Below, one piece after another: positions 1 to 64,000 of a stretch of 64,000 bases of DNA; position 1 is the stretch's first letter; the number at the start of each line of letters is the position of its first letter. The notes below the pieces were generated by a model. That model had not been told where the DNA came from. It saw nothing but the letters and a program-made list of their open reading frames with translations, and made no database searches. The DNA is from an uncultured Bacilli bacterium (GTDB lineage: Bacteria; Bacillota_I; Bacilli_A; RF39; UBA660), in NCBI GenBank assembly GCA_944359725.1, contig CALVSY010000002.1, positions 1-64,000 on the forward strand. Direction: 5' to 3'. The translations under genes were made by a program, and so were the position numbers.

Positions 1-81
1 TTTTTCCTTTATTTATGGGATTTTCTAATTAAAAAGATTTTTTTATTTTATACGGGAACTTTTCTTTAAACCTAACCAAAA

Positions 82-104
82 CAAAAAAAAAGACCCGAAG
101 GGTC
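82..104 (-). terminator. Intrinsic terminator of the 6S RNA gene
   Basis: On the minus strand GACCC-TTC-GGGTC (92-104) forms a short GC-rich hairpin followed by a run of U. It ends the transcript that starts near position 260. Bases 1-80 to its left are AT-rich and I see no gene or signal there. Confidence 0.8.
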
Positions 105-260
105 GTTTACTAGCAAAATAAACCTGCGCATCTCGCAGGTGGGCATCCCACAATAGCTTTAGACTTCTTAATTAAAATTAAGCATGAACACCACTATTGA
201 TTCTGATTCCCTTATAATAGTTAGCGGGTTAAATATGCCAGCTTGCGATACCTTTAGGTC
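92..260 (-). ncRNA. ssrS: 6S RNA candidate (RNA polymerase regulator)
   Basis: A roughly 170-nt stand-alone transcript bounded by a clear promoter and a terminator, with no ORF. The two ends pair as a long interrupted closing stem: ACCU with AGGU, then UCGC with GCGA, as in 6S RNA, which mimics an open promoter and binds housekeeping RNA polymerase. Local segments resemble the known RNA on both sides of the central bubble (5' side UCGCAAGC, 3' side CCUGCGAGAUGC). In Bacilli a 6S gene often lies close to aspS, and aspS is about 2 kb away here. The identity rests on structure and context, not on an alignment; another structured RNA is possible. Confidence 0.6.
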
Positions 261-266
261 AATATT

Positions 267-296
267 ATTATAACACTAATATACAGTTTTATACAA
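267..296 (-). promoter_or_regulatory. Promoter of the 6S RNA candidate
   Basis: Minus-strand TTGTAT (291-296) and perfect TATAAT (267-272) separated by 18 bp, placing the start site near 260. It lies in the gap before the stop codon of the neighbouring gene, so the RNA is transcribed on its own. Confidence 0.75.
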
Positions 297-301
297 GTAT
301 T

Positions 302-967
302 TTATTTATTATTTACATTTTCATTACTAAAACCATTAATAAAATCTTCTATTACTCTAGTTATTTTATAAAAATCTTTTTCATTATCATATATATTTAA
401 TCTTTTATTATTAATAACTATTCTCATCGTAGGAATGCCGCATATTAAAGAAGTAACGGTAATTATTTCATTTTCCTTTTCTTTATTAGGTTCGTTATTT
501 TCTTCTACCTTAATACCATGCATAATGCCTATCTGTTTAAAATTATTATATAAATCATCATTACCTCTTAAAGTTTGTCTTTTATTAGTTACGATATCTA
601 TATCAGCATCATCTTTAAAAGTACTAGAATGAATATCAATCAATAACTTTATATTATAAGCATTAACTAAATTAACAACCGCGTTTTTATAAGCGTTTTC
701 TATATCCGTATTAGGATCAGCATGAGTAAATATTTGAAATATTCCATAAGAACTAGTAGCGTTACATAAATACCTTGTTAAAGCACCAGTAAATTTTTCT
801 GCATTTCTAACGTCATCACCTCTTATTTGATTAACTGAGTGTGGAGCTGACAACAAAACTGGCACGTTACCACTTAAAACGCGATACTTTTCCTCAGTCC
901 ATACGTTAGTTCCAAAATACTCATTATTAGCAAAGTCTGATTCTAAACCTAATATCTCCTCTTTCAT
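302..967 (-). CDS. N-formylglutamate amidohydrolase-like protein
   Basis: A 221-residue soluble protein. Near the N-terminus VLLSAPHS and later LLIDIHSS match the metal-binding pattern (His and Asp-x-His) of the N-formylglutamate amidohydrolase family, zinc enzymes that cleave formyl or acyl groups from small amino-acid substrates. The family assignment is from these motifs only; the true substrate is unknown and the C-terminal half is weakly conserved. The start is supported by a GGGAGTGG ribosome site 5-6 bases upstream. It is a single-gene unit, with the 6S RNA downstream and a terminator separating it from the next gene upstream. Confidence 0.55.
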   Translation of the reverse strand: MKEEILGLESDFANNEYFGTNVWTEEKYRVLSGNVPVLLSAPHSVNQIRGDDVRNAEKFTGALTRYLCNATSSYGIFQIFTHADPNTDIENAYKNAVVNLVNAYNIKLLIDIHSSTFKDDADIDIVTNKRQTLRGNDDLYNNFKQIGIMHGIKVEENNEPNKEKENEIITVTSLICGIPTMRIVINNKRLNIYDNEKDFYKITRVIEDFINGFSNENVNNK

Positions 968-1023
968 TATGCCACTCCCATTCTTAATCTAAATTTATTA
1001 TATATTATTTTAATTTAAAAAAC

Positions 1024-1050
1024 AATAAAAAGAACTTATAAAAGTTCTTT
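1024..1050 (-). terminator. Intrinsic terminator after the LRR surface protein
   Basis: Minus-strand AAGAACTT-TTAT-AAGTTCTT stem followed by TTTTATTGTTT; it closes the transcript of the gene ending at 1118. Confidence 0.75.
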
Positions 1051-1117
1051 CGTGTAAATATATATTAATATTATTTTAAAGAAATAAAGCAAATCATTTA
1101 ATTATTTTACATATAAA

Positions 1118-2197
1118 TTAATCTCTTTTTGTAATAACTGTTCTTTCTGGAAAAGAACTACTTTCGTATGAAGTATTACTAGATATTGAAACGGAAGTTA
1201 AATTAGACATGTAAAATGCTTGATTTCCTATCGTTTTTACGCTATCAGGAATATGTAAATTACCAGAAATACCAGAACTCATAAAAGCCATTTTACCTAC
1301 TTCTTGCAAGTTTGATGGTAAACTTAGTTCCCCTGTTATATACATACAATATACAAATGCACCCGCTCCAATTTTCTTTAACGTTGATGGTAAGGAAACA
1401 CTTTTTATTATGTTTACTTCTGAATTGTAAATTACAGATGAATCACTTGAATTAGTTTTAGCAATCGCAAAAGGTGAAAAACCTTTATCCCATGTCTTAC
1501 TGTTATTACTTATAAGATCATCTACGTTTACGCCTGCTATTTCCGTTACACCCTCAGGTATTACTAAGTGTCCTCCGTTTTGTTTAACTTCTTCTACTCC
1601 TTTTTCTGTTAAACCAGATACAACTGTTGGTCCATCCCATGTAAATAAATCACTTTGTTCAGGGGCTGATGATGTTGTTGAAATACTACCAGTTACTTGT
1701 TCATAGGTTATTGAAATCGTAAAGTTTGCTTGTACATACGTATTTGTTGAATTTCTATCCCAAGTAACCCTGATTTCCACTTCTTTTTCTTCATTAATGT
1801 TTAATATATCTCCAGTGTTAACTCCGGTATATGTTACTTTAATATCTTCACTTTCTATACCATTTGTTTGAATTCCTATTACTTTAGCAGCCATGGAACT
1901 ATTATTTTTAACCGTTACGTTAAAAGTGGAATATGCCGTTGGATACTCTAATTTTGGTACGTTTATTTGAAGTTCTTTACCTTGATTTATTATCTCGGCA
2001 GTTGCGTTTTGACTTCCTTGACCTGCGATTTGATTTATTCTTTCAAATATTATGTTAAAATCTCCTTCTGCAGATGCCGTTCCCTTTACCTCTATACTTT
2101 GAGAAAATATTGCGTATCCTACTGATATTACTAAAAATAACGCTATTACAATTATTAATATTTTGCTTTGTTTACTTATGTTCCCTAATTTATTCAT
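1118..2197 (-). CDS. BspA-type leucine-rich-repeat surface protein with SipW/TasA-like N-terminus
   Basis: 359 residues from the chosen start. The N-terminus has a basic stretch and a single membrane segment (residues about 11-30, ILIIVIALFLVISVGYAIFS) followed by SQSIEVKGTASAEGDFN, a pattern typical of secreted TasA/camelysin-like and other SipW-processed proteins. The C-terminal third carries BspA-like LRR_5 repeats (for example LSLPSNLQEVGKMAF and LHIPDSVKTIGNQAF), which in other bacteria mediate adhesion. A longer frame begins at 2275 inside aspS, but the ATG at 2197 has an AAAGGAG site at proper spacing, so I use it. No wall-anchoring signal is seen at the C-terminus. Role inferred: envelope-attached or released adhesin. 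Confidence 0.7.
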   Translation of the reverse strand: MNKLGNISKQSKILIIVIALFLVISVGYAIFSQSIEVKGTASAEGDFNIIFERINQIAGQGSQNATAEIINQGKELQINVPKLEYPTAYSTFNVTVKNNSSMAAKVIGIQTNGIESEDIKVTYTGVNTGDILNINEEKEVEIRVTWDRNSTNTYVQANFTISITYEQVTGSISTTSSAPEQSDLFTWDGPTVVSGLTEKGVEEVKQNGGHLVIPEGVTEIAGVNVDDLISNNSKTWDKGFSPFAIAKTNSSDSSVIYNSEVNIIKSVSLPSTLKKIGAGAFVYCMYITGELSLPSNLQEVGKMAFMSSGISGNLHIPDSVKTIGNQAFYMSNLTSVSISSNTSYESSSFPERTVITKRD

Positions 2198-2210
2198 CAC
2201 TTTCTCCTTT

Positions 2211-3512
2211 TTATGGGTGAAGTCTGTTTGGTCCTCTAAATAAGAACATAGTCTCTTTAAGTGATGGAAGACCAAGAAGTAGCATTGTTAATCTATCTAT
2301 TCCAAGGGCAAAACCTCCATGTGGTGGGCATCCATATTTAAAGAAGTTTTTATAAAACTCAATGTCTTTTCCAAGTCCTTTTTCTTTAGCTTGGGACTCT
2401 AAAACATCATATCTGTGTTCCCTTTGTGCTCCAGTTGTTATTTCTGTTCCTCTCCAAATAAGATCATATCCTTGTGGTACGTCATTTTTTCTCATGTGAT
2501 AAAAAGCTCTTTTAGTTTTGTTAAAATCAGTTACAAAGATAAATTCATGACCATACTCTTCCATGGCAAACTGACTTGTTAATTTTTCAGTTTCAGCGTT
2601 CATATCACCAATATCATGATCTGGGATTTTATATCCATATCTTTTTTCTAATTCTTTGTATAAATCTTGTAATTTTATTCTTGGAAATGGTGCCTTTGGA
2701 ATAATTACTTCTTTTCCATATTTTTCTTTTATTAAATCACCATACTTTTCTTTTACTGCGGTAAGACCTGCAACTAATAATTCTTCTTCTAGTTTCATAA
2801 CGTCCTCGTATGAATTAATATTAGCAAATTCTAAGTCAAATGAAGTAAATTCGGTTGCATGACGATTGGTGTTTGAGTTTTCTGCTCTAAAGCATGGCGC
2901 TACTTCAAATACTTTTTCGTATCCTGATGCAATTGCCATTTGCTTATAAAATTGTGGTGATTGAGCAAGATATGCTTTATTTCCAAAATAATCTACTTCA
3001 AATACTTCACTTCCTGATTCACTAGCTGCTCCAATTAGTTTTGGAGTATGTATTTCGGTAAAATCATTATCATATAAATACTGTCTCATAGCTCTTACAA
3101 ACTCTGTTTGAATCTTAAAAATATAAAAATTATCATCATTTCTTAAATCGATAAAACGATTATCCATTCTAGTATCAATGTTTGCGGCCATCTTATCAGT
3201 AATACTAATTGGAAGTTCTGGTGCCGATTTACTAGTTACTTCTATTTTACTTGGAATAAGTTCCATACCACCCATCTTAACTTTTTCATTTTCTTTTATT
3301 ACACCAGTTACTTTAATGGTTGATTCGTTTGTTAAATTATTAACTACTTCTACCATTTCTTTATTTTTTTCATCACTTTTTTCAATTGTTATTTGAATTC
3401 TTTTACATTCAATTCTAAGTACGATAAATTGTACCCATTGTAAATTTCTTACTTTCTCAGCAAAACCTTGTAATGTAACTTCTTTATTAATCATTTTTCT
3501 ATAATCTATCAT
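2211..3512 (-). CDS. aspS: Aspartyl-tRNA synthetase, archaeal/eukaryotic type
   Basis: 433 residues. N-terminal OB-fold anticodon-binding domain (about 1-105), then a class II catalytic core: motif 2 FRAENSNTNRHATEFTSFD and motif 3 GGFALGIDRLTMLLLGL, ending FLFRGPNRLHP. The length and the absence of the large bacterial GAD insertion identify the archaeal-type enzyme rather than the approximately 590-residue bacterial AspRS. Such enzymes may be discriminating or may also charge tRNA-Asn; this cannot be settled by eye. It is the last gene of the hisS operon, overlapping the preceding orphan by four bases (ATGA), with an AAGGAG site inside it, and is expected to share the T-box control. Confidence 0.93.
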   Translation of the reverse strand: MIDYRKMINKEVTLQGFAEKVRNLQWVQFIVLRIECKRIQITIEKSDEKNKEMVEVVNNLTNESTIKVTGVIKENEKVKMGGMELIPSKIEVTSKSAPELPISITDKMAANIDTRMDNRFIDLRNDDNFYIFKIQTEFVRAMRQYLYDNDFTEIHTPKLIGAASESGSEVFEVDYFGNKAYLAQSPQFYKQMAIASGYEKVFEVAPCFRAENSNTNRHATEFTSFDLEFANINSYEDVMKLEEELLVAGLTAVKEKYGDLIKEKYGKEVIIPKAPFPRIKLQDLYKELEKRYGYKIPDHDIGDMNAETEKLTSQFAMEEYGHEFIFVTDFNKTKRAFYHMRKNDVPQGYDLIWRGTEITTGAQREHRYDVLESQAKEKGLGKDIEFYKNFFKYGCPPHGGFALGIDRLTMLLLGLPSLKETMFLFRGPNRLHP

Positions 3513-4006
3513 TTTTTATTCTCCTTTTCTTGTTTTTCTATAAAGTCATCGATGAACGAATCATAATAATCTTTTTTATCTTCTTTTATATAATCATATT
3601 CTTTATTTAAAAATAGTACATCATTTAACATTTTAATTTGTTTTTCACTAGTTTTATTTTTGGGGTTTAAAAATGATCTTTTAGGATAAATAATTATTGG
3701 TTTTCTATCTACATCCATCGAATGACTATAATACAAAAAGCCTAACTTACGCATTAAGTATTTATGTGCGTTACCATAATTTAACTCATCGTTTAATATC
3801 TTATTAGCTTCTTTTTTATCTTTAGCAGTCTCTCTTAAATGCATTAAGTACTCTTCTGCCCACTCGTTATGAGTTGGCTTATGTTCGTATTTTAAACTAA
3901 CCATGTAAAAAGCACCATCTTTATCGATATAACCACAATAATCTTTTGCGATTACTGGATCATGTGTAGGGGTAAAATTATATTTTACCATTTTCTTGTT
4001 TTTCAT
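3509..4006 (-). CDS. Hypothetical protein inside the hisS-aspS operon
   Basis: 165 residues, no family recognised. It is soluble, charged and rich in Tyr and Lys, with no signal peptide or membrane segment. It starts two bases after the hisS stop and overlaps aspS by four bases, so it is translationally coupled to both synthetases and under the same T-box. The placement suggests a role linked to translation or tRNA, but nothing in the sequence shows one. Confidence 0.75.
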   Translation of the reverse strand: MKNKKMVKYNFTPTHDPVIAKDYCGYIDKDGAFYMVSLKYEHKPTHNEWAEEYLMHLRETAKDKKEANKILNDELNYGNAHKYLMRKLGFLYYSHSMDVDRKPIIIYPKRSFLNPKNKTSEKQIKMLNDVLFLNKEYDYIKEDKKDYYDSFIDDFIEKQEKENKK

Positions 4007-4008
4007 TA

Positions 4009-5331
4009 TTAATCAGCATCCTTATGGTCATAATTATCTATGTTTAAATCCATATCATATAAATCATTTATGTTTTCTTCTAAGTAATATATTAAGGCAT
4101 CTACTGATATTACGTCTTCTTCTTTAGTTTTAGTGTTTTTAATTCTTACTTCGTTTTTCTTTAAATCCTCATCGTTTAAAACGATTATAAACCTACTATT
4201 TAGTCTATCTGCTTGTTTAAAACCTGCTTTTAAACTTCTATTTAAATAATCTGTTTCAACGATAAAGCCACTTTTTCTTAAGTCATTTAGTAAGTACGCA
4301 GCATATTTTTTTTCATCATCACTTACGTATAACAAGAATAAATCAACTTTATCATTTATTGGAAGTTCTACTTCTTCCATCTCTAGTGCAAGCATTAATC
4401 TATCTAGGCCTGAAGCAAAACCGATAGCGGGCGTTTTAGGGCCATCTAATTCTTCTACTAAAGCATTATAACGTCCTCCGCCTCCAATTACGTTTTGAGC
4501 GCCAAAACCTTCTATTTTAGCTTCTATTTCAAATACCGTGTGATTATAATAATCAAGACCTCTAACCACTTTAGGATCAACTTCAAAATTAACGCCCATA
4601 ACACTTAAGTATTCTTTTACTTTTTCAAATCTTTCTTTAGATTCTTCATTTAGATAATCAATCGTTTTTGGAGCACTTTTCATAACGTCTTTATCTTGAT
4701 CTACTTTACAATCCAATATTCTAAGTGGGTTCTTTTCTAGTCTTTCCTTGCAATCAGAACATAACTCGTTTATGTGAGGTTTAAAGTGTTTAACTAATGC
4801 TTCTCTATAGTTGTTTCTTGACTTATCATCTCCTAAAGAATTTATGTTTACTTTTATTTCTTTAAGTCCTAATGCCTTATAAATATTAACTGCAAGAGAA
4901 ATTACCTCAGCATCTGAAAGTGGATCATCACTTCCAATTACCTCATAACCAAACTGAGTAAACTCTCTATATCTTCCAGCTTGCGGTCTTTCATAACGAT
5001 ACATTGGCATGTTGTAATAAAGTTTAACTGGCTGACTTGACAAACCATACATTTTATTTTCAATATAACATCTTACAACCCCTGCAGTGCCTTCTGGCCT
5101 AAGCGTCATTTTACGTCCACCGCGATCAGTAAAATCATAAGTTTCTTTTGTTACAATGTCAGATGCATCACCAACACTTCTGTGAAATAACTCGCTTGAT
5201 TCAAATACTGGAACGCGTATAAAAGTATAATTATATTTTTCCATTATATCATCAATTACCTTTGATACATATTGCCAGCGTTTAGCCTCGATTCCATAAA
5301 TATCTTTTGTTCCTTTTGGTTTTGTTATCAT
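4009..5331 (-). CDS. hisS: Histidyl-tRNA synthetase
   Basis: 440 residues, class II synthetase charging tRNA-His. Motif 2 region (RYERPQAGRYREFTQFGYEVIG), the histidine motifs VRGLDYYNHTVFEIE and GGGGRYN, and motif 3 (PAIGFASGLDRLMLALE) are all intact. The C-terminal anticodon-binding domain spans roughly 330-430. The length is normal. The start has a TTAGGAGG site eight bases upstream. First gene of a three-gene operon (hisS, orphan, aspS) controlled by the T-box leader just upstream. Confidence 0.97.
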   Translation of the reverse strand: MITKPKGTKDIYGIEAKRWQYVSKVIDDIMEKYNYTFIRVPVFESSELFHRSVGDASDIVTKETYDFTDRGGRKMTLRPEGTAGVVRCYIENKMYGLSSQPVKLYYNMPMYRYERPQAGRYREFTQFGYEVIGSDDPLSDAEVISLAVNIYKALGLKEIKVNINSLGDDKSRNNYREALVKHFKPHINELCSDCKERLEKNPLRILDCKVDQDKDVMKSAPKTIDYLNEESKERFEKVKEYLSVMGVNFEVDPKVVRGLDYYNHTVFEIEAKIEGFGAQNVIGGGGRYNALVEELDGPKTPAIGFASGLDRLMLALEMEEVELPINDKVDLFLLYVSDDEKKYAAYLLNDLRKSGFIVETDYLNRSLKAGFKQADRLNSRFIIVLNDEDLKKNEVRIKNTKTKEEDVISVDALIYYLEENINDLYDMDLNIDNYDHKDAD

Positions 5332-5349
5332 TATAAGCCTCCTAAATCA

Positions 5350-5487
5350 TAAAAAGAGCCCTTAAGGTATAGGGGTGAACAAAAGTCCACGGTGCCACCC
5401 TATTTCACTTTTAGTGCTCTTTATTTCAATTATTTAATTGTCTATAGTTTTATTTATATTGTAAGCTGTCACTTTCTTACTAAAACT
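5350..5487 (-). promoter_or_regulatory. T-box riboswitch leader of the hisS-aspS operon
   Basis: The minus strand contains the T-box core GGGUGGCACCGUGG (about 5387-5400) followed by the 3' half of a terminator, GGGCUCUUUUU, that can pair with AAAGAGC upstream; AUAGGGUG and CACCCCUAU extend this stem. The Stem I region is very short: AGUUUUA (5481-5487) pairs with UAAAACU (5446-5452), enclosing a GUAAG/CUUAC hairpin with loop AAAGUGACA. The discriminator-pairing base in UGGC is C, which fits a tRNA with G73, and GAC in the apical loop is an Asp codon. No His codon is found in this element. Control is expected to be transcriptional antitermination by uncharged tRNA. Confidence 0.85.
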
Positions 5488-5493
5488 AAATAT

Positions 5494-5522
5494 ATTTTAT
5501 TATATTTTTTATAATTAGTCAA
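5494..5522 (-). promoter_or_regulatory. Promoter of the hisS operon
   Basis: Minus-strand TTGACT (5517-5522), 17-bp spacer, TAAAAT (5494-5499); the start site falls at the first base of Stem I of the T-box leader near 5487. Confidence 0.7.
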
Positions 5523-5545
5523 TTTAATCTTTGAAAAAATAGTGT

Positions 5546-6760
5546 CTATATGTTATATTTACCATTTTTAAATATCAATACTTTTCCTTTGTTAGTTTCT
5601 GCTTCTATACTTGTTTTATTAGTACCAAAAACTATGTCAACATGGTTTTTAGAAGGATTTATCCCATTTTTTAATAATTCTTCTTCATTCATAAGGCTTC
5701 CGTTTAAAACGCATCCTATCATACCGGAACCTATTCCGACATGGCATCCTGCGTTTTCATCTAGCGTAGTTTGATTGTACACCAAATTAGTTTTAGCAAC
5801 CGGAGAGTCTTTTTCTACGATTGCAACTTCTCCTAGATATGACATATACTTATTTGACTCAAATAAGCCGTCTAATAATTCTTTTCCTTCTTTAGCATCA
5901 TAATTAATTATTTTACCATCTTTAAATTGTAAGAAAAAATCATCAACCATTTTCCCATTAATAGATAAAGGTCTTGAATTACGTATTATACCATTAGTAC
6001 TCCACATGTTTGGATTAGTAAAATTCTCGTAACTAGGAATGTTTGGAATAAAGTTATCTCCAAGTTTATTTACGTTTGACCAAAAAGTATTGTTTGTTAA
6101 TTCAACCTTAAAATCAGTACCTAATTCAGATGTATAATGGAGGCGTTTTATTTCTAAGTCATTTAACTTTTCTAACGTTATCAAGCTATTTTTTAAAAAG
6201 ATATCCCAGTTTTTTATCACGTTATCATCTATCATACAAGCATCGCAAATTTTTAAAAATAGTTTTTCATAAGCGTTTTTATCAGTTGGAAATAATTGTT
6301 TAGCCCAAACTTCATTTGGTACTGGCGCAAAACACCATGGTATGTCAAACGCTAATTGTCTTTTCTTATAATAAGCCCTAGTTAATTTATCTACGTTTGC
6401 CGCTTTTGCTAAGCCCTTACTATCTACATCATTCATTAAGCATGGAACAAAGGTTCTTAAAACTATAAAACTAGCATTTTTATGCGCGTAATAATCCCAT
6501 ATACTTTTATTAAAAAAGGGATGTTTTTCTATGTCCTTAATATTAATTTTCTTAAGTATATCATGCATTTCATTTATTTGTTCATTATATAAATACACGT
6601 CTTTTATTCCCATTTTCTTAGCCTTTAAAGCAACTTCATTAGCAAAATCAGCCGTATAATCATTAAAGCTTATAAATAAAGAGTTAGATTTATTAAAATT
6701 TACGCCTCTTTTTAATAAAAGTTCTATGTATTTTTCCTTTAAATGATTAATGTTTGCCAT
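5546..6760 (-). CDS. M29-family (thermophilic-type) metallo-aminopeptidase
   Basis: 404 residues, the standard length of AmpS/PepS enzymes. C-terminal metal-binding region is present: LGEVAIV, LDENAGCHVGIG and NHVDIVFG, with the Glu and His ligands of the M29 family. These cytosolic enzymes remove N-terminal residues from peptides. AAGGAG lies seven bases before the ATG. It is monocistronic, convergent in order but not overlapping with hisS control sequences, and preceded by a terminator at 6811-6834. Confidence 0.85.
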   Translation of the reverse strand: MANINHLKEKYIELLLKRGVNFNKSNSLFISFNDYTADFANEVALKAKKMGIKDVYLYNEQINEMHDILKKINIKDIEKHPFFNKSIWDYYAHKNASFIVLRTFVPCLMNDVDSKGLAKAANVDKLTRAYYKKRQLAFDIPWCFAPVPNEVWAKQLFPTDKNAYEKLFLKICDACMIDDNVIKNWDIFLKNSLITLEKLNDLEIKRLHYTSELGTDFKVELTNNTFWSNVNKLGDNFIPNIPSYENFTNPNMWSTNGIIRNSRPLSINGKMVDDFFLQFKDGKIINYDAKEGKELLDGLFESNKYMSYLGEVAIVEKDSPVAKTNLVYNQTTLDENAGCHVGIGSGMIGCVLNGSLMNEEELLKNGINPSKNHVDIVFGTNKTSIEAETNKGKVLIFKNGKYNI

Positions 6761-6810
6761 AATGAATCTCCTTGCTATTTATTTTAACATATTTTATTAA
6801 GAGGTAAGAG

Positions 6811-6834
6811 AAAAAAACGGGAATATTTTCCCGC
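6811..6834 (-). terminator. Intrinsic terminator
   Basis: Minus-strand CGGGAA-AATA-TTCCCG stem followed by seven U. It ends the lemA/DUF2207/small-ORF transcript before the aminopeptidase gene. Confidence 0.8.
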
Positions 6835-6899
6835 TTATGTTTTTATAATTTTAAGATATTTTTCTAAAATATTAATAATTATATACGGATATTTTTTCT

Positions 6900-7037
6900 T
6901 TATCTTCTATTACAATGATTGTTACAACAAAATAAATCTATTATAAGCTTTATTATACAAAAGATTATGAATATCGGAATGAAAATAATGAATATTGGTA
7001 TAAATATAATAAATAATATTAAATAAAGAAAAAACAT
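6900..7037 (-). CDS. Small hydrophobic protein, 45 residues
   Basis: ATG at 7037 with a GGGGTGG site six bases upstream; stop TAA at 6900-6902. The product begins with some 28 residues of almost only Phe, Ile, Leu and Pro with a FIPIFII motif repeated twice, and ends in a Cys/Asn-rich polar tail (CCNNHCNRR). It is probably a single-pass or hairpin membrane peptide. It directly follows the DUF2207 gene on the same strand and precedes a terminator. No family recognised; AT-rich sequence makes hydrophobic ORFs by chance, so this is only moderately supported. Confidence 0.45.
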   Translation of the reverse strand: MFFLYLILFIIFIPIFIIFIPIFIIFCIIKLIIDLFCCNNHCNRR

Positions 7038-7113
7038 TTATCACCACCCCTATAATAGTAGATGATGAATAAATGTTTTTAAATAATTTAGTAATACTAA
7101 TAATTTTAAGGTT

Positions 7114-8829
7114 TTATCGGAAGCCTCCGCCACCGCCTCCGCCGCCGAAGGAACCTCCTCCTCCACCTCCAGAAGAGAAGCCACCGCCACCGGATGAGTA
7201 GCTTTGTGCTCTTTGTCTTGATGATATTGCAGCATGCATTGATGAGTGTGCAATAGAATTTATTATTAAGAAATCTGTAAAGCTGCATCCCACCTCATTA
7301 TAAGCATCCTGTATTAACTCAGGATATAATTTTTCAAACTGTTTAGCAACTTTATCCGCAATACCAAGTATTTGAGCATATATCAAATAATACTCCCACA
7401 TGTTTACTTCAATTGCTGTTTTATCATCAATTCTAGAAAAGTCTTCTAAAAAGTTTTTAAGCCCTTTTAATTTTATACCTTCTTCTTTCATGGAAGGATC
7501 AACTTTTAAAACCTTTGTTTTAAATAAGTTGTCTTTTTTAGTTTCGGTTATTTTTCCTTCAATAATTAATTTATCAGTTTCACTATCAATTACTTTATCA
7601 AACCATTTTAGAATTTTATTATAATTTTTCTTACACCATTTTTCAAATTCTTTTGATTCTAATACATCATCTTTGGAAGCCTCAGCCATCATTTGATGAA
7701 GTTCTAATTCTAAAGGATTATCAGATGTAAAAGTATCGGATTTAAGCACGATTGCAGATTCTTCTTTTTTTACAATTAAACCAGCCTGTACTTTTTTTAC
7801 TTCTATTTTATGTTCTAATAACCATTTTAAAAGGATGGCTCCTAAAAAGTCCGTTTTATTTTTATTTAAATTATAACACTGTGCTATCCAAAACGTTTTA
7901 TAAATATCCTTGCCAAACGGAATATCACGGTAATTTGGAACGTCTTTTGATAGCTTTCTTCCATCTTTACCAAAATCAAATAAACGTGTTCCAACGGTAT
8001 TACCAGCCTTTTTAGCACTGCTTACTATTGTGTAAATAACAACTCCCCAAATTCCAATCGTAAATAAAACCGGTAAAAAGTCTAGAATTTTTTGCCAAAA
8101 AGGTTCTTTATACTTTGTTGCACCTTCCTGGGCCATATCTAAATAATAATCAAAATCCTCATTTAACGCATTTGAAGTATTAAAGGTTCCTTTATCAAAC
8201 TTAACAAGTATCGTCATGTATTCATCGGATTCAAGCGTTCCTTCTGAATTCATCTCAATGTAACCATCATAAACGTATGCCGTGCCACCGGAATTACCAA
8301 ATCCCCATACGTCTAAATCCTGACTAAAATAATCATCAGCATATATCTTTATATGAACGTTACCAGGCTTTGATGATAACTCAAATGGAATTAAGGTCCA
8401 ATATACCATATCTGCATCATTTAAAGATGCAACAAATCCTTCAATATCATAAGTTAAAACGTAAGTGTGATTTCCATATCCACTTATACCCCAGCATAAC
8501 TCTAAGCCGTTATATAAATAATTTATACCGTTTTTATATGCTTTTTCACTAAATGATGCGTTTGTGTTCCAATAATCATTATAAGTATATGTTTGTCCAT
8601 TTTCACTTACTTTAAAATTTGTTATTTTAGCATTTCCAATGTTATAGTATGGCTTATATCCTTCCGTTCCTTGGTTTAAATTAGCACGCCAAGTTTCCGT
8701 TACGTGAGCCGTACCATTATCATCTAGGTATATATCCATGTCAATACTTGAAATGGAGTTTGCCTTTACAATAAGTGGAAATACAAACATTAATAAAGCA
8801 AATGATATAACTTTAAATACACTCTTCAT
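7114..8829 (-). CDS. DUF2207 domain membrane protein with Gly-rich tail
   Basis: 571 residues. Signal peptide (1-23), a long extracytoplasmic DUF2207 domain (about 24-235), one clear membrane segment at about 250-268 and a large cytoplasmic part. The C-terminus is a run of Ser and Gly (FSSGGGGGGSFGGG), typical for the family and the cause of a local GC-rich patch in AT-rich DNA. DUF2207 proteins are usually encoded next to LemA proteins, as here (lemA is immediately upstream). Function in the family is not established; an envelope role is inferred. GGAGG site seven bases before the ATG. Confidence 0.85.
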   Translation of the reverse strand: MKSVFKVISFALLMFVFPLIVKANSISSIDMDIYLDDNGTAHVTETWRANLNQGTEGYKPYYNIGNAKITNFKVSENGQTYTYNDYWNTNASFSEKAYKNGINYLYNGLELCWGISGYGNHTYVLTYDIEGFVASLNDADMVYWTLIPFELSSKPGNVHIKIYADDYFSQDLDVWGFGNSGGTAYVYDGYIEMNSEGTLESDEYMTILVKFDKGTFNTSNALNEDFDYYLDMAQEGATKYKEPFWQKILDFLPVLFTIGIWGVVIYTIVSSAKKAGNTVGTRLFDFGKDGRKLSKDVPNYRDIPFGKDIYKTFWIAQCYNLNKNKTDFLGAILLKWLLEHKIEVKKVQAGLIVKKEESAIVLKSDTFTSDNPLELELHQMMAEASKDDVLESKEFEKWCKKNYNKILKWFDKVIDSETDKLIIEGKITETKKDNLFKTKVLKVDPSMKEEGIKLKGLKNFLEDFSRIDDKTAIEVNMWEYYLIYAQILGIADKVAKQFEKLYPELIQDAYNEVGCSFTDFLIINSIAHSSMHAAISSRQRAQSYSSGGGGFSSGGGGGGSFGGGGGGGGFR

Positions 8830-8845
8830 CTTCTTCCTCCATATT

Positions 8846-8873
8846 TAAAAAAGTCTACTAATAAAGTAGACTA
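8846..8873 (-). terminator. Terminator between lemA and DUF2207 gene
   Basis: Minus-strand AGTCTACT-TTATT-AGTAGACT stem overlapping the lemA stop codon and followed by TTTTTTAAA. It probably attenuates transcription from lemA into the DUF2207 gene. Confidence 0.7.
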
Positions 8874-9425
8874 AAATTTTACTTCAACGTTTTTTCTTTC
8901 TTCTTCAGTTGCTTCGAAGAAAGCCTCAGGTTTAAAGCCAAACATTTTTGCTACTATATTAGATGGAAACATCTCAAGTTTATTTTGATAAGTTAAAACC
9001 GTATCATTATAAAATTGACGTGCAAAACGAATTTTTTCCTCTACTTCATTTAATTTGTTTTGTAAGTCCATGAAGTTTTGGTTTGCCTTTAAATCAGGAT
9101 AGTTTTCTGCTAGTGCAAATAAACGTCCTAAAGCCTCGGTTACTTCTCCTGCAGCCTTCATTTCCTCTTCGTTTGTTTGTGCGTTTACCGCCTTGTTTCT
9201 AGCTGTTATTACCGCATCTAAAGTTGTTTTTTCATGCTTAGCATAACCTTTTACCGTTTCAACTAAGTTAGGTATTAAATCATTTCTGTTTTTTAACACA
9301 ACGTCTATTTGAGACCAAGAATCTTTAACTTTGTTTCTTAAATCTACTAAAGAGTTGTATGTTGCAATAAAATAAACAACAAGTAAAAATATGATAACTC
9401 CAACTATTATTAATGCTATCGTCAT
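8871..9425 (-). CDS. lemA: LemA family protein
   Basis: 184 residues: an N-terminal membrane segment (3-23), then the helical LemA domain with its hallmarks (YNSLVDLRNKVKDSWSQIDV, LKNRNDLIPNLVETVKGYAKHE, LTYQNKLEMFPSNIVAKMFGF). Length is normal. The protein sits in the membrane with a short exposed N-terminus. LemA function is not well defined. AAAGGAGG site before the ATG; cotranscribed, with attenuation, with the DUF2207 gene. Confidence 0.93.
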   Translation of the reverse strand: MTIALIIVGVIIFLLVVYFIATYNSLVDLRNKVKDSWSQIDVVLKNRNDLIPNLVETVKGYAKHEKTTLDAVITARNKAVNAQTNEEEMKAAGEVTEALGRLFALAENYPDLKANQNFMDLQNKLNEVEEKIRFARQFYNDTVLTYQNKLEMFPSNIVAKMFGFKPEAFFEATEEERKNVEVKF

Positions 9426-9508
9426 CTTTTATCCTCCTTTTCTATTCTAATTATATCTTATTAATTTATAAAAATAAAGTGTTTAATAAAAAAACAGAAA
9501 TTATTTAC

Positions 9509-9553
9509 ATAAAATAATAGATAGCGTAATTAAAAATCGCTGCTATCTATTAT
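9509..9553 (-). terminator. Terminator-like hairpin at the end of dtd
   Basis: Long inverted repeat AATAGATAGC...GCTATCTATT overlapping the dtd stop codon. The U-tract is weak, so efficiency is uncertain. Confidence 0.45.
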
Positions 9554-9973
9554 AATCGTAACTGGTCCATCATTTTCTATATTAACTTGCATATCCGCAC
9601 CAAAGATGCCTTCTTCTACTTTTACGTTTTCTTCTTTTAATTTTTCATTAAAATAATCATATAAATTTTTTGCATCACTGTAATTTAAAGAATCTGTAAA
9701 AGAAGGTCTTCTTCCATTTAATTTGGCATATAAAGTAAACTGTGAAATAGATAAAATACTTCCGCTTACATCTTTTAAAGATAAATTAAGTTTATCATTA
9801 CTATCTGAAAAAATTCTTAAATTAACGATTTTATTAACCATTTTATCTACTATGGTTTTATCATCACCATTAGTAAAAGCCGTAAGTAAAACAAAACCAA
9901 AATCGATTTTTCCTGACGTTTTACCATCTACTTTAACATTTGATTTTTTACTTCTTTGAACAATTACTCTCAT
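9530..9973 (-). CDS. dtd: D-aminoacyl-tRNA deacylase
   Basis: 147 residues, full length. Hydrolyses D-amino acids from mischarged tRNA. Both family motifs are visible: SQFTLYA (76-82, containing the catalytic Thr region) and NDGPVTIII near the C-terminus, corresponding to the cross-subunit Gly-cisPro motif with GP intact. Its ATG overlaps the stop of rel by one base (TAATG-type coupling), a common rel-dtd arrangement in Bacillota. Confidence 0.95.
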   Translation of the reverse strand: MRVIVQRSKKSNVKVDGKTSGKIDFGFVLLTAFTNGDDKTIVDKMVNKIVNLRIFSDSNDKLNLSLKDVSGSILSISQFTLYAKLNGRRPSFTDSLNYSDAKNLYDYFNEKLKEENVKVEEGIFGADMQVNIENDGPVTIIIDSSDF

Positions 9974-12132
9974 TATTTATTACCTCTTTGTGCATCTGTT
10001 ACATTTGGTATTTGTTTAATTACACTTATGTATTTATCAAGCATTTCTTTATCATCTACTAATATGTTTAGATCATAAACGTTATAATCAACGTTACTAA
10101 TGGTGTTAACGCTTTTAACACCGATGTTCATGGCACTTGTTTTAGAAATTATGTCTAAAAGTAAGTTGTCTTTTTTCTCTGCGTATATAAGTACGTTAGT
10201 TACGTATTTTTTCTTTGCGTTTTCATTCCAAGTTACGTTTATTATTCTTTCGTCTTGATCAACTATGTTGTGACAATTTTTTCTATGAATGGTAATTCCG
10301 TTTCCTTTAGAAATATATCCAACAACATCATCTCCCTTAACAGGAGTGCAGCATCCACCAAATGATACTTTTAAGTCAGTCATCCCATCGATTATTATGT
10401 CTCCCGTTGCATCCATTATAGGTGATTGATACTTAAGCGTTTTCTCTAAGATTTTCTTTTCATCTTCTTTTTCATTTAGAATGGTTTTAATAACTTGGGT
10501 TGGGTTATATTTACCTATTCCAATTTCATAATATAAATCATTTTCATTGTTTAAACCAAGTTCATCTAAAGCTATTTGCATCTTTTTATCATCTAAGATA
10601 TCATTAGTAGATAATTTTTTTCTTCTAATTGTTTTAATAAGCATTTCTTTTCCGTTTGCAATCGTTTCATCTTTATCTATTTTGCTAAAGAATGCCTTAA
10701 TTTTATTTTTAGCACTGGTTGTAAAAGCAATGTTAATCCACTCTTTAGAAGGTCCTTTACTATTTTTATTAGTGTTTATTTTAACTATGTCACCATCTTT
10801 TAATTTATAATCAAGTGGAACAATATTATTATTTACGATTGCTCCTACCATCTGATGACCTACGCTTGTATGAACACGGTAAGCAAAATCTATTGGGGTT
10901 GAACCAATCGGGAACTCAAATACATCACCTTTTGGAGTGTATACGTATATGTTATCTGAGTTAAACACCTCGTTTTTAACGGTGTTAACAAACTCTTCTC
11001 CTTCTACTTGTTGTTCGTTTAACTCTATTACCGTTCTAAACTGTTTTAGTTTTTCTTCCATAGCATTTTGCCTATTTATGCCATGTTCCTTGTAAGACCA
11101 GTGTGATGCAAAACCATACTCGGCAACCCTATCCATTTCATAAGTTCTTATCTGTATTTCAAAAAGTTTGCCATCAACTCCAAATACGGTTGTGTGTAAA
11201 GATTGGTATCCATTAGCCTTAGGACGTGCTATATAATCTTTAAACCTTCTTGGAACCGGTTTATACTTAGCATGAATTAAACCTAATGCCAAATAGCACT
11301 CAGCTTCCGTATTAACCAAGTATCTTAAGGCTAAAATATCATAAATCTCATTAAAGTTTTTACCCTTTTGTAATTTATTATAAATACTATAAACGCTTTT
11401 TGATCTTCCCTTCATCTCGTGTGGAATGTTATTATCAGTAAGTATTTTAGAAACACTTTCCATCATCTTATCAACTGATTTATCAAGTTCACCTCTTGAC
11501 TGGCTTAGCTTTTCTAAAATATCGTTATAAACATCTGGCTTCCAGTACTTTAAGCAAAGATCTTCTAACTCGCTTTTTATGTGGTTAATACCTAAACGAT
11601 GGGCAATCGGTGCTAAAATCTCCAAGGTTTCCTTTGCCTTTTCTTTTCTTTTCTTTTCAGGTATTGCCCAAAGCGTTCTCATGTTATGAAGACGATCTGC
11701 TATTTTCAAAATAATTATTCTAACGTCGCCAGAAAGTCCAACTAATATCTTTTTGTGATAAGAAATTAGCGCCTCATTATCAGCGGATAAAGAAAGTTTG
11801 TTTATCTTAGATATTCCGTCTACAAGCGTTTTAATATCTTCTCCAAACTCTTTTTCAATGTCTTCTATTTTTACGTTAGCAAAATTAATGACATCATGCA
11901 ATAGTGCTGTTGCAAGTGTTTGACTATCTGCGTATATCTCGGTTAGAATCATCGCAACGTTTAAAGGATGAAGTATGTATGCATCACCAGTTAATCTAAG
12001 TTGGCCTGCATGTGCTTTATTGGCAAATAAGTATGCTTTTTTAATCAACTCTATTTCATCTTCACCCTTAATATAAGTTTTTGCTTTATTTATTAAATCA
12101 TCAATCGTGTAAGCCTTTTCTTCTGGCTCCAT
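9973..12132 (-). CDS. rel: RelA/SpoT-type (p)ppGpp synthetase, altered hydrolase motif
   Basis: 719 residues in the long Rel order: HD domain (about 30-180), synthetase (about 210-360 with RSKSVYSIYNKLQKGK and RFKDYIARPKANGYQSLHT), TGS (about 385-445), zinc-finger region with CC near 590, and C-terminal ACT. Synthetase residues look intact. In the HD domain the metal ligands are kept (H55, H79, D80, D146), but the catalytic ED pair of HDxxED reads N83-F84 (HDVINF). By family knowledge this pair is needed for ppGpp hydrolysis, so the enzyme may be synthetase-biased. Operon with dtd; AGGTGATG site before the ATG. Confidence 0.93.
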   Translation of the reverse strand: MEPEEKAYTIDDLINKAKTYIKGEDEIELIKKAYLFANKAHAGQLRLTGDAYILHPLNVAMILTEIYADSQTLATALLHDVINFANVKIEDIEKEFGEDIKTLVDGISKINKLSLSADNEALISYHKKILVGLSGDVRIIILKIADRLHNMRTLWAIPEKKRKEKAKETLEILAPIAHRLGINHIKSELEDLCLKYWKPDVYNDILEKLSQSRGELDKSVDKMMESVSKILTDNNIPHEMKGRSKSVYSIYNKLQKGKNFNEIYDILALRYLVNTEAECYLALGLIHAKYKPVPRRFKDYIARPKANGYQSLHTTVFGVDGKLFEIQIRTYEMDRVAEYGFASHWSYKEHGINRQNAMEEKLKQFRTVIELNEQQVEGEEFVNTVKNEVFNSDNIYVYTPKGDVFEFPIGSTPIDFAYRVHTSVGHQMVGAIVNNNIVPLDYKLKDGDIVKINTNKNSKGPSKEWINIAFTTSAKNKIKAFFSKIDKDETIANGKEMLIKTIRRKKLSTNDILDDKKMQIALDELGLNNENDLYYEIGIGKYNPTQVIKTILNEKEDEKKILEKTLKYQSPIMDATGDIIIDGMTDLKVSFGGCCTPVKGDDVVGYISKGNGITIHRKNCHNIVDQDERIINVTWNENAKKKYVTNVLIYAEKKDNLLLDIISKTSAMNIGVKSVNTISNVDYNVYDLNILVDDKEMLDKYISVIKQIPNVTDAQRGNK

Positions 12133-12147
12133 TTACATCACCTTTTT

Positions 12148-14394
12148 CTATTTATGTTTAGCTTTCTTTTTCTTCTTTTTTGGTTTATTTACTTTTTCAT
12201 CACTTATTTTAACATCAATTACCTTAGTATTTTTATTATCTTTTAGTTTTCTAGATTCTATCAAATACCATAACTCGCCTGCTAATATTGCAGAAGAATA
12301 ACACCCTGCTACAAGTCCAAACATTAACGCTAAGTTAAATGGTAAGATGCCACTTGTTCCTAACACGATAAGGCAAATAACTGGTATCATGGTAGTAATT
12401 GTTGTATATAAACTTCTTGTAAAAGTATCAGAAATACTTTCGTTTACAATTAATTTTAAATCTTCTTTGGTTTTTATAGAACTCGTTTTCTTAAGGTTTT
12501 CTCTTATCCTATCAAAGACAACGATCGTATTATTAATTGAATAACCAATAATCGTAAGTATTGCTGCTATAAAAATTACGTTTACTTCTATTTTAAATAT
12601 AGAAAATAGTATCATAACAACAAGTACGTCATGCACTAAAGCTACGATTGATGAAATTGCGTAACTAAATTTAAACCTTATTGAAATATATACAATTATT
12701 GCAATGGCTGCGATTATAACTGAGTAAAACGCGTTTTTAATTAAGTCTTGTTTAACTACGTTTGTAACAACGTTAATCTCTGTTTTAGCATCATACTTCT
12801 CATCAAAATAATTATTTACTTTGTTAATTCCCTTTTCTTTTAACTCGGTATTTAACCTTACGTATATTTGATTATTATCCTGCTTTTCAATAGAAACTAT
12901 ATCATAACCTAATTTATCAAAGTCTTTTTCAACTTTTTTAACGGTTAGGTTATCAGCTTCTATCGTAACGTCTGATCCAGCCCTAAAATCAATACCTAAA
13001 TTAAGGCCGTTAATAATTAAGTAAATAACTCCAAACACAAGATAAATACCAGTTATTATAAAGCATTTTTTAAGTATCTTAATTGCGTTTATTTTTATTT
13101 TACGTCTTGGTTTACCATTTTTTAAATATCTTACAAATGAGTTAGGTTTATTGTCAAAAACTTTAGTTTTAACAAATGAACCTAAAATAACACGGTTAAT
13201 AAATACCATTATAAACATCGTTGCAAAAATAGTAATCATTAACATTGTTGCAAAACCTTTAACCGAGCTTTCACCAAAGATAAATAGTATTATCGCAACG
13301 ATTAAAGTAGTTACGTTAGCATCAAATATAGAAGTCCAAGACTCACTATTACCATATTTAAATGCTTCTTTAAGACTTAAACCTTGTTCTAGTCCTTCTT
13401 TTATTCTTTCGTTTGTAATAACACATGAATCAACGGCCATACCAATACCTAGCACTAAAGCTGCGATTGAAGGAAGTGATAAAACGCCACCGATTAACCA
13501 GAAAATACCCATAACTAAAAGCATGTATAACAAAAGACTTATGCCAGATATGAAGCCTGAGAATTTATAAAGAATACTCATAAATAATATTACAAGAAGC
13601 ATTCCAATAATACCTGCTATAAACGTTTTTACTAAAACGTTAGTTCCGTATTGAGCGTTAACGTTTTGACTAGATACCTCAGTTAACTTAGTTGATATAG
13701 AACCAGCATTTATACTAGTTGCTAAGCTTTCTGCTTCTTCTTTATCAAAATTGCCAGTTATTATAACATCTGAAGAAAATCCTTGTGATACCGTTGCCGC
13801 AGATAAACACATGCTGTCTTCCTGGCCACATGTTTCACCATCTTTATCATATGAGTTAACACCTTGCTCAAAGTTATACCAAATAACCATTAAATTCTCA
13901 CCAGTTGTTTTCTGACTGATTTCAGTTGTTGCCTCTAAGAATTTTTCCTTGTCAGAAACTTCTAATGCGATTGCAGGATTACCCTCTTCATCATATGATA
14001 ATCTTGCTCCACTAATTACACTTGCATCCATAAGCAAATTATCATCAACATCTCTAAATGATACGTTAGCTACGTTTGATAATGCTTCTCTTGCACCTTC
14101 AATATCGGTTATACCAGCAAGCTTTACCCTTATTCGATCATTACCTTCGATCGTTATTTCAGGTTCTGAAACACCAAGTGAATCAACGTTTCTTTTTAAA
14201 ACGTCATAAGTGCTGTTTAAATCATCCGAGGCAAGTTTTTTACCATCGGTTCTATCCACTTGATATAAAACTTCAAATCCACCTTTAAGATCCAAACCAA
14301 ACTTCATATCATTCAAAAGTGGTATGTAAACTAAACTAAATAAGATAATAACAACAAAAAATATTACTATTCTTTTTACAAATTTCTTTTTCAT
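12148..14394 (-). CDS. secDF: SecDF protein-export accessory subunit (fused SecD-SecF)
   Basis: 748 residues with two six-helix RND-like modules. SecD part: first helix, long periplasmic-side P1 domain, then membrane block near 250-400 with the conserved LVLGIGMAVDSCVITNERIKE. SecF part begins about 440 with GLNLGIDFRAGSDVTIE and ends with GYSINNTIVVFDRIREN. The fused form is typical of Bacillota. It aids SecYEG-dependent translocation using the proton gradient. The C-terminus is a Lys-rich cytosolic tail. It lies 16 bases upstream of rel on the same strand, with its own AAGGTGAGG site. Confidence 0.95.
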   Translation of the reverse strand: MKKKFVKRIVIFFVVIILFSLVYIPLLNDMKFGLDLKGGFEVLYQVDRTDGKKLASDDLNSTYDVLKRNVDSLGVSEPEITIEGNDRIRVKLAGITDIEGAREALSNVANVSFRDVDDNLLMDASVISGARLSYDEEGNPAIALEVSDKEKFLEATTEISQKTTGENLMVIWYNFEQGVNSYDKDGETCGQEDSMCLSAATVSQGFSSDVIITGNFDKEEAESLATSINAGSISTKLTEVSSQNVNAQYGTNVLVKTFIAGIIGMLLVILFMSILYKFSGFISGISLLLYMLLVMGIFWLIGGVLSLPSIAALVLGIGMAVDSCVITNERIKEGLEQGLSLKEAFKYGNSESWTSIFDANVTTLIVAIILFIFGESSVKGFATMLMITIFATMFIMVFINRVILGSFVKTKVFDNKPNSFVRYLKNGKPRRKIKINAIKILKKCFIITGIYLVFGVIYLIINGLNLGIDFRAGSDVTIEADNLTVKKVEKDFDKLGYDIVSIEKQDNNQIYVRLNTELKEKGINKVNNYFDEKYDAKTEINVVTNVVKQDLIKNAFYSVIIAAIAIIVYISIRFKFSYAISSIVALVHDVLVVMILFSIFKIEVNVIFIAAILTIIGYSINNTIVVFDRIRENLKKTSSIKTKEDLKLIVNESISDTFTRSLYTTITTMIPVICLIVLGTSGILPFNLALMFGLVAGCYSSAILAGELWYLIESRKLKDNKNTKVIDVKISDEKVNKPKKKKKKAKHK

Positions 14395-14532
14395 AAATAC
14401 CTCACCTTTTAATAAATTTAATTCTTATATAATTGTTTCTAACATTTTATATTATATAACAGATAACATCTAAAAGCAAAGATAAAATATCTAACTTTAT
14501 AAAATTAGGTAAAAATTAACTTTAGATGACCA

Positions 14533-14538
14533 TATAAT
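14533..14538 (+). promoter_or_regulatory. -10 element abutting the flippase start codon
   Basis: A perfect TATAAT ends only five bases before the ATG at 14544, so the predicted transcription start coincides with the start codon. I find no convincing -35 hexamer at 16-18 bp and no ribosome-binding sequence; the mRNA would be leaderless. Confidence 0.4.
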
Positions 14539-14543
14539 TTATT

Positions 14544-15851
14544 ATGATTAAGTTTAAAAATAATTTATTAATAAAAAACATTATAATTCTTTTAGTATCA
14601 GGTGCAATTGCTAAAGTACTCGGAATGATAGGTAAAATAATATATACAAGAATAGCAGGCGTAAACGTTGTTTCTTTATATACTTTAATCACACCAACGC
14701 TCATGCTTATAATAAGTATTACTCAGTTTAGCTTTCCAATATCAATAAGTAAAATAAGTGCCGAGGAAAAATACAAGAACAAAGACATATTAAAAAACGC
14801 CATTGCAATTGGTTTTATAATTGATGCTTTTTTAATAATACTTGTTTTAATATCAGCATCATTTATCGCTAGTATGCTTCATAACAAAGCCTTAACACCC
14901 GCTATTTTATCAGTTTCGGTTATAATTCCATTTATTACCATATCGAGCATTCAAAGAGGTTTTTTACATGGAAAAGAAAACATGGCACCAGCATCTATTA
15001 CAAACATAACAGAAGAAATAGTAAAAGTGCTTTTAATTGTTTTGTTTCTTCCTTTTGCTATTGCAAAATCAGATATAACGGCCGTTATTTTTATTATATT
15101 ATTTAACGTTATAACCGAAATAACAAGTATCATAATAATGCAAAAAGCCATTAATAAAAAATATATTAATGATAATATAAAATCATCATTAAACAAAGAA
15201 TTAATAAAAGAAATACTAAGCATATCAGCACCAACCACACTAGTTAGACTAATATCATCAGTAGGTTTTTTCTTAGAGCCAATAATTCTTACATCAACTC
15301 TTTTACAAACCGGTTTTTCATCTAATTATATAACACTAGAATATGGCGTTATTAATTCTTACATAATTCCACTTTTATCTATTCCAACGTTTTTTTCAGG
15401 TTCAATAGCATCCGCTTTACTTCCTAACATAACCAAATTATACACCCATCAAAAATATAAAGAATTTAACAAAAAATTATTAAAACTTCTACTACTTTCT
15501 ATTTTAGTTGGTTTTATATGTTTAAGCGTTATTCTATTGTTTCCAGAAGAATTACTCATTTTAATATATAACATCAATTTTGGAGTTCACTACATTTATT
15601 TAATTGGACCATTCTTTTTGTTACTATATATACAACCTACTTTATCAGTAGCTTTACAGGCAATGGGAAAAACAAATAAATTATTTTTAACATCAACTGT
15701 TTCAATGATATTAAAATACAGTGTTTTATATATCTTTGGAAAACTAGGTTTTGGAATGAACGCACTTATTTTTTCTATAATAACCGGAATCATAGTTACT
15801 ACGTCATTAGTTATTTTTATAGTTTTAAAAGAAATAAATAAAAAAATCTAA
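14544..15851 (+). CDS. SpoVB/MurJ-like polysaccharide flippase
   Basis: 435 residues with about 12 predicted membrane helices and conserved family features (GKIIYTRIAG, FPISISKISAEE, SIQRGFLHGKENMAPASITNITEE). It belongs to the MOP exporter superfamily, SpoVB branch, which moves lipid-linked sugars or peptidoglycan precursors across the membrane; MATE-type alternatives are less likely. It is one of the few plus-strand genes and diverges from secDF. There is no Shine-Dalgarno sequence before the ATG, and a -10 box lies directly upstream, suggesting leaderless translation. The next in-frame Met (residue 28) also lacks a ribosome site. Confidence 0.85.
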   Translation: MIKFKNNLLIKNIIILLVSGAIAKVLGMIGKIIYTRIAGVNVVSLYTLITPTLMLIISITQFSFPISISKISAEEKYKNKDILKNAIAIGFIIDAFLIILVLISASFIASMLHNKALTPAILSVSVIIPFITISSIQRGFLHGKENMAPASITNITEEIVKVLLIVLFLPFAIAKSDITAVIFIILFNVITEITSIIIMQKAINKKYINDNIKSSLNKELIKEILSISAPTTLVRLISSVGFFLEPIILTSTLLQTGFSSNYITLEYGVINSYIIPLLSIPTFFSGSIASALLPNITKLYTHQKYKEFNKKLLKLLLLSILVGFICLSVILLFPEELLILIYNINFGVHYIYLIGPFFLLLYIQPTLSVALQAMGKTNKLFLTSTVSMILKYSVLYIFGKLGFGMNALIFSIITGIIVTTSLVIFIVLKEINKKI

Positions 15852-15875
15852 ATCTTTTACTTTGATTTAGATTTC
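15848..15875. terminator. Bidirectional terminator between convergent genes
   Basis: AAATCTAAATC and GATTTAGATTT form a stem that overlaps the stop codons of the flippase gene (+) and the small membrane protein gene (-). The T-rich tract following on the plus strand lies within the opposing gene. Confidence 0.65.
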
Positions 15876-16093
15876 TTTTTCTTTTCTTTATCATCTATTT
15901 TTACCGTAAACGTAATTATATTACAAATAATTAATATAATATATGAGTAATACGATATGTCTTTTATAACGATTTGCAAAATTAGTAGTACTAGCGCAAA
16001 AACATCTAAAATTATCATTAACGTTTTAAGCACTTTCATAGTCTTTTTTCTTCTTAATAGTTCATCTTCATTTACCGTTACTTCTTTTTTCAT
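15857..16093 (-). CDS. Small two-helix membrane protein
   Basis: 78 residues: a charged N-terminus (MKKEVTVNEDELLRRKK), two membrane helices (about 21-42 and 47-64) and a Lys-rich tail ending KKKKSKSK. No family recognised. It lies three bases after the neighbouring membrane-anchored gene and is probably cotranscribed with it. Both tails should be cytosolic. Confidence 0.6.
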   Translation of the reverse strand: MKKEVTVNEDELLRRKKTMKVLKTLMIILDVFALVLLILQIVIKDISYYSYIILIICNIITFTVKIDDKEKKKKSKSK

Positions 16094-16095
16094 AA

Positions 16096-16908
16096 TTATT
16101 CTCCATTACTATTATCATTGTCATTCTTTAAAGTACAATTAAATCCCTTATTGGTGTATGCATCCTCTAAGGTTTCTGCCGTATCACCCTTGCTTGGTTT
16201 AACGTATAAAATCGTTTGTCCATCAACAATTGTTAACTCATCAAAACCATTTTTACTATAATCGGTCTCTACGTTAAAAGTAAAACCCTCACCATTACTT
16301 TCAAAACTAACTACGTTACCGGCCGCGGATGCATTGTTTATGAAAAATGTTTCATACTGACTTTTTAAATCATCAATTACCGCTGATGAATTGTTATTTG
16401 AATTAGATATTACAACATAATTAAAATTAGTAGTTGTAATTTGCGAATTCTCATAATTAGCAGTATAAGTTACATCTTGACTTTCTGCGTCAGACTTAGA
16501 TGAATAAGTGCAAGATAACGTTCCGTAATCACCTTGTACTTTTTTTGTGGTTGTGGTATTACTTGGTTCAACATCAGTTGTTGTTCTACCAAGATTTGAT
16601 TTATTATTTATATAATAAAGTAACAAAAGTATGATAATCGCTAAGATAACTCCCAAAATGGTATAATTAGGCTTTTTACTAGACATTAAAACCTCTTTAT
16701 TAGTTATCGGATCTATTACGACCGTGTTATTTATCGCTCCATCATATAAATCATCCAAGTTAATTTCCCTTGTAACATAGTCTTTATCATCATCCATGTT
16801 ATCATTATTATCATCCATTTGTTTTAACTTTTCATCTTCATTAACTTCTTCTTTTTTTTCTTCTTCAACTTTTTTTTCTTCATTTATGTTATCTTTTTCA
16901 TCATTCAC
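16096..16908 (-). CDS. Membrane-anchored hypothetical protein with acidic N-terminal region
   Basis: 270 residues from a GTG at 16908 that has a near-perfect AAGGAGGG site nine bases upstream; an ATG at 16941 lacks one. The first 80 residues are highly charged low-complexity (runs of Glu, Lys, Asp, Asn), then one membrane helix (about 82-100), a Thr-rich linker and an exposed domain of about 140 residues. That domain (GTLSCTYSSKSDAESQDVTY and C-terminal FNCTLKN) has one Cys near each end and resembles the C-terminal domain of the gene at 20074-21399, which also ends in YKCT. Function unknown. Confidence 0.65.
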   Translation of the reverse strand: MNDEKDNINEEKKVEEEKKEEVNEDEKLKQMDDNNDNMDDDKDYVTREINLDDLYDGAINNTVVIDPITNKEVLMSSKKPNYTILGVILAIIILLLLYYINNKSNLGRTTTDVEPSNTTTTKKVQGDYGTLSCTYSSKSDAESQDVTYTANYENSQITTTNFNYVVISNSNNNSSAVIDDLKSQYETFFINNASAAGNVVSFESNGEGFTFNVETDYSKNGFDELTIVDGQTILYVKPSKGDTAETLEDAYTNKGFNCTLKNDNDNSNGE

Positions 16909-16962
16909 TTTTGTTACCCTCCTTATAATATATAATATCATAATATTTTAAAATAAAAAATA

Positions 16963-17811
16963 TTAATTACTTTTTTTGCCAATTTTTTCACCGCATTTTA
17001 CGCATGTTTCAAAACCGTTTTTTGAATTTTTTAAAATGTCATTATCTATTTTTACTGTTTTATCTTTTAGTAAAATTATAATCGTTGATCCTCCGTACAT
17101 AAAATAACCTTTTTCCATTCCTTTTTTTACATAACCTTTCTTTATGTTGTTTTTTATTTTACCTACTAATAGTGCTCCTACTTCAATATACATCACATCA
17201 CTAAAGTTTTTTGTCTTAATATAAGTACACTCTCTTTGATTTTCTTTAAAGACTTTAAAATTATCATATGAAATCGGATTAACTGAGTGAAATAAACCAT
17301 CTATTTTATAATTATCCATTATCTTTCCATCATCAATAAATACATAGCGATGAAAATCTTCTGGTGAAAGTCTAAAAACAAGTGCATAGCCATTAGTAAA
17401 AAGGCTTGATAAACGTTTGTTTTTTAAAACCGAATTAATACTATAAAAACTATTTTTAACCTTAAAAACCAAGTCCTTTGATATTTTGTGCACGGTTAAT
17501 TTACCATCACACGGACTTATTAAATGATCCATTTTTTTATCTACTATTCTTTTTCCTTTTTTTACTTTTCTTATAAAAAAGTCATTAAATGATTCATAGT
17601 TTTTATTTTCATAATCATCCATGTTTATATTATGCTTCTTTATAAATGGTTTAATAAGTATTTTTGATATTTTTAAATCAAGAAAACGTCCTGTTAGTGA
17701 AGATATCATATTACTTTTAACAATTGGTTTTAAAATTATTCTTCCAGCCTTGGTGTTATATAAAAACGATAATCCAGCATTTGGATTATCATTACAAACT
17801 TTTCTTTTCAT
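16963..17811 (-). CDS. psd: Phosphatidylserine decarboxylase
   Basis: 282 residues. Self-cleaving pyruvoyl enzyme converting phosphatidylserine to phosphatidylethanolamine. The processing site is seen as GGSTIIIL near residue 250 (Gly-Ser-Thr form of the usual LGST/GSS), and the upstream His motif RLSPEDFHRYVF is intact. A terminal CxxCGEKIG sequence is present, as in many Bacillota Psd of this type. The ATG overlaps the stop codon of pssA, so the two enzymes of PE synthesis are translationally coupled. Confidence 0.95.
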   Translation of the reverse strand: MKRKVCNDNPNAGLSFLYNTKAGRIILKPIVKSNMISSLTGRFLDLKISKILIKPFIKKHNINMDDYENKNYESFNDFFIRKVKKGKRIVDKKMDHLISPCDGKLTVHKISKDLVFKVKNSFYSINSVLKNKRLSSLFTNGYALVFRLSPEDFHRYVFIDDGKIMDNYKIDGLFHSVNPISYDNFKVFKENQRECTYIKTKNFSDVMYIEVGALLVGKIKNNIKKGYVKKGMEKGYFMYGGSTIIILLKDKTVKIDNDILKNSKNGFETCVKCGEKIGKKSN

Positions 17812-18443
17812 TATTTAATTGCCGCCAGAATAATCGCGATTTCTATCGCCGCTAAAATAGAACATATAACATACCATAATCCGGCTGGTTTTTTTATTTT
17901 TATATTTAAAACAAATAGTATTGCACTTGCAAGCATAACAAGTGGATATGCTTTTATGAAAATTGCATCACTAAGGAAAATTAATATATTATAAGTAAAT
18001 GGTAAAATAATCGCAATGCTAGTTACAGGAAGTCCGTGATAATACGTTACGTTTTCTTTCTTTTTCTTAGAAAACAAGCTTTTTTCTTCAGTTAAAACGT
18101 TAAAGTAAGCAAGTCTTATAACCGCTGCTAAAATGTATATTACGTATATTACAATGTTTATTTTGCTGGTAAAACCCATGCAAATTCCAATTATTACTGG
18201 AAAAACACCAAATGATACCGTATCAACTAAAGAATCTATTTGAATACCAAACTTCTTTTCCTCATCAGTTCTTTTGCAAGCTCTTGCAACAGTACCATCA
18301 AACATGTCACAAACCCCCGATAAAACAAGACACATAATTGATGCAGGAATAAAACCTTTAAAGGCAAAAACCATGCCAACCACTGCAAAAGCAAGACCAA
18401 TGTAAGTTAAAATAACTGATGCACCATAAAAACCTATAAACAT
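17811..18443 (-). CDS. pssA: CDP-diacylglycerol-serine O-phosphatidyltransferase
   Basis: 210 residues with several membrane helices. The CDP-alcohol phosphotransferase signature is visible as CDMFDGTVARAC...FGIQIDSLVDTVSFG (D-G-x2-A-R-x8-G-x3-D-x3-D pattern, about 46-70). It makes phosphatidylserine, the substrate of Psd encoded next. AAGGAG lies before the ATG. Together the pair shows that this cell makes phosphatidylethanolamine. Confidence 0.95.
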   Translation of the reverse strand: MFIGFYGASVILTYIGLAFAVVGMVFAFKGFIPASIMCLVLSGVCDMFDGTVARACKRTDEEKKFGIQIDSLVDTVSFGVFPVIIGICMGFTSKINIVIYVIYILAAVIRLAYFNVLTEEKSLFSKKKKENVTYYHGLPVTSIAIILPFTYNILIFLSDAIFIKAYPLVMLASAILFVLNIKIKKPAGLWYVICSILAAIEIAIILAAIK

Positions 18444-18508
18444 CTCTATCTACTCCTTATTACTATATCGTATGCTCTAATTATACCATAATTAAAAATT
18501 TATAGAAA

Positions 18509-18538
18509 CAAAAAGAAGACATTAATCTTCCTTTTTTT
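18509..18538 (-). terminator. Terminator at the lysS 3' end
   Basis: GAAGA-CATTAA-TCTTC hairpin overlapping the lysS stop codon, with A/T runs on both sides; on the minus strand it is followed by CTTTTTG. Confidence 0.65.
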
Positions 18539-20018
18539 CATTTGTGTTTTTTGAATCAGGTTTCATAAGTGGGAATAACACAACGTCCCTTATAGATGGT
18601 TGATCATATATTAACATCATAAGTCTGTCTATTCCAAAACCTAAACCAGAAATCGGAGGCATACCTTGTTCCATGGCAAGCATGAATCCCTCATCTAGAT
18701 CCATCGTCTCATCATCACCTTGAGCCTTAGCCTTTAACTGATCTTCAAAGGTTTTTCTTTGTGTAATTGGATTAACAAGCTCTGAGTATGCTTTACATAG
18801 TTCGCATCCACAAGCAACAACTTGGAATACATCAATTAATCTATCATCATTATCATTTCTTCTTGCAAGTGGAATAAGCATTGCTGGATAATTATACATG
18901 ATGGTAGGCTGAACTATGTTTTCTCTTATTTTCTTTTTATATACAAAATCAACTATTTGACTTACTGATTTATAATCTTCTAAATCTTCATAAGAAAATA
19001 ACTTACGCTCTACTATCTTATCTTTTAACTCTTTCGGATCTTCTACGTCTAAAAAGTCAAAACCAAAAATCTTTTTCATTTCTTCAGTATAATTAATCTT
19101 ATCCCAATCATCTTTTCCAAAATCAAGGGTTACACCTTGATACTCTACTTTCGTAGTACCTAACAATTCCATTAATAAAGATTTTATAAAGTCCTGATAA
19201 AACCTCATGTTATCTTCAAAGTTCCAGTAAGATGCATACCACTCTACCTGAGTAAATTCTTGTAAGTGTTGTGGATCCATTCCTTCGTTTCTAAAACACT
19301 TAGCAACTTCATAAACACGATCATATCCCGCTGCGATACACTGTTTTAAATAAGTTTCAGGTGCGATTCTTAAATTACAGTCTAAATCAAGTGCGTTATG
19401 ATGTGTGTAAAAAGGTTTTGCAGCAGCACCACAAACAGCCGTTTGTAAAATAGGTGTTTCAACTTCTAAAAATCCATGTTCGTTTAAATACTTATGAATA
19501 AAAGCATATAACTTACTTCTTCCTAAAAATACTCTTCTTGATTCTTCGTTAGTAATTAAATCAACATATCTTTGTCTATACTTTAACTCCGTATCAACAA
19601 GCCCGTGAAACTTCTCAGGTAAAGGTCTTAATGCTTTTCCTAAGAAAGTAAACGAATGAACTCTTAAGGTTTTTTCACCAGTTTGAGTTGTAAATACCTC
19701 ACCTTCTGCACCAATAAAATCACCGGTATCAATTTGTTTTTTAAAAAATGTGTATTTTTCTTCACCTAAAAGATCTATTTTAAACTCAAGCTGCATGTCA
19801 CCTTCTAAATCACGGATTTTAGCAAAACTTAATTTTCCCATCTTTCTCATGAAAATAAGTCTACCAGCTAGTTTTACGTCTTTTACTCCGTCTTCTAATA
19901 CCTTAGCTTCTTTTAGTGTATGCGTTCTTTTAAAACTATCAGGATAAGGATTACATACTTTCTTTATTTCATCTAACTTTTCTCTTCTTACTATTTCTTG
20001 CTCAGTTAATTCTCTCAC
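18522..20018 (-). CDS. lysS: Lysyl-tRNA synthetase, class II
   Basis: 498 residues, normal length. N-terminal OB-fold (about 45-150), then motif 1, motif 2 (YEVAKCFRNEGMDPQHLQEFTQVEWYASY) and motif 3 (GLGFGIDRLMMLIYDQPSIRDVVLFP). Charges tRNA-Lys. It starts at a GTG with GGGAG upstream. A mild peculiarity is a roughly 17-residue cysteine-containing insertion VVACGCELCKAYSELVNP near the substrate region. Monocistronic by position. Confidence 0.96.
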   Translation of the reverse strand: MRELTEQEIVRREKLDEIKKVCNPYPDSFKRTHTLKEAKVLEDGVKDVKLAGRLIFMRKMGKLSFAKIRDLEGDMQLEFKIDLLGEEKYTFFKKQIDTGDFIGAEGEVFTTQTGEKTLRVHSFTFLGKALRPLPEKFHGLVDTELKYRQRYVDLITNEESRRVFLGRSKLYAFIHKYLNEHGFLEVETPILQTAVCGAAAKPFYTHHNALDLDCNLRIAPETYLKQCIAAGYDRVYEVAKCFRNEGMDPQHLQEFTQVEWYASYWNFEDNMRFYQDFIKSLLMELLGTTKVEYQGVTLDFGKDDWDKINYTEEMKKIFGFDFLDVEDPKELKDKIVERKLFSYEDLEDYKSVSQIVDFVYKKKIRENIVQPTIMYNYPAMLIPLARRNDNDDRLIDVFQVVACGCELCKAYSELVNPITQRKTFEDQLKAKAQGDDETMDLDEGFMLAMEQGMPPISGLGFGIDRLMMLIYDQPSIRDVVLFPLMKPDSKNTNEKKED

Positions 20019-20073
20019 TTAAATTCACTCCCTTGCATTTAATTATATCATAATTATTAAAATAATAAAGCTT

Positions 20074-21399
20074 TTATTTACTTGGCGTACATTTATAACC
20101 TTCATCTTCTAAATTAGATATTAAAGAACTATAAGTTAATTTAGAATCTATCTTAAAATAACTAATTGGCATTAAATCCTGATTAATATCATCAACCTTA
20201 TCAAAATTAATAAGTTCAAAATCCAAATATCCATTTACTTTAAAATGATCATCACTTACCTCATAAACGTAAGTGAACCCTGGCATACCATTAGAATTAA
20301 TAACCGCAAGTAATTTTTCATCTTTTACATAATTAATTTGTGGCTTAAACTCATCGGTCAAAGCCTTGTAATTATAATCAGATTCAACGTATAAAATTTT
20401 ATCCTTCTTATAAGTTATTTTATATTCATCAGTGTATTCATAACCTACGTCCTTCGCACTTTGAGAACAAACCGTAACCTTACTTACTCCAAAAACGTAA
20501 TTTACCAAAACATAAATCAAAACAAAACCAATTAAAAATCCAACTACAAAATAAATTATAATTCTCTTTAATGAGAAAAAGTTTTTACTAGTTTTTTCTT
20601 TAGATTGATCAGACTTAGCATTATCTAATGCCGGGTTGATATTTATATTGTTTTTAGAGGATTCATTAAATTCTTGTACTTTATTATTTACTATATTATT
20701 ATCATTATTAATAGTATTTTGATTAAAGGCAGCATTTATATCATTAACATCATATTGAAAATCAGGAAAAAACGCTTGGTCTTGATTATTAATTTCATTA
20801 TTGCCTAAATTAGAAGCGTTAAATTCATTATTAACATAAGGGGAAAAACCATTATTTTCATTATTTAAGCTGTCATTGTTATTACTATTTAAAGTATTAT
20901 TATTTATGTTATTACCATTTAAAGTATTATTAGTTGTATTAAAAGTATTATTATTACTTAAAGCGTTATTGGTATTATTAAAAACATCATTATTATTAAA
21001 TGCGTTATTAGAATTATTTAAAACATCATTACTATTAAATGCATTATTAGTACTATTAAAAGCATCATTATTACTTAAAGCGTTATTATTAGAATTATCT
21101 AAAACATCATTATTTAAAAAACTATTATTGCTTCCATTTAAATCATTATTATAAATTATATTTTCATTTTTATCTGATATTTTATTATAGGGCATATCTT
21201 TAGGTACATCAGATAAATCATTAATATTTTTGTTTTCAACCTTTTTAAAATCAGCATCTACGTAATTACTAACTAGTTTAATGCTTTCTTGATCATTATC
21301 TTCTTTTTTTATATTACTATTAGGTACGTCTATTTCTATAGAATCAGAACCAAAAATATCATCTAACGCGTTTTTTAAATCCCTATCTTTATTGTTCAT
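20074..21399 (-). CDS. Asn-rich repeat membrane protein
   Basis: 441 residues. An acidic N-terminus (1-85), then a low-complexity region (about 86-250) dominated by Asn and containing a 13-residue tandem repeat (consensus NNAxxxNDxFNNT), one membrane helix (about 283-306, IIIYFVVGFLIGFVLIYVLV) and an exposed C-terminal domain of about 130 residues with Cys near both ends (VCSQSAKD, YKCTPSK). With the gene at 16096-16908 it shares the order charged/low-complexity cytosolic region, single helix, exposed domain ending in a Cys. No named family. AAGGGG site before the ATG. Confidence 0.65.
   Translation of the reverse strand: MNNKDRDLKNALDDIFGSDSIEIDVPNSNIKKEDNDQESIKLVSNYVDADFKKVENKNINDLSDVPKDMPYNKISDKNENIIYNNDLNGSNNSFLNNDVLDNSNNNALSNNDAFNSTNNAFNSNDVLNNSNNAFNNNDVFNNTNNALSNNNTFNTTNNTLNGNNINNNTLNSNNNDSLNNENNGFSPYVNNEFNASNLGNNEINNQDQAFFPDFQYDVNDINAAFNQNTINNDNNIVNNKVQEFNESSKNNININPALDNAKSDQSKEKTSKNFFSLKRIIIYFVVGFLIGFVLIYVLVNYVFGVSKVTVCSQSAKDVGYEYTDEYKITYKKDKILYVESDYNYKALTDEFKPQINYVKDEKLLAVINSNGMPGFTYVYEVSDDHFKVNGYLDFELINFDKVDDINQDLMPISYFKIDSKLTYSSLISNLEDEGYKCTPSK
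20860..21129 (-). repeat. 39-bp tandem coding repeat (13-residue Asn-rich units)
   Basis: Five or so consecutive 13-codon units, including NNALSNNDAFNST, NNAFNSNDVLNNS, NNAFNNNDVFNNT and NNALSNNNTFNTT, occur in one reading frame. Units differ mostly at Ser/Asn/Thr positions. Repeats of this sort can change copy number by slippage. Confidence 0.7.
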
Positions 21400-21496
21400 A
21401 ATACCCCTTCCTCATACTTATATAGTATAACATAACAAGCGTTTTTCATCAATAAAAAGACATTTTATAAGATACAATGCTTAATCATGAATTATG

Positions 21497-21535
21497 TAAA
21501 AAGACATTAACGTTTTTAATATTAATGTCTTTTAA
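21497..21535 (-). terminator. Intrinsic terminator
   Basis: AAAAGACATTAA and TTAATGTCTTTT form a 12-bp stem directly after the stop of the gene at 21540, followed by U residues on the minus strand. Confidence 0.75.
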
Positions 21536-21539
21536 AATA

Positions 21540-21989
21540 TTATTTAAGTATCTTGTTAATTTTCCTTAATTCGTTTTCATATTTTTTTATACTATCATCT
21601 ACGTATTTTTTTCCGCCAGAAAAAATAGGCTCAAAATCAATATAATCATTTTCTTTTGTTATTGAAATAAGATAATTTAAAAACGTTTTCATATCGACTT
21701 TAGAATCATACTTGTTTTCTTTTACATCAATTATTATTAATGATAACCTTAATATTTCATCAGTAAGTGTTTTGTTTAACTCTAAGATATCGTAATCCAA
21801 GGCATTTTTAAATTCTATCAAAGCTGATATAATTAAAGCCCTATAATACTCCATACAAAGTGAATTAAAAACTTCTAAATCACCTTTTTTACTTTCCGCT
21901 AGCTCATTTATTTTTTTAATCATTTTATTATACTCTAATAAATCAGTATCTAATTTCTCTTTCATCTTTTCATATTGATATAAATTCAT
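21540..21989 (-). CDS. Hypothetical protein
   Basis: 149 residues, predicted mostly helical and soluble, rich in Leu, Lys, Asp and Glu. No family recognised and no catalytic motif. GAAGG site before the ATG; it has its own terminator and is separated by about 60 bp from the DUF421 gene upstream, so it could be cotranscribed with it. Confidence 0.6.
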   Translation of the reverse strand: MNLYQYEKMKEKLDTDLLEYNKMIKKINELAESKKGDLEVFNSLCMEYYRALIISALIEFKNALDYDILELNKTLTDEILRLSLIIIDVKENKYDSKVDMKTFLNYLISITKENDYIDFEPIFSGGKKYVDDSIKKYENELRKINKILK

Positions 21990-22049
21990 AGTAAACCTTC
22001 TTTCGTTTAGTTATACTATCATATTTATAAATAGAATTCAACACTTCTT

Positions 22050-22694
22050 TTACTTATTTACCTCATCCTTTTTTATTATATAAAGTTCACCATTTTTACT
22101 AAATGCGTAAAAAACATCCGAAACTTTAATTTTTTTATCTACCAATATGTCAAGTAACCATTTCTTTGTTTTGTTTATACTATACAAATTATCAAATTCT
22201 ACTTCTCCATCTACTATAACTGGAAGTGGATATGTTTTTTTATCTTTGTCATCTTTTTTAAAGACTGATAATTTACCATTTATCTCTAAAATAGCGTAAT
22301 CAACTTCATCTAGTGATCTTACGTCTTTTTCTCTTAACTGAAGCAAAAGATCATCAAGGGTGTATCTTTGCTCCACCATGTTTTTAAAATTAACGATTCC
22401 CTTTTTTATTATTACAACGGGTCGTCCATCAATAAACCTTCTAAATTTAGAACTTTTAAGAGATACTTTTGATATTATTACTTGTAAAACAACAAGTACT
22501 AATGCTGGCACCAAACTAAAAAAGAAATTTGCCTTGTTTTCAAGTGCCATGGCAACTAACTCCGCGATTAAGATAAACACAACTAAATCAAAGGTTCCTA
22601 GTTGTCCTACTTCTCTTTTTCCCATTATTCTAAATATTAACGCAACAAGTAAATATATAATAATAGTTTTTACAATTATTATTAAAACAGACAT
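22050..22694 (-). CDS. DUF421 membrane protein (YetF/YrbG type)
   Basis: 214 residues: three membrane helices in the first 80 residues (with GKREVGQLGTFDLVVFILIAELV, the family hallmark), then the cytosolic DUF421 domain with the conserved FRRFIDGRPVVIIKKG and YTLDDLLLQLREKDVRSLDEV. Related proteins in spore-formers have roles in the envelope, but the function is not clear here. GGTGAT site before the ATG. Confidence 0.88.
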   Translation of the reverse strand: MSVLIIIVKTIIIYLLVALIFRIMGKREVGQLGTFDLVVFILIAELVAMALENKANFFFSLVPALVLVVLQVIISKVSLKSSKFRRFIDGRPVVIIKKGIVNFKNMVEQRYTLDDLLLQLREKDVRSLDEVDYAILEINGKLSVFKKDDKDKKTYPLPVIVDGEVEFDNLYSINKTKKWLLDILVDKKIKVSDVFYAFSKNGELYIIKKDEVNK

Positions 22695-22766
22695 ATCATC
22701 ACCAATATTATTATGATATTAATCATAATTTTGTATTCAAATAATATATTTAATTAGAGGTGAAAC

Positions 22767-24277
<1,511 letters not shown>

Positions 24278-24287
24278 TTATAACATA

Positions 24288-24316
24288 ATAAAAAGCATTT
24301 ATCAAAAATGCTTTTT
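24288..24316 (-). terminator. Intrinsic terminator
   Basis: AAAAAGCATTT-ATCAA-AAATGCTTTTT stem overlapping the end of the 53-residue gene, with U-rich flanks; it separates the queA group from tgt. Confidence 0.75.
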
Positions 24317-24476
24317 AAGTTGCTAATCTACCAATTTTATTTCTTACTTTTTTATTCGAATTAAACTTATGGTGTCTGTTTATCTGTTTTTTTATATATA
24401 CCGTATCATTACTGTTTGGAATTTTATACTTATTATAACCGCTTTTAATACTATCATTATCAGCGTATTTTTTCAT
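24315..24476 (-). CDS. Small basic protein, 53 residues
   Basis: ATG at 24476, stop TAA at 24315-24317. AAAGGAAAAG lies about eight bases upstream, inside the last codons of the preceding gene, and only four bases separate the genes, so they are likely coupled. The product is strongly basic (many Lys/Arg/Asn, pattern KKQINRHHKFNSNKKVRNK) and may bind nucleic acid, but no family is recognised. The terminator follows immediately, as expected for the last gene of an operon. Confidence 0.65.
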   Translation of the reverse strand: MKKYADNDSIKSGYNKYKIPNSNDTVYIKKQINRHHKFNSNKKVRNKIGRLAT

Positions 24477-24480
24477 TAAG

Positions 24481-24978
24481 TTACTTTTCCTTTCTTTTTA
24501 ATAATCTTTTTTTAGCATACAAAAGCGCTTTTTGCTCCTTTTTATTTTCATTCATTTTATCTTTAAGTTGTAATTCTGCGTGTTTAATAAATGGTTTAGA
24601 TATTTTTACTAAGTTAACATCATCTTTTAAATTTTGTTTTATTATTCTTAAACGATTTTGTACGTCCTTTATCTCATTTAAAAATAAAGTATTTGGATTT
24701 ATATTTAAATGCATTGTTATTGAATCATCAAGATCATTTAAAATGCACATGTAAGATGGAAAGTCATAGTAAAAATTTTTCTTATCAGCTGATATTACAT
24801 TATATTCATAAAGTTTATCTAATATTACATTGTGAAAACACATTCTAGATAGTATTTCTTTATTATACATTTCCATTGTTTCATAATTGATTGATATTGC
24901 TTTACTCACTTGATCCATATCAAGATAATTAATACCTTCTTCTTTTCTTAATTTCTCTAAAGTATTTTTATATAGCAT
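24481..24978 (-). CDS. Hypothetical helical protein
   Basis: 165 residues, soluble, with a very basic C-terminus (KKRLLKRKEK). No family recognised. It sits 14 bases downstream of queA and directly upstream of the 53-residue basic gene; an AGGAGG site lies inside the intergenic spacer. The tight packing suggests the queA operon includes all three. Confidence 0.65.
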   Translation of the reverse strand: MLYKNTLEKLRKEEGINYLDMDQVSKAISINYETMEMYNKEILSRMCFHNVILDKLYEYNVISADKKNFYYDFPSYMCILNDLDDSITMHLNINPNTLFLNEIKDVQNRLRIIKQNLKDDVNLVKISKPFIKHAELQLKDKMNENKKEQKALLYAKKRLLKRKEK

Positions 24979-24992
24979 TTTATCCTCCTGTT

Positions 24993-26015
24993 TTATTTTA
25001 TGAACATACAGTCTCCAAATGAGAAAAACCTGTATTTTTCTGATACCGCATGGCGATATGCATTAAGCACGTTATCCTTACCTGCCAAAGCACTAACAAG
25101 CATTATAAGAGTTGATTTTGGTAAGTGAAAATTAGTAAGTAAACAGTCTATACCTTTAAATTTATATCCTGGATAAATAAATATTTTAGTATTTCCAGAT
25201 TGTTCTTTAAAGTGACCATTATCATCCGCTACCGTTTCTAATACTCTAGTTGTAGTCGTTCCAATAGCAATTATTCTTTTACCGTTTTGTCTTGTTTCAT
25301 TAAGAAGGTTTGCAACATCGCAAGATAAAATGTAATATTCTGAATGCATATCATGCTTTGTTACATCTTCTACAACTACCGGTCTAAACGTTCCGAGTCC
25401 AACATGAAGTGTTACATAAGCGACGTTTACACCTTTTTCTTTTATCTTATTTAAATATTCTTTAGTAAAGTGAAGACCTGCCGTTGGGGCTGCTGCACTT
25501 CCTAAGTTTTTAGCATAAACAGTTTGGTATCTTGATTTATCTTCTAGCTTTTCAGTTATGTATGGAGGAAGTGGCATTTGTCCTAGTTTTTCTAATATCT
25601 CAAGAAAAATACCATCATAAATAAACTTGTAATGTCTTATGCCATCATCTAGTACTTTTGTACAAACACATGATAAATCATCAGAAAAACTAACGATGGT
25701 GCCTTCTTTTATTCTTTTAGCAGGTTTAGTTAAACACTCCCAAGTATCATCACCTAAATCCTTTAACATTAAAACCTCTATTACTGCACCAGTTTCTTTT
25801 TTATGACCAATTAACCTTGCGGGAATTACCTTGGTATCATTTAAAACGATGGTGTCACCTGGATTTAAATAATCAATTAAATCCGTGAATTTCTTATCTT
25901 CAAACTTTCCCGTTATTTTATCTAATACCATCATTTTAGATGCATCACGCTTTTTTAAAGGTGTTTGTGCAATTAACTCTTTAGGTAAATAATAATCAAA
26001 ATCATCCGTCTTCAT
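24993..26015 (-). CDS. queA: S-adenosylmethionine:tRNA ribosyltransferase-isomerase
   Basis: 340 residues. Makes epoxyqueuosine in tRNA from preQ1 and SAM. Typical family blocks are visible: [57 protein letters not shown] and [19 protein letters not shown]. The ATG at 26015 follows a GGAGG site at seven bases; the TTG five codons earlier overlaps that site and is unlikely. With tgt it shows a queuosine pathway that at least uses imported or made preQ1. Confidence 0.96.
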
Positions 26016-26035
26016 CAAATATTCCTCCAAACAAA

Positions 26036-26062
26036 AAATAAGTACTTTATGAGTACTTATTA
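26036..26062 (-). terminator. Terminator after ruvB
   Basis: AATAAGTACT-TTATG-AGTACTTATT stem followed by TTTTTTG on the minus strand. Confidence 0.75.
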
Positions 26063-26075
26063 TAGTTTATTTTAC

Positions 26076-27092
26076 TTAAAAATGCAATTGTTCTTTAGCT
26101 TCTTTCTTATCAATCTTTAGATGCTTATACGCTTTTTCAGTTACCACACGCCCTCTTGGTGTTCTTTTTAAGTATCCTATTTGTAAAAGATAAGGTTCTG
26201 ATACGTCTTCAATCGTTGATACTTCCTCACCAATCGATGCCGCAACCGCTTCTATTCCAACTGGGCCACCGTTGAATTTATAGATAATTGCTTTTAAAAG
26301 TTCATAATCAGTTTCATCAAGTCCTAGTTTATCAACTTTCAAAGCATCTAATGCATATTTAGTTATTTCAAGCGTGATGTTACCATCTGATTTAACAAGG
26401 GCAAAATCACTTACTCTTTTAAGAAGTCTGTTTGCAATACGAGGCGTTCTACGGCATCTGTTAGCAAGTTCTTTTGCAGCAGCCTCTTCTATTTGTAAAT
26501 CAAGCACTCTTGCACTTCTTTTAATTATTTCAGTTATTTCTTCTTCTGTATAATAATTAAGTTTAGATATTATTCCAAAACGATCTCTTAAAGGGGCTGA
26601 TAAATCACCTGCTCTTGTTGTTGCACCAATTAATGTAAAGTGAGGTAAATCAATTCTTATATTTCTGTTAGATCCTTCTCCCCCTACTATTATGTCTAAA
26701 GTAAAATCCTCCATCGCTGAATAAAGTATTTCTTCAACAAACCTTGGAATACGGTGTATCTCATCAATAAATAAAACGTCACCTTCTTCTAGTGATGATA
26801 AAATTGCAGCTAAATCACCCGTTTTTTCAATTGAAGGACCTGATGCCGTTTTAATGTTTGTTCCTAATTCATTTGCAATAATATAAGATAAAGTTGTTTT
26901 ACCTAATCCTGGAGGTCCATATAAAAGCACGTGATCAAGCGTTTGCCCGCGCATTTTAGCAGCCTCTATAAAAATTCTTATGTTTTCTTTTATGTCCTTT
27001 TGACCAATGTATTCATCTAAAGTTTGAGGTCTTATCGTTGATTCAAAACTATCTTCTAATAATTTTTCTTGAGAAATTATTCTATCGTCCAT
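26076..27092 (-). CDS. ruvB: Holliday junction branch migration ATPase RuvB
   Basis: 338 residues, full length. AAA+ ATPase driving branch migration with RuvA. Walker [12 protein letters not shown] (about 60-70), Walker B LFIDEIHR, sensor 1 [18 protein letters not shown] with the arginine finger, and the C-terminal winged-helix DNA-binding domain ([18 protein letters not shown]). Follows ruvA by 11 bases. Confidence 0.98.
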
Positions 27093-27103
27093 AAAATCAT
27101 CCT

Positions 27104-27652
27104 TTACTTAAGTAGTAGTTTTAACGCGTCTTTTACCTGCTCTTCTAGTGCTTTTGATGCATCAATCTTAGGTAAAATACGTTTTACATCAGCTTGTTTA
27201 TATCCAAGAGCTTTTAAAGTTTCGGTAAGCTCGGTAAAATCTGCTTTGCTTGTGTTTGCATCAGGTGCAAGTTTTCCTTTTAAATCAAGAATAATTTGTC
27301 TTGCAACCTTATCTCCAATCTTAGGAAACTTCTTTAAATAACTTACGTTTCCATCTTCTATTGCGCCAAGTAAATAAGATATATCACCAGTAAGCATAGG
27401 AAGTGCCATTTTACATCCCAAACCTTTAACACTTATTAATTTTAAAAATAAGTCTTTTTCATCTTTAGTTTTAAAACCATATAAAGTATTTTCATCTTCT
27501 CTTACCTGCTGATATAAATAGACTAAAACTTCTTCATTCTGCTTATATGAATACGGATTTGATACATAAATCATATAACCAATACCATAAGCCTCAATAA
27601 CTATATAACTAGGTTCCATAATAGTTACAACACCTTTAATATACGAATACAT
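27104..27652 (-). CDS. ruvA: Holliday junction DNA-binding protein RuvA
   Basis: 182 residues. OB-fold domain I (1-60, [20 protein letters not shown]), helix-hairpin-helix domain II (about 68-135 with [14 protein letters not shown] and [20 protein letters not shown]) and a small C-terminal domain III contacting RuvB. Tetramer that binds four-way junctions. First gene of ruvAB; GGTGTG site before the ATG. Confidence 0.96.
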
Positions 27653-27682
27653 AACACACCATCTACTTTCTAATACAAAACC

Positions 27683-27711
27683 ATTTTAACACGAACAATT
27701 GTATTTGTAAA
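27683..27711 (-). promoter_or_regulatory. ruvAB promoter with a possible LexA (SOS) site
   Basis: Minus-strand TTTACA (27706-27711), 17-bp spacer, TAAAAT (27683-27688). The spacer contains, on the plus strand, CGAACAATTGTATT (27692-27705). Its left half matches the Gram-positive LexA box CGAAC-N4-GTTCG perfectly and its right half only partly. A site placed between -35 and -10 of ruvAB would fit SOS repression. Confidence 0.5.
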
Positions 27712-27714
27712 CAC

Positions 27715-28197
27715 TTACTTTTTAATATTCATCTCTTTTGTATAAGGATTAGATAAAGAATAATAATCATCTCTATCATTTATAAACCCTGCATTATACG
27801 CCATCATAATGCTTTTAATGTTATCAGGTGCTATTCTTGCTTTTATTTTATAAACAAAAGGATACGTTTTAAAAACATAATCACACACTTCACTTAAAAT
27901 AAGCGTGCCATAACCTAAATGCCTTTTATCTTTATCCACTAACTCTCTTATGTAAACTGCTTCTTCCTCATTATTAAAATTACCAAAGTCTACATAACCA
28001 ATAATTTCATTATCTAAAGACAATAAAAAGCCTTTTCCAAAAATATCATTAGTGTTTTTTAAAAGATTTGGTAAAAATCCTTGAAATCTTTTAATAATAC
28101 TTTCATCTTTTAATATTTTCTTTAAAAATAACATATGATCTTTATTATCCTTATTAAAAGAGCATAACGTTAATTTCCCAATTTTAATATTTTCCAT
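27715..28197 (-). CDS. GNAT-family N-acetyltransferase
   Basis: 160 residues. The acetyl-CoA-binding motif A region is visible as VYIRELVDKDKRHLGYGTLILSEVCDYVF, followed by NIKSIMMAYNAGF, the C-terminal GNAT signature. The substrate is not predictable. Start taken at the ATG with GGGTG five bases upstream; a GTG three codons earlier overlaps that site. It is separated from ruvA by the ruvAB promoter and from the next gene by a terminator. Confidence 0.85.
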   Translation of the reverse strand: MENIKIGKLTLCSFNKDNKDHMLFLKKILKDESIIKRFQGFLPNLLKNTNDIFGKGFLLSLDNEIIGYVDFGNFNNEEEAVYIRELVDKDKRHLGYGTLILSEVCDYVFKTYPFVYKIKARIAPDNIKSIMMAYNAGFINDRDDYYSLSNPYTKEMNIKK

Positions 28198-28227
28198 ATC
28201 TAACACCCGTAATTATTTTATCACAAC

Positions 28228-28262
28228 CAAAAAAAGATTACCATAAGGCAACCTTTTTTACG
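28228..28262 (-). terminator. Terminator before the GNAT gene
   Basis: Minus-strand AAAAAAGGTTGCC and GGTAATCTTTTTTT form a stem with minor mismatches, overlapping the stop of the surface-protein gene at 28258. Confidence 0.7.
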
Positions 28263-29304
28263 CATTCATTTTCTTTTTTATAATAATAGAACTACCACAA
28301 ACACCAATTAATGATGCAATTCCTAATATTAGGAATGTTAAAACATTATCTGATGTTTTAGGATTTTCTTCAGCTTTTTGAGTTGTAGTTGCAACAGTTG
28401 TAGTTGTTACGTCTTCTTTCTTTTCTTTTAGAATAACGTTTCCGTTTTCATCTATAGTAGTGTTATAATCATCCGTAACATTTTTACTTAACGCTTTATC
28501 ATATATGCTTAAATCGCTTACGCCTTCTTTAGAATTTAAAGTGGCACCATTTATTTTTAAACTTGATTCGTTTTCTTTAGTACTATCAATTTGGAATCTA
28601 ACAGCAGCATTATTAACTGATGTTAATTTGCCGCCGGTTACACTTGCATAACCTGAGTTATCTAATGCAAAAGCATTTTGGCTTGTAAATTCACCACCGG
28701 TAATATTAACTATACTATTTTCATAGTTTTTTAAAGCATCTTGATTAGCTTCAAAATTACCACCGGATACAGTTAATCTTGGTGTAACGTTTTTATCTAC
28801 GTATTGTATGTTACCTACTAATGAAGTCTTATTGGAAGTTGAAATAAAATTACCTCCTGAAATAGTCATGTTTGCTTCATTTCTTATAACATAAAAATCT
28901 AAATCTGTTTTAAACGTACCAGCTTTAATATTTAGTGTACCTAAATTTGTAATAACACTATAAGTTGAATCATCTCTTTGAGTTACCACTCCATTACCAT
29001 TAGAAGAATCAGTAATAGTTAGTGTTCCTCCTTTTTCTACTTTTATTGCTTCACAAGCTGGCGTGAAATTTACCAACTTATGACCATTTAAATCAAGTGT
29101 AGCAACCTCACCATTTTGAATTATTATATCCAAAGTTGCATCATCAGTTAAAGTAAGTAAATAACTTCCATCGTCCTGCTCTTCTACTTCAATATTACTT
29201 TCAGGATATGGAATTAACTCATCAATATGAATTGCGTTTACTCTAATAAAACCAGCAAACAAAAATGCTATGAATGCGAATGCTAATAATTTTAGCTTTT
29301 TCAT
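28258..29304 (-). CDS. Secreted beta-helix-like surface protein with NPKTS anchor signal
   Basis: 348 residues from the ATG at 29304, which has AGGAGG at good spacing. Signal peptide (1-25, MKKLKLLAFAFIAFLFAGFI). The middle (about 50-270) is a repetitive array of short strands such as LTITDSSNGNG, MTISGGNFIST, LTVSGGNFEAN and VNITGGEFTSQ, typical of right-handed parallel beta-helices. A Thr-rich linker (TTTVATTTQ) leads to ENPKTSDN, a hydrophobic helix and a KKK tail, the architecture of a sortase substrate with an NPKTS-type motif. No sortase is encoded in the window. Likely cell-surface; ligand unknown. Confidence 0.75.
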   Translation of the reverse strand: MKKLKLLAFAFIAFLFAGFIRVNAIHIDELIPYPESNIEVEEQDDGSYLLTLTDDATLDIIIQNGEVATLDLNGHKLVNFTPACEAIKVEKGGTLTITDSSNGNGVVTQRDDSTYSVITNLGTLNIKAGTFKTDLDFYVIRNEANMTISGGNFISTSNKTSLVGNIQYVDKNVTPRLTVSGGNFEANQDALKNYENSIVNITGGEFTSQNAFALDNSGYASVTGGKLTSVNNAAVRFQIDSTKENESSLKINGATLNSKEGVSDLSIYDKALSKNVTDDYNTTIDENGNVILKEKKEDVTTTTVATTTQKAEENPKTSDNVLTFLILGIASLIGVCGSSIIIKKKMNA

Positions 29305-29423
29305 GAAAATCCTCCTTTTTATTTTTGATAGACGTAACAACATCTACCTTAACCTTATAATATCAAAATGATTTTTTTATGTCAATTATTTATCTAAAAA
29401 AAACAAAATGTATACGTTAAGTA

Positions 29424-30317
29424 TCATTTTGCTTCTTTTAATACCTTATCAAAATAAACGTCATAATCATTATTATAACTTTCTTTTATTGCGTTTTTTA
29501 TTGCGTTTTTTGAAGACTCATCAAAGCCTCTTATTACGTTATTTCCTATTATGGTATAAGGAACGGCACTTACTTCGCTTCCCATGGTATTAGAAAATAT
29601 CTTAAGTAAATTACTATTATATTCATCGTGCCATACCTCAAAAGTATATAAATTATAATATTTACTATATTCATTTTCTATTTCGTCAAAGAATGAAAAC
29701 TCTTCTTCACAATGTGGACACTCCTTGCCATAAAAGAAGTATATGTTTACTTTATCATCTTCTTTTGTTACATTATCAATTATCACATCATCTTTAGTAT
29801 ATGAAAGAGGTTTGCTTGTCGTGGTCGTTGTTGTAGTAGCATTATTATCATACTTTAATAATACATAACTAAAAAACCAATCTTCAAAATCAGGTAAGTT
29901 TTCATAGCATTTAGTGTCGTCATCAGAATCTGCTTCTAAGTAATCGGCTACCTTACCTTTGTTAAAAATAACGAATGATGGGTAATATTTTACGTATTTT
30001 TCCAAATTAGTATCTTTAATACTAGAAAAAGGAATCATGTAAATAGTCATATTATACTTGTTCGTAAACTCATTTAATAATTCATTAAAACTAGATGATG
30101 TTATACACATAGGCTGATAAACAAACACCACAAAGGACTCTTTATTATTAATTAAACTTTCTAATTTATTTTCGTCTATCTCGTTTATTTTAGCTTCTTC
30201 ATAATATTTATCTTCTAAATAAAACTTTTTATCTTTTTTACTTAAATTTACTACTAGTATTACAAGTGCTATTAATAAAATTAAAAGTATTAATATTTTA
30301 ATTATTTTCTTAGTCAT
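29424..30317 (-). CDS. Membrane-anchored tandem thioredoxin-like protein
   Basis: 297 residues: N-terminal membrane anchor (about 5-25), then two thioredoxin-like domains joined by a Thr-rich linker (ATTTTTTTSKP). Domain 1 (about 45-150) has lost the CxxC motif (reads PMCITSSSF). Domain 2 (about 180-295) has FYGKECPHCEE, an intact CPHC redox site, and a cis-Pro segment VSAVPYTII. Probably an extracytoplasmic thiol-disulfide or electron-transfer protein. The ATG overlaps the stop region of the rhodanese-like gene by eight bases, and it lacks its own strong ribosome site, so the two are coupled. Confidence 0.75.
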   Translation of the reverse strand: MTKKIIKILILLILLIALVILVVNLSKKDKKFYLEDKYYEEAKINEIDENKLESLINNKESFVVFVYQPMCITSSSFNELLNEFTNKYNMTIYMIPFSSIKDTNLEKYVKYYPSFVIFNKGKVADYLEADSDDDTKCYENLPDFEDWFFSYVLLKYDNNATTTTTTTSKPLSYTKDDVIIDNVTKEDDKVNIYFFYGKECPHCEEEFSFFDEIENEYSKYYNLYTFEVWHDEYNSNLLKIFSNTMGSEVSAVPYTIIGNNVIRGFDESSKNAIKNAIKESYNNDYDVYFDKVLKEAK

Positions 30318-31008
30318 TTTTCTTATGAAGCGTATCAAAATCTATATCGTGATACGTAACTTTCCAAAATTCATAATAAGTTTCACCATTAGCTGTTTTC
30401 TTAACGCTAACGTTATTATCACCATCGTAATACCAATAGCCACCGACGTTATATATTTTGTTTTCGTCCCATCCTAAATCTACTAACATATCTTTCATAT
30501 TACCAGCGTATCCGCCGCCTCCGCACATTAAGAATATGTATTTATCCTTAGGAAAGAAGTACTCAAGTATTTCCATAGACTCTTCATAGTTTTCAGTATA
30601 CGTACCGTCATCATTTTTAGTAAATAAAGTATCGCCTTTATAAGTATCACCAACCTTGCTTGGCAAACCTGTTACGTTTACAATGTATGGATAAGCTACA
30701 ACCTCAAAGCCTTTAACAAAACCAGAAAGATAAGAATCTCCCCCAATTGCTTCATAATTACCTGGATCTTTTAGCATTCTCATATCACGATAAACACTAT
30801 CCTCTCTTCCTAAATAATTATCAATCGTCTTTTCATTAATGTTTTTATCGATTCCAAACTCTCCTCTAACCCCGCTTGACACCTCAGGTTTAGGTGGGTT
30901 ATTGTTATCATTATTATAGTTAAATATAAAAATAATACCTGATATTAGTATTATAACTATAATAAGTGCTAGCAAAAACAAAATAATTTTCTTTTGCTTC
31001 TTTTCCAT
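30310..31008 (-). CDS. Membrane-anchored rhodanese-like protein
   Basis: 232 residues from the ATG at 31008 (GAAGGGA upstream; a longer frame to 31086 lacks a site). One N-terminal membrane helix (about 6-28) and an exposed domain. The active-site-like loop FLMCGGGGYAGNMKDML followed by VGGYWYYDG fits a rhodanese fold in which the Cys would carry persulfide. With the coupled CPHC thioredoxin-like gene it forms a probable extracytoplasmic sulfur or redox pair. The substrate is unknown. Confidence 0.65.
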   Translation of the reverse strand: MEKKQKKIILFLLALIIVIILISGIIFIFNYNNDNNNPPKPEVSSGVRGEFGIDKNINEKTIDNYLGREDSVYRDMRMLKDPGNYEAIGGDSYLSGFVKGFEVVAYPYIVNVTGLPSKVGDTYKGDTLFTKNDDGTYTENYEESMEILEYFFPKDKYIFLMCGGGGYAGNMKDMLVDLGWDENKIYNVGGYWYYDGDNNVSVKKTANGETYYEFWKVTYHDIDFDTLHKKND

Positions 31009-31073
31009 TATTATCCCTTCTTTCACAATTAATGTTACATAAAAATAATTATTTATGCAATAAAAAAATAGTT

Positions 31074-31100
31074 GAAAAAGGCTCAACTTGAAGTTGAGCT
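31074..31100 (-). terminator. Terminator after the XRE regulator
   Basis: GCTCAACTT-GAAGTTGAGC stem overlapping the stop codon, followed by CTTTTTC on the minus strand. Confidence 0.75.
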
Positions 31101-31794
31101 AGCTATTACAATTATTTACTGATAATGGAACTTTATACGTTGTTATTCTTCCTTCTTTATCTTCTAGGCTAATAAGTAGGTATAAACTGTCCTCATTATA
31201 ATCCTTACAAATATTGTTTTCATTTTCAAGACTAAATGTTACATCCTTTAAAAACTCTTCTAAGGTCTTTTCTTTATCCTTGTACGAGCTTATTTTCTTT
31301 TCAATATTATCATTAGCTTCATATAAAGCGCATTCCAAATGTTTATAAGTAGTATTTTCATCTAAACTACCACAATACTCTATATTATTAATAAATATGG
31401 CTGATTTATTATCATTATAAGAAATACTTCCGGTTATCTTAAAATCATCGCAACTAGAAGATAAGTTTTTGTACATAAAATCATCATTATGAAATTTTAA
31501 AAATAATATAATAAAAACTATAATTAATAGTAATATTAAAGTTACTATAAATATTATTTTATTATTATTTTTACTATTATTTTCTTTATATTCTCCTTCA
31601 AATAAACTATCTAAGCTTACGTTAAACTCATTACTTATTTGCTTTAAAATTGACTTATCAGGCATGTTTTTTCCATTTTCCCACTTTGATACCGCTTGAT
31701 ATGTTACGTTTAATTTATCTGCTAAATCTTTTTGGGTTAGATTATTTTTTCTTCTTATATCTTTAATTAACTTACCAAACTTTTCTTGATCCAT
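31099..31794 (-). CDS. Transmembrane XRE-family regulator
   Basis: 231 residues. N-terminal helix-turn-helix (about 4-60, with NNLTQKDLADKLNVTYQAVSKWENGK), a polar Asn/Lys linker, one membrane helix (about 79-98) and an exposed domain of about 130 residues containing two or more Cys (SSSCDDF, NNCNS). The layout is that of a one-component membrane regulator that could sense an extracytoplasmic signal. It lies between the thioredoxin/rhodanese pair and a PepSY protein. An inverted repeat in its own promoter suggests autoregulation. ATG at 31794 has GGTGG upstream. Confidence 0.8.
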   Translation of the reverse strand: MDQEKFGKLIKDIRRKNNLTQKDLADKLNVTYQAVSKWENGKNMPDKSILKQISNEFNVSLDSLFEGEYKENNSKNNNKIIFIVTLILLLIIVFIILFLKFHNDDFMYKNLSSSCDDFKITGSISYNDNKSAIFINNIEYCGSLDENTTYKHLECALYEANDNIEKKISSYKDKEKTLEEFLKDVTFSLENENNICKDYNEDSLYLLISLEDKEGRITTYKVPLSVNNCNS

Positions 31795-31808
31795 AATTAC
31801 CACCTTAC

Positions 31809-31831
31809 AAGTACGTTACTTATACATTATA
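31809..31831 (-). promoter_or_regulatory. -10 box and candidate operator of the XRE regulator
   Basis: A TATAAT (31826-31831) is followed by the inverted repeat AAGTA-CGT-TACTT (31809-31821, extending by two partly matching bases on each side), between the start site and the ribosome site, a good place for autorepression. I see no convincing -35. Confidence 0.45.
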
Positions 31832-31854
31832 TCATAACAATTTAAAAAAGTGCT

Positions 31855-32466
31855 TTAATTAGCACCATTTCTTCTTAACTGATCCTTATCTTGACTTATT
31901 ATAACGCCATCTTTCGCTCTTATTTCATATTCATACTCATATCCCTCATAATGAAATTCAATGTCATAAACTAATTCATTATCATCATAATCCTCTTGCT
32001 TTTTAACAAAGTTAACATCACTTTCACTTGCGTTCGCATTTTCAAGTGCTATACTAACTGCTTCATCTAAACTTATGTTGTTTCCTTGTGTTGTTGTTTG
32101 AGAATTATTATTAGTATTGTTATTGTCACCATTACTATTATTTACATTGTTACTTGGAATATAATAATCAGTATATATTATTTTTCCTTCCTTTGCAGAT
32201 ACTTTAAATTCATAATCATTATTATTATAATAAAGCTCTACTTCATACTCTTTTTTATCAAGCTCTAAATCAATACTTTCAAAATATACATCATCTTCAT
32301 TTACGTTCATTGTGTTTAAAACAACTTCTTTTACCTCATCTTTACTTATAAAAGCAGTTTTAACATAAATCCAGAAACTTATTAATAATGCTACTATAAT
32401 CAAGATAATTATTAGCACGATAGTTAAAATTGGTTTCTTTTTTTCTTTGTTTTTTTTATTTTTCAC
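31855..32466 (-). CDS. Membrane-anchored protein with two PepSY domains
   Basis: 203 residues. Basic N-terminus, one membrane helix (about 12-34), then two PepSY repeats (about 40-105, with EYEVELYYNNNDYEFKVSAKEGKII; and about 130-200, with SLDEAVSIALENANASESDV and YEYEIRAKDGVI) separated by an Asn/Ser/Thr linker. PepSY domains often inhibit proteases or modulate the cell surface environment. GTG start with AGAAGGTG upstream. Its own promoter lies at 32490-32518. Confidence 0.85.
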   Translation of the reverse strand: MKNKKNKEKKKPILTIVLIIILIIVALLISFWIYVKTAFISKDEVKEVVLNTMNVNEDDVYFESIDLELDKKEYEVELYYNNNDYEFKVSAKEGKIIYTDYYIPSNNVNNSNGDNNNTNNNSQTTTQGNNISLDEAVSIALENANASESDVNFVKKQEDYDDNELVYDIEFHYEGYEYEYEIRAKDGVIISQDKDQLRRNGAN

Positions 32467-32489
32467 TATCTATCACCTTCTTATTATTA

Positions 32490-32518
32490 ATTTTATCATA
32501 AGAGAAATTTATAGACAA
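32490..32518 (-). promoter_or_regulatory. Promoter of the PepSY gene
   Basis: TTGTCT (32513-32518), 17-bp spacer, TAAAAT (32490-32495) on the minus strand. It lies downstream of the small-RNA terminator, so the PepSY gene is independent of the Abi locus. Confidence 0.65.
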
Positions 32519-32563
32519 TAACAATATGTTATTAATAAAGAAAAATAAAATATGTTTTTTATA

Positions 32564-32629
32564 AAAAAAGCAAGCTAGACGCATCCAGCTTGCTTAGATG
32601 GGATCCGAAGATACACCATCGCCATTCAC
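32564..32629 (-). ncRNA. Small structured RNA next to the Abi gene (candidate abiF-type antitoxin RNA)
   Basis: About 65 nt with its own promoter and terminator. Hairpin 1 (about 32597-32620) pairs GAUGG-G-AUC with GAUCCCAUC, with two single bulged U, closed by a C-UUCG-G tetraloop. Hairpin 2 (32568-32595) pairs AAGCAAGCU with AGCUUGCUU, extended by GGA/UCU around a UGCG loop, followed by seven U. It starts 40 bases after the stop of an Abi_2/AbiF-family HEPN gene on the same strand. Structured abiF RNAs are known beside such genes and act with them in toxin-antitoxin pairs. I infer that role from position and structure; it could instead be only an elaborate terminator. Confidence 0.6.
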
Positions 32630-32635
32630 AATTAT

Positions 32636-32664
32636 AATATACCATGTAACTAATAATTATGCAA
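32636..32664 (-). promoter_or_regulatory. Promoter of the small RNA
   Basis: TTGCAT (32659-32664), 17-bp spacer, extended -10 TGG-TATATT (TATATT at 32636-32641). It fits entirely in the spacer after the abi stop codon and puts the start near 32629. Confidence 0.6.
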
Positions 32665-32672
32665 CAATTTAA

Positions 32673-33656
32673 TCAACTTTTTATATATTTTCGTAAAGCT
32701 GATAATTTATTTTTAGTATCAGAATATATAACTTTATTATAAATATTTATTGGAATTCTATTTCTAAAATCTTCAATAATCTTTTCATAATCATTTACAA
32801 ATTTATTAATTTCAATTTTTGCTATTTTAAATTTTTTTAATAACATAGAAATAATAAGAATATAATCAGTAATTGTATTAAAATCAATTCCACTACAGCC
32901 AATTTCATTTTCTAAATATTTACATAAGGTTGTATCTATTTTTCCATCTTTAAATCTAACATCAAAAACTACATCATTATGTGCAATTGAATTTCTTAAA
33001 GATTTAATTAAATATATAATTTTTTCAGGAAACTTTGCGTTAGTATCAAATGCAATATTTATATTTATTTCTTTGTCAATTTTATTTCTTACTTTAAAAT
33101 CTAAACTTCTAATTAAATCAGCAAATGTTCCCAGTGTTATAATTTCAAAAATACCCCAAATAGGAACATATCTATCTTTAGAATAAAAATGATTAACAAT
33201 CTTATTTTCATTATTATAGCTACGTGATAATGATGAATAAATATTATTTTGAACTGACAGTCTTTGTTTCATTTTCTTTTTATATTCTTCACTGGTATTA
33301 CTATTTCTATAATCTGTCATACCTTTTTCATAAATAACATTAAATTCATCAGTTTTATATTCTTCGACTAATATTTGAAGTACAATATTTTTTGAAATCG
33401 TTTCTATTTGCATAATTTGTGGGTATAATAAACTTTTTAACTTCGAATCAAAATCAACAATAGAAACTATCTCATCAAAGCTAGATAAATTAATCCTATT
33501 TTGAGGATTATTAATATACCTATAGCCTTTATATCCATGATAATAGCCTATGTTTCTTAAATTCTTTTTACCTTTAGTACCTAAAACAGAAATATTATGT
33601 TTTTCTCTTAAATACTTCATCAGAGAATTTGTTGTTCTAACTTTAATTATGTTCAC
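32673..33656 (-). CDS. abiF: Abi_2/AbiF-family abortive infection protein (HEPN)
   Basis: 327 residues, usual length for the AbiD/AbiF family. The N-terminal family block LREKHNISVLGTKGKKNLRNIGYYHGYKGY is clear, as is the mid-protein VPIWGIFEIITLGTFADLI. The HEPN catalytic pattern R-x4-H appears as R221-N-S-I-A-H226, so it is a likely ribonuclease toxin active on phage infection. It starts with GTG; the ribosome site is weak, and a terminator-like stem lies just upstream. Downstream is an independently promoted structured RNA; upstream is tRNA-Thr, a common integration point. AT content is high even for this window. Confidence 0.82.
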   Translation of the reverse strand: MNIIKVRTTNSLMKYLREKHNISVLGTKGKKNLRNIGYYHGYKGYRYINNPQNRINLSSFDEIVSIVDFDSKLKSLLYPQIMQIETISKNIVLQILVEEYKTDEFNVIYEKGMTDYRNSNTSEEYKKKMKQRLSVQNNIYSSLSRSYNNENKIVNHFYSKDRYVPIWGIFEIITLGTFADLIRSLDFKVRNKIDKEININIAFDTNAKFPEKIIYLIKSLRNSIAHNDVVFDVRFKDGKIDTTLCKYLENEIGCSGIDFNTITDYILIISMLLKKFKIAKIEINKFVNDYEKIIEDFRNRIPINIYNKVIYSDTKNKLSALRKYIKS

Positions 33657-33669
33657 CTCATTTCTTTTG

Positions 33670-33743
33670 TATAAAAAAGAGCTAAATAAATCTTATTCAA
33701 AAATAAGTCTTTACTAGCTCTTACTTTTTTAAATTTAACATCT
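33670..33743 (-). promoter_or_regulatory. Leader with terminator-like stem before the Abi gene
   Basis: Outer stem AAGAGCTA (33677-33684) with TAGCTCTT (33715-33722) and inner hairpin CTTATT-TTTG-AATAAG, followed on the minus strand by six or seven U, only about 15 bases before the Abi start codon. A -10 TAAAAT with TGa extension (33750-33755) lies upstream and would start transcription near 33743. It may limit read-through into the toxin gene or form a second small RNA. Confidence 0.55.
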
Positions 33744-33775
33744 ACACATATTTTATCACAAATTTAAATATATTA

Positions 33776-33802
33776 AAACCCAAACTTATTTAGTTTGGGT
33801 TT
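33776..33802 (-). terminator. Terminator of tRNA-Thr
   Basis: AAACCCAAACT-AAATA-AGTTTGGGTTTT on the minus strand, eleven bases after the tRNA CCA end. Confidence 0.8.
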
Positions 33803-33812
33803 ATTATCAACA

Positions 33813-33887
33813 TGGTGCCTCCTGTAAGAATCGAACTTACAATTCAGCCTTACCATGGCTGCGTTATACCACTTAACTAAGGAGGCA
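33813..33887 (-). tRNA. tRNA-Thr (GGU anticodon)
   Basis: 75-nt cloverleaf including an encoded CCA: acceptor stem TGCCTCC/GGAGGCA, anticodon stem CAGCC/GGCTG with loop ATGGTAA (anticodon GGT), T-arm with TTCGATT. The D-arm is weak: only three pairs (GTT/AAC). The acceptor begins with U1-A72. A TTGTAT-17-TAGAAT promoter lies just upstream (about 33903-33931). Confidence 0.85.
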
Positions 33888-33947
33888 AGCTAAATACATT
33901 CTATCATATTATATTTAATAATACAAGAAAGAATGTATTTTATTTTA

Positions 33948-35990
33948 CTATTTTTTAAGAATTCTAGTTGTATTTAAAATCGTAAGTAAAGTAACTCCGG
34001 TATCTGCAAAAACAGCTTGCCACATCGATGCAATACCTAAACCACTAAGTATTAATACAAGTACTTTAACTCCTATTGCAAAAACTAAGTTCTCTTTAAT
34101 TATCTTACTTGTTTTTTTCGATATTTTAACGCCATTATTTATCTTTGATACATCATCAGTCATTATAACAACGTCTGATGCTTCTATGGCGCTAGCTTGA
34201 CCTACACCACCCATTGATATTCCAACGTCTGCAAGGGCAAGTGACGGAGCATCATTAATGCCATCTCCAACAAATGCTGTTTTACCAACACTATTTTCTT
34301 TTATTTCTTCTTCAAGTAATTTATATTTATCTTCTGGAAGTAGTTCATAATATACGTTATCAATACCTACTTTACCAGCAATAGAAAGTGCAACATCCTT
34401 ATTATCTCCCGTAAACATCTTGACTGTTATACCTTCACTTTTTAACTCGTTAATAGCATCTTTTACTCCTTCTTTAACACCGTCTACTAACTCTAGTTTG
34501 GAGACTACTTTATCATTTATACTTAAATAAATGCCGTTATCATCTTCTTTACTTTTACAAAACTTACTTGATCCTACTTTTACCTTATTACCATTTATAG
34601 TGCATGTAACACCTTTACCTGATACTTCTTTAAAATCTTTAACATCATCCGTTTTAACCCTTTTATTAAAGATATTAACAATTGATACTGCAATTGGATG
34701 GTTAGATAGTTTTTCTACCTTTAAATAATAGTTTATTACCTCTTCTTTTTTGTAGTCTTTATTTAATATATCTAACTTATAATCGCTTGCCTTACCAGTT
34801 GTAATAGTGCCCGTCTTATCAAATATCATTTCATTTACGTGGCCTAAAGCGTCTAAATAATCACTGCCTTTTATTAATATGCCATCTTTGCTTGCTCTTC
34901 CAATTCCTGAAAAATAGCTTAAAGGAACGCTTATCGCAATCGCGCAAGGACAAGATATTACTAGAAATACTAATGCTCTATAAATCGCGTCATTAAAATC
35001 AACGTTAAATAATAACGGTAAGAATACGCAAATTAACACCGCAAGAATAAGTACAACTGGGGTATATATCTTAGCGGCTTTAGAAACAAAGGTTTCTGTT
35101 TTTGCTTTTCTATCTCCTGCACTTTCTACTAAGTTTAAAATCTTCGCTACCGTACTATCGTCATATAAACTAGTTACCTTAAGTAAGATAAGCCCATCAG
35201 CGTTTACGCTTCCGCTTAACACTTTATCATTAACTCCTACTTTCCTTAAAGCACTTTCTCCGGTTAAAGCAGCAACATTAAGTTTAGCATCACCTTCTAT
35301 TATAATGCCGTCTAAAGGTACTTTCTCACCCTTTTTAATTAGTATTACATCACCTTTTTTAACATCTTCTGGTGATACTTTAACAGTGTCTTCATTAGTC
35401 TTTAAATTAGCGTATTCTGGTTTTATATCCATTAAATCACTAATTGACTTTCTTGATCTGTTAACCGCTATTTCCTCTAGTATTTTTCCTATTTCATAAA
35501 GTACGATAACCATTAATCCCTCGCTTATGTTATTGGTAAAATAAGCCCCAACACAAGATATTGTAACAAGTAAGTTTTCATCTATCGTCTTTGATTTAAT
35601 AATTAGTTTAACAGCGTTAGATGCCGTTCTAAACAAAAGAACAACATAACCTAATATTATAAGTATACTTGATACCGTGCCTTTAAATAGATAAACGCCA
35701 AGAAGTGCTAGAATAATTCCAATAACAAGTCTTAAAACATCTTTTAAAACCTTTTTCTTAATGTCAAAAGACTCATTTTTATCTAATAGTATAACTCCTG
35801 GTTCTGTTTTATCAATTATTTTTTGAACGTATTTTTTAACGTCTTTATTAATATCTGTATCAACCATAACAGATAATTTAGAAAAATTAACAACGGCTTT
35901 ATTTATCTTTTTATCTTTATTTAAAGCGCATTCTATTTTATTTGCACAATTAGCACAATCTAAGTTACTAATGTTATATCTATGCTTCAT
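33948..35990 (-). CDS. cadA: Zn2+/Cd2+-transporting P1B-type ATPase
   Basis: 680 residues. N-terminal heavy-metal-associated domain with DCANCANKIE (about 9-18), CPC transmembrane motif (SCPCAIAISVPLSYFSG), phosphorylation loop DKTGTITTG, and hinge GDGINDAPSLALADVGISMG. The C-terminal helix includes ...DTGVTLLTILNTTRIL, the DxG feature of Zn/Cd/Pb (P1B-2) pumps. It exports toxic divalent metal. It overlaps the cadC-like repressor gene by 11 bases and is thereby under the same operator control. Confidence 0.93.
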   Translation of the reverse strand: MKHRYNISNLDCANCANKIECALNKDKKINKAVVNFSKLSVMVDTDINKDVKKYVQKIIDKTEPGVILLDKNESFDIKKKVLKDVLRLVIGIILALLGVYLFKGTVSSILIILGYVVLLFRTASNAVKLIIKSKTIDENLLVTISCVGAYFTNNISEGLMVIVLYEIGKILEEIAVNRSRKSISDLMDIKPEYANLKTNEDTVKVSPEDVKKGDVILIKKGEKVPLDGIIIEGDAKLNVAALTGESALRKVGVNDKVLSGSVNADGLILLKVTSLYDDSTVAKILNLVESAGDRKAKTETFVSKAAKIYTPVVLILAVLICVFLPLLFNVDFNDAIYRALVFLVISCPCAIAISVPLSYFSGIGRASKDGILIKGSDYLDALGHVNEMIFDKTGTITTGKASDYKLDILNKDYKKEEVINYYLKVEKLSNHPIAVSIVNIFNKRVKTDDVKDFKEVSGKGVTCTINGNKVKVGSSKFCKSKEDDNGIYLSINDKVVSKLELVDGVKEGVKDAINELKSEGITVKMFTGDNKDVALSIAGKVGIDNVYYELLPEDKYKLLEEEIKENSVGKTAFVGDGINDAPSLALADVGISMGGVGQASAIEASDVVIMTDDVSKINNGVKISKKTSKIIKENLVFAIGVKVLVLILSGLGIASMWQAVFADTGVTLLTILNTTRILKK

Positions 35991-36273
35991 TTACGTGTTC
36001 ACATCCCATCATAAATATTTTATAAACGTGATCATCCGCTAAATAATAGTATGTCATGTTACCTTCTTTTCTAAACTTAACTAATTTAGAATCTTTTAAT
36101 ATTCTTAACTGATGCGATACCGCTGATTGACTTACGTTTATTTTATCTGCAATATCACCTACACATAACTCGTTATTTAAAAGTACATTTATTATCTTAA
36201 CACGGGTTGAATCACCAAATATCTTAAATAATTCTGATAAATCTATTATTTTATCTTCATCTAATAATTGCAT
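35980..36273 (-). CDS. ArsR/SmtB-family metal-sensing repressor
   Basis: 97 residues with a winged helix (recognition helix region CVGDIADKINVSQSAVSHQLRIL). The last helix shows D-x-H-x10-H-x2-E (from DDHVYK to CEHVNE), the complete alpha-5 metal site of SmtB/CzrA-type zinc sensors. The N-terminal CadC Cys site is absent. It represses its own operon with the ATPase and is released by Zn (or Cd/Co). AAAGGAG site before the ATG. Confidence 0.92.
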   Translation of the reverse strand: MQLLDEDKIIDLSELFKIFGDSTRVKIINVLLNNELCVGDIADKINVSQSAVSHQLRILKDSKLVKFRKEGNMTYYYLADDHVYKIFMMGCEHVNEA

Positions 36274-36290
36274 GTTATCTCCTTTCTTTA

Positions 36291-36342
36291 TGAATATATG
36301 TTCATATACATATATTATATGAATATATGTTCATATTGTCAA
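36291..36342 (-). promoter_or_regulatory. cad operon promoter with two SmtB-type operators
   Basis: Perfect TTGACA (36337-36342), 17-bp spacer and perfect TATAAT (36314-36319). Two identical imperfect palindromes TGAATATATGTTCA occur at 36320-36333 (inside the spacer) and 36291-36304 (after the start site), 29 bp apart. They match the TGAA-N6-TTCA operator class of SmtB/CzrA repressors. Confidence 0.88.
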
Positions 36343-36353
36343 CTATTTTTATT

Positions 36354-36380
36354 AAAAAAATACGTATGCTTACGTATTTA
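36354..36380 (-). terminator. Terminator after the HD-domain gene
   Basis: AAATACGTA-AGC-TACGTATTT stem followed by U-rich sequence, overlapping the stop codon of the gene at 36378. Confidence 0.75.
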
Positions 36381-36977
36381 ATCTATTATGTTATTATCCT
36401 TATCAAACTTTACGTCTAAAAACTTTCTACTTGCTAAATAATCACACATGTGAACGAATCTTTGATACCTTGTTTCTGGCTTTGGAAGTATTACGTTTGA
36501 ATAACTATTAGTGTTCCAAGGCCCCATATGACTTTCTATTACATTACATAAAAAGTTTATTTCTTTTTCGTTTAAAGAAAGTTTATCTTTGTTTTCTTTT
36601 ATGTAATTACTAACTAACAGTGGATGATCAAAGTTAGTGTACTGTGATTTTTTAAGACCTGATTTTAACCCGTCATGCATAATTAACGCCATCATCATTA
36701 AGTCTTTTTCGTTATGGGTGTATGCTCCTGATACGCTCTCATCATCAAACAATTCTTTAGCAATCCTAACCGCAACCTTGGTATGACGAACAAGTCCACC
36801 ATCTCCTAATGCAAAAGAAGGATGATACTTACCAGTTGATGATGCGGGCACTTCAAAAAAGTAATCCGGAAGTAAATCAATTAATATCTTAATGTTTTCT
36901 TTATATCTTGGATTATTTATATAATTAATTTCTTTATCAAAAGTTTTTATCTTTATGCTTTCTTCTATTTCATTCAT
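36378..36977 (-). CDS. HD-domain phosphohydrolase-like protein
   Basis: 199 residues. Metal-binding residues of an HD fold are visible: GLVRHTKVA, ALIMHDGLKSG, NFDHPLLVS and VIESHMGPW. The PASSTGKYHPSFALGDGGL segment before the first His is typical of a subgroup found in many Bacillota and phages. Likely hydrolyses a phosphate ester of nucleotides or nucleic acids; the substrate is unknown. AAAGGAAAT site before the ATG, last gene of a unit with the two upstream genes. Confidence 0.8.
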   Translation of the reverse strand: MNEIEESIKIKTFDKEINYINNPRYKENIKILIDLLPDYFFEVPASSTGKYHPSFALGDGGLVRHTKVAVRIAKELFDDESVSGAYTHNEKDLMMMALIMHDGLKSGLKKSQYTNFDHPLLVSNYIKENKDKLSLNEKEINFLCNVIESHMGPWNTNSYSNVILPKPETRYQRFVHMCDYLASRKFLDVKFDKDNNIID

Positions 36978-36991
36978 AATGATTTCCTTTC

Positions 36992-37618
36992 TTATAATTT
37001 TACGTTTACGCCAAATATTCTTGCTAGATGAATAACACCAATCATATCGGTTGTAACGCCTTTTATACTATCCATATCAGCGTTAATACCATCTATCTTA
37101 CAAGTAGATAAATCGATGTTTTTAAGGCTGGTGTTATAAACTTCTGCATTTGTTAAATCACAGTTATTAATTATAACATTATTTAATTTATTTTGAAATA
37201 ACCTTATGTCATTCATTAAAGAGTTTATAAAACTTACGTCTTTTAAAGTGCACGAAATATTTGCGTATTTCAAATTACATTCTAAAAACACAGTTTGTTT
37301 TATACTTGATTCTATAATGGATGCACCTACTAAAGAACAATTCTTAAAAGAACATCTTAAAAATAATTTTTCTTTTATATCAATATTTGATAAATCACAT
37401 GATTCGAACGAACAATCTATAAAATCAGTATCTATAACAGCGCATTTATTAAAACTAACGTTTTTAAATACACATCCATTAAATTCTACGTTTTTGATTG
37501 TTATTACGCACTCTTCATTTTCAAATAAAAAGTCCTCTATTTTATCCTCGTTTGTAATACTGTTTATACTAATTTTTTTAATATCATCTTTAATAATCGG
37601 TTTTAAACTCTTTTTCAT
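36992..37618 (-). CDS. Pentapeptide-repeat protein
   Basis: 208 residues, almost entirely built from A(N/D)LxX-like pentapeptides (CVFKNVSFNKCAVIDTDFID, CSFKNCSLVGASIIESSIKQ, CDLTNAEVYNTSLKNIDLST), predicting a right-handed quadrilateral beta-helix. Such proteins may mimic DNA (gyrase protection) or serve as scaffolds; there is no evidence for either here. GAGG site before the ATG; three bases from the patatin-like gene. Confidence 0.85.
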   Translation of the reverse strand: MKKSLKPIIKDDIKKISINSITNEDKIEDFLFENEECVITIKNVEFNGCVFKNVSFNKCAVIDTDFIDCSFESCDLSNIDIKEKLFLRCSFKNCSLVGASIIESSIKQTVFLECNLKYANISCTLKDVSFINSLMNDIRLFQNKLNNVIINNCDLTNAEVYNTSLKNIDLSTCKIDGINADMDSIKGVTTDMIGVIHLARIFGVNVKL

Positions 37619-37621
37619 AAT

Positions 37622-38842
37622 TTACCTCATTATCGTTTTTAAGTATACCGCTGATAAAAATGCATCAAAGAAAAATAAAGATATGCTTGCAATCGTGTTT
37701 TTGTTTTTATCATAATCATCTAATAGATGGTATATATAAATAATAAGTTCTTTATTTATGTAGTTTTTCTTTAGTGCCTTTGTTTTTATATTTCTTTTTA
37801 TTTTATTAAACGAAGTTATTTTGGTTCTTATGTATTCTCTTTTTATTTTCATGTTTAAAAATGATGTTCTATAAATATTAGCCTCATCTATTAAAAATGC
37901 TTTTGCGGTATTTTCAAGTACTTTATTAAAAGCATCTAAATTATTCTTACTTAGTATTTTTTTATATCTTAATTTACTAATTAACTCTGGAATGTACTTT
38001 TCAACATTACTAATAAACCGTTTTATATTGCGATCATAATTCCTTTTTAAAGAGCCTAATCTAAAGGTATATAAATCACCTTCTAACTTACCAAAGGTTT
38101 TCATCGCATCATTATATCCAAAAGCAATTGCACGACGTGCATACTTTTTTTCAAATGCTAAGAAATTCCCAATATCATTTCTTGGTTTTATATTAATAAT
38201 TTTAACTTTATCATTTTTTACTTTTCTTATTATTCCAATTGCTCCCGTATTAACCGCGATTACTTCTTCTGCTCCTAATTTAATTGCTAAATTAATTGGC
38301 AAGTTATCATAATAACCTCCATCTATAAAAGAGTTTTTACCTATTTTATACATTTTAAATGCAGGAAAACAAGCACTTGATGCCATTAAGTAATCTTTTA
38401 CCTCATCCTTTTTCAGTTTAGATTTTACAACGTACTTAGGTTTAAAAGAAGGAAAATAAACAGTTACTAATCCATAATCTACGTTTGATGAAAAAAACTT
38501 ATCATCATCATACAAATCATCTACTATTTTCTTTAAACCAGTAAGTTCTCTTCCACCTTTAACAGCACCTTTAGCATACTTTTTAACGATTTCTTCTCTT
38601 CCTTTTTTAGTGCTAAAGCGTCCGTTTATCTCTACGTCCATAACCTTACTATAATCCATAAAGTACCATAATTTAAGAGCTTTATCATAGTCTTTTTGAA
38701 CCATTAATTCCCCTATTAAAGCGCCAACCGAAGTACCAGTTACTATATCATAATCAATGTCTAATCTTCTAAGCGCTTTCCAAACGCCTATTTCATATCC
38801 ACCTTTAGCACCACCGCCGGATAATACAACTGCTCTTTTCAT
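37622..38842 (-). CDS. Patatin-like phospholipase
   Basis: 406 residues. Oxyanion-hole motif GGGAKGGYEIG (9-19), nucleophile GTSVG (36-40) and the Asp motif DGGYYDNLP (about 172-180) complete the Ser-Asp dyad. The N-terminal 270 residues form the patatin domain; the C-terminal 130 are Lys-rich and helical. It probably acts on membrane lipids as a cytosolic lipase of the RssA type. It leads the unit with the pentapeptide-repeat gene. Confidence 0.88.
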   Translation of the reverse strand: MKRAVVLSGGGAKGGYEIGVWKALRRLDIDYDIVTGTSVGALIGELMVQKDYDKALKLWYFMDYSKVMDVEINGRFSTKKGREEIVKKYAKGAVKGGRELTGLKKIVDDLYDDDKFFSSNVDYGLVTVYFPSFKPKYVVKSKLKKDEVKDYLMASSACFPAFKMYKIGKNSFIDGGYYDNLPINLAIKLGAEEVIAVNTGAIGIIRKVKNDKVKIINIKPRNDIGNFLAFEKKYARRAIAFGYNDAMKTFGKLEGDLYTFRLGSLKRNYDRNIKRFISNVEKYIPELISKLRYKKILSKNNLDAFNKVLENTAKAFLIDEANIYRTSFLNMKIKREYIRTKITSFNKIKRNIKTKALKKNYINKELIIYIYHLLDDYDKNKNTIASISLFFFDAFLSAVYLKTIMR

Positions 38843-38915
38843 ATTTATCTACCTCTTTAATAAAAATCATAATAATTATAACATATTATAAGAATTTATG
38901 TTATAATTAACTTGT

Positions 38916-38992
38916 GTCCTCGTAGCTCAGCTGGATAGAGCACTCGCCTCCTAAGCGAGGGGTCGCGCGTTCAAATCGCGCCGAGGACGCCA
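38916..38992 (+). tRNA. tRNA-Arg (CCU anticodon)
   Basis: 77-nt cloverleaf with encoded CCA: acceptor GTCCTCG/CGAGGAC, D-arm GCTC/GAGC, anticodon stem CTCGC/GCGAG with loop CTCCTAA (anticodon CCT), T-arm GCGCG/CGCGC with TTCAAAT. A TATAAT lies 13 bases upstream (about 38901-38906). Confidence 0.96.
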
Positions 38993-39017
38993 TTTTTTTA
39001 TAAAATAAGGTGATACT

Positions 39018-39122
39018 ATGAAAAATAATAATAGAATAAAAAACTATAAATACTTTATCATTGGTATTATTCTTATTGTTATAGCAATTATCATAAACAT
39101 ACTAGAAAAAATATTAGGATAA
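39018..39122 (+). CDS. Small single-pass membrane protein, 34 residues
   Basis: ATG at 39018 with AAGGTGATACT directly upstream, stop TAA at 39120-39122 followed by a good terminator. The product has a basic N-terminus (MKNNNRIKNYKYF) and one hydrophobic helix of about 17 residues ending ILEKILG. It lies 25 bases after tRNA-Arg with no terminator between, so it is probably cotranscribed with the tRNA. Function unknown. Confidence 0.6.
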   Translation: MKNNNRIKNYKYFIIGIILIVIAIIINILEKILG

Positions 39123-39126
39123 AATA

Positions 39127-39155
39127 AAAATACATAAGTTAACTCCTTATGTATT
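39127..39155. terminator. Bidirectional terminator
   Basis: AAATACATAAG-TTAACTC-CTTATGTATTT stem with T-run on the plus strand and A-run on the other side; it serves tRNA-Arg/small ORF and the HD gene at 39160. Confidence 0.8.
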
Positions 39156-39159
39156 TTTT

Positions 39160-39660
39160 CTATCTTATAAAATTAATTAAGAAAAGCATCCAAACACCTA
39201 TTTGTGCTCTTGCCTGGCCTGCACCTTCGAACATTGCTACTAACTTATCAGATAAAGTAACAATCCATGCTTCTTTATACTTTGGAGCAACGTTAGATAT
39301 TGGAAACATATGAGATTCTATTATGTTTTGTTCTTTTTCATTTACACCAAAATACTTAATAGCATTTTCCTTAGCCATTTTAGGATGTTCTATTAGCATT
39401 TTAGTTGATGATGCGATGTTTTTATCATCCCTTACTAAGAAAAAGTCATGAAGTGCACCTGCTCTTATGGTACTTTCAGTATCAAAACCAAACATTTTAG
39501 ATAATTTATAAGCAATGTAAGCAACTCTTACAGAATGATTATATCTAGTATTACCATGGTGAACAATAGATTTTGTTTTTAAAAACTCTTTATGCTCTAA
39601 AATTGGCTTTGCAATACTCATAAACTCTTTATCTTTATATATCTTACCCATTAAACTCAA
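39160..39660 (-). CDS. HD-domain hydrolase
   Basis: About 166 residues. HD residues are visible: YNHSVRVAY, GALHDFF, IIESHMFP and LSDKLVAM. It probably hydrolyses nucleotide phosphate, substrate unknown. The start is uncertain: a TTG at 39660 has GAGG nine bases upstream, while the first ATG at 39651 is 18 bases from it. It is a separate transcription unit with a TATAAT box about 25 bases upstream. Confidence 0.75.
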   Translation of the reverse strand: MSLMGKIYKDKEFMSIAKPILEHKEFLKTKSIVHHGNTRYNHSVRVAYIAYKLSKMFGFDTESTIRAGALHDFFLVRDDKNIASSTKMLIEHPKMAKENAIKYFGVNEKEQNIIESHMFPISNVAPKYKEAWIVTLSDKLVAMFEGAGQARAQIGVWMLFLINFIR

Positions 39661-39805
39661 TGTAATCAACCTCTTTTATCGATAATATTATATTCTAAAA
39701 ATTAAAAATAAATCAATTAATTAACATATTTTTTATACTGACTTATTAAGGATAACACAATTTTAACTAAAAGTAAATATATATACGTTTGAAGTGTAAA
39801 AAAAA

Positions 39806-39832
39806 TCAAAGCCTAGGCCTTGATTTTAAAGT
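39806..39832 (-). terminator. Intrinsic terminator
   Basis: AAATCAAGGCC-TA-GGCTTTGATTT stem on the minus strand followed by UUUUUU, just after the gene at 39836. The rest of 39670-39805 is AT-rich and holds only the likely promoter of the HD gene. Confidence 0.8.
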
Positions 39833-39835
39833 TTA

Positions 39836-40345
39836 CTATCGTAAATGATATACCTCATCATACGTTACATCATCTCCATCAAAATACATGTAAATGCTTT
39901 TATATAAATCTTTGTCATCTAAATCACTATATTTTAAAGTATTTATCTGTTTTTCTGGAAGAGATGTATCTTTGCTAGCTACTTTTATGCTAACTCCATC
40001 TTCTGAATAATAAACTACGTTATTATCTAAGACGATGTTATTTATTCTATTTTCCTCTAAGTATTTTCTTAAATCAGAACCATTTGCTACTTTTTTAGTT
40101 TGTACTTGCATTTCATCATAATTTCCCATATACATACCGGTTTTATGATTTGCAACGCAATCTTCTATTGCTTCATGCTCAGTTTGATTAAATTCACTAT
40201 TTAGTATTTTTTGATCTTCTGGTGTGTTTTTAATCAACTCTTTTGCAGTAACCGTAAGAGTTCCTACAGCGGTTACTACTAATGCTGAAGTTATTAACAA
40301 TGGTCTTTGTAAATGATTCCATTTGTATCTTTCACCCTTATACAT
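39836..40345 (-). CDS. Hypothetical protein with one N-terminal membrane segment
   Basis: 169 residues. After a basic start (MYKGERYKWNHLQRP) there is one hydrophobic helix (about 16-34), then a polar domain of about 130 residues rich in Asp, Tyr and Asn. No family recognised. The topology suggests a membrane-anchored exposed domain. GAGGG site before the ATG. Monocistronic, between the HD gene and topA. Confidence 0.6.
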   Translation of the reverse strand: MYKGERYKWNHLQRPLLITSALVVTAVGTLTVTAKELIKNTPEDQKILNSEFNQTEHEAIEDCVANHKTGMYMGNYDEMQVQTKKVANGSDLRKYLEENRINNIVLDNNVVYYSEDGVSIKVASKDTSLPEKQINTLKYSDLDDKDLYKSIYMYFDGDDVTYDEVYHLR

Positions 40346-40380
40346 ATTATCCCTCTTTCTTGGCTTAGTATATTAACAAA

Positions 40381-40408
40381 AAAGAGTAATTTTGTCAAAT
40401 TACTCCCT
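40381..40408 (-). terminator. Terminator of topA
   Basis: GAGTAATTT-GACA-AAATTACTC on the minus strand followed by TTTTTTG. The inner sequence GTAATTTTGTCAAATTAC is identical to that in the polC terminator at 60893-60926. Confidence 0.8.
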
Positions 40409-40421
40409 TTATTTTAAAGTT

Positions 40422-42446
40422 TTATTTCTTATAATCACAAGAAGAACATTTAACGTTCCCATCTTTATCCGTTACAAGAAGGCTATGGCACTCTGGACAT
40501 AACTCTCCAGTAGGTTTATCCCATACAGCTACTTTACATTTTGGAAAGTTACCACATCCGTAAAAAACTTTTCCTTTTTTAGTTTTTCTTTCGACTATTT
40601 TACCACCGCATTTAGGGCAATCACACACTTCTATTACCGGAGGTTTCTCCTTTGGCTTTATGTATTTACATTCCGGATATCCTGAACATGCTTCAAACTT
40701 ACCGTATCTTCCGTTTTTAATAACCATTGGTCTTCCACAATTAGGACATACCTCACCGGTTGATTCGTCTTCTTTTTTCTCCATTTTAGAAAATGCGTTT
40801 TCCACTTCCGGTTCAAAGTCTTTATAAAAGTTTTCTAATAATTTATACCAAACTTTTTTACCTTCGGCAATTTTATCTAAATCCTCTTCCATCTTAGCGG
40901 TGTATTTAACGTTTATTAAATCACTAAAAAATTCCTGAAGTTTATCGTTAGTTTCAATACCAATTTCAGTTGGATTAAGCTTTTTTTCTATTATTTTAAC
41001 GTATCCTCTTTGGGTTAACGTAGTAATGGTTGATGCGTATGTAGAAGGCCTTCCTATTCCTAAGTCTTCCATTGCTTTAATTAACTTAGCTTCGGTATAC
41101 CTTGCCGGTGGCTTAGTAAAGTGTTGTTCTTTATTTATTTCGTTTGCCGTTAAAACGTCACCTGTTTTATATTCAGGTATTATCTTATCTTCTTTAGTTT
41201 CAAATTTTGCATAAACTTTTAAATAACCATCAAACACTAATACCTGACCAGTAGCTTTAAATATAGTGTTGTTATTTTCTAAAGATAAAGTGGACTGATT
41301 AACCTTTGCATCATTCATAAGTGATGCAAGCGCTCTATAATAAATCATTTCGTATAACTTATATTCATCTTTAGATAAGTATTCTTTTACACTTTCTGGA
41401 GTTCTATTTATACTTGATGGACGAATTGCTTCGTGAGCGTCCTGTACGTTTTCTTTTTTCTTCGTTTTCTTAACGTAACCAACGTACTCTTTTCCATAAT
41501 TTTCATTTATGTATGCATAAGCACTTTTTATAAATTCATCAGATAACCTTACCGAATCCGTTCTCATGTACGTAATTAAACCTACCGTATCATCTTTAAT
41601 ATCAATACCCTCATATAGTTTTTGCGCTATCTGCATTGTTTTTTTAGCACTAAAACCAAGTTTAGTTGATGCTTCTTGCTGCATGGTTGATGTTATAAAA
41701 GGATATTTTGATGCTTTTTTCTTTAGCTTTTTCTCAAAGTTTACAACCTTAAAATCCTTACTTAAAGAGTTTAGTACTTTATCGGTTTCCTCTTCCGTTT
41801 TTAAATCAGCTTTTTTACCGTCAATGGTGTCTAAATCTGCTTCTAAATCATCAAATAACGCACTAATAGTCCAATACTCTTCCTCTTTAAAGTTCTCTAT
41901 TTCTCTTTCACGATCAACGATTAATTTTAAAGCAACTGATTGAACACGACCCGCTGATTTACCACCGGTTTTAGACTGCATTAACTTACTTAATCTAAAA
42001 CCAATTATTCTATCTAATATTCTTCTTGTTTCCTGACTATGCACTAAATCATCATCTATTTTTCTTGGATGATTAAAAGCGTCTTTTACAACGTCTTTAG
42101 TAATTTCATTAAACACGACTCTATCATAATCATCATCAGAAAGATCAAGAGCATCTTTTAAATGCCATGATATTGCTTCTCCTTCACGGTCCGGGTCAGT
42201 TGCAAGATATACTTTTTTAGATGCTTTTGCATCTTTTTTAAGTGATGTAATATCCTTTTTCTTACCCTTTATAGCAACATAATTAGGCTCAAAATGGTTT
42301 TCTATATCAACTCCCAAACCAAACTTACCAGAAGTTGCTAAGTCCCTTATATGACCTTTACTAGATACTACTTTATAATCACTACCTAAATATTTTTCAA
42401 TTGCTTTAGTTTTAGTTGGAGATTCCACTATGACTAAGTTCTTCAT
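40422..42446 (-). CDS. topA: DNA topoisomerase I (type IA)
   Basis: 674 residues. TOPRIM domain (NLVIVESPTKTKAIEKYLG and DPDREGEAISWHL), catalytic Tyr in GLITYMRTDS, and the GIGRPSTYA motif. The C-terminus has three Cys4 zinc ribbons (CPNCGRP..CSGYPEC, CPKCGGK..CGNFPKC, CPECHSL..CSSCDYKK). Relaxes negative supercoils. GGAGG lies 11 bases before the ATG; a TTG one codon earlier is also possible. Confidence 0.97.
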   Translation of the reverse strand: MKNLVIVESPTKTKAIEKYLGSDYKVVSSKGHIRDLATSGKFGLGVDIENHFEPNYVAIKGKKKDITSLKKDAKASKKVYLATDPDREGEAISWHLKDALDLSDDDYDRVVFNEITKDVVKDAFNHPRKIDDDLVHSQETRRILDRIIGFRLSKLMQSKTGGKSAGRVQSVALKLIVDREREIENFKEEEYWTISALFDDLEADLDTIDGKKADLKTEEETDKVLNSLSKDFKVVNFEKKLKKKASKYPFITSTMQQEASTKLGFSAKKTMQIAQKLYEGIDIKDDTVGLITYMRTDSVRLSDEFIKSAYAYINENYGKEYVGYVKKTKKKENVQDAHEAIRPSSINRTPESVKEYLSKDEYKLYEMIYYRALASLMNDAKVNQSTLSLENNNTIFKATGQVLVFDGYLKVYAKFETKEDKIIPEYKTGDVLTANEINKEQHFTKPPARYTEAKLIKAMEDLGIGRPSTYASTITTLTQRGYVKIIEKKLNPTEIGIETNDKLQEFFSDLINVKYTAKMEEDLDKIAEGKKVWYKLLENFYKDFEPEVENAFSKMEKKEDESTGEVCPNCGRPMVIKNGRYGKFEACSGYPECKYIKPKEKPPVIEVCDCPKCGGKIVERKTKKGKVFYGCGNFPKCKVAVWDKPTGELCPECHSLLVTDKDGNVKCSSCDYKK

Positions 42447-42461
42447 CAATTATAATGCCTC

Positions 42462-43082
42462 CTATTTATTATGTTCATCAATATATTTCTTTACAGGACC
42501 ATATGTATGCCTATATCCGTCAATTATACCATATTTATTTAAAAGTTCAATGTGTTTTTTTGTCGGATATCCTTTATGTTTACAAAATTCGTACTCTGGA
42601 TGCTTTTTGTCTTCTTCATACATGATATGATCACGAGTTACTTTTGCAATAACGGAAGCTGCTGCAATCGTAATTGATTTAGCATCACCTTTTATAATAG
42701 CCTCATGAGGTAAAGTAGTAAACCCATCAAGCGGCATTGCATCAGTTATAATAAAATCAGGCTTTACACTTAATTTACTTACCGCATCAAGCATTCCCTT
42801 TCTTGATGCTTCATATATGTTTATTTCATCTATTTCTTTAGGAGATATAATAGATATACCAACGGACAAAGCATTTTCCATAATTATAGGAAAATACTCT
42901 TCTCTTTTTTTCTCGGTTAACTTTTTAGAATCATTTAATCCTTCTAATTTAAAATCATGAGGAAGAATAACGGATGCACAAACTACCGGTCCAAATAAAG
43001 GACCACGGCCTGCTTCATCACAGCCCGCTACGTTTTTAAATCCTTTATTCCATAAATCCTTTTCGTATTTATATAGATCCAT
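42462..43082 (-). CDS. rnhB: Ribonuclease HII
   Basis: 206 residues. Catalytic acidic residues are seen in CDEAGRGPLFGPVV (21-34), LNDSKKL, and FIITDAMPL. Removes RNA from RNA-DNA hybrids and single ribonucleotides. Its start overlaps the preceding hypothetical gene by 14 bases, and the ribosome site (AAGGA) is inside that gene. Confidence 0.96.
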   Translation of the reverse strand: MDLYKYEKDLWNKGFKNVAGCDEAGRGPLFGPVVCASVILPHDFKLEGLNDSKKLTEKKREEYFPIIMENALSVGISIISPKEIDEINIYEASRKGMLDAVSKLSVKPDFIITDAMPLDGFTTLPHEAIIKGDAKSITIAAASVIAKVTRDHIMYEEDKKHPEYEFCKHKGYPTKKHIELLNKYGIIDGYRHTYGPVKKYIDEHNK

Positions 43083-43692
43083 ATCCTTGATCCTCTTTAT
43101 CTTTTTTCAGTTCTTTTTCTTTTTTTAGACATCTTAAATACCATAACGTTGAGGAATATTCTAGTAATTGTTCTAGATATTTTTGTTTTTCCTCAATTGT
43201 CTGTCCTTTACCATATATATAAATAAGATTTTCAAAAGTCGGATAAAACGTCTTTCCGTTTTCTTTAATAGGACCTCTATAATCATTTTGAAATTCCTCT
43301 TCCCCCATAGTAAGTGCACGGTATGATATAGGTGATTTATTATAGTTAATGCCAGAATTTAAATATTCATTTCTTAAGTATACTTTTAATGGATTATTAT
43401 AATTAATACCATTTTTTTTATCAACAGCATCATATAACACACCAGTTCTTGACCAAGTATAAGCAGCTTTTATAATTTCAAAATCTGTTTTTTTAAATAA
43501 CAATATGTTATTAGAAATTAATTGATTAATTTCTAATTCATTTAAATCAGCATAACCAAATATCTTATATGTTGATTCTAATTTTTTTATTATTTTCTCA
43601 TCATCTTTATTTAAAAATCGTTTTTGAAATCTTATTATTTGATCAACATCAAAATTTTTGCTTTCTAAATATTCTATTAAACTTAATTCCAT
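43069..43692 (-). CDS. Hypothetical protein between rbgA and rnhB
   Basis: 207 residues, soluble, rich in Tyr, Asn and Lys, with a charged C-terminus (KEKELKKDKEDQGYGSI). The N-terminal 60 residues look helical (LEYLESKNFDVDQIIRF). No family recognised. It is packed between rbgA (one base) and rnhB (14-base overlap), so it belongs to that housekeeping operon. GAGGTAAAG before the ATG. Confidence 0.7.
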   Translation of the reverse strand: MELSLIEYLESKNFDVDQIIRFQKRFLNKDDEKIIKKLESTYKIFGYADLNELEINQLISNNILLFKKTDFEIIKAAYTWSRTGVLYDAVDKKNGINYNNPLKVYLRNEYLNSGINYNKSPISYRALTMGEEEFQNDYRGPIKENGKTFYPTFENLIYIYGKGQTIEEKQKYLEQLLEYSSTLWYLRCLKKEKELKKDKEDQGYGSI

Positions 43693-44562
43693 TTACTTTA
43701 CCTCATCAAACGTTACTTTTCCTAAACGCCCTTCCTTCAAATCATTTATTATTAAGCTAGACACTTTGTCATAATCAACTTCGCCACCAGATATTAAGCA
43801 TCCACGCTTCTTACCTATTATATCATAAGTTGGAATAACATCGTCAATATCAAACTCATCTATTCCATACCTTTCTTTTAAATTATCTTTATATTTTTTA
43901 TGCATAGTATCTAAAATGTAACACGCAACCTTACCCTTAGGCAATATTTCTTCTTTAATAGCAGAAAAACTTGCTAAGTTATAAGATTCTTCTTCATTTT
44001 CAAGTTTAGGCCAAAGTATTCCTGGTGAATCAAGTAAGTCAACGTTATTATTTATTTTTATCCAAGAAAGTGACTTTGTAACACCAGGCTTATTTCCTGT
44101 TACAGCAGCTTTTTTACCTACCAATCGATTAATAAGCGTAGATTTACCTACGTTTGGTATGCCGATAATTAAAGCCCTGTAACGGCGTTTATTAAGTCCT
44201 TTAGCTTCTCTTTTTTCATCAATGTCTTTTAATAACAAATTAGTAACATCAAGTATTTTACTTACTCCTTTATTATTTATTAGATCCACTAAAACTACTT
44301 TGTAACCTTTATTCTCATAATAACGGGACCATAAATTAGTTTTAGATAAATCACATAAATCAGACTTGGTCATAATAAGAATTCTTGGTTTTCTATTGAT
44401 TAAACTTTCTATATCTTTATCTTTTATTTTAGAAGATAACGGAATTCTTGCATCTATTGCCTCATATATAATATCTACTTTATCTATGTTTTCTTTAATC
44501 AATCGTTTGGTTTTAGCCATGTGGCCTGGATACCATTGAATTGGATTATTATTCATTTTCAT
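43693..44562 (-). CDS. rbgA: Ribosome biogenesis GTPase RbgA (YlqF)
   Basis: 289 residues. Circularly permuted GTPase: G4 TKSD (about 68) comes before G1 GIPNVGKSTLINRL (about 137-150) and G3 DSPG (about 177), as in YlqF. The N-terminal QWYPGHMAKTKR is the family signature. Needed for late 50S subunit assembly. The ATG at 44562 follows GAGGAAGTG. Confidence 0.96.
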   Translation of the reverse strand: MKMNNNPIQWYPGHMAKTKRLIKENIDKVDIIYEAIDARIPLSSKIKDKDIESLINRKPRILIMTKSDLCDLSKTNLWSRYYENKGYKVVLVDLINNKGVSKILDVTNLLLKDIDEKREAKGLNKRRYRALIIGIPNVGKSTLINRLVGKKAAVTGNKPGVTKSLSWIKINNNVDLLDSPGILWPKLENEEESYNLASFSAIKEEILPKGKVACYILDTMHKKYKDNLKERYGIDEFDIDDVIPTYDIIGKKRGCLISGGEVDYDKVSSLIINDLKEGRLGKVTFDEVK

Positions 44563-44604
44563 CACTTCCTCATAAATCTATTATATTATATCATGTTTTT
44601 ACCC

Positions 44605-44628
44605 AAAGAAAAAAGTAGATACAAATCT
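44605..44628 (-). terminator. Intrinsic terminator
   Basis: AGTAGAT-TTGT-ATCTACT stem on the minus strand followed by TTTTTTC, after the alpha/beta hydrolase gene. Confidence 0.75.
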
Positions 44629-44645
44629 ACTCTATAAATTGTAAT

Positions 44646-45386
44646 TTAACGAACTAATCTCTTTACTCTTTCAGCATAATCATTTGCATGATTTATGCTA
44701 ATATCTCCGTGATAATATCCTTGCAATACTTCAAGTTCACTGTTTGGTATTAAATTAACAATTTTAGTTGCTGATTTTTTCATAATAGGTCTTTCTTTAC
44801 TTCCAACTAATACGAGAGCCCTTGCTTTAGTCTGCGACAAAGTATCTTTTGCTTCATAATTAGAATTTGACTTCATAAAAGCAATTAAATTATCTTTTGT
44901 AATTTTACAAGTATCTTCATAATATAGATCAAACAAACTGTTTTTAAGTTTCAAACTTTTAAATTGTAACTTTGAAAACCACTTTTTACTTATTAAACAA
45001 TATGATAAATTAAATATTGGCTCTATCATTCTATAGGTAAAGTTCATTGGAATCACCAAAGCACTTTCAATAATAGCATATTCACATATATTAGGATTTT
45101 TAGATAATATTTCTAATAAAATTTGTCCCCCTAATGATAATCCTCCAATTAGTTTTACTTTTCCATTATAATTTTCATTTATAAAACTTATTATTTCTAG
45201 AGCATTGCTTTCAATAGAAGTAAAATTTGTATCACTTCCCGAATGTCCATCTAATATAGGAATAATTATGTGAAATTCATTTTCAAGCAATTCTATTTCA
45301 TCTATATAATTCCACCAAGAAAGACCTCCACCGTGTAATAAAACTATAGTATCATTATTCTTTGATCCATATTCTTTATATTCCAT
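44646..45386 (-). CDS. Alpha/beta hydrolase
   Basis: 246 residues. Oxyanion region LLHGGGLSWW (15-24), nucleophile elbow GGLSLGGQ (about 77-84) and a C-terminal catalytic-His candidate YYHGDIS (about 224-230) show the hydrolase fold. The substrate is unknown. AGAGGTG before the ATG; 17 bases after rhuM, so probably cotranscribed. Confidence 0.85.
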   Translation of the reverse strand: MEYKEYGSKNNDTIVLLHGGGLSWWNYIDEIELLENEFHIIIPILDGHSGSDTNFTSIESNALEIISFINENYNGKVKLIGGLSLGGQILLEILSKNPNICEYAIIESALVIPMNFTYRMIEPIFNLSYCLISKKWFSKLQFKSLKLKNSLFDLYYEDTCKITKDNLIAFMKSNSNYEAKDTLSQTKARALVLVGSKERPIMKKSATKIVNLIPNSELEVLQGYYHGDISINHANDYAERVKRLVR

Positions 45387-45403
45387 CTTACACCTCTAAA
45401 TTA

Positions 45404-46405
45404 CTATTTATCTATTTCTTCTAATAATAAATCAAAATCTGATTTATATAATTTATCTTGTTTAACTTTAAACTTATCATATTCTCTGTATGCTAATTCT
45501 TGTGCGACCTTAGCAGATATTTTCCCAGCATTATGAAGAATTTCTTTTCCATTAAATTGTAAGAATACATTTAACTTTTCTATCCAATCTTTCATAGTCA
45601 TTGCATTATGATTTTCAGCTTGTAATTCAGCATAATCTAAATACATAGTGACAATCCTATTTAAATCTTTTAATTCCTTTTCGTTTAAATAGTTTTTTGC
45701 AATATCAACATCATACCTATAAATTGGACCATCAGGTGAATTTTTCCAATTTGTAAGTCCCATATGTTCTTTTTCAGCATCTACCCTATTATATATAATT
45801 TCTGCAGCTGTTTGACCAGTAATTGCATAATGCAACTTATTCTGAACTGTTTTAAAAAATTCTTTTGTAATTTCCGAATCTTTGTCATAATCGATGCTAC
45901 ATAAAGAATATATATCAGTGATTTTTTGATAAAATCTTCTTTCACTAGAACGAATATTTCTAATACGTTCTAACATTTCATCAAAATAATCTTCACCGAA
46001 TATATAATTTGGATTTTTTAATCTTTCATCATCCATAGCAAAACCTTTAATCATATACTCTTTTAAAACTTTTGTAGCCCAAATTCTAAAATTTGTTGCC
46101 TTCTTTGAATTAACACGATACCCAACAGCAATAATCATATCCAAATTATATATCTTTACAGGTTTTTTAGAATTATCAACGTCGGTTTTTCCGACGGTGT
46201 TATTTTCGTTAAGTTCACCACTATTTAATATATTATTGATGTGTTCAGTTATTGTACTTCTTCCCACACCAAATAATTCGGCGATTAAATTTTGAGTTAG
46301 CCATATATCATTATTTATTAACATTACACTAACTTTAACATCATTGTTTGAATCTCTATATATTAAAAAATCATGATTTGTTATTTGTAAATCTTTTTCA
46401 GCCAT
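45404..46405 (-). CDS. rhuM: RhuM family protein
   Basis: 333 residues. N-terminal DNA-binding-like region (WLTQNLIAELFGVGRSTITEHINNI), followed by the RhuM core (YNLDMIIAVGYRVNSKKATNFRIWATKVLKEYMIKGF) and C-terminal GKISAKVAQELAYREYDKF. RhuM proteins are found in genomic islands and are of unknown biochemical function; some are linked to virulence or to phage-type ORFs. It marks the start of an accessory stretch with broken genes. GAAAGGAG site before the ATG. Confidence 0.85.
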   Translation of the reverse strand: MAEKDLQITNHDFLIYRDSNNDVKVSVMLINNDIWLTQNLIAELFGVGRSTITEHINNILNSGELNENNTVGKTDVDNSKKPVKIYNLDMIIAVGYRVNSKKATNFRIWATKVLKEYMIKGFAMDDERLKNPNYIFGEDYFDEMLERIRNIRSSERRFYQKITDIYSLCSIDYDKDSEITKEFFKTVQNKLHYAITGQTAAEIIYNRVDAEKEHMGLTNWKNSPDGPIYRYDVDIAKNYLNEKELKDLNRIVTMYLDYAELQAENHNAMTMKDWIEKLNVFLQFNGKEILHNAGKISAKVAQELAYREYDKFKVKQDKLYKSDFDLLLEEIDK

Positions 46406-47030
46406 TTATTATTCTCCTTTCTCGTCAAAATATTATGGGGTTAACCTTGTGGTATCAACTAAAAACAAATACCTAATTTTTAGCTATTTTTGATTGCTTT
46501 TTATTATTTTTTACCTTTTTTTGAAAAAATGCGTAAAACCTATATGCTCGCAAGCCCTTTATTTATAAGGATTTCTTGGAGAGGTTAAATAAATTGGTAT
46601 CAAGCAGTTGATAACGTTTTTATTAACTCCTTTATTTTCACTTGACATAGTTATCACTTCCTCGTTTTAAATCTATCTTATTATAACATAAATTTATAGT
46701 AAAAGAAAAAGTAGAAATAATTCTACTTATAAAATGTAATTTGTTATTTTACCTTATTTTAAACTAATGATTCCAATTTTTTCTTATATAAGTTAATAAT
46801 TCATAGTTTGATGAATAAATAGAAATTTCAATCCTTTCTTTTTAACAATACATTGTATATTTTTATCCGCCTAAGAATAGATGTATCATTTCAATTTCAT
46901 ATAAATTTTCATAACACCTGTCAAAACTTTTTTACGCTTTTATTAAACATTTCATTTCTTGTTATTTCAGAAATGTTGTGATTTTGTTTCATTTTCATAG
47001 CCAATTTTTAAACATATATATAATTATCAA
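46406..47030. other. Long gene-poor stretch with degenerate coding traces
   Basis: No intact gene of more than about 30 codons. On the minus strand short traces such as CYENLYEIEMIHLFLGG and IEISIYSSNYELLTYIRKNWNH, in different frames, suggest a decayed gene at about 46760-46950. A terminator-like AGTAGAATTATTTCTACT stem with U-tract lies at 46708-46728. GGTATCAACT and its partner AGTTGATACC-type sequences at about 46452 and 46595 flank 140 bp that may be a remnant of a mobile element. These are weak observations. Confidence 0.35.
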
Positions 47031-47135
47031 CTAGACAAAAAACATAATAAATATAGCTGAAATTATTACAAATATTATTAAAATAGTTTTTATAATCATA
47101 TTCTTGTTTTTTATATTTTCTCTGATAATTACCAT
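47031..47135 (-). CDS. Small single-pass membrane ORF, 34 residues
   Basis: ATG at 47135, stop TAG at 47031-47033, starting eleven bases after the neighbouring secreted gene ends. The N-terminus is polar and basic (MVIIRENIKNKNM), followed by one hydrophobic helix of about 20 residues. The ribosome site is weak (GGGAATG overlapping the upstream stop). Could be a real small protein or chance in AT-rich DNA. Confidence 0.35.
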   Translation of the reverse strand: MVIIRENIKNKNMIIKTILIIFVIISAIFIMFFV

Positions 47136-47145
47136 TATTTATAAA

Positions 47146-47577
47146 TCATTCCCAATTAATGTACCCTTTACCTTCATAATTTTTACATTTTAAATATATT
47201 TTATAATATATTTTACAATTTTTTTGATAATCATATGGTTCTTCATAATTAGTATTAATCTTAACATACACATCACAATAAGAAGTATTATCTACATCTA
47301 GTAATTCGTTTTTCTTAATATATCCTTGATTTATTAAATATGAAGAATTATAGTGTGAACTAGATCCAGTTGGTTCTTTAAATCCACTTGCTATTGAACA
47401 ATAAGGATACACAGCACTAATTTCCCATTCAACTGCTTTTTTTACATTTGCTCTTATTTCATCATACCTATCTTGTTCTTTATTTTCTTTTTTACTTTTA
47501 TATATCATAAAAGATATTATAGAGCATAAACTAATTAGTAAAATCAAAGATAAAATTATTAACATTTTCTTTTTCAT
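47146..47577 (-). CDS. Membrane-anchored hypothetical protein
   Basis: 143 residues from the ATG at 47577 with AAGGAG upstream; a longer frame to 47616 lacks a site. Signal-anchor helix (about 4-24), then an exposed domain with about five Cys (YPYCSIASG, TSYCDVYV, KNCKIYY, LKCKNYE). The arrangement of a short hydrophobic N-terminus and Cys-pairs looks somewhat like a pseudopilin but lacks a clear prepilin cleavage site. Function unknown. Confidence 0.6.
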   Translation of the reverse strand: MKKKMLIILSLILLISLCSIISFMIYKSKKENKEQDRYDEIRANVKKAVEWEISAVYPYCSIASGFKEPTGSSSHYNSSYLINQGYIKKNELLDVDNTSYCDVYVKINTNYEEPYDYQKNCKIYYKIYLKCKNYEGKGYINWE

Positions 47578-47619
47578 ATATATCTCCTTAATCAACACAC
47601 ATTTTTTTACCACCAAGAA

Positions 47620-48269
47620 AACATTTTACTTTTTTTCGTTAGAAGCAGTTACCGAGAATTCTTCGGTAATTGAATCTATATCAAGTTTATTATGCTTAAA
47701 TACATTTTTTAATCAATGGAATGTTATCAAACAATTCAGCCATAATCTTTGTGTCATCTATAATGTTTCCATTTATTTAGCATAATTATCTTATTTCATT
47801 TATCGTTTTAACTACACAAAGTATAATTACCTTGCTTTGTTAATCTTCTTTGATAGAATCTTTTTTCATCATCTGATAGCTTATCATATTCTTGCTCAGT
47901 TATTTCTTGTTTTCTTGTTTGAATGGCAAAATAAGTTTGACCTAAAGCAACAACTTCTTTACTCGGATCAGCGTTTTGTACTATCAAATAACAAATATAT
48001 CTTGATAACTTATAATCCTTAATAAATTCTTGTTTTCCTTTTCCTGTTTTTATTGGCTTGCTGACCTCAACAACCCAATTTTCATTACCATGAATACTAT
48101 TATTTGCGGACATTATTGCTTTATCGATTACTTTCTTAAAATTTCTCCAATCTTTGTATTCTAATATTTTTTGTAATTCGCGCGCAAACCAATATTCATT
48201 TCCATATTCATCAACATTTCTTATATCGTCAAAAGTTTCACTAGTATATTTATTAGCAAATTCCTTCAT
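47620..48269 (-). pseudogene. dinD: Broken dinD (DNA-damage-inducible protein D)
   Basis: The N-terminal part, ATG at 48269 with AAGGAG, is clear DinD: NEYWFARELQKILEYKDWRNF, KDYKLSRYICYLIVQNADPSK and LGQTYFAIQTRKQE. The frame ends after about 153 residues (LTKQGNYTLCS, stop at 47808), half the normal 270-280 residues. Downstream, at about 47640-47760, pieces such as MAELFDNIPLIKK and FKHNKLDIDSITEEFSV appear in two frames; they may be the tail of this or a neighbouring gene. Most of the C-terminal half is missing, so I call it a pseudogene. Confidence 0.7.
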
Positions 48270-48440
48270 TCTTTTCTCCTTTTTAAAATATAGTGTATAA
48301 AGTTTTACCAAACAGTATCAAACATTTAAAACTTTTTTTAACTTATTATTTTTAATTTACATATAAATTCTTTTAATGTATTAAATCTACTTCATTATAA
48401 CATAAAAATTAAGCAAAATAAAAAATAGATAATATCTATT

Positions 48441-48890
48441 TTACAATTTCAAACTCATCATTAGACTATCATGTTTAAATCCAAATTTTTTATATAAATT
48501 AATAGCTATTTCATTATCACTAGCTAAACTTAATTTAAATAATTCATTCTTTTTAGAAAATTCTATAACTTTACTTAATAATTCTTCTTGTAAGCCCCTT
48601 TTTCCTGTACTCATCTATAGTATAAACATTACAAATGTATCCTTGTTTTCCATTATCATTACATTGAGATAAATAATTTATTATTTGTACTCCACATGTT
48701 GACACTATGCAATTATCGATAATATTTAAAAATATATATAGATCTTTATTTAAATGTTTTTTTAAAATGTTTTAGTTGTGTTATATAAACCAAATTTATC
48801 AATATACGTTTCTTGCCAATCTGCCTTTTGTTGTAAAACTCTTAATTTACATATTTCTTCAATATCTGCGATCGCTGCTTTTCTTATCAT
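48441..48890 (-). pseudogene. Frameshifted GNAT acetyltransferase
   Basis: ATG at 48890 begins MIRKAAIADIEEICKLRVLQQ, a GNAT N-terminus. The frame stops after about 42 codons in an A-rich run, resumes one base off with NIIDNCIVSTCGVQIINY and NVYTIDEYRKKG, then shifts again to LSLASDNEIAINLYKKFGF, the GNAT C-terminus. Together the pieces make about 150 residues, the normal length. Two frameshifts make a working product unlikely. Confidence 0.75.
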
Positions 48891-48962
48891 ATAATTACCT
48901 ACTTATTAATTATTTTAAATTAGAAAAAAGTATTGTAATAAATATAAATCTTAACATTATTC

Positions 48963-49487
48963 TTAATTTACTTTTTTTACTATCTTTCTTTTTTCTAATG
49001 GTAACAATTTGCTAGCACATCCATCATATAAGTCATCCGCTAACTTAATTGCTTCTTTTAATAAAGATTCTAAATCGTTATAAGGTTCTTTACCATAATC
49101 TACTTTATATAACCAATCAAGATATTTAATTTTATCCGCATCATCTGGTCTTCCATAAAGAACTTTTTTACTATGTAACCAATATCCGAATTCTACATTT
49201 GTAGTAAATGCAGCCATGTCTGGTAATTTTCTTGGTATCCAAAAAACAATAATCGTTGCATTTTCTAGTGCTTTTCTCTCCCACATTGCTTGATCTACAT
49301 AGTCTTCCTTAGGCTTTAAAGTAGAATATTCCGGCACGTAAACAACACCATCAAAACCTGCTTTTTTTAAAATCTGACACGCTTTTGTTCTCCATGAAAT
49401 GACGTTTCCTTTTCTAGGAGTTGGGCCTGCTAAAAATATTGATTTTCTATCATCTATTACATTTTGATCAGAATAATTAATTTTCAT
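48963..49487 (-). CDS. Nucleoside 2-deoxyribosyltransferase-like protein
   Basis: 174 residues. Family pattern is clear: IFLAGPTPRKGNVISWRTKAC, VYVPEY, MWERKALENATIIVFWIPR and FTTNVEFGYWLHSKKVLYGRP. The Glu of NVEFG would be the catalytic nucleophile. Enzymes of this group exchange bases between deoxynucleosides or hydrolyse nucleoside derivatives. AAGGAGG before the ATG. Confidence 0.85.
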   Translation of the reverse strand: MKINYSDQNVIDDRKSIFLAGPTPRKGNVISWRTKACQILKKAGFDGVVYVPEYSTLKPKEDYVDQAMWERKALENATIIVFWIPRKLPDMAAFTTNVEFGYWLHSKKVLYGRPDDADKIKYLDWLYKVDYGKEPYNDLESLLKEAIKLADDLYDGCASKLLPLEKRKIVKKVN

Positions 49488-49524
49488 ATATTCCTCCTTG
49501 ATTTCATATAAAATATTTTAACAA

Positions 49525-49596
49525 CTAAATTATATTTTTTCCAAGTGCTGTTTTTTCTATCGCTTCAAAACCTACAATAATAATTCGTTTGCCCAT
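49525..49596 (-). pseudogene. Fragment of a P-loop kinase-like gene
   Basis: A 23-codon ORF (ATG at 49596, stop TAG at 49525) reading MGKRIIIVGFEAIEKTALGK looks like the first strand and P-loop of a nucleoside/shikimate-kinase-type protein, with the Gly-x4-Gly-Lys pattern damaged. No ribosome site and no continuation. Probably a relic. Confidence 0.35.
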
Positions 49597-49668
49597 TTTT
49601 TATTTTATTTAATTATATCATATCAAACTCATGTATAAATTTAAAAAGCATAAAAACTACTATTTGTG

Positions 49669-50259
49669 TTAGCTTTCAAAATTAAAATCACTTATGCTAT
49701 AACCTAATTCTTTTAGTTTTTCAAATAAAAGACTTGGCGATATTCCTAATAAAGTATTATAATCTCCATCTATTTTATCAATAAATAAAGATGCCTTACC
49801 TAAAGGAGCGTAACCACAACACTTAAAGACTTTCTTTTCATTATTAACATACCAATTTATCTCATCATCCGTTATATTTTTAAAGTAAACATCTGTTTTT
49901 GATGAAAAAGTTATTACTTTATTTTTATATAAATCCATTATTGTTACACCAGTATAAGCTTCATTTTTATTACCACTTAAAATTTTCAAATTATCGAAAG
50001 CCTCTTTTTTTGTTTTAGGCTTTTCAAATATCTTACCATTAAAATATATAATTGTATCTGCTGCTATTATGATCGCTTTATTATTTATTTTCGTAGATAC
50101 ATCTTTAGCTTTATTAAAAGAAAGTTCACAAACATATTTATCAGGTTCTTTTTTATTACTTATTTCATCTTTCTTACTTGTTATTACTTCATATTTTAAA
50201 CCAATCATTTTAAATATATCTTGTCTTTGTTTAGAAGAAGATGCCAAAATTATTTTCAC
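49669..50259 (-). CDS. maf: Maf-family nucleotide pyrophosphatase
   Basis: 196 residues from a GTG with GGAGG upstream. The Maf motif IILASSSKQRQDIFKMIG at the N-terminus, followed by IIIAADTIIYFNGKIFEKPK and CCGYAPLGKASLFIDKIDGDYNTLLGISPSLL, all fit. Maf enzymes hydrolyse modified or canonical dNTP/NTP, preventing misincorporation. A longer frame to 50313 has no ribosome site. The preceding gap (50260-50491) holds an open tail of about 26 codons without a start and nothing else. Confidence 0.9.
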   Translation of the reverse strand: MKIILASSSKQRQDIFKMIGLKYEVITSKKDEISNKKEPDKYVCELSFNKAKDVSTKINNKAIIIAADTIIYFNGKIFEKPKTKKEAFDNLKILSGNKNEAYTGVTIMDLYKNKVITFSSKTDVYFKNITDDEINWYVNNEKKVFKCCGYAPLGKASLFIDKIDGDYNTLLGISPSLLFEKLKELGYSISDFNFES

Positions 50260-50491
50260 TTTATACCTCCTAAATAAAATTTTAAATTCACTTTGGTGAG
50301 AAAACAAACTCAAGTGTCATACATACTATATAAATAAGAAATATTATTATAAATATCTTTAAATCTATGTTTTATGTAATATATCAATATTCTGTTTTGA
50401 GTTTATTTTCTTCTTCATAAATCTTATATAAATCAATAATATAATTAATAAATTTTTCTTCAATTTTAAAACATTAATTTATTAAATGATA

Positions 50492-51271
50492 CTAATCAGT
50501 AACACGAACATTATCTCTTAAAAATTCTAAAACTTCATTATATGTAGGTAATCTCCCGTAAAATATTTGTTCTTCTTCCTCTAAATCAAAATTTCTGATT
50601 TCTTTTATCCATCCTTTTTCTTCGGCGTACTTTATAATAAAATTATCTTCATAATCAGAATATCTATCATCATAAGCAGACATTTCCTTAGATACATAAA
50701 AAGTTTCTTTTAAATAAGAGCTTTTTATTTCGAAGTAATAATTACCATTTCCCGTTAAAAAGCCATCATATCTGTGGGCATGTTTTACTTTAAAATCACC
50801 ATCCCCATACTTTTTATTCAAATATTTTATAGCATTATCAGCCCTTTTATATAAATCCTTAAAATCATTATAATATGGTATTATATTTGAAAAATTTATA
50901 ACTAAAGTAATTAAAACAATTAATATTATGTATATTTTATTTTCCTTAGATTCATTCACATTACTAAAATTTTCTTTTATTTTCTTATTAAATATAATTT
51001 TTGTTATTTTAGAAATAATAAAGAAAACAATATAAATTATAATAAACACCCCATGAAAAAGAAAATAAAAAATAGTACCTAAACCACTTCCCACTACAGG
51101 TTCAATTATAAAAACACAAATTAAAGAAATTATTGAGCTAATAATTGATAATGTTTCTATTATAAATAATCTTTTCCATAAATAATTTTCTTTTTTCTTT
51201 ACTGCAAGAACAAAATAAGCAATTTGTAAAATAAATAAAACCAAATAAAAAACAGCACTTATAAAAATCAT
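50492..51271 (-). CDS. Hypothetical multi-helix membrane protein
   Basis: 259 residues. Four membrane helices (about 3-25, 34-60, 65-88, 110-130), then a C-terminal soluble domain of about 120 residues with many aromatic and charged residues (YFEIKSSYLKETFYVSKEMS). No family recognised. The start is set at the ATG with GAGGTG nine bases upstream; an ATG four codons earlier is too close. It nearly abuts the cutA-like gene. Confidence 0.6.
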   Translation of the reverse strand: MIFISAVFYLVLFILQIAYFVLAVKKKENYLWKRLFIIETLSIISSIISLICVFIIEPVVGSGLGTIFYFLFHGVFIIIYIVFFIISKITKIIFNKKIKENFSNVNESKENKIYIILIVLITLVINFSNIIPYYNDFKDLYKRADNAIKYLNKKYGDGDFKVKHAHRYDGFLTGNGNYYFEIKSSYLKETFYVSKEMSAYDDRYSDYEDNFIIKYAEEKGWIKEIRNFDLEEEEQIFYGRLPTYNEVLEFLRDNVRVTD

Positions 51272-51279
51272 TATATACA

Positions 51280-51549
51280 TCACCTCATTTTAACACTACT
51301 ACCATCAAAAACATCATATGAGTGAATACTTTTTATAGCGTCATATATTTCATTAGATAACGATCTTTTTGTTTTTATAAACAATAAATATTCTTTACTA
51401 CTTTCTTTTTTGCTATTCCATCTCCAAGTACTATTACTTTCTATAACTTGAGAGCTTGCTGCTAATTTTTTATCAAGCAGTTCATCTATTACTTTATTTA
51501 ATTCTTCTTTACTATCAAATGCAGATTCTATCATACAATAATCATTCAT
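51280..51549 (-). CDS. cutA: CutA1-like protein
   Basis: 89 residues, short for the family (about 105). WRWNSKKESSKEYLLFIKTKRSLSNEIYDAIKSIHSYDVF fits the conserved CutA core with the trimer-forming aromatic strand and HSY motif. The C-terminus after HSY is short and ends VKMR, lacking the usual PEI... strand. AAAGGAG before the ATG. Could be functional or slightly decayed. Confidence 0.75.
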   Translation of the reverse strand: MNDYCMIESAFDSKEELNKVIDELLDKKLAASSQVIESNSTWRWNSKKESSKEYLLFIKTKRSLSNEIYDAIKSIHSYDVFDGSSVKMR

Positions 51550-51561
51550 AATTATTCTCCT

Positions 51562-52533
51562 TTATATATTTTTCAATGTTTTTATATAACTTTCAGTTGA
51601 ATGTATAACTTTATCCATAAAATCTTGCTTATTATTAATATTAATGGTTTTTAAACAATCCCAAAGATCTTTTTCATTAATATCAATATTAAACTTTTCC
51701 AATCTATTAAAAAAGTTCTTATTTTCCATATATTCTTCTAACATGTAAATAGCAAGTGGAAGTCCAATAACAAACCAAGTATCGTGAATAATTGATCTTC
51801 TTTTGTTTACATATATATTAAAATTATCTAATACTTGTTCATAATCATTATCTTTAAATAAGTTATTATATAATTTTTTAGTAATATTACCTTCTGTTTT
51901 ACATAATAAAATAAGTTTATAAATATCGTGCAAATTATACATATATGTATACATTAATGGTATTACTCCTGTTAGATGAATTATTTTATCATTATAATAT
52001 CGTTCATTTTTTATATCTTGAATAAAAATTAATTCGTTTGCATATGCCAAAGCCTCGGTTAATAAATCACTTATAAAGTTTCTTTTTCCTTCTGGCTCAT
52101 TACGATAATGAGACAATTCATGAATAATAACAATTGAATCAAAAATACTACCATCTAATTTTATTTCTATTTTATTTTGAAAATTAGAATCTTTATACAT
52201 TGTTCCATCGGTTGTGACACCTAGCAAATCATCTTTATTCTTATCTGACGTAACCAAATTAAGAATATTATTATCTATCAGATAATTTAAATCTAAATTT
52301 ATATTATGATAATGATAAAACTCTTTTACAAGTGTTATTGTTTCATTTGAATCAATTTTAGTGTAACTTGGTTTGTAATTAAGATTGTTCATAAAATCCT
52401 TATATTTATATATAACATAATCCGTTAAATTATAAAGCTCTTTTATATAATCTAATATAAAAGAATTATAACCAAAGAATGATAAGTTATTAAACCAAGC
52501 TTTATACTGATCAATTCTTTTTTGTGTAACCAA
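51562..52533 (-). CDS. Hypothetical zincin-type metallopeptidase-like protein
   Basis: 323 residues. IVIIHELSHYRNE (about 140-150) is an HExxH zinc-binding motif followed at about 22 residues by LLTEALAYANE, giving the third ligand Glu; this is the gluzincin layout. The rest is helical and rich in Tyr, Asn and Ile. No signal peptide, so cytosolic. The start is uncertain: I use the TTG at 52533, with AAGGTG upstream; a GTG three codons earlier overlaps that site. Confidence 0.6.
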   Translation of the reverse strand: MVTQKRIDQYKAWFNNLSFFGYNSFILDYIKELYNLTDYVIYKYKDFMNNLNYKPSYTKIDSNETITLVKEFYHYHNINLDLNYLIDNNILNLVTSDKNKDDLLGVTTDGTMYKDSNFQNKIEIKLDGSIFDSIVIIHELSHYRNEPEGKRNFISDLLTEALAYANELIFIQDIKNERYYNDKIIHLTGVIPLMYTYMYNLHDIYKLILLCKTEGNITKKLYNNLFKDNDYEQVLDNFNIYVNKRRSIIHDTWFVIGLPLAIYMLEEYMENKNFFNRLEKFNIDINEKDLWDCLKTININNKQDFMDKVIHSTESYIKTLKNI

Positions 52534-52547
52534 ATAAATCACCTTAT

Positions 52548-53078
52548 TTACTTTATTTTATCTTCTAATAGATTATAATTTATATATTTATAATTTAATG
52601 AATTCTTATTAGAAACAACTGACTTGCCCAACTCTTTTTTTAAATCATCACTGACATTATTAATTACATCACCAATGACTTTAAACCCATTTAAACTTGC
52701 TCCTAATCTTTTTCCTAATACGTTACAAACAAGAATTTTTGTGCCACCGAAATTATAAATTTCATAACCTTTTTTGCGCGTATTTTCATCATAATTTACT
52801 GGAACTAATAATCTTTTATCATTAATATCATAAATTCCTTTATTTGAATATGTATGATTACCCATTGTAACTACATCAACACCACTATTTAAAATTCTAT
52901 AAAATAGTTTTTTTGTAATTCCTCTTGCGTTTGCAACGTTTTCACCATTAGCAATCACAAAATGAACATTATGATCTTTTTTTATTTTACAAAGGTTTTC
53001 TTCTAAATAGTTCAAAGCAGCCTCACCAACAATATCACCAAGTGCTAAAACGTTAATTTCTAATTCTTCTTGATTCAT
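52548..53078 (-). pseudogene. C-terminally truncated YmdB-like metallophosphoesterase
   Basis: 176 residues against about 265 in YmdB. The N-terminal two metal-ligand blocks are present: LALGDIVGEAALNYL, VIANGENVAN and VVTMGNHTYSNKGIYD, then VPVNYDENTRKKGYEIYN. After KRLGASLNGF the sequence diverges and ends, so the C-terminal HAE and GTHTHVQT ligands of the intact enzyme are missing. GGTGTGG site is intact. Activity is unlikely; it may persist as a gene remnant. Confidence 0.65.
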
Positions 53079-53154
53079 AATACCACACCTTTACTTATAA
53101 AGAAATTATATCATATTTTGTATTAAATATTTTATAAATCTATCTTAAAAAAAT

Positions 53155-53197
53155 AAAAAGACCTAAGTACATGAAGAGGCTCAAAATTAACTAGGTT
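53155..53197 (-). terminator. Intrinsic terminator
   Basis: ACCTAGT...ACTTAGGT stem on the minus strand with a loop of about 20 nt, then TTTTTATTTT, after the gene at 53214. Confidence 0.65.
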
Positions 53198-53213
53198 TAA
53201 ATTATTAATATAT

Positions 53214-53810
53214 TTATAAAATTAAATCAAGAATATTCTTATCAGGCCTCATAATACTTTGAAAATGTTTTGCTTTTTTAAATGAGGTATCATACCATGT
53301 TACTAATTCTTGTAAGTTTGTAGTTTCACCTGTTAAATACCAAGCTCCCTTAATACGTCCTTCTTTGCCGTAATCATGAATCAATAAATATTTATTATCA
53401 AATATTACAAAGTCTTTTAATGGAATATTGTTATAATTTTTTATATCATTATATTTAATAAATTCTCCTAAACAATTACTAAGATAATAACTATAGTATT
53501 CATATTTTATATAATCTGATATAGGAAATTCTATTAGGTGTAATCTTTTCATACTTATACCCTTACTTAGTGCTGATACATAAAATGGTTTATCTAAAAT
53601 TTTATTTTGTTTTAGTTTTTTAGAAAATAAATTGTAATCTTTATTTATTAAATCATATATAGGGCATTCACCAGGTTCATCATATATTTGTAAACATTCA
53701 AACTTTTTAAATGACTCTTCCTTGTTTTCCCATAGCTCATCAAATTTTTGATTAAATTCACTTAATGATAAATATATTGCATTATCTATAAGTTTTTGTA
53801 TATCAAGCAT
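53214..53810 (-). CDS. Hypothetical protein, possibly DUF6879-like
   Basis: 198 residues, soluble. The C-terminal half, DFVIFDNKYLLIHDYGKEG and YDTSFKKAKHF, is reminiscent of the DUF6879 fold found in several Bacillota and Actinobacteria, but the match is by eye. No catalytic residue seen. GGAGG site before the ATG. Single-gene unit with its own terminator. Confidence 0.5.
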   Translation of the reverse strand: MLDIQKLIDNAIYLSLSEFNQKFDELWENKEESFKKFECLQIYDEPGECPIYDLINKDYNLFSKKLKQNKILDKPFYVSALSKGISMKRLHLIEFPISDYIKYEYYSYYLSNCLGEFIKYNDIKNYNNIPLKDFVIFDNKYLLIHDYGKEGRIKGAWYLTGETTNLQELVTWYDTSFKKAKHFQSIMRPDKNILDLIL

Positions 53811-53943
53811 TACTATTACTCCTCCAATAACTATATTTTAATTGCATTTTTTTAGATTTTTATATTTAACTTTCATATTTAAAGTTACAGCTTTGTTTTT
53901 TATATTGTACTAAATTTCTAACAAAAAGTCTTTAATTTTAAAT

Positions 53944-53968
53944 TAAAAAGTGCCAATATTAGGCACCA
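53944..53968 (-). terminator. Intrinsic terminator
   Basis: GTGCC-TAATATT-GGCAC hairpin on the minus strand followed by U-rich sequence; ends the small-gene unit of 53984-54446. Confidence 0.7.
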
Positions 53969-53983
53969 CTAATTACAACTAAA

Positions 53984-54151
53984 CTATTTTGTCTCATCAC
54001 TTTCCTCAAATATTTTACTCGTTACTTTTCTAATTATAATTATTAAAGCAGCAAGTATTTTAACACTTAAAAATATGTTAATAATTTGTATTATATCTAA
54101 AATTTGAACAATGAGACATTTACGTTTAATTAAAAATTTCTTTAATTTCAT
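53984..54151 (-). CDS. Small basic membrane peptide, 55 residues
   Basis: ATG at 54151 with AAAGGTGAG upstream. Product begins MKLKKFLIKRKC, has a hydrophobic stretch of about 30 residues and an acidic end (EESDETK). Single membrane helix likely. It follows another small gene in the same unit. Could be a bacteriocin-like, signalling or toxin peptide; no family is recognised. Confidence 0.5.
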   Translation of the reverse strand: MKLKKFLIKRKCLIVQILDIIQIINIFLSVKILAALIIIIRKVTSKIFEESDETK

Positions 54152-54167
54152 AATCTCACCTTTCTTT

Positions 54168-54246
54168 AAAGACAAGATAACTTTTTTACAATAGTAAAAT
54201 AATTAGCAAAATAATTTTTTTATGTAGTATAAATTATCTTGCCTTT
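54168..54246. repeat. Inverted repeat between two small genes
   Basis: AAGACAAGATAA (54169-54180) and TTATCTTGCCTT (54234-54245) pair over 12 positions with one mismatch, enclosing about 53 AT-rich bases; on the plus strand the right arm is followed by a long T-run. A third CAAGATAA occurs at about 54268-54275. Confidence 0.6.
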
Positions 54247-54260
54247 TTTTATTTTTACTT

Positions 54261-54446
54261 CTAGTCAAGATAATCTACACTTCCTTTCTTTATTTTTACA
54301 TGATTATCTTTTTTTAATTTAAAAAAGGCCCAAGGAAAGAGCCACACGCATTTTACAATAATTAAATATATAAAGCGTGACTGACCTTTATCCTTACATC
54401 TTTTCTTATTTTTAATGTTGTAATAACGTTTATCATAATCAATCAC
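54261..54446 (-). CDS. Small basic protein, 61 residues
   Basis: GTG start with AAAGGAG very close upstream; stop TAG. The product is basic with an aromatic, hydrophobic centre (FIYLIIVKCVWLFPWAFF) and Lys-rich ends, predicting a membrane-active or membrane-anchored peptide. A shorter ATG frame of 24 codons overlaps it. A strong promoter lies at 54472-54500. No family recognised. Confidence 0.45.
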   Translation of the reverse strand: MIDYDKRYYNIKNKKRCKDKGQSRFIYLIIVKCVWLFPWAFFKLKKDNHVKIKKGSVDYLD

Positions 54447-54471
54447 ACTCCTTTCTTCTTATTACAATTTA

Positions 54472-54500
54472 AATATAACTTAATTGTTATTCTTTGTCAA
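54472..54500 (-). promoter_or_regulatory. Strong promoter of the small-gene unit
   Basis: Perfect TTGACA (54495-54500), 17-bp spacer, TATATT (54472-54477) on the minus strand. Confidence 0.75.
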
Positions 54501-54525
54501 CCATTTTTGTTAACAGTAATGTATA

Positions 54526-54556
54526 ATAAAAAAATAATCATATTAAAAAACATATG
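54526..54556 (-). terminator. Terminator of lepB
   Basis: CATAT-GTTTTTTA-ATATG stem followed by ATTATTTTTTTATT on the minus strand. Confidence 0.6.
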
Positions 54557-54557
54557 A

Positions 54558-55079
54558 CTATTTAACTTTATTTATCTTATTTAATGGAAATATCCTTAAA
54601 TCAACACTACCTAATATATCTTCTTTATCAATTAGGCCTATGTATCTTGAATCAGTTGAGTTTTCTCTGTTATCTCCAACAACGAAATATTTATCCCCCG
54701 GAATGGTTAAGTATCCTATCGTTTCTAGTTTAAAGTCCGCTGTTAAACCATGATTAAAATCCTCTTCCGTTTTAAACCCATCAACATAAAGCTCATCATT
54801 TTTATACTCAACGTGCTCACCAGGAAGACCAATTACTCTTTTAACTAGTTTTTCACCATTCCAGTTAACTACAACAACGTCAAATCTTTCTATATCATTT
54901 AGTTTATAATCTAGTTTATTTAATATTATTACGTTGTTATCACTTAAAGTTGGCTCCATGGACTTGCCATCTACAACCGCTGGAGTTATTATAAAAGTTC
55001 TTATTAAAACAACAACTATCACAACTATTACATATGGGTATACGTTTTTTATAATCTTTTTTATTCTTTCTTTATTCAT
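54558..55079 (-). CDS. lepB: Signal peptidase I
   Basis: 173 residues. One N-terminal membrane helix (about 15-34), catalytic Ser in SMEPTL (about 40-45), catalytic Lys in EKLVKRVIGLPGE (about 78-90) and conserved box E GDNRENSTDSRYIG. Cleaves Sec signal peptides on the outer face; substrates here include the secreted proteins of this window. AGGAG site before the ATG. Confidence 0.96.
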   Translation of the reverse strand: MNKERIKKIIKNVYPYVIVVIVVVLIRTFIITPAVVDGKSMEPTLSDNNVIILNKLDYKLNDIERFDVVVVNWNGEKLVKRVIGLPGEHVEYKNDELYVDGFKTEEDFNHGLTADFKLETIGYLTIPGDKYFVVGDNRENSTDSRYIGLIDKEDILGSVDLRIFPLNKINKVK

Positions 55080-55098
55080 AACCTTTTTCTCCTAACGA

Positions 55099-55121
55099 AA
55101 AATAAGGCATAAATAGCCTTA
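55099..55121 (-). terminator. Terminator of rplS
   Basis: AATAAGGC-TATTTAT-GCCTTATT stem followed by TTTTC on the minus strand, just after the rplS stop. Confidence 0.8.
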
Positions 55122-55460
55122 TTAATTTCTTTCTTTTAATTTCCATTGGCCAACTATATCTCTTGCGTAATATAACTTAGCACGTCTTGCTTTACCTTTT
55201 CTTACAACGGTAATAGATTCAAGTTTTGGTGAATGAATAGGAAATATTCTTTCAACACCAATACCAGATGACATCTTACGAACCGTAAAAGTTTCTGATA
55301 CGCCTGTTCCTTTACGAGATATAACTACACCTTCAAATGCTTGTACTCTTTCTTTTTTACCTTCAATAATTCTAACTCCAACTCTTACGGTATCTCCTAC
55401 CCTAAACTCTGGAACTGAAGGATTTAATTGTTTGTTTGTAATTTTTTCAATCTTATTCAT
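55122..55460 (-). CDS. rplS: 50S ribosomal protein L19
   Basis: 112 residues from the ATG at 55460; an upstream in-frame Met lies in the leader. The family signature [26 protein letters not shown] and [16 protein letters not shown] is intact. It lies at the subunit interface near h14 of 16S rRNA. Separately promoted and controlled by the L19 leader; the trmD-rimM genes, often in the same operon elsewhere, are encoded one gene upstream. Confidence 0.97.
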
Positions 55461-55485
55461 TTTTTCCTTAGTCTCCTTCCTAAAA

Positions 55486-55545
55486 CATATAACCAGCAAT
55501 CATGCAAAAATATTAAGTATGCGGCGGATTGCCTTTTTCAAACAT
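55486..55545 (-). promoter_or_regulatory. Ribosomal protein L19 leader RNA element
   Basis: The transcript contains GGCAAUCCGCCGCAUACUUAAUA and, after a short loop, UGCAUGAUUGCUGG. This pair (CAAUC with GAUUG, GCAUA region with UGCAU) matches the conserved L19 leader known upstream of rplS in low-GC Gram-positives, probably used for autogenous control. Confidence 0.75.
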
Positions 55546-55549
55546 ATAG

Positions 55550-55578
55550 ATTTTACCATATTATTATGTTTAATGCAA
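55550..55578 (-). promoter_or_regulatory. rplS promoter
   Basis: TTGCAT (55573-55578), 17-bp spacer, extended -10 TGG-TAAAAT (TAAAAT at 55550-55555) on the minus strand. Confidence 0.75.
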
Positions 55579-55583
55579 GATAT

Positions 55584-56648
55584 TTATTTATAATTGTTTT
55601 TTCTATTTCCATCTTTATCATAAATCAAATTACATAAATCATTCTTAAACGTGCCATCATTATTAACATAAGCACTTAAAGTAGAATCAGTCTGTAAAGG
55701 TAAATCTGTTATTTTAAGTACGTCACCCATTTGTGATACCCGGTAAAAACTTCTTATCAATTTCATATTAGAATTATCATCATATGCCTTATTTGATATA
55801 TCCAAACTGTTTTTATATACCTCATATTCTTCCTTAGACATTTTACTAATATGATATTTTAATCTTCTTTCGTATGCTTCATAATGTGAATTATACCTTA
55901 TAGGCATACCAATTACTACTTTTAGCTTATTTATACTACTTTCTTTTAAAAATCTTAAAAAGAAGATAATCGTTGCTATAAAACTCATTGTAACATCCTT
56001 ACCGTTAAATAAACTGCTATCATTATCATCAACGTATTTATTATTAAATTTAAATAACATTCTATTTATTTTCTTTCTTAGTTTATCATCCGAATTTTTG
56101 TTTTTATTTTGAATAGCATAAACATACGCAGTATCATTATCTATACCAAAATACAATTGTGGCAAAAAATATTCATCATTAGCATCTGTAATTTTTGTTT
56201 TAAAAACATAAGGAGCTTCCAAAAGTGGAATTGTTTTATTAACTTTGAAAAAAACTTTATAAGAATTAAAATTATCTTCCTTATAATAATTATCTAATTC
56301 ACAATCAAAAAAATTTATTCTTCTATTTAAATAAGGTATTGGATTAGATAATTCGGTTGATGTTGCGTTTATAAAAGCATATGCTAAAACTGCTTTAATA
56401 TTATCCTTAGTAAAATTTCCATTATAATAAAACATAATTGCGTTTTTTACGTATTTAATCAAATATGTGTTAAATCTTTTCTTGTCATTAATGACAAGAA
56501 TTGGGTTTTTATAATCCAATTCTTCCTTATTATTTTCAATTATTGTATCAAATCTTATCGCAGGAGAAAAATCCTCTAATTTCAGATTCCCATTTTTACA
56601 TTCTGGTACCAACTCGTTGTAAAATATATTTTCAATTAAATTATCCAT
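55584..56648 (-). CDS. Hypothetical protein between trmD and rplS
   Basis: 354 residues from the ATG at 56648, which has AAGGTG upstream. Soluble, no recognised family. The central part includes VTMSFIATIIFFLRFLKE and IGMPIRYNSHYEAYERRLKYHISKM. The C-terminal 60 residues (NDGTFKNDLCNLIYDKDGNR) are polar. It follows trmD by 11 bases and is probably its operon partner. It replaces the usual direct trmD-rplS linkage. Confidence 0.65.
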   Translation of the reverse strand: MDNLIENIFYNELVPECKNGNLKLEDFSPAIRFDTIIENNKEELDYKNPILVINDKKRFNTYLIKYVKNAIMFYYNGNFTKDNIKAVLAYAFINATSTELSNPIPYLNRRINFFDCELDNYYKEDNFNSYKVFFKVNKTIPLLEAPYVFKTKITDANDEYFLPQLYFGIDNDTAYVYAIQNKNKNSDDKLRKKINRMLFKFNNKYVDDNDSSLFNGKDVTMSFIATIIFFLRFLKESSINKLKVVIGMPIRYNSHYEAYERRLKYHISKMSKEEYEVYKNSLDISNKAYDDNSNMKLIRSFYRVSQMGDVLKITDLPLQTDSTLSAYVNNDGTFKNDLCNLIYDKDGNRKNNYK

Positions 56649-56659
56649 GATAAACACCT

Positions 56660-57859
56660 TTACATGCGCATTGTACTTTTAGTATTTTCTTTTGGTAGTA
56701 ATGAGTTTTTCATCGTTTTATTCTTCACGAATTCGTTTACTAGCCTATTTATATTATTAATTATTTCATCTAGCTTTTTCGCACCTAAATAATTTGCATA
56801 CATTGAAATAATCATCTGTCTTAACATTTCTGCCTCACCTAAAACACGTGAAGTATCATCATCATCTTCATCGCTATTTAAAGCAGCATTAAACCTTCTT
56901 GCTAATACATCTACTTTCTTTAAAACGTTTTTATACGCGATTTTACTAATAAATTCATTTTTAACAATTAATATTTTAGCAAGTCCTTTATTATTGTTTT
57001 TACCCTTTAGTTTATAACCTTTAATTTGGTTTGGTTTAAACACGGTAACAGCAATCGCTTTAGTTGTTTTTTCTATTTTATACTTACCAGTTTTTTTCTT
57101 CTTTGGAAGTATTTCCGTTACCTTAATATCTTTTATATCATCTAAGTATATTTTATTTTTGCTTTTTTTGATGCCATCTTTTTCTAAAGATATTTTCCCC
57201 TTTAACAAGTCAGGCCTTTTTTCCATTGTTATCTTAAGCTGTTTATCTAGTCTCCATTTATTTATTTTTGCATGATCTCCTGATAAAAGTACGTCTGGAA
57301 CTTTCATTCCTTTATAGTTTCTTGGCTTTGTATAAGTTGGATAATCAAGCAAGTTATTGTTAAATGAATCATTTAAGTGAGATGCATCATCTATTACTTT
57401 AGGAAGCAGTCTTACAACCGAATCAGTAATTACCATGGAAGGAATCTCCCCTCCTGTTAAAACGTAATCACCAATTGATATTTCCTCATCACAGATACTT
57501 CTTATTCGCTCATCAAAGCCTTCATAATGACCACATATTAATATTAAGTGTTCTTCTTTTGATAATTCATAGGCTTTTTCTTGGTTATAAGTTTTACCCT
57601 GTGGAGTTAAAAGTATTACTTTAGAGTTTTCTTTTTTTAAATGTTCTACCGCATCAAAAACCGGCTGACACATAAGTACCATACCTTGTCCACCGCCGTA
57701 TGGTGTATCATCTACCTTTTTATGCTTGTTTTTAGCAAAATCCCTAAAATTACAAGTGTTTATCTCAACTTTTTTACTTTCTATTGCTCTTTTTATAATT
57801 GACTCATTCTTAAAGCCTTCAAACATTTCTGGAAAAAGTGTTAAAATATCTATTTTCAT
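56660..57859 (-). CDS. trmD: tRNA (guanine-N1)-methyltransferase with C-terminal extension
   Basis: 399 residues against about 230-250 for normal TrmD. Residues 1-228 are a complete Trm[61 protein letters not shown] and [21 protein letters not shown]. It methylates G37 of tRNAs. Residues about 229-399 are a Lys-rich extension followed by a helical region ([31 protein letters not shown]...) not recognised as any domain. Overlaps rimM by four bases (ATGA). Confidence 0.93.
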
Positions 57860-58341
57860 GATAACAATCCTTTCACGTTATTTACGTATACCTTTTTGTT
57901 TTTAACATCAACCTTATTAATAAAATCCTTAACATACGGAATCATAACACCATTATCAAGTACTAAAACCTCGTTTGCTAAAGTATCAAGTACGTCTTTA
58001 ATAACACCAATTAATTTATCCTCTATTATAACACTAAATCCTATTAAATCAACCGATAAAAAAGTGTTTTCATCTAATTTTAAATCACTTTTATTAATGT
58101 ATACTAAAGAGCCTTTTAAATGCTCGACTAAGTTTATGTTGTAATAACCTTTAAAAACGAACATATCAAAGTTTTTATGTTTTCTATAGCTTTCTACTTC
58201 ATACTCTTTTTTATCTTTTCCAATGTAAAATTTAAAACCCTTAACAAATACTTTATCCTTATGTCTAAAACGCGATAGTAATCTTACCTCTCCTTTAATA
58301 CCATGAGTATTAACAAGTTTTCCAACGCATAAATATTCCAT
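57856..58341 (-). CDS. rimM: 16S rRNA processing protein RimM
   Basis: 161 residues. N-terminal [17 protein letters not shown] and C-terminal PRC-barrel block ([29 protein letters not shown]) are clear. Assists 30S maturation by binding S19 region. AAGGAG before the ATG; followed by trmD in the usual order. Confidence 0.95.
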
Positions 58342-58354
58342 AATTTTCTTCTCC

Positions 58355-59071
58355 TTAACTTAACTCGTACATAATAATAGATGATGCAATAGCAACGTTT
58401 AGACTTTCACAATCACTTGATGTTTTAATATATATGTTTTTATCAAGCAAACTTTTAATATCATTAGATATTCCAGATCCCTCATTTCCCATAACAACCG
58501 CTATTTTACCTTTTTTATTTATACTTTTTATATCAGTGCCACTTACAACATCAGTTCCAAAAACGGTGTATCCAAGGCTTTTTAAATAAGGAATAAAGTA
58601 CTTAAGTTCTTTTATTAAAACGTTTTGTTTAAATATCATACCCTCTGATGCCCTTATTACTTTATCATTATATTTACTAGCACAAGTAATGCCTAATACA
58701 ACGTTATCTATGTTAAATGCCTTAGCACTTCTTATAATCGTTCCTATGTTGCCTGGATCTTGAACGTTATCCAAAATGATTATCTTATCACCTAAAGTTT
58801 CATCTTCATCCATGAATTTACATACGCCAATAACATCTGGTTTTGATTTTAAACTGCTAATACTTGCCATAACACTATCAGTAATTACGTTATTTAAAAC
58901 TCCGTAAGATACTTCTTTAATGCTAAAAGTTTCTAGCAAAATACCCGCGCTATAGGCTTCTTTAACCAAGTGATCTCCTTCTACAACAAACTTTTTTTCT
59001 TCTTTCATAAACTTGGCATCTTTTAAGTGCCTTATGTATTTTATTTTTTTATTTTCCTTTGATTCTATCAT
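58355..59071 (-). CDS. TrmH-family (SpoU) RNA methyltransferase
   Basis: 238 residues. N-terminal substrate-binding domain (about 1-85) and C-terminal SPOUT domain with the three motifs ILDNVQDPGNIGTIIRSAKAF, VVMGNEGSGIS and LNVAIASSIIMYEL. It would 2'-O-methylate a ribose in rRNA or tRNA; the target is not predictable. AAAGGAG before the ATG. Ends 13 bases before rimM. Confidence 0.93.
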   Translation of the reverse strand: MIESKENKKIKYIRHLKDAKFMKEEKKFVVEGDHLVKEAYSAGILLETFSIKEVSYGVLNNVITDSVMASISSLKSKPDVIGVCKFMDEDETLGDKIIILDNVQDPGNIGTIIRSAKAFNIDNVVLGITCASKYNDKVIRASEGMIFKQNVLIKELKYFIPYLKSLGYTVFGTDVVSGTDIKSINKKGKIAVVMGNEGSGISNDIKSLLDKNIYIKTSSDCESLNVAIASSIIMYELS

Positions 59072-59075
59072 GTTA

Positions 59076-59714
59076 TTACTCCTTTAATTCTTTTCTTACT
59101 AATTTATATTCAGGACAATACTTATTAACCGTTTTCCAAAAAGCTTTACTATGATCAAAATGAACAAAATGAGATAACTCATGGACAATTACGTAATTTA
59201 AGTATTTCTTATCTTTTTTTATTAACTCTAAATTTAAAGTAACCGAATTATCTCGCCTGTTACATACTCCCCAGCGTGTTTTCATACTTCTTATCTTAAG
59301 TTTAGGATAAGGAATTTTTTCATCAAATACGTAATAAGCCTCATCTAAATAATACTTAAACACTTTTTTAGCTTCTTTTTTAAACCAGCTATCAAGCATT
59401 TTCTCATCTTTTACAATTAACGTGTTATCAGTAAACATAGGCCTTTTAACATCATTATATAAAACGTTTAATTTATTTCCAAGTAAGTTATAACGTTCAT
59501 CTTTTTTATTTTCATTTTTCTTTTTTTGATTCTTAATCATTCTTATTACCGACTTTTCATTATCCTTTAAAATACCCATAATCATTTTTTTAGTATATAA
59601 AAAAGGAGCAGAAACCTTTATGTTTAAATCTTTATCAACTCTTATATATAAATTTTTATTATTTTTCTTTTCAATTATTACGTTATACTCTATATCATCT
59701 ATAATAAACTGCAT
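59076..59714 (-). CDS. YgjP-like zinc metallopeptidase (DUF45/M48 type)
   Basis: 212 residues. VIVHELSHFVHFDHSKAFW supplies HExxH and the third ligand region, with TRWGVCNRRDNSVTLNLELI upstream, as in the YgjP/SprT-like group. Likely cytosolic. A -10 TATAAT lies about 20 bases upstream (59734-59739), so it may lead the operon to trmD. The ATG at 59714 is preceded by GGTGAT; earlier in-frame starts overlap that site. Confidence 0.85.
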   Translation of the reverse strand: MQFIIDDIEYNVIIEKKNNKNLYIRVDKDLNIKVSAPFLYTKKMIMGILKDNEKSVIRMIKNQKKKNENKKDERYNLLGNKLNVLYNDVKRPMFTDNTLIVKDEKMLDSWFKKEAKKVFKYYLDEAYYVFDEKIPYPKLKIRSMKTRWGVCNRRDNSVTLNLELIKKDKKYLNYVIVHELSHFVHFDHSKAFWKTVNKYCPEYKLVRKELKE

Positions 59715-59748
59715 AACCATCACCAAAAAACATTATACCATAAATAAA

Positions 59749-59772
59749 AGAAGATAAAAAATTATCTTCTAG
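59749..59772 (-). terminator. Intrinsic terminator
   Basis: AGAAGATAA-TTTTT-TTATCTTCT stem followed by UUUAUUU on the minus strand, just after the stop of the gene at 59769. Confidence 0.75.
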
Positions 59773-60635
59773 CTTGCTTTTTTGTTTTTCTTCTTTTGTT
59801 TAGCCATATCATAATAATCATCTTGATATAACGCTATGTCTTCTTGCGTGCTTTTTTTAGATATTAAGGTGTTATAATCAACTGATGCTGCGTTTACCCC
59901 GTGATAATAAGATACGTCATCTTGATGATAAAACGAGTTTTCACTTTCCGCGTTTAATAAATCATTTACATAAGACATCGTAAGCATATTATTTTTATCT
60001 ACATAATCGTCATAATATCTTTTTTCACTAAGTCCGTTTTTCTTTATGTCACGGCAAATGTTTTTAAATATTTTATTAGCACTTTTAAAAGAAGTAGAAT
60101 AAAGGTTTCTTTTTCTGATTTCTTCATTATACTCTTCTATAAACACTTTCATAAACCTTCCAAAATCATCTTCTTGCTTTTCTTTTAACTTTTTAAATTC
60201 TTCTTCATCAGTTATTAAATCACTATCTTTTATGTCTCCAAAAATTACTCTTTTATCAATTACGTCATAAAACTTCTTTTCGTTTTCTAAAATAATTGGT
60301 CTTTGTTTTTTTATTTTTAATATAATGTCATTTATTTCATTAATAAGATATAAAACCTCATTATGATAAACAAAACAGTTTTCTCTATAATTACTAAGTA
60401 CGATTACAAAAGCATTCATAACCGCAAGAATAGTATTTTTTTCACTCTCATCCGCGCTTTTATTCTCTAATATGTTATGATAAGACTTAATTAAAGAAGA
60501 TATCTCGCTTGATTTTTCTGGCATGGATATTTTTTGATTAGTAACTGGATCTGTAAAACCGATTGTCTTTCCTATTAAGCTTTTTAATCTTTCTTTCATT
60601 ACATCATCTAAGTCCTTACCAAAAATATGCTCCAT
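59769..60635 (-). CDS. Hypothetical protein, possibly 3' part of an interrupted gene
   Basis: 288 residues from the first available Met (MEHIFGKDLDD), soluble and largely helical, Lys-rich end (KKKNKKAS). No family recognised. No ribosome site sits at normal distance from this Met, and the frame stays open upstream for 30 codons (ending DFDLC) without any start before an in-frame TAA at 60726-60728, beyond which a 40-codon ORF continues in the same frame. Either a nonsense mutation split a longer gene, or the start is unusual. Confidence 0.6.
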   Translation of the reverse strand: MEHIFGKDLDDVMKERLKSLIGKTIGFTDPVTNQKISMPEKSSEISSLIKSYHNILENKSADESEKNTILAVMNAFVIVLSNYRENCFVYHNEVLYLINEINDIILKIKKQRPIILENEKKFYDVIDKRVIFGDIKDSDLITDEEEFKKLKEKQEDDFGRFMKVFIEEYNEEIRKRNLYSTSFKSANKIFKNICRDIKKNGLSEKRYYDDYVDKNNMLTMSYVNDLLNAESENSFYHQDDVSYYHGVNAASVDYNTLISKKSTQEDIALYQDDYYDMAKQKKKNKKAS

Positions 60636-60725
60636 GCATAAATCAAAATCCGCCTTTAAAGGCTTACTTTTTAAAATGTTAAATATGTTTTTACTTAAAC
60701 TGAAATCGATAACGTTATTTTTCTT

Positions 60726-60848
60726 TTAATTAAATTGATCTGCTGCTTTTAGACATATTTCATTAATTATCAAGTTACTTTTTAAATTAATTAAAAAGCT
60801 TTCTAATAACTCCCTGGTTTCATTTATTGTTCGTTCTTCTTGTGTCAT
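60726..60848 (-). CDS. Small ORF, 40 residues, in frame with the gene downstream
   Basis: ATG at 60848 with GGGGGCG upstream, stop TAA at 60726-60728. Product MTQEERTINETRELLESFLI... predicts one amphipathic helix. It is in frame with the 288-residue ORF downstream, so it may be the 5' end of a split gene. It could also be a true small protein. Confidence 0.5.
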   Translation of the reverse strand: MTQEERTINETRELLESFLINLKSNLIINEICLKAADQFN

Positions 60849-60892
60849 AATACGCCCCCAATTAATTCGTTTTTCGAATGGCTATGATAGCA

Positions 60893-60926
60893 AAAAAGGG
60901 TAATTTTGTCAAATTACCCTTTAAAA
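60893..60926 (-). terminator. Terminator of polC
   Basis: GGGTAATTT-GACA-AAATTACCC stem on the minus strand followed by TTTTTTG. Confidence 0.8.
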
Positions 60927-63900
60927 TAAACTTAACTGACTAGATTCTGGTAATGCTTCTAATATTCCCATAAGTCTCATTTTATCGGTTAAGGTTTGTG
61001 ATACTTTTGCTCTTGATTGTAAATCCTCAATTGAAATAAACGTGTTCTTTTCTCTTTCTTCAACTATTTTTTTAGCAACCGTATCACCAAGTCCGTCTAT
61101 CGCGTTAAAAGGCGGATATATAGAATTATCATCTTTAACACGCCAAGTAGTCGCCTCGCTCTCGTATAAGTCAATAGGTAAAAATGTCATGCCTCTTGCG
61201 GTTGCTTCTAAGGCGACTTTCAAACTTTCAAGTTGTCCGGTTTCTTTATTTGATGCATCAAAACCTTTGTTTTGTATTTCAATTATCTTTTCTTTAATAG
61301 CATCATAACCTCTTATCATCGCTTCAACATCAACGTCAGTTGCTTTAGAAGTAAGCCATGAAGCGTAAAAGGCAACTGGCATATGAACTTTATACCAAGC
61401 AATTCTAAACGCTGATATAACGTATGCTGCTGCGTGAGCCTTAGGGAACATGTATTTTATCTTACCACATGAATTTATAAACCAGTCTGGAATATTTGCA
61501 TCCTCCATCGTTTTAATATGTGTTTTCCAAGTTTCTGGATCTTTAGATGCTCTTCCTTTACGAACGAATTCCATTATCTTAAACGCTTTTATAGGTTCAA
61601 CACCATTATACATTAAATAAACCATTATATCGTCACGACACCCTATAACGTCTTTAAAAGGAACGATGTTATTTTTAATTAATTCCTGAGCGTTACCAAG
61701 CCAAACGTCAGTACCATGTGATAAACCTGATATTTTAATTAACTCCGCAAAAGTAGTTGGTTTAGTTTCATATACCAATGATATCGTAAAATTCGTTCCA
61801 AACTCAGGTATTCCAAGCGTACCTGTTTTACACATTATTTGTTCGTTTGTAACGCCGAGTGCTTTAGTAGATGTAAAAATAGACATTGTATCTTTATCAT
61901 CAAGTGGCACTTTAGTAATATCTGTTTTAGTAATATCTTGTATCATTCTTAATTGTGTTGGATCAGAGTGACCTAATATATCTAGCTTAAGAACACACTC
62001 ATCAATTGCGTGATAATCAAAGTGAGTTGTTCTCCAAGGGCTTGATGCGTCTTCTGCTGGAAACTGAAATGGTGTAAAATCAAATACCTCCATGTAATCT
62101 GGAATAACAACTATTCCACCTGGATGCTGTCCTGTTGTTCTTTTAACTCCGGTACATCCAAGTGCTAGCCTTTCTATTTCCGCTGGTCTTTTATTTATCT
62201 CTTTATCCTCTAGGTAACCTTTAACAAAACCATAAGCCGTTTTTTCCGCTACCGTACCGATTGTTCCAGCACGATATACGTTATCAGGACCAAATAAAAC
62301 TTTCGTGTAGGCATGCGCTGATGCTTGGTTTAAATCACTAAAGTTTAAGTCGATATCAGGAACTTTATCAGCGTTAAATCCTAAGAACGTTGCAAATGGC
62401 ATGTCTTGTCCGTCTTTATACATATCATCTCCGCAAACCGGGCACTTTTTATCAGGTAAGTCAAACCCGGTTGAGTAAACCGAACCTAAAGGTTTATCAT
62501 CATCGAAATTAAATAAGCTGTGTTTACATTTTAAACATCTGTAGTGGGCTGGAAGCGGATTAACCTCGGTTATTCCCATCATGGTTGCAACAAACGATGA
62601 ACCAACCGATCCACGAGAGCCAACTAAGTACCCCTCATCATTAGAGTGCTTAACAAGTCTTTGTGCAATTAAGTATATAGGATCGAATCCTCCACCGATA
62701 ATACCTCCAAGTTCTTTTTTAACCTTCTTTTCTAAAGCATCATCGGTTAGTTCTTCTTCATCCGTCCAGTTGTTTTTAAAGTATGTTCTTAATAAATCCT
62801 TAACGGCATCAAAGCCTTTTAAAATTACCTCGTGAAGATGTGCATACGCTTTTTCGTTTAACTCATCTTCTGTTAGATCTTTGTTTTCTTTTTTAGCGTT
62901 TTTTAAGCATACGTTAAACACTATGTTACCATAAAGCTCAGTTGCGATACGCTCTTCAATGTTTAAAGGAAGCGGATTGCCGTACCAATCTTTTGCCTTT
63001 TCGTATACCAAGTCTGTTACAACACGTGGGCAATCAAGATAATGCGTTCCATCGTCTGATTTAACTCTTGGTGAAAAAGGTATTCCTTTAGTATCAATTA
63101 TTACCTCTACCTCATCTGCCATATCAAGTGCTTTATTAGTGTTTGTAACAACTATTTCATATGCTAATTCCTTACCTAAGAAAGCAAAATCATTAAGCAT
63201 TTCATCAGTTGTTCTAAAGTGCTGACTAGGTATTTCTTTTATGTCTTTTTTAGCTAGTGGATGACGTCCTCCTCCTGGTACTTTTTGATTAACGATTATC
63301 TCACGATAAACTTTATCTTCCCTTCTAAAGTGATGAACATCACCCGTTGCAACGATTAACTTACCAGCGTTTTTAACCGCGTTAATAATCTTTCTTATGT
63401 GGTTTTCTAATTCTTTTTCATCTTTAAAATCCCCCATTTGAATTAAATGGTTATATACCTCAGGAGGTTGCACTTCTACGTAATCATAAAAGTTAATGAT
63501 GTTAGAAAGTTCTTCTCCTTCTTTACTTCTTGCCTCGATAAAGACCTCTGATTCATAACAACCAGAACCTATTAAAACGCCTTCTCTTAAACGTTCTACT
63601 TCACTTCTTAAAATTCTAGGGGTTTTATATAAGTAAACCGTGTTAGCAAGAGATATCATTTTAAAGATGTTTTTAAGTCCGGTTTTATTTAGTGCGATAG
63701 CGTTAAAATGAAAGGTTCTACCAAATTTATGAATTTCATCTTTTCTTATTAATCTATCTAAATCACTTATCTTTTCATAATTTTGTGCGTTTAGTTTTTG
63801 TAAGAACTTATCAAATACAAGGGCCGTTCCTTCCGCGTCATAATCCGCTCTATGGTGTGCTTCTTCATCCCAGGCAACGTTATACCTTTTAACTAATGCT

Positions 63901-64000
63901 GATAGGCCGTGTCTTGCGTATCCTTGATCTAACGCACGCGATAATTCTAAAGTATCAATTACCGTGTTTTTAAACTCACCTAAATCATATTTTTTCATGG
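60921..64000 (-). CDS. polC: DNA polymerase III alpha subunit, PolC type (5' end off window)
   Basis: 1,026 residues visible of an expected 1,430 or so; the N-terminus and start of the exonuclease lie beyond 64000. What is seen: the last part of the 3'-5' exonuclease (IDTLELSRAL, HHRADYDAEGTA), PHP remainder, the polymerase palm with the catalytic PDIDLNFSD, a zinc pair (CLKCKHS...CPVCGDD), fingers (GCTGVKRTTGQHPGGI) and the C-terminal LPESSQLSLF clamp-binding motif. Replicative polymerase of low-GC Gram-positives. Internal Met at 63998 is not the start. Confidence 0.97.
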   Translation of the reverse strand, partial: MKKYDLGEFKNTVIDTLELSRALDQGYARHGLSALVKRYNVAWDEEAHHRADYDAEGTALVFDKFLQKLNAQNYEKISDLDRLIRKDEIHKFGRTFHFNAIALNKTGLKNIFKMISLANTVYLYKTPRILRSEVERLREGVLIGSGCYESEVFIEARSKEGEELSNIINFYDYVEVQPPEVYNHLIQMGDFKDEKELENHIRKIINAVKNAGKLIVATGDVHHFRREDKVYREIIVNQKVPGGGRHPLAKKDIKEIPSQHFRTTDEMLNDFAFLGKELAYEIVVTNTNKALDMADEVEVIIDTKGIPFSPRVKSDDGTHYLDCPRVVTDLVYEKAKDWYGNPLPLNIEERIATELYGNIVFNVCLKNAKKENKDLTEDELNEKAYAHLHEVILKGFDAVKDLLRTYFKNNWTDEEELTDDALEKKVKKELGGIIGGGFDPIYLIAQRLVKHSNDEGYLVGSRGSVGSSFVATMMGITEVNPLPAHYRCLKCKHSLFNFDDDKPLGSVYSTGFDLPDKKCPVCGDDMYKDGQDMPFATFLGFNADKVPDIDLNFSDLNQASAHAYTKVLFGPDNVYRAGTIGTVAEKTAYGFVKGYLEDKEINKRPAEIERLALGCTGVKRTTGQHPGGIVVIPDYMEVFDFTPFQFPAEDASSPWRTTHFDYHAIDECVLKLDILGHSDPTQLRMIQDITKTDITKVPLDDKDTMSIFTSTKALGVTNEQIMCKTGTLGIPEFGTNFTISLVYETKPTTFAELIKISGLSHGTDVWLGNAQELIKNNIVPFKDVIGCRDDIMVYLMYNGVEPIKAFKIMEFVRKGRASKDPETWKTHIKTMEDANIPDWFINSCGKIKYMFPKAHAAAYVISAFRIAWYKVHMPVAFYASWLTSKATDVDVEAMIRGYDAIKEKIIEIQNKGFDASNKETGQLESLKVALEATARGMTFLPIDLYESEATTWRVKDDNSIYPPFNAIDGLGDTVAKKIVEEREKNTFISIEDLQSRAKVSQTLTDKMRLMGILEALPESSQLSLF

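Follow-up and report, generated by a model that had tools for sequence, protein, structure and literature searches.

Four classes of T-box have been published, and all of them carry a distal Stem I elbow-binding motif, Stem II, or both (PMC10482949). Class I has a long Stem I with the elbow-binding motif together with Stem II. Class II, to which Bacillus subtilis glyQS belongs, is transcriptional, reads Gly with a full-length Stem I that bears the motif, and has a single-stranded linker in place of Stem II (PMC10482949). Class III (Nocardia farcinica and Mycobacterium ileS) has a short Stem I without the motif and an apical specifier in a loop of 5–6 nt, requires Stem II, and acts mostly on translation (PMC10482949). 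The elbow-binding motif is held to be essential in transcriptional T-boxes, whose published terminators are built with the 3′ strands of antiterminator helices A1 and A2 (PMC7583486). In current models, a T-box can hold its tRNA only through the elbow contact, Stem II or the two together, and the transcriptional T-boxes need the elbow contact for speed. With respect to gene context, the closest described systems are the hisS-aspS T-boxes of Bacilli and Lactobacilli, which present GACAC in a usual specifier loop on a long Stem I; control of hisS-aspS by Asp has already been proposed for such Firmicutes, with tRNA-Asp as the ligand (PMC5313534 citing Gutierrez-Preciado 2009).

The window analyzed here is a 64,000-nucleotide stretch of DNA from an uncultured Bacilli bacterium, for which Candidatus Aphodocola excrementigallinarum is the nearest organism with a name (also uncultured Bacilli; HisS 94% identical). 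The minus strand of the window holds, at 5522-5350, a transcriptional T-box that is complete and very short and is flanked by an M29 peptidase gene (5546-6760) and hisS. The leader consists of a promoter, Stem I with an apical GAC, a bare linker, Stem III, an antiterminator with UGGC, and an intrinsic terminator, which is followed by the ribosome-binding site and hisS. The genes hisS, orf165 and aspS are separated by near-zero gaps. The hisS–aspS linkage is kept across the whole genus; orf165 is found in only some members, and its product had no match in NCBIfam or Pfam. The broad criterion for a T-box, a leader upstream of tRNA-synthetase genes, is met by hisS and aspS. The aspS product exceeds the cut-offs of both NF003483 (456 bits) and TIGR00458 (384.7 bits).

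Table 1. Coordinates of the T-box leader and of the genes that follow it.
Feature	Coordinates	Strand	Sequence, basis or remark
Promoter	5494..5522	(-)	-35 TTGACT 5522-5517, 17-nt spacer, -10 TAAAAT 5499-5494; 10/12 matches
Stem I, 44 nt	5445..5488	(-)	compensatory changes; fold predicted unprompted
Stem I lower helix	5488-5482/5451-5445	(-)	UAGUUUU/AAAACUA
Stem I upper helix	5480-5476/5465-5461	(-)	GUAAG/CUUAC; inferred from comparison
Stem I 3′ bulge	5460-5452	(-)	AAUAUAAAU
Apical loop, 10 nt	5466..5475	(-)	AAAGUGACAG; includes GUGACAG 5472-5466
Specifier GAC (Asp)	5468..5470	(-)	UGAC invariant in 33/33 ultrashort homologues
A/U-rich linker, 22 nt	5423..5444	(-)	replaces Stem II and IIA/B pseudoknot; sequence
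Purine string, Stem III and AA	5404..5421	(-)	AAGAG 5421-5417, CACU..AGUG 5416-5406, AA 5405-5404
Antiterminator	5369..5403	(-)	AUAGGG-UGGCACC-GUGGAC-UUUU-GUUCAC-CCCUAU; covarying
Helix A1	5403-5398/5374-5369	(-)	
T-box bulge, between A1 and A2	5397-5391	(-)	UGGCACC; variable base C
Helix A2	5390-5385/5380-5375	(-)	
Terminator	5351..5422	(-)	AAAGAGC 5422-5416 with GCUCUUU 5359-5353; U-tract 5355-5351; leader minimum-energy fold, permutation test across genera
hisS, histidyl-tRNA synthetase, 440 aa	4009..5331	(-)	TIGR00442 492.9 bits
orf165, 165 aa	3509..4006	(-)	function unknown; between hisS and aspS
aspS, 433 aa	2211..3512	(-)	archaeal-type 'aspartate--tRNA(Asn) ligase' form; overlaps orf165

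The promoter is sigma-70-like and is placed in the same way in other members of the genus. Because its -10 box ends only about 24 nt before the GAC specifier, a longer Stem I concealed upstream is excluded, and the specifier is inferred to sit approximately 17 nt downstream of where the RNA is expected to start. A promoter-like hexamer pair ends 20–45 nt upstream of UGAC (median 24 nt) in 31 of the 32 ultrashort homologues. Stem I is built from two helices separated by a 3′ bulge and displays GAC in its apical loop. Neither CAC nor CAU occurs in Stem I, and CAC in the leader is confined to Stem III and the UGGCACC sequence. Two other possible specifiers were rejected: the Asn codon AAU in the 3′ bulge, since the bulge varies among homologues, and a second GAC just past Stem I (5442-5440), which is missing in two leaders (L030 and L035). 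The minimum-energy fold of the lone sequence has another short hairpin in place of the upper helix of Stem I, and this helix is inferred from comparative sequence only.

A matching leader was found in all 16 genomes of the genus that have hisS. It lies directly before hisS in 13 of them and before an amidotransferase-like gene preceding hisS, co-directional with it, in the other three (L024, L028 and L029). The ultrashort leader also occurs before hisS or aspS in other genera; the 117 genomes sampled from the taxonomic order all belong to this one family. RNAalifold, run without a supplied structure on 12 homologues from the genus, recovered both Stem I helices, Stem III, A1 and A2. When 33 homologues, taken from other genera as well as the window genus, were aligned, 96.5% of the cells pair and 191 double-change cells were observed, compared with 47.6 ± 7.5 after shuffling. 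Covariation extends to every one of the 12 base pairs that make up the two helices of Stem I across the family, and the lower helix shows compensatory changes within the genus as well. The sequences had been aligned by fitting them to a model with this structure, but RNAalifold, applied to the alignment, again yielded the two Stem I helices along with A1 and A2. In the RNAalifold folds of both 12 and 33 homologues, the stretch separating Stem I from Stem III showed no conserved pairing. The Rfam T-box model RF00230 scored 34.1 bits (E = 5.8e-6), below its gathering score of 93 bits, because most of Stem I is missing; Stem III, the antiterminator and the T-box sequence do align. By all sequence tests, the element is a T-box, although tRNA binding itself is inferred.

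An initial annotation of this locus had described an unusually short T-box before hisS that lacks a His codon and has GAC in the apical loop of a roughly 42-nt Stem I, in an operon whose third gene is aspS. All of these sequence statements were confirmed, with Stem I now measured at 44 nt, the absence of CAC and CAU holding for Stem I, and aspS specified as the archaeal-type form. Of the checks it had suggested, the covariance-model scan stayed below the gathering score as given above, and the alignment of hisS leaders from relatives upheld the GAC specifier and the short Stem I. The observation that it said would refute it, a longer Stem I with CAC or CAU, has no room downstream of the promoter. 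Its likeness to the ultrashort T-boxes of Actinobacteria held for Stem I only and fails elsewhere, as those need Stem II and act on translation, whereas the window T-box has a terminator and no Stem II.

The purine string, Stem III and the two following adenines fit the 5′-RRRxG-stem III-AA motif (PMC7583486). The 3′ stem after the antiterminator ends in GCUCUUUUU. In the minimum-energy fold of the window leader, AAAGAGC pairs with GCUCUUU, so that the terminator consumes the purine string together with the 5′ arm of Stem III and encloses the antiterminator. In other genera, the 3′ arm of the terminator tracks the Stem III region of its own leader (−15.9 versus −11.9 ± 0.74 kcal/mol for permuted pairs, 0/5000), and the same test found no tracking of the A1/A2 3′ strand. 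The permutation test cannot discriminate within the genus, where the terminator arms are too similar. A canonical terminator that uses the A1/A2 3′ strand was rejected; the folds from A2 onward are weaker, and the 3′ arms do not track that strand. Several other T-boxes of the same genome use the A1/A2 3′ strands for their terminators, and inspection of the leaders suggests that the long T-boxes of the family share the Stem III-capturing form. As the 3′ arm tracks Stem III, the OFF state is probably a theft of the purine string, which would otherwise dock on the tRNA-bound antiterminator. Sequence and comparative evidence show the parts, fold, promoter, terminator and specificity of the leader.

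Judged by sequence and comparison, the window T-box, which lacks the elbow-binding motif, Stem II and the IIA/B pseudoknot, appears to fit none of the four published classes (PMC10482949). It is not class I or II because it has no long Stem I; its Stem I is only 44 nt, class I additionally has Stem II, and class II is specific for Gly rather than Asp. It is not class III or IV because it has no Stem II and has a terminator. Class III is similar in its short Stem I without the elbow-binding motif, its apical specifier and its discriminator. However, the window type has neither Stem II nor IIA/B, has loops of 7–10 nt, reads Asp, and comes from Bacilli. With glyQS it shares transcriptional control and a single-stranded linker, but not the Stem I or the amino acid. 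The hisS-aspS T-boxes of Bacilli and Lactobacilli have the same operon and the same proposed tRNA; the window type has lost the distal arm and carries its specifier apically. In the papers searched, a set without two key subscription papers, no transcriptional T-box was reported that combines an ultrashort Stem I with the absence of Stem II. What is new is likely to be the architecture, which may be the smallest T-box design described, and not the control of hisS-aspS by Asp. Measured from Stem I through the U-tract, the element would be a compact sensor of tRNA, about 140 nt long, and standard T-box searches score this type well under threshold.

The genome's own tRNA-Asp ends in G73-CCA, its tRNA-His in C73-CCA, and its tRNA-Asn carries G73. 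The GAC specifier agrees with the bulge, as G73 of tRNA-Asp pairs with the C of UGGC. Moreover, GUGACAG in the apical loop is the exact complement of the anticodon loop of tRNA-Asp (CUGUCAC). Among 33 tRNA genes read from the genome, that of tRNA-Asp alone matches the apical loop by complementarity across all 7 nt of its anticodon loop, and the next best match is 5 nt. In the ultrashort homologues, the base after the invariant UGAC is A (27) or G (6), and a G precedes the invariant U in 29 of the 33. The long hisS T-boxes elsewhere in the family read GAC, GAU or AAC, and no His-reading T-box was seen before hisS among the long leaders of this family. On these grounds of sequence and comparison, tRNA-Asp is very likely the ligand, with binding inferred. 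The initial annotation had argued that the C of UGGN fits G73 of tRNA-Asp and not C73 of bacterial tRNA-His, which held with the genome's own tRNAs, and its conclusion that tRNA-Asp rather than tRNA-His is read is supported. Its further proposal that Asp starvation would also control hisS remains a supported reading, but the idea had already been published.

In sister genera, the base of Stem I in the long Asp T-boxes takes the form CUUCUAGUAAGAAGAGUA...GAAAGACACUUACAAUAAAUAGAAG (L058; similar in L063). From its sequence, the Stem I of the window genus looks like this long base minus everything between AAGU and GACA. On the HisS tree, the ultrashort genus forms one clade (SH-aLRT 99) beside the long-Asp leaders. 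The ultrashort and long states require three changes in all, from which we infer that ultrashort forms arose about three times. Intermediates in other genera retain IIA/B (e.g., L105, L106 and L116), which the window genus and certain aspS leaders (L107, L111 and L114) have both lost. Two further ultrashort Asp leaders, L249 and L256 (the latter before hisS), occur in another family of the class.

A second ultrashort group reads Gly and is present in 30 genomes of the family (L132, L133, L134 and L146-L175), mostly before the GlyRS gene (glyS). The copy in the window genome lies outside the window (contig C2:75812-75953), after recO and before an unidentified gene. These T-boxes have a Stem I of about 30 nt, a loop of U-GGA-A or U-GGC-A, and Stem III immediately after a short linker, with no Stem II and a core of about 100 nt. 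The bulge is UGGA, and tRNA-Gly has U73.

The likely overall explanation is that a terminating T-box senses uncharged tRNA-Asp and controls hisS-orf165-aspS; there are no binding, read-through or expression data. The nascent leader would display GAC atop the 44-nt hairpin, where the anticodon of tRNA-Asp would pair, and the GCCA 3′ end of the tRNA would pair with UGGC of the T-box bulge. When the tRNA is uncharged, Stem III and the purine string would dock on the antiterminator and RNA polymerase would continue. With charged tRNA, or with none, the 5′ arm of Stem III would instead join the purine string in pairing with the downstream GCUCUUU to form the terminator. The tRNA binding, aminoacyl sensing, switching and compensating pairs are all inferred from sequence alone. 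The affinity remains unexplained because published work deems the elbow-binding motif essential in transcriptional T-boxes. The longer complementarity between the apical loop and the anticodon loop may offset the missing elbow part, Stem II and IIA/B, a hypothesis that we hold with more doubt than belief. A conserved transcriptional T-box with neither the elbow contact nor Stem II makes the requirements of current models testable, as it would bind either by codon and 3′ end alone or by a longer loop–loop helix. In a bolder reading, this is a further class of T-box, transcriptional, with an ultrashort Stem I and without elbow contact or Stem II, in which up to seven loop–loop pairs (for tRNA-Asp) replace those contacts, the terminator steals the purine string, and the plan serves at least two amino acids (Asp and Gly) in uncultured Bacilli. 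We offer this reading only tentatively, as the balance lies against it.

The alternative that survives best remains within the T-box explanation and is, in our judgment, as plausible as not. It regards the invariant U before GAC as left over from the AGUA strand of the ancestral specifier loop and not as an additional pairing partner of A37. In the long-Stem-I relatives L058 and L063, the 5′ side of the loop reads AAGAGUA, and AGU/GACA would therefore result from deletion of the intervening part. In addition, T-boxes that have been studied use the purine following the specifier for stacking, without a pair to U33 (PMC7583486). On the other hand, U precedes the specifier in all 30 of the ultrashort Gly T-boxes although the position is free, and the long Asp T-boxes mostly carry A there.

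A second rival holds that the T-box is decaying and no longer senses tRNA, leaving a plain attenuator or a constitutive leader. The loss of distal Stem I, Stem II and IIA/B, and the need for the elbow contact in published transcriptional T-boxes (PMC7583486), speak for it. We consider it unlikely, given the conservation in 16 of 16 genomes with compensatory changes, the invariant loop, UGGC and discriminator, the retained promoter and terminator, and the preservation of the same loop through approximately three separate shortenings on the HisS tree. A third possibility is that tRNA-Asn is the ligand. It also has G73, the aspS product passes TIGR00458 and NF003483 and is of a form annotated for tRNA-Asn too, no AsnRS was found above the family cut-off in the draft genome, and AAC is used by long hisS T-boxes in sister genera. 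This is very improbable, because the apical loop has no Asn codon, GAC is invariant, and a separate T-box with an AAC specifier already heads the genome's own aspS-dapB-gatAB cluster. Sensing of tRNA-His, suggested by hisS being the first gene and by the CAC carried by some Firmicutes hisS T-boxes (PMC5313534), is all but ruled out by the absence of a His codon from Stem I, by C73 of the genome's tRNA-His, which does not pair with UGGC, and by the long hisS T-boxes of the family, which retain GAC where the formerly overlapping CAC has been lost (GACAU in L040-L044 and L057) or carry GAUAC (L062).

Some further observations were made on the wider set of leaders and on the genome. AAC (Asn) replaces GAC in the long hisS T-boxes of several genera (L124, L128, L129, L130, L178, L182, L187, L191 and others), and specificity shifts repeatedly along the HisS tree. 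Work on a tRNA-Asn T-box is reported to exist for C. acetobutylicum. In the long hisS T-boxes L057, L062, L063 and L040-L044, the 3′ arm of the terminator (GCCAUCUUUUU, GGUACCUUUUU) is complementary to the T-box sequence AAGGUGGC. L045 is a degraded hisS T-box that retains the GUGGCACC core, with a barely recognizable Stem I. In the window genome, contig C7:54082-61500 (L101, L011) carries tRNA-Asn, the AAC T-box, an M29-like peptidase gene, a bacterial-type aspS, dapB, gatA and gatB. The genome thus seems to hold two AspRS, under Asp- and Asn-type T-boxes. Within the window, a 6S RNA was also identified at 88-263 on the minus strand (73.8 bits).
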